This document shows, in pieces, positions 1 to 32,982 of a stretch of 32,982 nucleotides of DNA. Within the stretch, counting starts at the first letter, position 1. Each line of letters starts with the position of its first letter. Below the pieces are notes generated by a model. It worked only from the letters and a program-made list of their open reading frames with translations. It did no database searches and was not told the origin of the DNA. The stretch lies in assembly GCA_026992315.1 (NCBI GenBank), contig JALXAG010000274.1, positions 1 through 32,982 of the forward strand. Reading direction: 5' to 3'. Source of the stretch: Sneathiellales bacterium. GTDB lineage: Bacteria; Pseudomonadota; Alphaproteobacteria; Minwuiales; Minwuiaceae. The position numbers and the translations under genes were made by a program.

Positions 1-1
1 G

Positions 2-2005
2 ACGGTCGAAGCCGACACCCTGCGCCGCCTGAGCGGCCGGGAAGAGGAAGGGACAGGCGCCTCCCCTGGTGATGAGAACATTCTCAACCGTCGGATCGGT
101 GCCGCGCCGGGCTATGAAACGGCCCTTGGCGCCGTGCTGGGGGAGGATCTGGAAGCATCGACGGATGAAGGCGCCGATCTGTATTGGGGGGAAGCCGCCG
201 CCAACCCCTCCACCCCGCTGCCCGAAGGCGCCCGGCCGCTGCTTGAATATGTCAGCGCGCCGGAACGTCTGCATTCGCGGCTATCGCAGATCGGCATCGT
301 CGCCGATAATGCGACCGGCGATACCCTGTACCGCCAGTTGCACCCCGGTCAGCGTCTGGTCAGCCCGGACGGAGCCTGCTGGCGCTGGGACGGGCTGATC
401 CGGCGCAGGGCGGCCCCCTCGCGCACCGCCGTGCTGCTGGAACAGCGCAACCGCCTTGCCGCCCTCGAAGAACGCATCGCCACGGCCAGGGCAAGGGCCG
501 AAGAGGCACGCAGGGCGGCAGATGCCGCAAAGGCTGCCCTGAAAGAAAGCGCCGAGGCGCTGCGTATGCAGGAGCAAGCCTGCGATGCCTGCCGCCGGGA
601 ACGCGACCGCGCCCGCGATCGCATGCAGAAGCTTGCAGCGGAGCTGGAACGCCGCCGCGCCGCGGAAGCCGCCTTGCAGGCACGGATCGCGGAACTGGAG
701 GAAGATCTGCGCCAGGCCCGCACCGCCGCGGAAACGACGGAAACGGCACTGAAGGCCCTGCCTGACGAGGCCCCGCTGCTGCAGCGGGCGGAAAAGGCCC
801 GGACCGGGCTGGATGACGCCCGGGAGCATCTGCGCCGTGCCGAAGCGGAAGCCGCGGCCCTGCGCGAACAGATTCGACAGCATCAGGCCCGGCGCCAGCG
901 TCTGCAGCGCGATATCGCCCAATGGCGCCAGCGCCTCGAAAAAGGCCGCCAGCACCTGAAGGACCTGCAGAACCGCCTCAAGGAAACCGAGAGGGAGCGC
1001 GAACAGCTCGCCGCCCGCCCCGGCGTGCTGGCGGAAAGGCGCCAGGCCCTGCTGGGCAAGCTGGCACTGGCGGAAAAAGAACGCGATGAAGCCGTCGATG
1101 CCCTGCACAGGGTCAGGGACAAGCTCGGCGAAGCCAGGCTGCAGGAGCAGGCGGCGCAAAAAAAACTGGCCGATGCGCGCGCCGCCCTTGCCGGTCTGGA
1201 ATCCGACTGCCGCCACCATCAGGAACGGCTGGAGGAAATGGCGGCACGCATCCTCGAATCCCTCGAATGCGCCCCGGAAGCCATTCTCGGCCGGCTGGGC
1301 ATCGGCGAGGGCGAGGAACTGCCCGATGCCGAGACCTGCGAACGCAGGCTGGAGCGCTGGAAACGGGAACGACAGAACATGGGCGCGGTCAATCTGCGCG
1401 CCGAGGCCGAAGCACAGGAAACCACGGAAAGAATAGAAGCGCTGACGGCGGAAAAAGAGGATCTGGAAGCGGCGATCGGCAGGCTCCGCCGCGCCATCGC
1501 CAATCTGAACCGTGAAGGGCGCGAACGCCTGCTGGCCGCCTTCGAAAGGGTGGATGCGCATTTCCAGAAGCTTTTCGTCCGCGTCTTCGGCGGCGGACGG
1601 GCGCATCTGTCCCTGACGGAGGCGGAGGACCCGCTTGAAGCCGGACTCGAGATCATGGCCAGCCCGCCTGGAAAACGCCTGCAGCTGATGTCGCTGCTCT
1701 CCGGCGGCGAACAGGCCCTGACGGCGCTGGCACTGCTGTTCGCCGTCTTCCTGACCAATCCCGCCCCCATCTGCGTCCTCGACGAGGTGGACGCGCCGCT
1801 GGACGATGCCAATGTGGAACGGCTCTGCCGTCTGCTGGAGGATATCTGCCGCCAGACGGCGACCCGCTTCCTCTGCGTCACCCATCATCCGCTGACCATG
1901 GCGCGCATGGACCGGCTGTTCGGCGTCACCATGGCCGAGCGGGGGATTTCGCAATTGGTTTCGGTCGATCTGTCCACTGCCGAGGAGTGGCGCGACAGCG
2001 CCTGA
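2..2005 (+). CDS. smc: Chromosome segregation protein SMC, 3' part (5' end outside window)
   Basis: This is the C-terminal 667 residues of the SMC ATPase that compacts and segregates the chromosome with ScpA/ScpB. The frame is open from base 2, so the true start lies upstream. The first ~100 residues look like the later part of the hinge (for example PGYETALGAVLGEDLEA). A long Glu/Arg/Ala-rich coiled coil follows, then the C-terminal ABC half. The ABC signature LLSGGEQALTALALLFAVF lies near 1695-1750, followed by a Walker B segment with a catalytic Asp-Glu (ICVLDEVDAPLDDANV, near 1769-1815) and a switch His (CVTHH). The N-terminal Walker A half is not visible. The gene ends with TGA, 138 bases before the likely atpI start. 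No frameshift is seen. The family assignment is secure; MukB or RecN fit worse because of the hinge and the signature. Confidence 0.96.
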   Translation, partial: TVEADTLRRLSGREEEGTGASPGDENILNRRIGAAPGYETALGAVLGEDLEASTDEGADLYWGEAAANPSTPLPEGARPLLEYVSAPERLHSRLSQIGIVADNATGDTLYRQLHPGQRLVSPDGACWRWDGLIRRRAAPSRTAVLLEQRNRLAALEERIATARARAEEARRAADAAKAALKESAEALRMQEQACDACRRERDRARDRMQKLAAELERRRAAEAALQARIAELEEDLRQARTAAETTETALKALPDEAPLLQRAEKARTGLDDAREHLRRAEAEAAALREQIRQHQARRQRLQRDIAQWRQRLEKGRQHLKDLQNRLKETEREREQLAARPGVLAERRQALLGKLALAEKERDEAVDALHRVRDKLGEARLQEQAAQKKLADARAALAGLESDCRHHQERLEEMAARILESLECAPEAILGRLGIGEGEELPDAETCERRLERWKRERQNMGAVNLRAEAEAQETTERIEALTAEKEDLEAAIGRLRRAIANLNREGRERLLAAFERVDAHFQKLFVRVFGGGRAHLSLTEAEDPLEAGLEIMASPPGKRLQLMSLLSGGEQALTALALLFAVFLTNPAPICVLDEVDAPLDDANVERLCRLLEDICRQTATRFLCVTHHPLTMARMDRLFGVTMAERGISQLVSVDLSTAEEWRDSA

Positions 2006-2059
2006 TCGCCTGCCGTGGAAGCAGGCAGGTATCGTTGGCGGCGGCGGTTTCTTTCGCTC

Positions 2060-2120
2060 TTGACTTGCCCTGCACCTGCCAGTAGGTTTGCCGCGCTTTT
2101 GACGTGGCCTGGCACCTGCC
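2060..2120 (+). promoter_or_regulatory. Candidate promoter region of the F0 operon with an imperfect 21/22-base direct repeat
   Basis: Two similar units occur at 2060-2080 and 2099-2120, each starting TTGAC and ending GCACCTGCC, 39 bases apart. The first could supply a -35 element (TTGACT, 2060-2065) with TAGGTT at 2083-2088 after a 17-base spacer. The second has a -35-like TTGACG but no convincing -10. An inverted copy of the shared heptamer (GGCAGGT) lies at 2024-2030. This is the only non-coding stretch between smc and atpI, so an operon promoter is expected here. The exact assignment is an inference. Confidence 0.35.
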
Positions 2121-2143
2121 GCCACACTGTTCGAGCGGGCCGG

Positions 2144-2620
2144 ATGGATGATGCGCATATTGATGAAGAAAGCGCTTGTTCTCTTCGGCCACGATCCGGC
2201 CGGGATAAAGCCGTGAGCGGCCCCCGGAAAGATCGCGATCATGCGGGGAAACAGGAAGCGGATTCCGCTCCCCCCGACGACGAGCAGCGTGTGTTTCTGC
2301 AGGAGCGGGAGGCGCTGAAAGCACTGGATGCCCGCCTGAAAAAGGCCCGGGAGCACGAATCGGATCCCTTCGGGGACCGGCTGAACCCGGCAAGGCGTCC
2401 TGACAGTGCGCAAGCCATGGCCTGGCGCATATCGGTCGAAATTGTCGTGGCGCTCGGCGTCTGCGGTTTTATCGGCTGGTGGCTGGACAAGTGGTTTGAC
2501 ACGAAACCATGGTTGATGGTGGTATTCCTGCTGCTGGGTTTCGGGGTCGGCATTCGCAATGTCTACCGTATCGGCAGGGATGCCATGGATGAGGGAACAG
2601 ACGGCGACGGACGGGAATGA
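2144..2620 (+). CDS. atpI: ATP synthase protein I (AtpI)
   Basis: First gene of the F0 operon. AtpI is a small membrane protein thought to help assemble the c-ring and perhaps to aid cation uptake. From the ATG at 2144 it has 158 residues: a charged, low-complexity N-terminal ~90 residues with a short heptad-like stretch (around 48-72), then two membrane segments (about 98-113 and 122-142) carrying the family pattern of glycines (GFIGWWLDKWF and FLLLGFGVGIRNVYRI). The start is uncertain. GTG at 2213 is preceded by a GGATAAAG-like site and would give 135 residues, nearer the usual length. An upstream in-frame ATG-less extension to 2015 looks non-coding. It stands 68 bases before atpB, consistent with cotranscription. 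Confidence 0.85.
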   Translation: MDDAHIDEESACSLRPRSGRDKAVSGPRKDRDHAGKQEADSAPPDDEQRVFLQEREALKALDARLKKAREHESDPFGDRLNPARRPDSAQAMAWRISVEIVVALGVCGFIGWWLDKWFDTKPWLMVVFLLLGFGVGIRNVYRIGRDAMDEGTDGDGRE

Positions 2621-2688
2621 TTCAGGCCAGCGCCAGGCGCTGCGCGTACAGACAATCACCGCCATGCCGCAAAGAATGGATTTGAGCC

Positions 2689-3423
2689 TTGGAAGAGCAT
2701 AGTCCTCTCGCCCAATTCGAGATCAAGAAGCTGATCGAAATTCCCCTTGGCGGAATTGACGCATCCTTCACCAATTCATCCCTGTGGATGATGATCTCCA
2801 TCATTCTGGCCACCGCCTTTCTGACCCTGAGCATGCGCGGGCGTGCCATGGTGCCCGGCCGCTGGCAGTCCATGGCCGAGCTGGTCTACGAATTCGTCGC
2901 CAACATGCTGCGCGACAATGTCGGCTCCGGAGGACGGCGTTACTTCCCGTTCATCTTCACGCTGTTCGTGTTTATCCTGTTCAACAACAGCCTGGGCATG
3001 GTCCCCTACAGCTTCACGCCCACCAGCCATATCATCGTCACCTTTGCCATGGCTGTCGTGGTGTTCATCGGCGTCACCATCATCGGTTTCATCAAGAACG
3101 GTACCGGCTTTCTCAAGCTTTTCGTGCCTTCCGGCGTGCCGTGGTTCCTGCTGATCATCCTGGTGCCGATCGAAGTCATTTCCTATTTCGTCCGCCCGAT
3201 CAGCCTGTCTGTCCGGCTTTTCGCCAACATGATGGCCGGGCATACCATGCTGAAGGTCTTCGGCGGCTTTGTCGTCTCCCTCGGCCTGCTCGCCGGGTGG
3301 GCACCGCTGCTGTTCATTATCGCCCTGACGGGCATGGAAATCGGCATTGCCATGCTGCAAGCCTACGTATTCACCGTTCTGAGCTGCCTGTATCTTCACG
3401 ATGCGCTGCATCCGGGCCACTGA
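2689..3423 (+). CDS. atpB: F0F1 ATP synthase subunit a
   Basis: Subunit a forms the two proton half-channels against the c-ring in the inner membrane. The protein has 244 residues and five to six hydrophobic helices. The essential arginine is R176 in SLSVRLFANMMAGH, and the N-terminal SPLAQFEIKKLI is typical of alphaproteobacterial subunit a. The start is TTG at 2689: an in-frame TGA lies at 2683-2685, so no upstream start exists in this frame, and the next ATG would remove conserved N-terminal residues. A weak GGA lies 8 bases upstream. It is followed 65 bases later by atpE. Confidence 0.96.
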   Translation: MEEHSPLAQFEIKKLIEIPLGGIDASFTNSSLWMMISIILATAFLTLSMRGRAMVPGRWQSMAELVYEFVANMLRDNVGSGGRRYFPFIFTLFVFILFNNSLGMVPYSFTPTSHIIVTFAMAVVVFIGVTIIGFIKNGTGFLKLFVPSGVPWFLLIILVPIEVISYFVRPISLSVRLFANMMAGHTMLKVFGGFVVSLGLLAGWAPLLFIIALTGMEIGIAMLQAYVFTVLSCLYLHDALHPGH

Positions 3424-3458
3424 GCCCCTGAACGGTGTGGAGCCTAAACCGCAACTGA

Positions 3459-3716
<258 letters not shown>

Positions 3717-3768
3717 TCGAACGACGGGAAGTTACGTCACAACCTTTCACGGCACCTGAGGGTCAAGC

Positions 3769-4326
3769 ATGCCCCAGTTAGATTTCGCCACCTATGCGCC
3801 ACAGCTTGTGTGGCTGGCGATCACCTTCGTTCTTCTGTATGTGCTGATGTCGCGCATCGCCCTGCCCCGCATTGCCGAGGTATTGGAAGAGCGGCAGAAA
3901 CGCATCCAGGACGATCTGGACAAGGCGGAGCGGCTGAAGGCCGATACCGAGCAGGCCATCGCGGAATATGAACGCGCCATGGCCGATGCCCGGGCCCGTG
4001 CGCATGCCATTGCCGCCGAAAACCGCGCCAGGATCAATGCGGAAATCGAGGCCCGCCGGGCCGAGGTGGAAGCGCAGATCGAGGAAAAGACCCGCAAGGC
4101 GGAAGCGCGCATCGCCGAAGCCCGCGAGGCAGCCATGGCAAATGTCCGCGAAATCGCCCTGCAGGCATCATCGGCCATCGTCGAGCGGCTGACCGGAGAG
4201 AACGCCGATGAGAGCGCTCTTACCGCTGCCGTAGACGCATCGCTGGGAGACCGTGGATGTTCAGCAATCCCGAAACCTGGGTCGCCATTGGCTTTGTCGC
4301 CTTCATCGCCCTGGTCGTCTATCTGA
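3769..4326 (+). CDS. F0F1 ATP synthase subunit b' (with C-terminal extension overlapping atpF)
   Basis: One of the two distinct b-type stator subunits found in alphaproteobacteria and phototrophs. It has an N-terminal membrane segment (about residues 9-30, LVWLAITFVLLYVLMSRIALP) and then a long charged helix that forms a right-handed coiled coil with subunit b in the peripheral stalk. The predicted protein is 185 residues, about 20-25 longer than usual. The extra tail (after roughly ASLGDR) is Pro/Ser-rich and is read from DNA that also encodes the start of atpF in another frame, giving a 70-base overlap. The tail may be real, or the natural stop may have been lost by mutation or a sequencing indel. 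A GAGGGTC ribosome site lies upstream of the ATG. Confidence 0.9.
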   Translation: MPQLDFATYAPQLVWLAITFVLLYVLMSRIALPRIAEVLEERQKRIQDDLDKAERLKADTEQAIAEYERAMADARARAHAIAAENRARINAEIEARRAEVEAQIEEKTRKAEARIAEAREAAMANVREIALQASSAIVERLTGENADESALTAAVDASLGDRGCSAIPKPGSPLALSPSSPWSSI

Positions 4327-4742
4327 AGCTGCCGCGCATGATCGCCGCCAAGCTCGACGAGCGCGCCGACCGCATCGCCAGGGAGCTGGACGAAGCCCAG
4401 CGCCTGCGCGAGGAAGCCCAGGCCATGTTCGCCGAGTACAAGCGCAAGGCCGATGCCGCCGGCGAAGAGGCCGAGGCGATCATCGCCCTGGCCAAGGAAG
4501 AGGCAGAGCTCTATGCGCAGGAGGCCAAGGCCGCCCTCGACGAGATGCTGGAACGGCGCACCGCCGCGGCCGAGCAGAAGATCGAACAGGCCGAAGCCCA
4601 CGCCATGCAGGAGGTCCGGGCCGTGGCCGCAACGGCGGCCATCGATGCCGCCCGCAAGGTCATCAGCGAAAGCATGGATGCCAAGAAGGCCAATGCCCTG
4701 ATCAAGGATTCGATCGAGGATATCAAGAAACACCTGCACTGA
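4257..4742 (+). CDS. atpF: F0F1 ATP synthase subunit b
   Basis: Second b-type stator subunit, last gene of the F0 operon. It has 161 residues: a single N-terminal membrane helix (about 8-25, WVAIGFVAFIALVVYLKLP), then an Ala/Glu/Arg-rich helix (30-160) that binds the delta subunit through its C-terminus. The ATG at 4257 lies inside the end of the b' gene, so translation is likely coupled. A strong hairpin with a T-tract begins 24 bases after the stop. The F1 genes (atpHAGDC) are not in this window, as expected for alphaproteobacteria where F0 and F1 form separate operons. Confidence 0.95.
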   Translation: MFSNPETWVAIGFVAFIALVVYLKLPRMIAAKLDERADRIARELDEAQRLREEAQAMFAEYKRKADAAGEEAEAIIALAKEEAELYAQEAKAALDEMLERRTAAAEQKIEQAEAHAMQEVRAVAATAAIDAARKVISESMDAKKANALIKDSIEDIKKHLH

Positions 4743-4766
4743 TCGCTGTAGTGCGGCTGACATCGG

Positions 4767-4794
4767 GGGGTCCGCAAATGCGGGCCCCTTTTTT
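4767..4794 (+). terminator. Rho-independent terminator of the F0 operon
   Basis: The left arm GGGGTCCGC (4767-4775), loop AAAT (4776-4779) and right arm GCGGGCCCC (4780-4788) form a 9-bp stem with one G-T pair, followed directly by six T (4789-4794). This is a textbook intrinsic terminator 24 bases after the atpF stop. The remaining bases up to about 4950 hold no gene or other signal that I can support. Confidence 0.92.
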
Positions 4795-4971
4795 CATGGT
4801 GCCTTCCCGGACACCAGCTGTGCGCCACCCTGGTTTTCGCTGGCCTCCTTCGCACTTTTCGCCCCTTTGCGAACAGCCCAATACCCGGCATTTCATTCCT
4901 TCCTCTCCTTCAACCATCAGATATCGGGCCTCGCCTCTTTCATTTTCACGAAAATATTTTGTATAAACATC

Positions 4972-5002
4972 TTGACCTTCAAATGCGCTTATGCGCATAT
5001 GC
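4972..5002 (+). promoter_or_regulatory. Promoter and ArsR-type operator of the 5007-7574 cluster
   Basis: TTGACC (4972-4977), a 17-base spacer and GCATAT (4995-5000) fit an alphaproteobacterial sigma-70 promoter. The palindrome GCTTATGCGCATATGC (4987-5002, 14 of 16 bases symmetrical; core TATGCGCATA at 4990-4999 perfect) overlaps the -10 element, as expected for an ArsR/SmtB repressor that blocks RNA polymerase and autoregulates. Transcription would begin near 5006-5008, right at the ATG of the first gene. Promoter and operator are predicted from sequence only. Confidence 0.6.
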
Positions 5003-5006
5003 AGCT

Positions 5007-5309
5007 ATGAGCAACACATTGACCATTCTTTCCGCCCTTGCCGAGCCGACGCGTTTAGGCGCCCTGTCGCTGCTGTGGGATGGGCAGGAACACTGCCTGT
5101 GCGAACTGATGGATAAGCTCGGCGCCACCCAGTCGCGCATGTCGCGTCATATGCGCAATCTCAAACTGGCCGGGCTGATCGTGGACCGCCGCGAAGCACA
5201 GTGGGTCCGCTACAGGCGCAATCCCGCCCTGCCGCAACGAACGGTGCAGCTCGTCAACGCCGCCCTGGTCAGTTACCGCGAGGATATGGAACAAAGGAAA
5301 TCCGCATGA
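5007..5309 (+). CDS. ArsR/SmtB-family metalloregulator
   Basis: A 100-residue winged-helix repressor. The family derepresses when a metalloid, metal or thiol-reactive ligand binds. C30 and C32 in EHCLCELMDKLG match the ELCVCDL-type site in the DNA-recognition region that binds As(III)/Sb(III) in classical ArsR. The recognition helix is ATQSRMSRHMRNLKLAGLI, followed by the wing DRREAQWVRYR. I chose ATG 5007 rather than upstream TTG 4959, because homology begins at MSNTLTILSALAEPTR and the promoter/operator covers the extra codons. No Shine-Dalgarno is seen before the ATG, which fits a leaderless message. The stop overlaps the permease start (ATGA). The inducer is not proven; As(III) is the first candidate, a persulfide or copper sensor the alternative. 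Confidence 0.85.
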   Translation: MSNTLTILSALAEPTRLGALSLLWDGQEHCLCELMDKLGATQSRMSRHMRNLKLAGLIVDRREAQWVRYRRNPALPQRTVQLVNAALVSYREDMEQRKSA

Positions 5310-6370
5310 GCTCTCCCTCCCTGCAACAACAGAACCTTCCCGGCGGGGAAAGCGCCTCGGCGGTCAAATGGGTTTCCCTGACCCTGCTCGCCATTGCCGC
5401 ATGGTTTGCGCTCTACAGCCAGTTGGTGCCCTTTTCCCGTTGGCTCGTCGGCCTGCTGCCCATAGAGGCGGACAGTCATCTTTATGAAGCGATGGCGTTC
5501 TTCGCCTATGACACGCCGAAGGTGATCATGCTGCTGAGCCTGATCGTGTTCCTGATGGGCATTGTTCGCAGCTTCTTTTCCCCCGAGCGCACGAGGGCCA
5601 TTCTGGCCGGAAAGCGCGAAGGCGTCGGCAATGTGCTTGCTGCCTGCCTTGGCATTGTCACGCCGTTTTGTTCCTGTTCCGCCGTACCGCTGTTCATCGG
5701 CTTCGTCAGTGCGGGCGTTCCCCTGGGCGTGACCTTTTCCTTTCTGATCGCCGCCCCCATGGTCAATGAAGTGGCTCTGGGCCTGCTGTTCGGTCTGATC
5801 GGATGGAAGATCGCCCTGACATATCTGTTCTTCGGCCTTGGCGTCGCCATCGTTGCCGGCTGGGTGATCGGACGGCTGAAGCTGGAAGGCTGGCTGGAAG
5901 AATGGGTCCTCAAGATCCGTGGCGGCGCGGCGGATGTTCCGGATGAAAAACTGACCGTTATCGACCGGATCAGGGAAGGCCTGGAAGCCGTCCGCGATAT
6001 CGTCGGCCGGGTGTGGATCTGGATCATTCTCGGCATCGCCGCCGGCGCCGCCATTCATGGCTATGTGCCCGCCGATCTGATGGCGAAAATCATGGGCCGC
6101 GACGAATGGTGGACGGTTCCGGCCGCCGTGGTGATCGGCATTCCCATGTATTCCAATGCCGCGGGGATCATTCCGGTTGTCGAAGCCCTGATCGGTAAGG
6201 GGGCCGCCCTCGGCACCGTTCTCGCCTTCATGATGTCGGTCATCGCCCTGTCCCTGCCGGAAATGATCATTCTGCGCAAGGTGCTGACAGTACGTCTGAT
6301 CGCCGTTTTTGCCGGCGTCGTCGGCACCGGCATTCTTGCCGTCGGCTTCCTTTTCAACACCCTGTTCTGA
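5306..6370 (+). CDS. PF03773-family permease (ArsP-like/UPF0718 membrane transporter)
   Basis: An inner-membrane protein of 354 residues with about eight hydrophobic segments in two halves separated by a charged cytosolic loop (around 205-230). The family motif TPFCSCSAVPLFIGF (119-133) contains a CxC pair (C122, C124), and the following SAGVPLGVTFSFLIAAPMVNE is highly conserved. Members include ArsP, which exports trivalent organoarsenicals, and permeases linked to Cu/Zn or sulfur chemistry. The substrate here is unknown; the adjacent ArsR-type repressor points to a thiol-reactive toxic species. The start ATG overlaps the regulator stop by four bases (ATGA) with AAAGGAAA upstream. The thioredoxin-like gene follows 38 bases later. 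Confidence 0.87.
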   Translation: MSSPSLQQQNLPGGESASAVKWVSLTLLAIAAWFALYSQLVPFSRWLVGLLPIEADSHLYEAMAFFAYDTPKVIMLLSLIVFLMGIVRSFFSPERTRAILAGKREGVGNVLAACLGIVTPFCSCSAVPLFIGFVSAGVPLGVTFSFLIAAPMVNEVALGLLFGLIGWKIALTYLFFGLGVAIVAGWVIGRLKLEGWLEEWVLKIRGGAADVPDEKLTVIDRIREGLEAVRDIVGRVWIWIILGIAAGAAIHGYVPADLMAKIMGRDEWWTVPAAVVIGIPMYSNAAGIIPVVEALIGKGAALGTVLAFMMSVIALSLPEMIILRKVLTVRLIAVFAGVVGTGILAVGFLFNTLF

Positions 6371-6408
6371 CGCTTGGTTCCGCTCCTGGCAAAATAAGGA
6401 AAATCGTA

Positions 6409-6645
6409 ATGAAGAATATCAAGGTACTCGGCCCCGGCTGCAAACGCTGCGATGCGTTGGTGAAAATGGTTGAAGAGGAAGCGGCAGCGGCGAATATCCC
6501 CGTCACCGTCGAGAAAGTGACCGATTACGCGGAAATCGCCCAGTATGGCATTGCCTCAACCCCCGGCCTGGTGGTCGATGGCAATGTCGTCCATGCCGGC
6601 GGTCTGCCCAAGCCGGAAAACGTTCGTCAATGGCTGGCTGCGTGA
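6409..6645 (+). CDS. Small thioredoxin-like CxxC protein (MTH895/redox-active disulfide protein family)
   Basis: A 78-residue minimal thioredoxin fold without signal peptide, so presumably cytosolic. The active site is C11-K-R-C14 in GPGCKRCDAL, and the cis-proline loop is STPGLVVDG (P52). Proteins of this type commonly sit next to PF03773 permeases and ArsR repressors, where they may deliver electrons or bind the metal or sulfur cargo. An AAGGAAAA ribosome site precedes the ATG. The TGA overlaps the ATG of the next gene (TGATG), indicating translational coupling with the MBL protein. Confidence 0.88.
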   Translation: MKNIKVLGPGCKRCDALVKMVEEEAAAANIPVTVEKVTDYAEIAQYGIASTPGLVVDGNVVHAGGLPKPENVRQWLAA

Positions 6646-7574
6646 TGCGCCGCATTGCCGGGGCGCTCTTTCTGATCGCCGCCTTTCTGCCCGCCCTGAA
6701 GGCGGCGGCGGAAACCGCCCCGCTGGATATTGTCGAAATCGATCAGGGCGTATACGCCCTGGTCGGGCAGATGGCACAGCGTTCGGCGGATAATCTGGGC
6801 AACAACGCCACTTTCGGGCTGATCGTGACCGCGCAAGGCGCGGTACTGATCGATCCGGGCGGCAGTGCCAGAGGGGCCGCACAGCTTCATCGCATCGTCC
6901 GTCAACTGACGGATCAGCCGATTCGTTTCGTCATCGACACCGGCGGACAGGATCACCGCTGGTTCGGTAACGATTATTTTCGCAAACAGGGCGCCAAAAT
7001 CATCGCCTCGGAAGATGCGGTCGCCGATCAGCAGGAACGGGCCGATATCCAGTATCAGGCCATGGAATTCCTGCTCGGCAAGGATGTTTTCGCCGGCACC
7101 GAACCGGCATCGGCGGATATCCGCTTCGACAAGCGGTATGTGCTGCAGCTTGGGGACCTGCGCATCGAGATCGTTCACCCCGGCGCGGCCCATACGCCCG
7201 GCGATTCCTTCGTCTATCTGCCGCAGCAGAAAATCCTGTTTGCAGGCGATATCGTCTATATGGACCGCCTGCTCGGTATAGGCGAGCAATCGGACACCGC
7301 CGCCTGGCTGGAAAGCTTCGCCGCCATCGAGGCCCTGCACCCGCGCATTGTCGTTCCCGGCCATGGCTATCCCGCCCCCCTGGCCAAGGCACAGAAGGAA
7401 ACCCGCGACTATCTGCGCTATATGAGGGCCGAAGTCGACCGTATTCTGGAACGTGGCGGCGATATCGCCGAGGCCAGAAACATCGATCAATCGGCTTTCG
7501 CCTATCTTGCCGTCGCCGACCAGATCGCACGGCGCAATGCCGAAACCCTGTATCGACAGATGGAATTCGAATGA
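6645..7574 (+). CDS. Exported MBL-fold protein with degenerate metal site 1
   Basis: A 309-residue protein with a signal peptide (MRRIAGALFLIAAFLPALKAAA, cleavage near residue 22), so it should act in the periplasm. The beta-lactamase-fold hydrolase pattern is present in part: D103-H104, H183 (HPGAAHTPGD), D202 (FAGDIVYMDR) and H240 (VPGHG). The usual THxHxDH is instead DTGGQDHRWFGN, so both leading histidines are missing. It resembles the SoxH/quinoprotein-relay branch more than glyoxalase II. I chose ATG 6645, which overlaps the previous stop and starts the signal peptide; ATG 6630 would place extra residues before it. The role may be binding or hydrolysis of a sulfur or metalloid adduct, but this is not established. 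Confidence 0.82.
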   Translation: MRRIAGALFLIAAFLPALKAAAETAPLDIVEIDQGVYALVGQMAQRSADNLGNNATFGLIVTAQGAVLIDPGGSARGAAQLHRIVRQLTDQPIRFVIDTGGQDHRWFGNDYFRKQGAKIIASEDAVADQQERADIQYQAMEFLLGKDVFAGTEPASADIRFDKRYVLQLGDLRIEIVHPGAAHTPGDSFVYLPQQKILFAGDIVYMDRLLGIGEQSDTAAWLESFAAIEALHPRIVVPGHGYPAPLAKAQKETRDYLRYMRAEVDRILERGGDIAEARNIDQSAFAYLAVADQIARRNAETLYRQMEFE

Positions 7575-7700
7575 CCGCCGGGAAGAACCGCTTGGATATG
7601 CATTGCCCCCTCACAAGCTGAAATGCGATGGCATTACATTAATCCGCTGCGGTTTCCAGGGGGCGATTTTGCCTTCTGCAGAGGCGGGGATCCGCGACCA

Positions 7701-8612
7701 TCAAGCGGGTTTCGATAAGCTTACCGGAGCCTGACCCTGAAACCGACCGATCGGAGCCGTGGCCTGAAACGCATGCACCAGACGCGTCGCAAGGCGTACG
7801 GTGCTCTCTGGCGCCTGTTCGTTCATTTTCATGACCAATTCCGAATTTTTCAGTTCCGGCAGCCCGTATTCCTCTCCCACCCGCATCAGATCCCCGGGAA
7901 CCGCGCGTGAAGGCAGAACGCCAACGGCCCGATGTTCCGTAATCGCTGTCTTCAGGGGGGAAAACTGATTGGAGCAATAGGCGATGCGCCACCGACGTCC
8001 GGCCTGCTCCAACGCCCTGATGGCAATATCGCGTACCCCGCATCCCTCCGGAAAAAGAGCGAGCGGCAAGGGATCCTCGCGCACGACTTCTGCCTGCGGC
8101 GCTGCAACCCAACTCAGCTTCTCATTGAGCAAATTGATGCCATCGATTTCAGTATTGCGTGTAACGAACACCAGATCGAGGTCGCCGGCCTCAACCATAT
8201 CGGAAAGCTTCGGTGACAGATCGGTAACGATCTGCAATTCGGTATTGCAGTTCTCCCGGGAAAATTCAGCAAGAACCTTTGGCAGAATGAGCTGGGCATA
8301 ATCGTCGGGCGTACCGATCCGCAGGACCCTGACCTCCTGGCCGGTGCGCACCTCCCGCACCAAGGCGTCGTTCAGTTTGAGAATTTCCACCGCATAGCTG
8401 CGGATGACTTCCCCCGACCTGGTCAGGGTAATTTCCTTGCCCTTCCCCCGCTCGAACAGTTGCTGTCCGACAATCTCTTCCAGACGTTTCACCTGCAGGC
8501 TGATCGCCGACTGGCTGCGCATCAGCCTCTCCCCCGCCGCCGTGAAGTTCCTTACCTCGGAGACGACGAGCAGAGTACGCAACAGATCGACATCGACATT
8601 CACCAGCCCCAT
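7701..8612 (-). CDS. LysR-family transcriptional regulator
   Basis: A 303-residue LysR protein: N-terminal winged HTH (residues 7-66, DLLRTLLVVSEVRNFTAAGE then RSQSAISLQVKRLEE) and a periplasmic-binding-like effector domain (about 92-290). The effector-domain style (RIGTPDDYAQLILPKVLAEF) is common in this family, but the ligand cannot be read from sequence. A GAGGA ribosome site precedes the ATG. It is divergent from the EamA exporter gene, with a canonical LysR box in between, so it probably controls that gene and itself. It converges with the MBL gene; the 126 bases between (7575-7700) hold a short AATGC/GCATT hairpin near 7622-7635 but no terminator I can support. Confidence 0.92.
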   Translation of the reverse strand: MGLVNVDVDLLRTLLVVSEVRNFTAAGERLMRSQSAISLQVKRLEEIVGQQLFERGKGKEITLTRSGEVIRSYAVEILKLNDALVREVRTGQEVRVLRIGTPDDYAQLILPKVLAEFSRENCNTELQIVTDLSPKLSDMVEAGDLDLVFVTRNTEIDGINLLNEKLSWVAAPQAEVVREDPLPLALFPEGCGVRDIAIRALEQAGRRWRIAYCSNQFSPLKTAITEHRAVGVLPSRAVPGDLMRVGEEYGLPELKNSELVMKMNEQAPESTVRLATRLVHAFQATAPIGRFQGQAPVSLSKPA

Positions 8613-8669
8613 GAGAATTCCTCATTTCCGCGATTACGGGAACTCGTTTCCGGTGCAATCAAAGCGCTT

Positions 8670-8684
8670 ATACGATCATGGTAT
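8670..8684 (+). promoter_or_regulatory. LysR-type box between the divergent lysR and eamA genes
   Basis: ATACGATCATGGTAT is an interrupted palindrome, ATAC-N7-GTAT, matching the T-N11-A LysR consensus in its strictest form. It lies 58 bases upstream of the lysR start and about 120 bases upstream of the eamA start, a usual place for a LysR recognition site. It is assigned from pattern and context only. Confidence 0.6.
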
Positions 8685-8803
8685 CAGGCAAACGACAAGA
8701 CGACCACAGATTGATAGCGCAATCATTCAGACAAGGCCAAAGGAAACATGATGTTTTTCAGGCTACTCCCGCGACAGCAAAAAACGCCCCCCAAGAGGCC
8801 ATG

Positions 8804-9736
8804 ATGACACAAGCAACAGACGAGTTCATATCCCTCCCCCCTCCGGCAACCCGCCTGGCGATGGTGAAGGCTTATATCGTTCTCACCATTGGCGGGGTGT
8901 TTCTCGGTTTCGCGCCGGTCATTGTCAAGGCCATGACGATGAGTGCCGACATATCGGCTTTCTATCGCGTCGCCCTGTCGACGCCGCTTTTATTGCTGTG
9001 GGCCCTTTATGCCCCGCGCCCTGGCGGAAAGCCGGCAAAAACGGCCGGGAAAACACTGGTCATGCTCTATGCCCTTGCCGCTTTTTTCTTCGCCGCCGAT
9101 CTCGGGGTGATGCATCTGGCCATCCGCAGCACCAATGTCACCATTGCCACCCTGTTCACCAACTGCGCCCCTTTCTTTATCGGCGTTTTCGGCCTTCTCG
9201 GCCTGTCGGAGCGCCCGCAGCGCACCTTCTGGGCGGCCCTGCCCATGGCGATGGGCGGAACCGTTCTGCTGATCGGCATCTCCGGTTTCGCAAAAGGCGG
9301 CGGCAGCATTGCAGGCGATGCCCTGGCTCTTTTGGCGGGGCTTCTGTATGCCGCTTATCTGGTAACCGTCAGAACATTACGCCAGGCGGGGGCCGCATCG
9401 GGTCACATCATGGCTGTCGTTGCCCTTGGCAGCACATTTTTCCTGTCCGTGTTTTTCTTCCTGGCCGGGGCGCCCGTTCCGGCAACGATGCGGGACTGGA
9501 TGCTGTTGCTTGCCCTGGTCCTGTTCGGCCAGGTCGCCGGGCAGGGGCTGGTAACCATCGCCCTGCAGCGCCTGCCCGTTTCTTCCAGTTCCCTTGTCCT
9601 GCTGATTCAGCCCGTCGTGGCGGCGATATTTTCCTGGCTGCTGCTGAACGAAGCCCTGAGCCCGCTGCAGATTTTCGGGGTCTTTCTGGTGCTGGTTTCC
9701 ATCTTCATGGCCCTGCGGCCGGCCAGCACCTCCTGA
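8804..9736 (+). CDS. EamA/DMT-family exporter
   Basis: A 310-residue inner-membrane protein with about ten hydrophobic helices in two EamA repeats (about 20-155 and 165-300). The repeat signatures are visible: ADLGVMHLAIRSTNVTIATL near the end of repeat one, and SSSLVLLIQPVVAAIFSWLL near the end of repeat two. The family exports amino acids, their derivatives or other small metabolites; the substrate is unknown. ATG codons stand at 8801 and 8804. I prefer 8804, because AGAGG (8794-8798) is then five bases away. The longer in-frame extension to 8678 crosses the regulatory region and is not expected. It is divergent from the LysR gene, its likely regulator. Confidence 0.88.
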   Translation: MTQATDEFISLPPPATRLAMVKAYIVLTIGGVFLGFAPVIVKAMTMSADISAFYRVALSTPLLLLWALYAPRPGGKPAKTAGKTLVMLYALAAFFFAADLGVMHLAIRSTNVTIATLFTNCAPFFIGVFGLLGLSERPQRTFWAALPMAMGGTVLLIGISGFAKGGGSIAGDALALLAGLLYAAYLVTVRTLRQAGAASGHIMAVVALGSTFFLSVFFFLAGAPVPATMRDWMLLLALVLFGQVAGQGLVTIALQRLPVSSSSLVLLIQPVVAAIFSWLLLNEALSPLQIFGVFLVLVSIFMALRPASTS

Positions 9737-9746
9737 TCCCGGCAGC

Positions 9747-9785
9747 GGTTCCGTCCATGGCGGCTTCTTCCGCCCGGACGGAACC
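9747..9785. terminator. Long inverted repeat between convergent genes, likely bidirectional terminator
   Basis: GGTTCCGTCC (9747-9756) pairs perfectly with GGACGGAACC (9776-9785). Inside, GGCGG (9759-9763) pairs with CCGCC (9770-9774) around the loop CTTCTT. Together this is a 15-bp stem with a small internal loop, between the stops of the EamA gene and the DUF1244 gene. No T-tract follows on either strand, so it may block exonucleases or aid Rho-dependent ends rather than act alone. Confidence 0.6.
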
Positions 9786-9794
9786 CCGCATTGG

Positions 9795-10094
9795 CTAGTC
9801 ATGATCGGGGCGATTGACTTCGTAGGCCGCGAGCTGTTCGGCCGTTGCCTCTTTCTGATAGCGGTGCTTCCATTCATCATAGGGCATGCCGTAGATGATC
9901 TCACGGGCCTCCGCCTTGCTCATTTCAATGCCCTGTTCTCCGGCAGCGTCCATATACCAGTTGGACAGACAATTACGGCAGAAACCGGCCAGGTTCATCA
10001 GATCGATATTCTGCACATCCGTACGCTGGCGCAGGTGATCGACCAGGCGGCGAAAGGCCGCTGCTTCCAGTTCCGTGCGGGTTTTATCGTCCAT
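9795..10094 (-). CDS. DUF1244 family protein
   Basis: A 99-residue soluble protein of the DUF1244 family, widespread in alpha- and gammaproteobacteria and of unknown function. The family core is plain: AAFRRLVDHLRQRTDVQNID followed by a CxxC-bearing stretch (GFCRNCLSNWY) and a C-terminal PYDEWKHRYQ. The CxxC could bind a metal or be redox active; no partner cysteines are seen. I chose the ATG at 10094 because a strong GGAGGAG precedes it. An upstream in-frame start at 10115 would add seven unconserved residues. It lies 32 bases after the GCS2 ligase stop and is probably the last gene of that operon. Confidence 0.88.
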   Translation of the reverse strand: MDDKTRTELEAAAFRRLVDHLRQRTDVQNIDLMNLAGFCRNCLSNWYMDAAGEQGIEMSKAEAREIIYGMPYDEWKHRYQKEATAEQLAAYEVNRPDHD

Positions 10095-10126
10095 AATGGC
10101 ATCTCCTCCAGTCATTCTTCCGTTTT

Positions 10127-11287
10127 CTATCCGCCACAGGCCGGCCGTGCCCCGGTACCGCGGGCGGTTTCGGCCATGAGCCAGTCCACAACGGCCTGCA
10201 GGGCCTCATCCTTGCCGGCACCGCTTTCCAGTACCTTGTGGTAGACAGCAAGCTGCCGGCGGGCCGATGTACCGCGGGCGAGAATTTTTCGGGCATGGTG
10301 CACGGCATCACGACAGCCCAGGGCCCCGGCATCCTCATCCAGCATGTCGATCAACTCTTCCAGCAGATCGGCATAAGCCACGCGTTCCCCGCGACCGAGA
10401 TCGATCAGATCGCCGTCACAACCGAAACGCTGCGCCAGCCAGCGGTTTTCACGTATCAGCGTCTGGGGATAGATTCTCCAGCGCTGATTATTGCGCCGCA
10501 ACCGATAGAGCATCCGCAGCAGGCACTGATAAAGCGCTGCCACCGTCACCGCATCGTCGATGCTGGTGCAGACATCGGCAATGCGCATTTCCAGCGTCGG
10601 AAAACGCGAGGAAGGGCGCACATCCCACCAGATTTTCGATCCGTCTTCCAGAATACCGGCCCGGATCATCTGGCTGACCAGGCGGTCATATTCGCCCGCC
10701 GAAGCCATATAATCGGGCAGCCCGGTGCGCGGCAGGGCATCGAACACGGTCAGCCGGTAGGACATCAGCCCCGTTTCCTCCCCCCGCCAGAAGGGGGATG
10801 ATGTTGTCAGCGCCAGAATATGGGGCAGAAAATAGCCTACCTGATTCATCAGGTCGATCCGCAGATCCGCATCGGCGACACCGACATGCACATGCATGCC
10901 GCAGATCACCAGACGACGCACCACCGCCTGAAGATCCTTGGCCAAGGCATCGTAGCGTTGCTTCGGGGTATGTTTCTGCAAATGCCATTCGGCGCTGGGA
11001 TGGGTGGAAGCGGCGATCACACCGAGACCGTATTCCCCCGCGGCCTCGATCACATGCCGGCGAAGCTCCCGTAATTGACGATCGGCATCGGCAATTCCCG
11101 GGCAGACGCTGGTACCGACTTCGATCTGAGCACGCAGAAATTCCGGCGAGACACGCGCCTCGCCCAGGCGCTGCCGGCAGGCAAGCATCAACTCTTCCGG
11201 CGGTTCGGCCACCAGATCGCGACTTTCCGGATCGACGAGAAGATATTCTTCCTCAACACCAAGGGTGAATTCAGGTTCTGCAATCAT
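10127..11287 (-). CDS. YbdK-type carboxylate-amine ligase (GCS2 family)
   Basis: 386 residues, the usual length of the GCS2/YbdK family, which joins a carboxylate to an amine with ATP. E. coli YbdK has weak glutamate-cysteine ligase activity, but the physiological substrate is not settled. Motifs seen: the N-terminal GVEEEYLLVD (10-19), the conserved ICGMHVHVG region near 130, and DVRPSSRFPTLEMRIAD around 238-254, where the acidic residues and arginine bind substrate and metal. The start ATG overlaps the stop of the upstream amidohydrolase gene by four bases, so the two are translationally coupled. That pairing suggests linked formation and cleavage of an amide or amidated amino acid. Confidence 0.9.
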   Translation of the reverse strand: MIAEPEFTLGVEEEYLLVDPESRDLVAEPPEELMLACRQRLGEARVSPEFLRAQIEVGTSVCPGIADADRQLRELRRHVIEAAGEYGLGVIAASTHPSAEWHLQKHTPKQRYDALAKDLQAVVRRLVICGMHVHVGVADADLRIDLMNQVGYFLPHILALTTSSPFWRGEETGLMSYRLTVFDALPRTGLPDYMASAGEYDRLVSQMIRAGILEDGSKIWWDVRPSSRFPTLEMRIADVCTSIDDAVTVAALYQCLLRMLYRLRRNNQRWRIYPQTLIRENRWLAQRFGCDGDLIDLGRGERVAYADLLEELIDMLDEDAGALGCRDAVHHARKILARGTSARRQLAVYHKVLESGAGKDEALQAVVDWLMAETARGTGARPACGG

Positions 11288-12096
11288 GAGGCCTGCCGTG
11301 TGAAAAACTGTCGGGAAAAGGGGCGACCCGCCATCAACGTGCGCCGGATGACTTCAGCCAGGATGTTGGCCCATTCCTCGGCCCCGTGATGGGTATCTAT
11401 GAGGTCCTGGCGGATCTCGACCACGACATGGGGCAGGCCACGGCTGACGCAATGATGCTCGGTCGTATAGCCATAGGGTTCGCGGGCTGAATAGGGCTGA
11501 TTGTCGCCAACCGTCAGCGCCGGATTGCGCCCCAGAAGATCCAGCATCGGGCGGGCAAGGCGGCCATCCTCGCCCCAGAGGATACCGACATGCCATGGCC
11601 GCTCGAAACCGTTCATGATCGGCGTGAAGCTGTGGATGGAAAATACCGCGGGCACCGCGCCCGTTGCCTCCATGGCCGATATCCGCGCATCGACGGCATC
11701 GTGATAGGGGGCGTAATAGGCACGGCGGCGGCGTTCGCGCTCTGCCGCGTCGATATCCTTATTGGCGGGAATTTCCACCCCGTCGGAAATCGCGGGCATG
11801 ACGGAAGGATCGTCGATGAAACGGTTCAGATCGACCAGAAGACGCGAATAACCGCCAAACAGCGCCGGCGCCCCGAACATTGCCGCCAGCCGGCGGGTGA
11901 CGTCCTCGGCCCCGATGTCCCAGGCGATATGCCGCCACAGCATCGCCTCATCCAGTCCCAGGGTTCCGTATTCCGGCGGAATGCGCCTGGAAGCATGATC
12001 GCAGAGAAACAGCACCCCGCCGCCGTCATTGCCCGGCAGCAATGTAAAGGCGTCGTTACCGGAACACGCATTCCCGCTATTGCCGTTATCGTTCAT
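11284..12096 (-). CDS. N-formylglutamate amidohydrolase family protein (HutG2-like)
   Basis: A 270-residue cytosolic member of the N-formylglutamate amidohydrolase family (PF05013), zinc-dependent hydrolases of N-acyl amino acids. Visible motifs: LFLCDHASRRIP (N-terminal metal-site region), YSRLLVDLNR, FSIHSFTP, and VVVEIRQDLI near the C-terminus. No other histidine-degradation gene is nearby, so a role in the hut pathway is not supported. It is translationally coupled (ATGA) to the GCS2 ligase gene. The first ~20 residues (Asn/Gly/Ser-rich) are probably disordered. No close Shine-Dalgarno is visible before ATG 12096. The 165-base gap to the kinase gene contains the GGGTC-AG-GACCC inverted repeat at about 12194-12207 and nothing else I can name. 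Confidence 0.87.
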   Translation of the reverse strand: MNDNGNSGNACSGNDAFTLLPGNDGGGVLFLCDHASRRIPPEYGTLGLDEAMLWRHIAWDIGAEDVTRRLAAMFGAPALFGGYSRLLVDLNRFIDDPSVMPAISDGVEIPANKDIDAAERERRRRAYYAPYHDAVDARISAMEATGAVPAVFSIHSFTPIMNGFERPWHVGILWGEDGRLARPMLDLLGRNPALTVGDNQPYSAREPYGYTTEHHCVSRGLPHVVVEIRQDLIDTHHGAEEWANILAEVIRRTLMAGRPFSRQFFTRQAS

Positions 12097-12261
12097 GAAG
12101 CGCTTTCATTCCCCTTCGGAGGCTGATTCGACAAAATACGACCTGCCCTGCCTGCAGCAGGCGGAACATATCCTGCAGAATGGATAAGTTAACGGGTCCT
12201 GACCCTAAAGCAAGGAACGCCGCTTGTGAATGAATAAGGCCCCCGCCCCGGGGACGGGTCT

Positions 12262-14007
<1,746 letters not shown>

Positions 14008-14098
14008 GTCTGAGCTTCCTGTAATCAACCCGGCCTTGTCTTTCCTTCGGAATAATGCATCCGGAAAAGACGAGTTCAGGCAACATCGCAGGCAGCGA

Positions 14099-14123
14099 TT
14101 AAGATATCGTTAAACTCTCTTAA
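14099..14123. promoter_or_regulatory. CtrA box (TTAA-N7-TTAA) plus a third TTAA half-site upstream of the kinase gene
   Basis: TTAA (14099-14102), seven bases, TTAA (14110-14113), six bases, TTAA (14120-14123). The first pair fits the CtrA consensus TTAA-N7-TTAA(C) in both halves. It lies 92-116 bases upstream of the kinase start. A 7-bp inverted repeat (TTGCCGT 14125-14131, ACGGCAA 14142-14148) follows immediately. The rest of the 14008-14267 gap shows no gene. Confidence 0.55.
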
Positions 14124-14267
14124 GTTGCCGTTTACCCCCCTACGGCAAGACCGGAAAGGAAGAACCGGCACACGCTCAGCAGCGGAAATAAAGAACACGG
14201 ATACGATGAGGGGGCTGGCCCTGGCCGTAAATCCGCCCTAAGGAAAAACTGCTCTGAAGACTGGTCG

Positions 14268-15143
14268 CTATCCAGTATCGGCGGGGCGGCGACCGCCGAC
14301 CAGCTCGGTTATTTCCCGGGCATGGTCGCTCACCAGCAGGCCCAGTTTGGGGATGCGCCCGTCATCCATGCGTGCGCTGGGTCCCGATAATGACAGCGCT
14401 GCCATCGGCCAGCCATGTTCGTCGAAGACGGCGGCGGCGACACAACGCATGCCGACGGCCTGCTCTTCGTCATCATAGGAAAAGCCACGCTCGCGCGTTG
14501 CCTGCAAATCATCAAGCAGGGCCTGACGGCTGGTCAGGGTGCGTTCGGTCAGGGCCGGCAATTCGATGCGCCCGACAATGGCGGCGGCTTCGTTCTCGGG
14601 CATGGCAGCGAGCAATGCCTTGCCGACACCGGAGCAATGCAGCGGCGCGCGGGCGCCGGGATAGGCCAGGGCCCGCATCAGCGCCCGGCATTCCACCTGG
14701 CTGAGATAGAGCACGGCATCCTGGTCCATCACGGCGAAATTGACCGATTCCTGCGCCTGTTCCATCAGATTCCGCATGACCGGGCGGGCAATGGCCACGA
14801 AATCGCGATCTTCGAGAAAGGCATTGCCGGTGCGGAAGGCTTCCACCCCCACAAACCACAGGCTGCGCTCATTATCGTGGCGGACGAACCGCTCATTGGC
14901 CATCGCCGTCAGCAGGCGATGCGCCGTCGAGGGGGCCAGCGACAACTTCTGCGCCGCGTCGGAAAGGGATATTCCCGTCGGATGAGCCGCCAGAAGCCGC
15001 AGCAGCGCAAAGGCCCGCGACAAGGACTGCACCGAGCCCGAGGCACCGTTTCCGGTTGCCTGCCGTCCCCCGGCGGCGGGGCGCCCCCGTCTTCTCGGCA
15101 CGATCAGGGGGCTGTCAGAGCCTTGCTTGTCCTGGCTATCCAT
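14268..15143 (-). CDS. IclR-family regulator, BhcR/AllR type
   Basis: A 291-residue regulator: a basic linker (RRRGRPAAGGRQ), a winged HTH (SVQSLSRAFALLRLLAAHPT then APSTAHRLLTAMANERFVRH), and an IclR effector domain (about 125-285) with the glyoxylate-type signature HCSGVGKALLAAMP and DDEEQAVGMRCVAAAVFDEHG. These phrases resemble BhcR, which controls the beta-hydroxyaspartate cycle and binds glyoxylate, and AllR of allantoin/glyoxylate use. I chose ATG 15143 because homology starts just before the basic linker; TTG 15221 or ATG 15206 would add unconserved residues. It is divergent from pyruvate kinase, which it may control. The cycle genes themselves are not in this window. Confidence 0.87.
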   Translation of the reverse strand: MDSQDKQGSDSPLIVPRRRGRPAAGGRQATGNGASGSVQSLSRAFALLRLLAAHPTGISLSDAAQKLSLAPSTAHRLLTAMANERFVRHDNERSLWFVGVEAFRTGNAFLEDRDFVAIARPVMRNLMEQAQESVNFAVMDQDAVLYLSQVECRALMRALAYPGARAPLHCSGVGKALLAAMPENEAAAIVGRIELPALTERTLTSRQALLDDLQATRERGFSYDDEEQAVGMRCVAAAVFDEHGWPMAALSLSGPSARMDDGRIPKLGLLVSDHAREITELVGGRRPADTG

Positions 15144-15329
15144 ATTTCCTGAAATACCCTTTTCCAAAATCCACGCGTCACCCCGCCATCGGGGCGCCGT
15201 AACCATATTGGCGACACTCAACGTCCGACCCTAGAAAAGAACGTCCCGCAGCTCAAGCTTCCGTTATCAGCCGCTCTTTTATTTTACAAATTCGCGATCC
15301 GCTCATCTGAAGCATAGCGCCCGGCATCT

Positions 15330-15378
15330 GTTATAGTCTGGCCCGGATGTATTTTTTCGTTATAGTTCGGATTCGAAC
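15330..15378 (+). promoter_or_regulatory. Candidate IclR-type operator region upstream of pyruvate kinase
   Basis: GTTATAGTCTGG (15330-15341) and GTTATAGTTCGG (15359-15370) are near-identical direct repeats 29 bases apart. The second runs into the inverted repeat GTTCG-GATT-CGAAC (15365-15378). They stand in the 328-base gap between the divergent iclR and pyk starts (15144-15471), which holds no gene. A role as a regulator site is inferred from position and repetition. Confidence 0.35.
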
Positions 15379-15471
15379 ATCAAGAGTTTGCATTTACGAA
15401 CATGCAGGCAGACACTGTATCATGTTCACTCAGCACAGCCGAAAAGGCTGAAACAGCAACGGACGAAACAT

Positions 15472-16899
15472 ATGCGCCGTAACCGACCGACAAAAATTCT
15501 GGCGACATTGGGGCCGGCCAGCAACGACAAACAAACCATCCGTGCCCTGGTTCAGGCCGGTGCCGACCTGTTCCGCCTGAATTTCAGCCATGGCCGTCAT
15601 GAGGAACACGCGGCGCGCCATCGTATCATTCGGGAACTGGAAGAAGAACTGGATACGCCCATTGGCATTCTCGTCGATCTGCAGGGGCCGAAAATCCGCA
15701 TCGGCACCTTCGCCAATGCGCCCGTGACCCTGAAACGCGGTCAGACCTTCACTCTCGATCGCGATCCCTCGCCCGGCAACGAACAGCGCGTCTGCCTGCC
15801 GCATCCGGAAGTGTTCGAAGCTGTGAAGCCCGGTCACCGCCTGCTGCTGGACGATGGCAGGATCCGCCTTGTCGTGCGCCGGGTCTCTCCTGAAAGGCTG
15901 GAAACCGAGGTCGAAACCGAAGCCCGGCTTTCCGACCGCAAGGGGATCAATCTCCCCGGCACCGTGCTCAATCTTTCGGCGCTGAGCAGCAAGGACCGCC
16001 AGGACCTGGCCTTTGCCCTCGACCTCGGGGTCGATTGGGTGGCGCTCAGTTTCGTCCAGCGCCCCGAAGACATGGCCGAGGCGCGGCGCCTGGTGGCCGG
16101 ACGGGCGGCCCTGATGGCCAAAATAGAGAAACCGTCGGCCGTATCCCAACTGGAAGGCATACTGGAATTATCCGATGCCATCATGATCGCCCGCGGCGAT
16201 CTCGGCGTCGAATTGCCGGTCGAGGAAGTTCCGGCCATTCAGAAACGCCTGATCAACACGGCGCGCCTGGCGGGAAAACCGGTGGTGGTGGCCACGCAGA
16301 TGCTGGAATCGATGATCTCCAGCCCCTTTCCGACACGGGCCGAGGTTTCGGATGTCGCCACGGCCGTCTATGACGGTGCCGATGCCATCATGCTCTCTGC
16401 CGAAAGCGCCGCCGGCGCCTATCCGGTGGAGGCCGTCAGCATGATGGACCGCATCGCCGTGCAATCCTTCCGGGATCCGAAATTCGCCACCTTCATGAAT
16501 GCCGGCGCCACCCCGCTGGAAGCGACCAGCGCCGATGCCATCACCGCCGCCGCCCGGCAGGTGGCCGAAACCATTTCCGCCAATGTCATCGCCACCTATT
16601 CGACCTCCGGCTCGACGACGATGCGGGCCAGCCGCGAACGGCCGAACACCCCCATTCTCGGCCTGTCGCCGAACCGGGACACGGCGCGACGGCTGACCCT
16701 GGCCTGGGGCGTGCATTGCGCCCTGACCGACGATCCGCAGAATTTCGGCGAAATGGTGGCCCGCGCCTGCCATACGGCCCGCGAGCTGGGCTATGCCGTC
16801 CCCGGCGACAAAATCGTCATCACCGCCGGGGTGCCCTTCGGCACCCCCGGGGCGACCAATATCCTGCGCATCGCCTGGATCCGCCCGCCGGAAGAGTGA
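15472..16899 (+). CDS. pyk: Pyruvate kinase
   Basis: 475 residues, the normal length. It converts phosphoenolpyruvate and ADP to pyruvate and ATP. It starts with the family N-terminus (RRNRPTKILATLGPASND), then FRLNFSHG. The catalytic/metal-binding segment MAKIEKPSAV and the signature MIARGDLGVELPVEEVPAIQK are followed by GKPVVVATQMLESMI and PTRAEVSDVATAVYDGADA, which are also canonical. The C-terminal allosteric domain (about 350-475) is present. I chose ATG 15472; a TTG 84 bases earlier would add residues unlike the family. Divergence from a glyoxylate-type IclR regulator suggests a paralogue tied to glyoxylate/tartrate use (TtuE-like) rather than the main glycolytic enzyme. That link is inferred. 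Confidence 0.95.
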   Translation: MRRNRPTKILATLGPASNDKQTIRALVQAGADLFRLNFSHGRHEEHAARHRIIRELEEELDTPIGILVDLQGPKIRIGTFANAPVTLKRGQTFTLDRDPSPGNEQRVCLPHPEVFEAVKPGHRLLLDDGRIRLVVRRVSPERLETEVETEARLSDRKGINLPGTVLNLSALSSKDRQDLAFALDLGVDWVALSFVQRPEDMAEARRLVAGRAALMAKIEKPSAVSQLEGILELSDAIMIARGDLGVELPVEEVPAIQKRLINTARLAGKPVVVATQMLESMISSPFPTRAEVSDVATAVYDGADAIMLSAESAAGAYPVEAVSMMDRIAVQSFRDPKFATFMNAGATPLEATSADAITAAARQVAETISANVIATYSTSGSTTMRASRERPNTPILGLSPNRDTARRLTLAWGVHCALTDDPQNFGEMVARACHTARELGYAVPGDKIVITAGVPFGTPGATNILRIAWIRPPEE

Positions 16900-16917
16900 C
16901 ATCCGCAACCGCGAAAA

Positions 16918-16944
16918 GCCAGGACGGCATGCCGCCGCCCTGGC
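16918..16944. terminator. Inverted repeat between convergent pyk and peroxiredoxin genes
   Basis: GCCAGG (16918-16923) pairs with CCTGGC (16939-16944), and inner CGG (16926 side) with CCG around CATG, giving a GC-rich hairpin 18 bases after the pyk stop and 28 bases beyond the peroxiredoxin stop. No T-tract follows on either strand, so a bidirectional terminator is plausible but not certain. Confidence 0.42.
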
Positions 16945-16971
16945 CGGATCCGTTGCAGCGCCCTGCGTCCT

Positions 16972-17499
16972 TCACGCCCCCTTCAGATAGGCCAGCATGG
17001 TATCGGCATCGGACACTTCGAAGGGATCGTCGGGGCAGTTGTCCATAAAGCCGGGCTCGACAAAGATCTTTTCGATCCTGCCATCGACGGCATGCATTGA
17101 ATAACGCCAGCTGCGCATACCGAATCCCAGATTGCTCTTATCCACCAGCATGCCCATCTTGCGGGTGAATTCGCCATTGCCGTCGGGCAGCAGAAACACG
17201 TTTTTCGCATTCTGGCTTTTGCCCCACTGATACATGGTGAAGGCATCGTTGACCGACAGGCAGATCACCTCATCGATACCCAGCGCCCTGAATTCGTCAT
17301 AGAGTTCTTCATAGCGCGGCAGATGGCTGGTGGAACAGGTCGGCGTGAAGGCGCCGGGCAGGGAAAACAGCACGACATTGCGGCCCTTGAAAATATCGTC
17401 GCTGCTCAGCAGCTTCCATTCAAAGGGATTCGGACCGCCGAGGGCTTCATTGCGCACACGGGTGTAAAAGGTCGCTTGGGGTACGGTGTCGATGATCAT
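16972..17499 (-). CDS. Peroxiredoxin, Prx5/PrxGrx type
   Basis: A 175-residue atypical peroxiredoxin that reduces H2O2 and organic peroxides. The peroxidatic cysteine is C55 in [17 protein letters not shown]-terminal C149-P-D-D-P-F-E-V and [13 protein letters not shown] match the part of the family that is fused to glutaredoxin in some bacteria; no glutaredoxin domain is present here, so an external thiol donor (glutathione/glutaredoxin) is expected. The arginine that completes the active site lies in [15 protein letters not shown] ribosome site precedes the ATG. The promoter carries two Irr-like boxes, so expression probably follows iron/haem or peroxide status. Confidence 0.93.
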
Positions 17500-17525
17500 G
17501 GCATCCTCCAGTCAGGCATCATTAA

Positions 17526-17542
17526 TTTAGAACAATTCTAAT
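17526..17542. promoter_or_regulatory. Irr/Fur-family box, proximal copy
   Basis: TTTAGAACAATTCTAAT carries the inverted arms TTAGAA and TTCTAA around three bases, resembling the iron-control element bound by Irr in alphaproteobacteria. It overlaps the -10 end of the peroxiredoxin promoter, a position expected to give repression. Confidence 0.6.
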
Positions 17543-17567
17543 ATACAGTCGGTCCGGCCATATGCAA
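17540..17567 (-). promoter_or_regulatory. Promoter of the peroxiredoxin gene
   Basis: On the minus strand TTGCAT (complement of 17562-17567) is followed after 16 bases by TATATT (complement of 17540-17545), a good sigma-70 pair 41 bases upstream of the start codon. The -10 element touches the proximal Irr-like box, and the -35 lies just downstream of the distal one. Confidence 0.6.
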
Positions 17568-17573
17568 GCATTT

Positions 17574-17590
17574 TTTTGAACAATTCTAAA
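17574..17590. promoter_or_regulatory. Irr/Fur-family box, distal copy
   Basis: TTTTGAACAATTCTAAA matches the proximal box over its central 12 bases (GAACAATTCTAA), with centres 48 bases apart. It lies just upstream of the peroxiredoxin -35 element. Two bound dimers could bracket the promoter. The left arm has one mismatch (TTTTGAA for TTTAGAA). Confidence 0.5.
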
Positions 17591-17683
17591 GTAGGTGAAA
17601 TCCCACAGAACCGCCGCATCCTCCGGGCAGGAGCGACAAGCAATGAGTAAGGATAAAGGCTTGAAATGGCAGACGGGAAAGGA

Positions 17684-17758
<75 letters not shown>

Positions 17759-17768
17759 GCGGGCGCTT

Positions 17769-17797
17769 GAATAACGCGTCTGCCCCCACCCGGTCAA
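17769..17797 (-). promoter_or_regulatory. Promoter of tRNA-Thr
   Basis: On the minus strand TTGACC (complement of 17792-17797), preceded by C as in the alphaproteobacterial CTTGAC, is followed after exactly 17 bases by TTATTC (complement of 17769-17774). The -10 ends 10 bases before the mature tRNA. It lies just after the aldehyde dehydrogenase stop. Confidence 0.6.
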
Positions 17798-17805
17798 GCA
17801 CTCTT

Positions 17806-19269
17806 TCACGGCGCGGTATAGGCTGTTTTCAATTTAGTATAAAACTCAATGGCCGGGCGTCCTTGTTCCCTGCTGCCAAAGCTCGATTCCTTGCTGCCGC
17901 CAAACGGCACATGGTAATCGACCCCTGCCGTTGGAAGGTTGACCATCACCATCCCTGCTTGAACCCTGTTCTTGAAATCTGCGGCACGAGCCAGGGAAGC
18001 CGTGCAAATGCCCGCACACAGGCCATAAAGCGAGTCATTGGCCGTCTGAAGCGCCGTTTCGTAATCCGCCACCCTGATCACGGAAGCCAAAGGGCCGAAG
18101 ACTTCCTCTCGGTTGATACGGCTGTCGTTATCGGTGTCGGTCAACAATACCGGCGTCACATAGTAACCCTTATAAGATATGGCGGGCTCTGGCCCTCCAA
18201 AGGCCAGCTTGGCACCCTCCTCCCGGGCGCGCCCGAGATAACCGTTGAACTTGTCCATCTGCATCTGGCTGGATAACGGTCCGATCTGGGTACCTGCCTC
18301 CAGCGCATGGCCGATGCGAATCTTTCCCATTGCCTCGGTCGTTGCGGATACGAATTTGCCGTAAATACCTTCGGTAACAATCAACCGGCTGGATGCTGTA
18401 CACCTTTGCCCCGCAGAGAAGAAAGCACCGTCGATGGCACAGGACACGGCCCGATCGATATCGGCATCGTCCAGAACAACGAGAGGGTTTTTCCCTCCCA
18501 TTTCAAGTTGCACTTTCTTCATTTCCCGGCCGCAAACCGCAGCTATTTTTCTGCCGATTTTCTGCGAACCCGTAAAGGAAACGGCATTGACCCCCGAATG
18601 TGCCACAAGCGCGGCCCCGACATCGTCGCCACGGCCATGCAGAAGGTTGAACACACCCTCGGGCAATCCCGAGCGGGCGATGATCTCGGCCAATGCATTC
18701 GCACTGGCCGGCGCGATTTCAGAGGGTTTCAGGATAACGGCATTACCGTATGCCAACGCCGGCGCCGTTTTCCACGCCGGTATGGCAATCGGGAAATTCC
18801 ACGGGGTAATCAACGCAATCACGCCTTCGGGTTCACGGCGGATATCGACCTCAACCCCCGGACGCAATGAATCCAGCCTCCCCCCTTCGCTTCTCAATGC
18901 CTCGCCGGCATAAAACTTGAAAATGTTTCCCGCACGCGTGACCTCGCCAATCCCTTCGGGCAGGGTTTTCCCCTCTTCCCTTGAGAGCAGCTTCCCCAAC
19001 TCTTCACGACGGGACAAAATTTCCGTGCCAATGCCGTCAAGAACATCGAAACGCTGCTGTGGCGTACTGGTTGCCCAAACCTCGGCACCGTGGCTTGCGG
19101 CGGCGACAGCTTCATCGACCATAGCCCTATCGGCAAGCGCAACGGGCCCGATAATATCCGAAAGATCCGAAGGATTCACATTCAGAATTTCCGATGAGCC
19201 ACCCTGCCATTCACCGCCAATAAAATTGCGACAGCAGAAATTACTGTTTTTATCTCGCGTTTTATTCAC
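17806..19269 (-). CDS. Aldehyde dehydrogenase, probably 2-oxoglutarate semialdehyde (2,5-dioxovalerate) dehydrogenase
   Basis: 487 residues of the NAD(P)-dependent aldehyde dehydrogenase superfamily. Active-site residues are visible: N158 in TPWNFP, general base E256 in LEMGGKNP, nucleophile C290 in SAGQRCTASSR, and EVFGPLASV near the C-terminus. The start is GTG 19269 with GGAGA six bases upstream. It begins 25 bases after a HypD-type deaminase gene and shares its operon, so the expected reaction is oxidation of 2-oxoglutarate semialdehyde to 2-oxoglutarate, the last step of hydroxyproline (and some sugar-acid) breakdown. Sequence alone cannot exclude another aldehyde. N-terminal C12-C13 are outside the conserved core. 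Confidence 0.87.
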   Translation of the reverse strand: MNKTRDKNSNFCCRNFIGGEWQGGSSEILNVNPSDLSDIIGPVALADRAMVDEAVAAASHGAEVWATSTPQQRFDVLDGIGTEILSRREELGKLLSREEGKTLPEGIGEVTRAGNIFKFYAGEALRSEGGRLDSLRPGVEVDIRREPEGVIALITPWNFPIAIPAWKTAPALAYGNAVILKPSEIAPASANALAEIIARSGLPEGVFNLLHGRGDDVGAALVAHSGVNAVSFTGSQKIGRKIAAVCGREMKKVQLEMGGKNPLVVLDDADIDRAVSCAIDGAFFSAGQRCTASSRLIVTEGIYGKFVSATTEAMGKIRIGHALEAGTQIGPLSSQMQMDKFNGYLGRAREEGAKLAFGGPEPAISYKGYYVTPVLLTDTDNDSRINREEVFGPLASVIRVADYETALQTANDSLYGLCAGICTASLARAADFKNRVQAGMVMVNLPTAGVDYHVPFGGSKESSFGSREQGRPAIEFYTKLKTAYTAP

Positions 19270-19294
19270 AGTATTTCTCCACTTTTCGGGCTGC

Positions 19295-20191
19295 TTACTC
19301 GATTTCGGGTAGCGTCGGACGCGTGGCCATGGCCCTGCGGATAATCTCTTCCACCTTCTTGCGCCGCTCGCCGTTCAGGGGCAGGCGCGGGGGCCGCACC
19401 CGATCATTGGAGCCAATGGCCAGGGTTTCGGCCAGCTTGATGTTCTGAACCAGATAGGTCGATACATCCAGGTCGAGCAGCGGGCGGAACCAGCGGTACA
19501 TCGCGCGGGCCTCGTCATGGCGGCCGGCCTGCATCAGGCGGTAAATGGCCACCGTTTCCTCCGGAAAGGCGACGACAAGACCCGCCACCCAGCCATCGGC
19601 GCCGGCGGCCAGGGCTTCGAAGGCGAGATTATCCACCCCGGTAAACACCCGGTAACGGGACCCGAGCGCATTGAAGATCTCGGTCGTGCGGCGAATATCG
19701 TCCGAGGATTCCTTGATGGCGACGAAACGGGAATCGTCGGCCAATGCCGCCATGATCGCCGGGGTGACATCGACACGATAGGCAACGCGATTGGAATAGA
19801 TCATCACCGGCAGGTCGCCGGCCTCGGCCACGGCGCGCAGGGCGTGCACGGTTTCGCGTTCATCCGTATGATAGATCGGGCTCGGCACCACCATCAGCCC
19901 GTCCGCCCCTGCCCGCGCCGCCGCTTCGGCCAGGGCGCAGGCTTCACGGGTCCCGGCTTCGTTCACGGTCAACAATACCGGCTTGCCCGCCGCCGCATCC
20001 CGTGCCGTGGCCAGCACCGCCAGCTTTTCCTCCGCCGACAGCATCGATCCTTCGCCCAGCGATCCGCAGACGATCAGCCCGTCACAGCCGGCCTTCACCA
20101 TCAGGGAAAAACAGCGGCGCATTTCCCGATGATCCAACGCCCCCGCCTCGTCGAATTTGCTGGTTACGGCAGGGAAGACCCCTTTCCACAT
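19295..20191 (-). CDS. DapA-family lyase, probably 1-pyrroline-4-hydroxy-2-carboxylate deaminase (HypD-like)
   Basis: 298 residues, a TIM-barrel Schiff-base enzyme. K160 in VAIKESSDDI is the Schiff-base lysine and Y132 in MIYSNR the catalytic tyrosine. The phrases CDGLIVCGSLGEGSML, MVVPSPIYHTDERETV and WFRPLLDLDVSTYLVQNIKLAE recall the hydroxyproline-pathway deaminase of Sinorhizobium rather than DapA proper, which has a different pyruvate-binding loop. The product, 2-oxoglutarate semialdehyde, would be the substrate of the next gene. The start at 20191 has AAGGAAAAG upstream. It is divergent from a GntR/FCD repressor, as in known hyp clusters. 2-Keto-3-deoxy sugar-acid dehydratases are the main alternative. 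Confidence 0.82.
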   Translation of the reverse strand: MWKGVFPAVTSKFDEAGALDHREMRRCFSLMVKAGCDGLIVCGSLGEGSMLSAEEKLAVLATARDAAAGKPVLLTVNEAGTREACALAEAAARAGADGLMVVPSPIYHTDERETVHALRAVAEAGDLPVMIYSNRVAYRVDVTPAIMAALADDSRFVAIKESSDDIRRTTEIFNALGSRYRVFTGVDNLAFEALAAGADGWVAGLVVAFPEETVAIYRLMQAGRHDEARAMYRWFRPLLDLDVSTYLVQNIKLAETLAIGSNDRVRPPRLPLNGERRKKVEEIIRRAMATRPTLPEIE

Positions 20192-20323
20192 GCTCTTTTC
20201 CTTTCCTGTTTTCCGGAACGTTCCGCCCCGCATCTTCAACACGGGCACGAAACACGGATCCCACTGACTGGGCACAGCCCCACTGATTGGCCACCGGCCG
20301 GGCCGGCCGCCCCTTTGTTTTTC

Positions 20324-20351
20324 ATTATGCTTTATTGGATCCAATATACAA
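20324..20351 (-). promoter_or_regulatory. Promoter of the deaminase/dehydrogenase operon with internal GntR operator
   Basis: On the minus strand TTGTAT (complement of 20346-20351), a 16-base spacer and CATAAT (complement of 20324-20329) make a good promoter. The spacer is filled by the perfect 14-base palindrome TATTGGATCCAATA (20333-20346), of the kind bound by GntR/FCD repressors. A bound repressor would directly exclude RNA polymerase. The rest of 20192-20441 is non-coding. Confidence 0.62.
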
Positions 20352-20441
20352 TATATTTTATTCCAGCAATATCCCCCGCTTGCCCCGGAACGGGGCTTGG
20401 CATTATCTTTGCGGCCATTCCGGCATGAAGAAGGCGATCCA

Positions 20442-21149
20442 GTGAACCAGTCCCGAAACGGCACAGCACCTCTGAAGGCGACCGACCTCAGCCGCACGGC
20501 ATCGACATCCGATATCATTTTCGATGCCCTGCGCGACGCCATCATCCGCGGGGAAATCGGCGAAGGAGAAACCATCCGCCAGGAAAGCATCGCCCGGATG
20601 TTCAATGTCAGCCGCATCCCGGTACGCGAGGCGCTGAAGCGCCTCGAAGCCCAGGGGCTGGTGACCTCCGTCCGCTTCAAGGGGGTGGTGGTCAGCGCGC
20701 TTTCGCCTGCGGAAATCCGGGAAATATTCGCATTCCGCGCCTTGCTTGAATCCGATGTCATCGCCGGGGCGGTGCCGGCGATGCGCCCGCAATCGCTTCA
20801 GGAGGCCCGCCAATACATGGAAGCCTTCGACCGGGAAGAGGATCCGGCCAAATGGGGCGAACTGAACTGGCATTTTCACATGGCCCTGTACCGGGACGCC
20901 GGGCGCCCCTATTTTCTGGAAGTCATCCGCACCGCAAACGACCGGGTGGAGCGTTATGTCCGCGCCCAGCTGGAACTGACCGGCAGCAGAGGCCGCGCCC
21001 GCACGGAACACGAAGCCATTTTCAATGCCTGCGCCAAAGGCGACGGCGAACAGGCCGCGGCCCTCACCAGGGCCCATATTCTCGATGCCGGGGAAAGCCT
21101 GATCGAATTTCTGACCAATGACGACAACGCCCGTAAGCGGGATGAATAG
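20442..21149 (+). CDS. GntR-family (FCD subfamily) transcriptional regulator, HypR-like
   Basis: 235 residues: an N-terminal GntR winged helix (about 20-90, IIFDALRDAIIRGEIGEGE and then IARMFNVSRIPVREALKRLE), then an FCD ligand domain (95-225) with the metal-binding histidines in LNWHFHMALY, RTEHEAIFNA and LTRAHILDAG. The start is GTG 20442, seven bases after GAAGAAGG; the TTG at 20397 lies further up and lacks such a site. It is divergent from the hydroxyproline-type operon, and a palindromic operator lies between, so it likely represses that operon and perhaps itself. The inducer is probably a pathway intermediate, which is inferred from position. Confidence 0.9.
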   Translation: MNQSRNGTAPLKATDLSRTASTSDIIFDALRDAIIRGEIGEGETIRQESIARMFNVSRIPVREALKRLEAQGLVTSVRFKGVVVSALSPAEIREIFAFRALLESDVIAGAVPAMRPQSLQEARQYMEAFDREEDPAKWGELNWHFHMALYRDAGRPYFLEVIRTANDRVERYVRAQLELTGSRGRARTEHEAIFNACAKGDGEQAAALTRAHILDAGESLIEFLTNDDNARKRDE

Positions 21150-21156
21150 AAAGCCC

Positions 21157-21336
21157 ATGGACAGCAGAAAAAACTCTCCGGCCACGCCGCCGCCGGGCAA
21201 AAACGCCAAGACCCCCAAGGGCGGGCGCGAGGAACGCCTGGCCGCGGCCCTGCGGGAAAACCTGCGCCGGCGCAAGGCACAGCAACGCGGTCGCAGCGCA
21301 CCGCTGAAGGCGATCAAGAACGACGATCCGATCTGA
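21157..21336 (+). CDS. Small basic conserved protein (59 aa), function unknown
   Basis: A short Lys/Arg/Pro-rich protein ending with an amphipathic helix, REERLAAALRENLRRRKAQQ, which I recognise as the kind of small conserved protein encoded near murA in many alphaproteobacteria. No function is known to me. The start is uncertain: ATGs at 21118, 21142 and 21157 are in frame. I chose 21157, which has an AGAAAG three bases upstream and avoids deep overlap with the GntR gene. It is only 17 bases before the next gene and may be cotranscribed with it. Confidence 0.6.
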   Translation: MDSRKNSPATPPPGKNAKTPKGGREERLAAALRENLRRRKAQQRGRSAPLKAIKNDDPI

Positions 21337-21352
21337 CGGTCCCGGTACGCCC

Positions 21353-22327
21353 GTGATCGCCCCCATTGAAACCGTCTCGTTTCAGCATGCCCACCCGCCG
21401 CTGCCGCCGGAAAAGGTTGCCATGGCCGCAACACGGGCCTTCGTCCTGCCCTTTCGCCACGCCCGGCTGCACAAGCGCGCCTTTCACGATACCTATGTCC
21501 TGACCGATGCGCAGGGGGCGGCATTCTTTCTGCGCCTGTATCGCCCCGGCTATTGGCCCGACAATGAAATCGCCGCGGAAATGCATATTCTGCGCAGCCT
21601 GAAGGCGGCGGGATATCCCGTTGCCGCCCCTGCCGCCCTGCCCGGCGACGTGCAAAGGCGTATTTCCTTGGCGGAAAGGGCATATCAGGCGGCGCTCTTT
21701 CCCGGCCTTGCCGGAACAGCCGCGCCGATGACGGAGCCGGATACGGCGAAATCCCTTGCCGCCGCCCTGGCCCGGCTGCACCGGCAGATGGATGGCCTGC
21801 CGACCCGCCGCCGCTACCGCCTGGATGGCGACAGCCTGGCCGCCTTCATCCTGCCGACCCTGCAGGCGATCCTGCCCCCCGCCGGGGTGGCCCGGCTGCA
21901 CGCATGTCTGTCCGCTTGTCTGGAAGCCCTGGCCGCCATTCCGGCGGAAAAGCCGTTTTTCGGCCTGTGCCATGGCGATCCCCATGGCGGCAACTGGCTG
22001 CTGTGGCGGGATGAGGTCCGCTTCCTCGATTTCGATCATTGCGGCCATATGTGGCGCATTCACGATCTCGCCGTCGCCCTGTGGGATGCCGCCAGCTTTT
22101 GCGGCCGCTGCAATGTCGCGGCGCTGAGCGCGGCCCTGATCGACGGCTACGAAACCGCCCGCCCCCTGCTGGCAGCGGAAAAGGCCGCCCTGATCCCGGC
22201 CTGCGCCCTGCGTCACCTGTGGTGGGCGGCGCTGCATATCCGCATGGGCCGTAATGAGGAAGCCTTCGCCGCCGCGGCGGTGGAACGGGCGGAACAATGG
22301 CTGAAGGCAGCGAAGGCCCTGCCATAA
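21353..22327 (+). CDS. APH-type phosphotransferase (SrkA/YihE-like kinase fold)
   Basis: 324 residues with an aminoglycoside phosphotransferase/choline-kinase fold. N-lobe: [20 protein letters not shown], with the strand that would supply the ATP-binding residue. C-lobe: catalytic loop [11 protein letters not shown] (about 204-214) and metal-binding [12 protein letters not shown]. The wording is closer to SrkA/YihE-like stress kinases and homoserine-kinase II relatives than to antibiotic-resistance APHs. The substrate is unknown. The start is GTG 21353, with no clear ribosome site; ATG 21422 is an alternative that would trim the N-lobe. It ends 97 bases before murA, and a link to the envelope is only positional. 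Confidence 0.82.
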
Positions 22328-22424
22328 TGCCGGCATAAAGAATGGCATAATCCGCTATTTCCTTGAACCGGCGCATCGGTTACAAAGCGCCGCAAAGACC
22401 GGCAGAGAACGAAAGCACCCGAAC

Positions 22425-23714
22425 ATGGACAGAATAAAGATCATCGGCGGCAGCCCGCTTCATGGCCGTATTCGCATCGGCGGCGCCAAGAACGCCGCCC
22501 TGCCCCTGATGACCGCGACCCTTCTGACCGATGAGACCCTGACGCTGTCCAACCTGCCCCATCTGCAGGACATCGCCACGCTGCTGCACCTGCTGCAGCA
22601 GCACGGAACCGAGGTTTCGCTGCAAAACAACGGCGATGACGGGCATGAGGGCCGCTCGGTCAGTCTGAGAACGCCCCGCATCGTCAGCACCACCGCCCCT
22701 TACGACCTGGTGCGCAAAATGCGCGCCAGCGTTCTGGTTCTGGGCCCCCTGCTGGCGCGCGAGGGGCATGCGCGCGTTTCCCTGCCCGGCGGCTGCGCCA
22801 TCGGCCCGCGCCCGGTCAACCTGCATATCGAAGGACTGGAGGCGCTCGGCGCCCGCATCGAGATCGACAATGGCTATATCGTGGCCGAGGCACCGAACGG
22901 CCTGAAAGGCGGCGAAGTCCATTTCCCGCAGGTTTCCGTCGGCGCCACCGAGAATATCCTGATGGCTGCCTGCCTGGCCGACGGCACAACGGTAATCCGC
23001 AACGCCGCGCGCGAACCGGAGATCAGCGATCTCGGCGCCTGCCTCATCGCCATGGGGGCCAGGATCGAAGGGTTGGGCAGCGAAACCATCACCGTCACCG
23101 GGGTGTCGCGTCTGCATGGCGCCGCCCACGCCATTCTTCCCGACCGCATCGAAACCGGCACCTATGCCATGGCCGCCGCCATCACCGGCGGCGATATCCT
23201 TCTCACCCATACGGATCCCGGCCTGCTGACCGCCACGCTGGATGCCATGCGCAGCGCCGGTTGCGAGATCGCCGAAAACGCACAGGAGCGAACGATCCGC
23301 GTCCGCCGCCAGAACGGCCCCCTTCAGGGCACCGATGTCATGACCCAGGTCTATCCCGGCTATCCCACCGATATGCAGGCCCAGTTCATGGCCCTGATGA
23401 GCATTGCCGAAGGGGCCTCGATGATCACGGAATCGATCTTCGAGAACCGTTTCATGCATGTGCCCGAACTGGCCCGCATGGGCGCCAACATCACCGTGCA
23501 CGGTGCTTCCGCCCTGGTGCGCGGCGTCGGCTCCCTGACCGGCGCCCCGGTCATGGCGACGGATCTGCGCGCCTCGGTCTCTCTCGTTCTCGCCGGCCTC
23601 GCCGCCGAGGGCGAGACGATCGTCAACCGCGTCTATCACCTCGATCGCGGTTACGAGCGGCTGGAGGAAAAGCTGGCCGCCTGCGGCGCCCGGATCAGCC
23701 GCCTGCCCGACTGA
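22425..23714 (+). CDS. murA: UDP-N-acetylglucosamine 1-carboxyvinyltransferase
   Basis: First committed step of peptidoglycan synthesis: transfer of enolpyruvate from PEP to UDP-GlcNAc, in the cytosol. 429 residues. K22-N23 in GGAKNAALP and catalytic C124 in [16 protein letters not shown] are present, so the enzyme should be fosfomycin-sensitive in principle. Later core motifs are [39 protein letters not shown] and the C-terminal [12 protein letters not shown]. All are intact. The upstream 97 bases contain no clear promoter. The DUF2948 and his genes follow in the same direction, with 56 bases to the next start. Confidence 0.98.
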
Positions 23715-23770
23715 GCCGCCGCCCCGGAGAGAACCCGCCCACACAAGGAGCTTGCATTGACCGCGCCGCA

Positions 23771-24298
23771 ATGCAAAAAACGCAAACGGTTTTGCAGACA
23801 TGGGGAAGGCGTGTGCCGGGCGGACTGAAACTACGGGCCGAGGACGAGGAAGATCTGAAGATCATCTCTGCCAGCATGCAGGGGGCGATCACCTCCGCCA
23901 ACGAAATCGCCTATGTGGCACGCCGCCGCGAACTGGTGCTGCTTGCCAGCCGTTTCTGCTGGGAGGAAACGCTGCGCGGCTTCTTCCGCTTCTGGCGCAA
24001 TTTCCGCATTCGCACCGCGCTGAGGATCGAGGATGTGCTCGACATCCGCTTCAAGGGCTTCACCCCCGGCAATGGCGATCAGGTGCTGGAACTGCTCGCC
24101 ATTCTGCACCGGCCGGGCGAGGAACCGCCCGAAGCCCGGCTGGAGCTGGTTTTTGCCGGCGAAGGCGGCATTCGCCTTCATGTCGAATGCATCAACGTCT
24201 ATATGGAGGATATGGGGCGGGCATGGTGGACACCGCGCCGCCCCAGATACGACACCGAAACCGCTGCCGCCGAGAACACGGACAATGCCGCGCCATGA
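23771..24298 (+). CDS. DUF2948 family protein
   Basis: A 175-residue soluble protein found between murA and the hisG/hisD genes in many alphaproteobacteria; function unknown. The core is recognisable: [52 protein letters not shown] and a C-terminal [14 protein letters not shown]. The start is unclear. ATG 23771 is the first ATG in this frame, but the good ribosome site (ACAAGGAG, 23741-23748) is about 22 bases upstream. A rare ATT start at 23756 would suit its spacing better. The stop overlaps the hisG start (ATGA), so the two are translationally coupled. Confidence 0.85.
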
Positions 24299-24966
24299 GC
24301 ACATCGCCTGACGAACTGGTCATCGCCCTGCCGAAGGGCCGTATTCTGAAAGAGGCCCTGCCCCTGATCCGCCGGGCCGGCATCGAGCCCGAAGCCGCCT
24401 TCATGGATCCGGAAGCCCGGCAATTGCGCTTTGCCACCAATCACGAACACATCTCGCTGATCCGCGTCCGCGCCTTCGATGTCGCCACCTTCGTCGCCTT
24501 CGGCGCCGCCCAGATCGGCATTGCCGGCAGCGATGTACTGATGGAATTCGACTATTCCGAACTCTATGCCCCGGTGGACCTGAAAATCGGCGCCTGCCAT
24601 ATCGCCGTGGCCGAACCCGTCGCCCTGTCCGAAAACGACGATCCCCGGCAATGGAGTCATGTGCGCGTCGCCACCAAATATCCCAATATCACCCGCCGCC
24701 ACTTTGCCGCCCGCGGCGTGCAGGCCGAATGCATCAAGCTGAACGGCGCCATCGAACTGGCGCCGGTTCTGGGCCTGTGCCGGCGTATCGTCGACTTGGT
24801 ATCGACCGGTGCCACCATGCGCGCCAACGGCCTGCGCGAAATCGAACGCATTGCCGATGTCAGCTCCCGCCTCGCGGTCAACCGCGCGGCGCTGAAAACC
24901 CGCCCCGAGGAGATCGGCGGCTGGATAGACCGTTTCAGGGAGATTGCCGATGCCCCGTCTTCTTGA
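24295..24966 (+). CDS. hisG: ATP phosphoribosyltransferase, short form
   Basis: First step of histidine synthesis: ATP + PRPP to phosphoribosyl-ATP. At 223 residues it is the short form, which lacks the C-terminal regulatory domain and normally needs HisZ for activity and feedback control. hisZ is not in this window. Motifs: [16 protein letters not shown] at the N-terminus, [23 protein letters not shown], and the PRPP loop in [15 protein letters not shown]. The start ATG overlaps the DUF2948 stop, and the end overlaps the hisD start by 17 bases. Confidence 0.96.
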
Positions 24967-26251
24967 TAGCGCCGATCCCGGCTTCGAGGCGGCCTTTGCC
25001 GCCATGCTCGCCGACAAGCGCGAACAGGCGCTGGATGTTTCCGCCGCCGTCGCCGCCATCATCCGCGATGTGCGCGAACGCGGCGACGAGGCCGTTATCG
25101 GCTACACCGCCCGCTTCGACCGTCTGCAGCTCGAACCGGGCAGCATGGCCGTCACGAAGGCCGAGATCGACGAGGCCGTCAAGACCGTCGCCCCGGCGAC
25201 GATGGATGCGCTGCATCTGGCGGCTGAACGCATAGAAGCCTTTCACAAGCGCATGACGCCGGAGGATTTCAGCTATACGGACGATGCCGGGGTCCGTCTC
25301 GGCGCCCGCTGGAAGCCCGTGCAGGCGGCGGGGCTGTATGTGCCCGGCGGCAAGGCGGCCTATCCCTCATCGGTTCTGATGAACGCCATTCCCGCCCGCG
25401 TAGCCGGGGTCGGGCGTATCGTCATGGTGGTGCCCTGCCCCGACGGCGTGCTCAACCCGCTGGTTCTGGCCGCCGCGCGCCTGGCCGGCGTGGATGAAAT
25501 CTACCGCATCGGCGGCGCCCAGGCCGTGGCGGCGCTGGCATACGGCACCGCCACCATCGCCCCCGTCGACAAGATCACCGGCCCGGGAAACGCCTATGTC
25601 GCCGAGGCCAAGCGCCAGGTATTCGGCCAGGTCGGCATCGACATGATCGCGGGACCGTCGGAAATTCTGCTCGTCGCCGACGGCGACAACGATCCCGACT
25701 GGATGGCCGCCGACCTGCTTTCCCAGGCCGAACACGACGAGGCGGCGCAATCGATCCTGATCACCGACGATGCCGCTTTTGCCGAACGCGTGTCCCGGGC
25801 GGTCGATGCCCGCCTGAAGACCCTTATCCGCAGTGAAATCGCCGCCGCGAGCTGGCGCGATCACGGGGTGATCGTCACCGTCGCCGATCTTGGCGAGGCC
25901 GTTCCCCTGATCGACCGCATCGCGCCCGAACATCTGGAACTGGCCGTCGCCGACCCGGCGCCATTGGCCGAAAGGGTGCATAATGCCGGCGCGATCTTTC
26001 TCGGCCGGCACACGCCGGAAGCCATCGGCGATTACGTCGCCGGCCCCAACCATGTTCTGCCGACGGGACGCAGCGCGCGTTTTTCATCGGGCCTGTCGGT
26101 TCTTGACTTTTTGAAAAGAACCACGCTGGTAGAATGCAGCGCCGGGGCCCTGGTGAAGATCGGCCCGGCGGCAGTGGAACTGGCGGAACGCGAAGGGCTG
26201 GAAGCACACGCGCTTTCCGTCGCCATACGCAGCAACAGGCGGATGGAATAA
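24950..26251 (+). CDS. hisD: Histidinol dehydrogenase
   Basis: Final two oxidations of histidine synthesis, L-histidinol to histidine with NAD+ and Zn2+. 433 residues. Signatures: [62 protein letters not shown] (Zn ligands Gln/His), and [11 protein letters not shown] with the catalytic Glu-His. The C-terminal [20 protein letters not shown] is canonical. I chose ATG 24950, seven bases after AGGGAG, over TTG 24944. It overlaps hisG by 17 bases and is followed by the UPF0262 gene after 7 bases. Confidence 0.97.
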
Positions 26252-26258
26252 GGATATC

Positions 26259-26738
26259 ATGGACGCGGAAAACAGAAACCGCATCGGCGAAATCACCCTT
26301 GACGAACGGCTGGTCAAATGGCGTTCGCCGGATATCGAACATGAACGCCGCGTCGCCATTTTCGATCTGCTGGAGGAAAACAGCTTTGCCCCCAGAAAGG
26401 TCGAAGGCGGGCCGTGGAAACTGCATCTGTCCCTGTCCGACAACCGGCTGGTCTTCGATATCTCCTCTCAGCAGGGGGACGGACAGTACCGGCTGAGCCT
26501 GCCGACATCGCCGCTGAAACGCATCATCCGCGATTATTTTCAGATCTGCGAAAGCTATTTCGAAGCGATCAAGAATGCCAGCCCCTCCAAGATCGAAGCC
26601 ATCGACATGGGCCGCCGCGGCATCCATAACGAGGGGTCGGAGACCCTGCGCGATCTGATCAGCGAAGAGGTCGAAGTCGATTTCGATACCGCCCGGCGCC
26701 TGTTCACGCTGGTCTGCGTCCTCCATCTTCGCGGATAG
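26259..26738 (+). CDS. UPF0262 family protein
   Basis: A 159-residue soluble protein of the UPF0262 family, largely confined to alphaproteobacteria and typically placed directly after hisD. No biochemical role is known. Family features seen: [20 protein letters not shown], a central [20 protein letters not shown], and the C-terminal [16 protein letters not shown]. An AAGGA site stands three bases before the ATG. It is probably cotranscribed with hisD and the next gene (8-base gap). Confidence 0.93.
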
Positions 26739-26746
26739 GCAGGGCG

Positions 26747-27187
26747 ATGGATCTGCCCGGCGCCGTCCTTTTTGCCTGCACACAGAATTCCATCCGCTCC
26801 CCCATGGCCGAAGCGATCCTGAAGCATCTGCACGGGCGGCGGATCTATGTCGATTCCGCGGGCGTTCACAGCCGCGAAGTCGATGGTTTCGCCATCGCCG
26901 CCATGGATGAAATCGGCATCGACATCAGCGGCCACCGTCCCAAGACCTTCGAGGATCTGGAGGACAGCTCCTTCGATGTCATCATTTCCCTGTCGCCCGA
27001 GGCCCAGCACCATGCCGTGGAAATGACCCGTACCATGGCCTGCGAGGTCGAATTCTGGAATATCTTCGATCCTTCGATCATCGAAGGGGGGCGTGAAACG
27101 CGGCTGACGGCATACCGCCAGGTGCGCGATGCGCTGGAAAAGAAAATCCTGCAGCGCTTTCCCCTGGGGCCGGCACCGCAGGTATAA
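26747..27187 (+). CDS. Low-molecular-weight protein tyrosine phosphatase family protein
   Basis: 146 residues with the LMW-PTP/arsenate-reductase fold. The P-loop is C11-T-Q-N-S-I-R17-S (CX5R), and the general-acid aspartate is in FDPSIIEG near 104-112. The arsenate reductase cysteine pair needed for a thioredoxin-linked cycle is not evident, so a phosphatase role is more likely than arsenate reduction. Its place between UPF0262 and infA is conserved in alphaproteobacteria. An AGGGCG site precedes the ATG. Confidence 0.88.
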   Translation: MDLPGAVLFACTQNSIRSPMAEAILKHLHGRRIYVDSAGVHSREVDGFAIAAMDEIGIDISGHRPKTFEDLEDSSFDVIISLSPEAQHHAVEMTRTMACEVEFWNIFDPSIIEGGRETRLTAYRQVRDALEKKILQRFPLGPAPQV

Positions 27188-27322
27188 AGGGGATTGAAGC
27201 TCCCCGAAGGCGGCCGTTCGCTGCCCCCATCTATCGCAATGCAGCAACAAGACCCTTGCAATTGCGCTGCAACTGGATCATTTTGCGAACGTTCTGGAAC
27301 AAATACGGAAAACGGCTATTCT

Positions 27323-27541
27323 ATGGCAAAAGAAGAACTCCTTGAGTTTGAAGGCACGGTAACCGAATTGCTGCCTAATGCGATGTTTCGCGTCAAGCTC
27401 GACAACGATCATGAGATCCTCGCCCATACGGCAGGGAAGATGCGCAAGCACCGCATCCGCGTGCTCGCGGGGGATCGGGTCATGGTGGAAATGACCCCAT
27501 ATGATCTGACCAAGGGGCGCATTACCTATCGCTTCAAATAG
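27323..27541 (+). CDS. infA: Translation initiation factor IF-1
   Basis: 72 residues, the exact usual size. IF-1 binds the ribosomal A site during initiation and is an S1/OB-fold protein. It starts [20 protein letters not shown] and contains the conserved [13 protein letters not shown] and [11 protein letters not shown]. The upstream 135 bases are non-coding and could hold its own promoter, but I see only weak elements (TTGCAA near 27255). Only a weak ribosome site is visible (AACGG). maf begins 7 bases after its stop. Confidence 0.98.
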
Positions 27542-27548
27542 GCACGCC

Positions 27549-28187
27549 ATGCCCGCTTCCGGGGTATCGGAGCACGCCTCGACGGCCAGGCTGGTGCTGG
27601 CTTCCGCCTCGCCGCGCAGACTGGCGCTGCTGGCACAGATCGGCATCCGCCCCGCTGCGGTTCTGCCCGCCGATATCGATGAAACCGCCCAGAAGGGCGA
27701 GCTTCCCCGCCTCCTGGCCCGCCGTCTGGCCCGCGCCAAGGCAACAGCCACGGCCCGTCATGACGATGCCGCCGGCGCTTTTGTCCTGGCGGCGGATACC
27801 GTGGTTGCCTGCGGGCGGCGCATCCTCGGCAAGCCCGCCGACGAGGCCGATGCCCGCATGATGCTCTCCCTGCTGTCCGGGCGCCGCCATCGCGTTTACA
27901 CCGCAATCACCCTGATCACCCCAGCAGGGCGTATCATCGACCGCGTCAACCAGACCGCCGTCAGTTTCAAACGCCTTTCGGCACGGGAAATCGACGCCTA
28001 TATCGCCAGCGACGAATGGCAGGGCAAGGCCGGCGCCTATGCGATACAGGGCTTGGCGGCGGCTTTTGTAAAGCGCATCAACGGCTGTTATTTTTCCGTC
28101 GTCGGCCTGCCCCTGCAGACGGTGGCAGGCCTGCTGGAAGGAAACGGATATCCGCTTTGGGCACCGCCGGACAAACCCGATTACTGA
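27549..28187 (+). CDS. maf: Maf-family nucleoside triphosphate pyrophosphatase
   Basis: 212 residues. Maf/YhdE-type enzymes hydrolyse dTTP/UTP or modified pyrimidine nucleotides and can slow septation when overexpressed. Motifs: the N-terminal phosphate-binding LASASPRRLALLAQIG, the catalytic AADTVVACGRRILGKP, GRRHRVYTAI, and the C-terminal WQGKAGAYAIQG and INGCYFSVVGLPL. All key residues appear present. It is slightly longer at the N-terminus (about ten residues) than some relatives; the start has only a weak ribosome site. The 3' end overlaps the likely start of the RNase E/G gene. Confidence 0.95.
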   Translation: MPASGVSEHASTARLVLASASPRRLALLAQIGIRPAAVLPADIDETAQKGELPRLLARRLARAKATATARHDDAAGAFVLAADTVVACGRRILGKPADEADARMMLSLLSGRRHRVYTAITLITPAGRIIDRVNQTAVSFKRLSAREIDAYIASDEWQGKAGAYAIQGLAAAFVKRINGCYFSVVGLPLQTVAGLLEGNGYPLWAPPDKPDY

Positions 28188-29563
28188 TCGAGGATGCCCT
28201 CCTCGATTATCGCGCCGCCCTGCTCGATGACAGCGGACGGCTGATCGCCTTCGACAGCCTGCACAGGACCGATACCGCGCCACGCCCCGGGGATATTCTG
28301 CTCGGGCGTATCGGCAAGATCGCCCGTCATCTCGATGCCGCCTTTGTCGATATTGGCGGTGGGCGGGACGGTTTTCTCCCGCTCGGCGGCGGCAAGCCGC
28401 CCGGGGAAGGCGCCCGGCTGATCGTGCAGCTGCAGGGTGCCGAACGTCGCGGCAAGGGGGCCCGCCTCAGCAACGCCGTCACCCTGAAGGGGCGGTCGAT
28501 GCTGCTGCAGCCGACACGCGGAACCCATGGCCTGTCGAAAAAAATCAAGGGCGGGGAACGGCTGCGCCTGGAAGCGCTTCTCGCCCGTCTGCCGGAAAAA
28601 CCGCCGGTGCTGCTGCGCAGCAGTGCCGGCGGCTGTACCGATGAGGAACTGGAGACGGAATATCATCGCCTCGCGGCCCGCTGGCAGGACCTTCAGCAAC
28701 AGGCAGGCCGGCAGAAAGCCCCCGGCATGTTGGAGAACATCGCTGCGCCGGAACGACTGCTGAACAGTTTTTCAGCCCGCGAACCGGCCGAAATACTGAC
28801 CGATGGCGGCGCGCTTGCCGCCCGTCTGCGCCAATGGTGCCGGCGCCACGCCCCTCACCTGAGCGGGCGGATCAGGGCACATCAGGGCCCGCAGCCATTG
28901 TTCGATGCCTGGGATGTGGATCATCAACTCGATGAAGCGCTTTCCCCCGTGATTGATCTGCCCTCAGGCGGCACCGTCACCATAGAGGCAACACAGGCAC
29001 TGACGGCCATCGACATCGACAGCGGCAGCAGCGGCAGCGGCCGCCGCCAGCGCGAAACCCTGCTGCAGACCCTGCGCGAGGCCATGACGGAAATCGCCCG
29101 GCAGATCGTGCTGCGGGAAATCGGCGGCATCATCGTGATCGACTGCCCCCATCTGCAGGCCCGGGCGGACCGTGGCGCCGTCATCCGCTGGCTGAAGGAC
29201 GCCTTTGCCAGCGATGCCGCCCCCCACCGCATTCTGCCGATGAACGATTTCGATCTGATCGCCATGACCCGCCGCCATGGCGGCACGCCCCTGCACGAAC
29301 GCTATCTCGCCCCAGCCGCGCCAGAACCTTCGGCACGGCTGACGGCCATCCGCCTGCTGCGTGCGGCCTGCGCCGGTGCACGCCGTCATGGCGGCAGCCT
29401 GTTGCGCATTACCTGCCCGCCTGCGGTTGCCGCCTGCCTTGAAGACGGGATTCTCGACAGCTTGCGCGAACGCACCGGATACGCCATAGAGATCCGGCCG
29501 GATGCCGGATGCGCCCCCGGCCATTACGACCTGTCATTCACGAACGGCCCGCGGAAGGAATGA
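28157..29563 (+). CDS. Short RNase E/G family ribonuclease
   Basis: 468 residues, a reduced RNase E/G. An N-terminal S1-like region (about 30-115, LLGRIGKIARHLDAAFVDIG then GFLPLG) is followed by the catalytic DNase-I-like part with metal-binding aspartates in TAIDIDSG and IIVIDCPHL (E. coli D303/D346 equivalents). The Zn-link CPxCxG motif that holds the tetramer together is absent; after MNDFDLIAMTRRHGG the protein goes directly to a short C-terminal region. No RNase E scaffold tail is present. The start appears to be TTG 28157, which overlaps maf by 31 bases; CTG 28184 is the only nearer alternative in frame. It lies with maf and yacG, a common alphaproteobacterial order. Confidence 0.88.
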   Translation: MGTAGQTRLLIEDALLDYRAALLDDSGRLIAFDSLHRTDTAPRPGDILLGRIGKIARHLDAAFVDIGGGRDGFLPLGGGKPPGEGARLIVQLQGAERRGKGARLSNAVTLKGRSMLLQPTRGTHGLSKKIKGGERLRLEALLARLPEKPPVLLRSSAGGCTDEELETEYHRLAARWQDLQQQAGRQKAPGMLENIAAPERLLNSFSAREPAEILTDGGALAARLRQWCRRHAPHLSGRIRAHQGPQPLFDAWDVDHQLDEALSPVIDLPSGGTVTIEATQALTAIDIDSGSSGSGRRQRETLLQTLREAMTEIARQIVLREIGGIIVIDCPHLQARADRGAVIRWLKDAFASDAAPHRILPMNDFDLIAMTRRHGGTPLHERYLAPAAPEPSARLTAIRLLRAACAGARRHGGSLLRITCPPAVAACLEDGILDSLRERTGYAIEIRPDAGCAPGHYDLSFTNGPRKE

Positions 29564-29568
29564 GTGCA

Positions 29569-29805
29569 ATGAAGGATAAACCGAAAACCGATACGGCGCC
29601 CTCCGGTAACGCCGCCGCCAGCCCCGCCACGCCGCGGCCCTGCCCGATATGCAGGCAGCCGGCCGTGGCCCGCTTCCGCCCTTTCTGCAGCCGTCGCTGC
29701 GCCGATATCGACCTCGGGCGCTGGTTCAAGGGCAGCTATGCAATCCGCGATGAGGACGGCGGCGCGGAGCTGGCCGGTACGGGCAGGGACGAAGGCGACG
29801 AATAG
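29569..29805 (+). CDS. yacG: DNA gyrase inhibitor YacG
   Basis: A 78-residue zinc-ribbon protein that binds GyrB and inhibits gyrase in E. coli. The four zinc ligands are C25 and C28 (RPCPICRQP) and C40 and C44 (FCSRRCADIDLGRW). The C-terminal tail is Gly/Asp/Glu-rich. I chose ATG 29569, nine bases after AAGGA; ATG 29560 would sit directly against that site. It overlaps nothing and is probably cotranscribed with the RNase gene. A run of eight T follows the stop (29811-29818), but without a hairpin. Confidence 0.93.
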   Translation: MKDKPKTDTAPSGNAAASPATPRPCPICRQPAVARFRPFCSRRCADIDLGRWFKGSYAIRDEDGGAELAGTGRDEGDE

Positions 29806-29828
29806 GAATTTTTTTTCCGCCGACCCTA

Positions 29829-29857
29829 TGGACAAGCCCCGCCAATTCCCCTATTAA
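29829..29857 (+). promoter_or_regulatory. Promoter of tRNA-Phe
   Basis: TGGACA (29829-29834), a 17-base spacer and TATTAA (29852-29857) give a good sigma-70 promoter 42 bases upstream of the tRNA. The spacing is optimal and the position fits a short leader. Confidence 0.5.
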
Positions 29858-29899
29858 ATCACCCGCGCCGCAACGGCGCCGACGGCTTGCAACAGCCAC

Positions 29900-29975
<76 letters not shown>

Positions 29976-30043
29976 CCCCTCTGCCGGACGGGCTTTTCAT
30001 ATTCACTTTTCATTAATCATCATCGCGCACACTACCGATAGGT

Positions 30044-30070
30044 GTGATTCGCTCCCCTATGGGAAATCAC
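30044..30070 (+). promoter_or_regulatory. Bulged inverted repeat upstream of the globin-MCP gene
   Basis: GTGATT (30044-30049) pairs with AATCAC (30065-30070), and after a three-base bulge TCCC (30053-30056) pairs with GGGA (30061-30064) around the loop CTAT. This ten-pair hairpin ends 32 bases before the start codon. It could be an operator or a 5'-leader structure; no T-tract follows, so it is not a terminator. A smaller repeat, ACCT-ATAA-AGGT (30085-30096), covers the ribosome site. Confidence 0.4.
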
Positions 30071-30102
30071 GAAGATAAGCGAAGACCTATAAAGGTACGA
30101 TG

Positions 30103-31758
30103 ATGGAAACACAGCTCGACCCGCAAGAAATGCAGACCCGTCTCTCTTTCATGGAGATTGACGACCATACCGCACAGGCCCTTCAGGAAGCCTGGCCTGT
30201 CATCGATGACGCATTGGAAACCATTCTCGACGGTTTCTATACCCGCATCATGGCCACCCCGGAAACCGCGAAAATCCTTGGCAAACCGGAGCGTGTGCCA
30301 GGGTTGAAGAATTCCCAGCGGGAACACTGGCGCGCAATCTTTTCCGGCAAGTTCGATTCCGAATTCGCCGCCCGCGTCAAAACCATCGGGATTACGCATG
30401 CCAAGATCGGCCTTTCCCCGCAATGGTATGTCGGCGGTTACGCCTATGCCTTCAAGGAAATGCAGAAATGCCTGATCCGGGCCTTTGCCAACGATCCGGA
30501 ACGGCTGAGTGCAATTCTCGAAGCCGCAACACAGGCCATCATGCTGGATATGGAGCTGGCCATTTCCGTCTATATCGAGCGTGAGGAGGAAACCCGCAAG
30601 GCCGATCTCGTCAAACTCGCCGACAAGCTGGAAGAGGAAGTGCAGACGGCGGTTGAAATGGTCGTCGGCAAAAGCGGCGAGATCACGCAGGTCAGCGAAT
30701 CCATTTCCGATATTCTGAACACCGTGGATAAACGTTCCTCGGCGATGAACGAAGCCTCGCAGATGACCAACGACACGATCAAGACCGTTGCCAGCGCCGC
30801 ACAAAGCCTTTCGGTGGCGGAACAGCAGATCAAGGAAGAAGTGCGCAAATGCTCCGAGGTTGCCGATCAGGCCGTGCAGGAAACCAATGTGGCGGATGAA
30901 CGCATTCAGGATCTGTCGCGCGTTGGCCAGCAGATCAGCGATGTCGCCAAGCTGATTTCTGAAATCGCCGGACAAACGAACCTTCTGGCCCTGAATGCCA
31001 CCATAGAGGCCGCCCGCGCCGGCGAAGCGGGCAAGGGCTTTGCCGTGGTCGCCAATGAGGTCAAGGCCCTGGCCACGCAGACCAGCAAGGCCACGGGTGA
31101 AATCGCCAATAACATCGCGGCGATCCAGGCGGCAACAGATGAAGTATCCCAGGCCATTACCCGCATCGGCAGCACCATCAACCGGGTGGAGGAAACCAGC
31201 TCAGCCATCGCCGATGCCGTCGAACAGCAATCCGCCGCCACCCATGAGATCACCGTCAGCGCCCAGCAGGGCGCCCAGGGCACCCAACAAGTGGCCGAAG
31301 GCATAGACGATGTAGCCGGAGAAATCTCCCAGACAACCGGTCTGGTGCAAACGCTGTTCAGCAACTCGGCGGAAATGTCCGATGACATCCGCAACCTTCA
31401 CGAGACAGTGCAGGACATCATGGTCACCCTGCGCGCCCATGAAGTCTTCGACCGCCGGGAACATCGCAGGCATCGCATCAATATGCCCGGCACGCTCACG
31501 ACCGCCAATGGCGACAGCTTCAAGGCCGATGTCATCGATATTTCCGAGGGCGGGTTCTCCTTCGGACGGAATATCGATATCCCTTCCGGTTCCATTGTCA
31601 GCCTGAGCATGAGCCGTTTCAGCACTGAACTGAAGGCGCGTTTCGTGCGCAACAGCGAGGACCGGGCCCATTTCGCCTTTGCCCTCGGCGCCGATGCGAA
31701 GAGGGAGCTGAAAAACTACATTCAGGATCTGCTGGCCCAGGATGCCATGGTCGCCTGA
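30103..31758 (+). CDS. Globin-coupled methyl-accepting chemoreceptor with C-terminal PilZ domain
   Basis: 551 residues, soluble (no hydrophobic membrane segment). Residues 10-165 form a sensor globin: the proximal haem ligand is H99 in [19 protein letters not shown], matching HemAT-type oxygen sensors. A linker helix and the chemoreceptor signalling domain follow; its hairpin tip [20 protein letters not shown] begins at 287 and is continued by [15 protein letters not shown]. From 451 on comes a PilZ c-di-GMP-binding domain with the RxxxR-like RREHRRHR (451-458) and DISEGG (479-484). The protein could thus join oxygen (or NO/CO) sensing, CheA control and c-di-GMP. I chose ATG 30103, seven bases after AAAGG; ATG 30100 is adjacent. 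It is monocistronic. No che genes are in the window. Confidence 0.94.
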
Positions 31759-31776
31759 AAGCGACGGCGGAAAATA

Positions 31777-31790
31777 TCCTGAGATCAGGA
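31777..31790. terminator. Small inverted repeat between convergent MCP and PAS genes
   Basis: TCCTGA-GA-TCAGGA is a perfect inverted repeat 19 bases after the MCP stop and covers the PAS gene stop codon. No T-tract is present, so its role as a shared terminator is weakly supported. Confidence 0.25.
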
Positions 31791-32324
31791 GCGGGAGCGG
31801 GTTTGATGATAGCTTTCAAAATCCGCATCCCCGCGCCTGGCCTCAATCCCCGCAAGAATACAGCCAACCCGGTTTTCTTCCTTCTCATCCCTCAACGGCA
31901 GGGACAGACGGCTGAACTGGCGGATCGATTGCCATGGATATTCTATGGTCGTGTAATGGGGTAAGCCGCCTTGTGCGACCTCGTTCAGCCAGCCGAACAG
32001 TCTCGCAGTAAAAGCATCTTCGCCGCTGAAGACTTCGTCCAGATAGCGGCCAGTACAGTTCTGGCCGATCAGCTCGACAATCTCACTGCCGATCAGGCGG
32101 TAACGGTAGCGCGGCCTGTCGTTTTGCCACAGCACATCGATCAGGGAAACTTTCGGCAAGGCGAAGGAAATCGAGAAAGGCAGATTCATTTCCTGCCGGC
32201 TGGGCATATCCCCATCCCGTCTGCATCTATCCCATACGGAATAAAGCCGCTGCAACACCGGCTCGGCAATATCACTCTCCGACAGCATTCTCTCCCCCAC
32301 ATGCGTGAGAAAAGAATCCTTCAT
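31785..32324 (-). CDS. PAS_5-domain protein, function unknown
   Basis: 179 residues, a stand-alone PAS fold of the PF07310 (PAS_5) type common in alphaproteobacteria. Visible family features: an N-terminal helix with VLQRLYSVWDRCRRDGDMPSR, then PFSISFALPKVSLIDVLWQ, RYRYRLIGSEIVELIGQNCTGRYLDEV, and a C-terminal strand FSRLSLPLRDEKEENRVGCILAG. There is no kinase, cyclase or HTH output domain. It may sense a ligand for a partner protein, but none is evident. It lies 6 bases after the glycerate kinase stop, on the same strand, and converges with the MCP gene. Confidence 0.82.
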   Translation of the reverse strand: MKDSFLTHVGERMLSESDIAEPVLQRLYSVWDRCRRDGDMPSRQEMNLPFSISFALPKVSLIDVLWQNDRPRYRYRLIGSEIVELIGQNCTGRYLDEVFSGEDAFTARLFGWLNEVAQGGLPHYTTIEYPWQSIRQFSRLSLPLRDEKEENRVGCILAGIEARRGDADFESYHQTRSRS

Positions 32325-32330
32325 CTCTCA

Positions 32331-32982
32331 CTAACGATCAAGGCTTTTTTCCAATCTTTTTGAATAAACGGCCCTAAAATCGTTGACATTGGTCAATGTT
32401 GGACCGGAAACAATCAGGTCATTCAACCTACAAAAGAAACCATAGGAATCGTGATCTTTTAGAAATTGTTGCAGGTGAATTTCCGAATATTTCATTTTCT
32501 GGAATGTATCCGGCCCTATCATCGCCCCGGCATTATCTTCAGAGCCATCTATGCCATCCGTATCGCAGGCCAGGGCCCAGATGCCCGCTGCCGGGCCGAG
32601 CGCCTGCAGAAAGCCGAGCAGGAACTCGCCGTTTCGCCCGCCGTGCCCGCCCTTGCCGGTAATCGTCACCGTCGTTTCGCCGCCGGACAGGAGGACGCAG
32701 GGCCGGGGTATCGGCTGATCGTGGCGTTGTGTCTGTAAGGCAATGCCGGCCATGACCCTGCCGACCTCCCGCGCCTCTCCTTCAATGGCATCCCCCAGAA
32801 TGAGCGCTTCAACACCCTGTTTGCGGGCATGGGCGGCCGCCGCTTCCAGCATGGTTTGCGCCGTGGCCAGCATGACCACCTCGCCCGCCTCCTGTGCAGG
32901 CACGGACGGTCGCCGTCGCATCGCATCGACAAGCGATTCCGGCAGATCGATATCGTAATGGCGCAGAATATCCAATGCCGCG
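32331..32982 (-). CDS. Glycerate 2-kinase / hydroxypyruvate reductase TtuD, MOFRL domain (5' end outside window)
   Basis: The C-terminal ~216 residues of a MOFRL-type glycerate kinase; the reading frame continues past the window end. The enzyme phosphorylates D-glycerate in glyoxylate, serine or tartrate use (older name: hydroxypyruvate reductase TtuD). The MOFRL core is clear: PCVLLSGGETTVTITGKGGH, then GGRNGEFLLGFLQAL, ACDTDGIDGSEDNAGAMIGP and the ending DLIVSGPTLTNVNDFRAVY. A tail of about ten residues after NDFRAVY is longer than usual. In related bacteria this gene sits with pyruvate kinase in glyoxylate/tartrate clusters; here pyk is about 15 kb away. Confidence 0.93.
   Translation of the reverse strand, partial: AALDILRHYDIDLPESLVDAMRRRPSVPAQEAGEVVMLATAQTMLEAAAAHARKQGVEALILGDAIEGEAREVGRVMAGIALQTQRHDQPIPRPCVLLSGGETTVTITGKGGHGGRNGEFLLGFLQALGPAAGIWALACDTDGIDGSEDNAGAMIGPDTFQKMKYSEIHLQQFLKDHDSYGFFCRLNDLIVSGPTLTNVNDFRAVYSKRLEKSLDR

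Follow-up and report, generated by a model that had tools for sequence, protein, structure and literature searches.

The gene described here encodes a chemoreceptor of 551 amino acids, counted from the second of two adjacent ATG codons at 30100 and 30103 (ATGATG). Its frame runs uninterrupted to a TGA stop at 31756-31758 of the window, by which is meant the whole 32,982-nucleotide stretch of DNA that was analysed. The gene is solitary and lies outside any che operon, with a tRNA-Phe gene and a converging gene for a PAS_5-domain protein at its flanks (Table 1).

Table 1. Features of the receptor locus, with positions in the window
Feature	Residues	Position	Strand	Evidence or remark
tRNA-Phe		29900..29975	+	Context only, upstream of the receptor gene
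Globin-MCP-PilZ receptor, whole CDS		30100..31758	+	Open frame and three Pfam domains above cut-off
Protoglobin (globin-coupled sensor) domain	8-162	30124..30588	+	PF11563, E 8.2e-41, 140 bits vs cut-off 25
MCPsignal domain	248-405	30844..31317	+	PF00015, E 1.2e-31, 110 bits vs 34.6
PilZ domain	450-540	31450..31722	+	PF07238, E 1.3e-8, 35.5 bits vs 22.5
PAS_5-domain protein, converging context gene		31785..32324	-	PF07310, E 1.8e-6

Domains, haem pocket and signalling rod

The original prediction held that a globin, a methyl-accepting chemotaxis protein (MCP) module and a PilZ domain are fused in one soluble protein. Pfam confirms all three modules in the stated order (Protoglobin, MCPsignal, PilZ); domains were counted only above their curated gathering scores, which all three exceed, and the remaining Pfam matches are weak coiled-coil matches that carry no weight. 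Given the E-values and the existence of homologues with the same three domains, a chance origin of the call is excluded, and the three-domain combination is real. Solubility is borne out as well, in that no transmembrane helix was found by hydropathy (the mean over a 19-residue window peaks at 1.29). The residues singled out beforehand, namely H99, the MCP hairpin, R451-R456 and D479-S481-G484, are all placed correctly.

The globin part matches HemAT of Bacillus subtilis (PDB 1or4, E 5e-14), and the pocket region aligns to it ungapped, so that a constant offset of 24 gives the equivalences H99 to the proximal His123, Y46 to Tyr70, Y109 to Tyr133 and S71 to Thr95. Y46, H99 and Y109 are invariant across 13 homologues. 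Thr95 belongs to the HemAT oxygen network (review PMC13401364), and its replacement by S71 is the sole change at a residue named in that network. HemAT-type globins take O2, CO and NO as ligands, and the globin-MCPs characterised so far mediate aerotaxis (review PMC13401364). The receptor is predicted to bind haem, with O2 as a ligand.

The tip of the MCP hairpin, which interacts with CheA and CheW (residues 291-326), is nearly invariant in homologues. A single-sequence AlphaFold model, confident for the coiled coil only (pLDDT of the globin and PilZ domains is mostly below 50), places helices 132-305 and 309-447 around this tip as a long two-helix coiled coil. Because the two helices fold back at the tip, the PilZ domain would start close to the end of the rod that bears the globin. 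A simple pattern search for the strict methylation-site pattern gave no match in the receptor, and one relaxed match lies at 372.

Both c-di-GMP motifs of the PilZ domain are intact: RxxxR (R451/R452-R455/R456) and DxSxxG (D479-S481-G484). Comparison of the PilZ stretch with PDB sequences returned no match, so the family assignment rests on the Pfam score and the motifs, from which the domain is predicted to bind c-di-GMP.

Distribution and history of the triple architecture

The domain search proposed alongside the original prediction started from protoglobin matches in 83 of 385 sampled alphaproteobacterial genomes. Those whose reading frame reached about 485 amino acids or longer were retrieved, and candidates were checked by Pfam. 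Triple proteins number 10 in 8 of the 385 genomes, the receptor included; this is a lower bound, as proteins at contig ends may escape. The other nine are L013, L015, L016, L041, L045, L047, L051, L052 and L053, with L051 and L052 in one genome and the globin of L053 interrupted by a contig end. About 10% of the alphaproteobacterial genomes that carry a protoglobin (8 of them) thus possess the architecture. The suggestion that the three-way fusion is uncommon stands as a statement of rate, but not as one of uniqueness, since the architecture recurs, also on annotated Azospirillum plasmids.

The GTDB genus of the receptor is represented by one sampled genome. Nine genomes sampled from its family and order yielded globin-MCPs of 37-38% identity, none with PilZ at the cut-off used. 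Outside Alphaproteobacteria, no PilZ was found among the long-frame candidates from a 398-genome phylum sample, which were checked with a small home-made profile, a weaker check than Pfam. A further globin-MCP-like protein, annotated as hypothetical, is encoded in the 274-kb record of Microcystis phage MaAM05 (MW495066.1, 19689-20867; 35% identity over residues 11-383) and could be either a real viral gene or host contamination.

On a tree of 57 rows built from the globin-MCP part, the PilZ label changes eight times, at least three of them on well-supported branches. PilZ is absent from the sister and nearest relative of the receptor (L014, at 45% identity and with a support of 95), which implies that the domain is dispensable to the basic function. 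A single origin of the fusion, kept since, was rejected when all PilZ-bearing rows were constrained together (AU p 2.3e-5). Loss of PilZ by frameshift was also considered for L014 and for the truncated-looking L030, and at neither locus did the profile find a PilZ remnant in any frame. The tree indicates repeated gain or loss of PilZ and does not tell the two apart.

Other C-terminal tails occur among the homologues. Six globin-MCPs (L048, L049, L050, L054, L055 and L060) carry a C-terminal CZB domain and no PilZ, and fall in one supported clade that includes L058; the CZB tail is an accessory-domain choice parallel to PilZ. The triple-type protein L025 (genome G316, 1501-3153) has a PilZ-like tail that keeps RxxxR and has DxNxxG in place of DxSxxG, with no Pfam PilZ match among those listed; it is possibly a PilZ domain that is losing c-di-GMP binding.

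Proposed function and competing readings

The genome of the receptor encodes a CheA-like protein (a 949-amino acid open frame with two CheW-type matches) adjoining a CheW gene on one contig (C26), a partial CheW-type match on another contig, 14 MCP-type matches, FliG, nine GGDEF proteins and three PilZ proteins. From these genes, machinery for flagellar chemotaxis and for c-di-GMP synthesis is present. The complement also includes a second globin-MCP without PilZ (C78:1182-2390), 38% identical to the receptor.

Since the diagnostic residues are in place and the CheA/CheW, flagellar and GGDEF genes are found in the same genome, the best reading is a receptor that combines haem-ligand and c-di-GMP signals before CheA. 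Most likely the protein is a HemAT-type O2 receptor of the cytosol, with c-di-GMP acting through the C-terminal PilZ domain to tune its output to CheA. Binding of a haem ligand would change the globin dimer and, via the MCP coiled coil, the activity of CheA, and c-di-GMP bound to PilZ would shift the sensitivity or signalling state of the receptor. The outcome would be an aerotaxis dependent on the motile or sessile status of the cell. We infer both the coupling to CheA and the direction of the response. A more specific version treats the receptor as a coincidence detector. The hairpin of the MCP module brings globin and PilZ to one end of the rod, where a direct contact between them is plausible. 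It is tentatively possible, though on the whole doubtful, that such a contact lets c-di-GMP alter how tightly the haem binds its ligand or how the O2 signal is coupled, and that the fusion was selected several times independently in Alphaproteobacteria.

The absence of PilZ from close relatives, its coming and going on the tree and the broken second motif in the PilZ-like tail of L025 would also fit a domain that serves as a handle for assembly or localisation (array clustering, or docking to the pole or motor) with no gating of the oxygen signal, leaving a plain HemAT in functional terms. However, the PilZ domain of the receptor retains every c-di-GMP residue, and loss or mutation of PilZ changes taxis in Tlp1, Aer and Cbp1 (PMC6406031, PMC6454048), so a pure handle is unlikely. 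The nature of the haem signal bears on a further alternative, in which NO or redox state takes the place of O2 and the receptor would serve NO avoidance or energy taxis. HemAT-type globins bind all three gases (PMC13401364), and ligand discrimination may differ with serine in place of the distal Thr95. Nevertheless, no relative departs from the distal Tyr46, whose HemAT counterpart Tyr70 belongs to the network of hydrogen bonds to O2, and aerotaxis is the role of the characterised globin-MCPs, which makes this alternative distinctly improbable.

Output could also lie outside the flagellum, with the CheA of the receptor acting on clumping or biofilm formation, for example. Biofilm or aggregation phenotypes do follow loss of Atu1027 or Cbp1 (PMC10851874, PMC6454048), but with FliG and one main CheA/CheW locus in the genome such an output appears very remote.

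Comparison with known systems

Pairings of globin with MCP and of MCP with PilZ had each been described as known, and this holds: Atu1027 is an experimental precedent for the former, and Cbp1, Aer and Tlp1 are for the latter. Atu1027 of Agrobacterium tumefaciens is a cytosolic globin-MCP whose aerotaxis requires His100 (PMC10851874). Like HemAT of B. subtilis and H. salinarum, it shares with the receptor a soluble MCP rod and, at the N-terminus, a protoglobin that has the proximal His and the distal Tyr. However, descriptions of these proteins name a globin and an MCP module and make no mention of PilZ, and the receptor has Ser where HemAT has Thr95. Cbp1 of Azorhizobium caulinodans, which is needed for normal chemotaxis, binds c-di-GMP through RxxxR with a KD of 14.9 uM (PMC6454048). 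It resembles the receptor as a soluble MCP with a C-terminal PilZ and intact RxxxR and D/NxSxxG, but consists of an N-terminal MCP and the PilZ only, with no globin reported. In Azospirillum brasilense, O'Neal et al. described seven PilZ chemoreceptors of differing topology, of which Tlp1 and Aer employ PilZ in aerotaxis (PMC6406031). These two are likewise aerotaxis-linked receptors ending in PilZ, but both are membrane proteins, and where the receptor has its globin, Aer has a PAS-FAD sensor and Tlp1 a periplasmic one.

Being compact and soluble, the receptor could allow O2 sensing and the control of taxis by c-di-GMP to be examined together in a single purified protein, with natural controls in the PilZ-less globin-MCP of its own genome and the PilZ-less nearest relative. 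The scattered distribution of the fusion shows PilZ to be a mobile accessory domain among the chemoreceptors of Alphaproteobacteria, not an isolated oddity. Among the papers searched, none describes or tests the globin-MCP-PilZ architecture, and none gives biochemistry for the receptor or its triple homologues; HemAT1/2 of M. gryphiswaldense may be further examples of it.

A parallel in domain order is found on plasmids of A. brasilense, whose proteins align to residues 12-526 of the receptor at about 34% identity. Among them, WP_237907670.1 (L012:4971-6962, NZ_CP059452.1) has globin, MCP and PilZ in the same order, but at 664 amino acids it carries an additional C-terminal CZB zinc-binding domain, and it is annotated merely as a methyl-accepting chemotaxis protein. 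The gene beside it on the opposite strand, whose annotation is a cache-domain protein, likewise encodes a pair of PilZ-like motifs at the C-terminus. Set against these systems, the receptor recombines standard modules, as seen repeatedly in Alphaproteobacteria, with its parts and both of its pairings already known.
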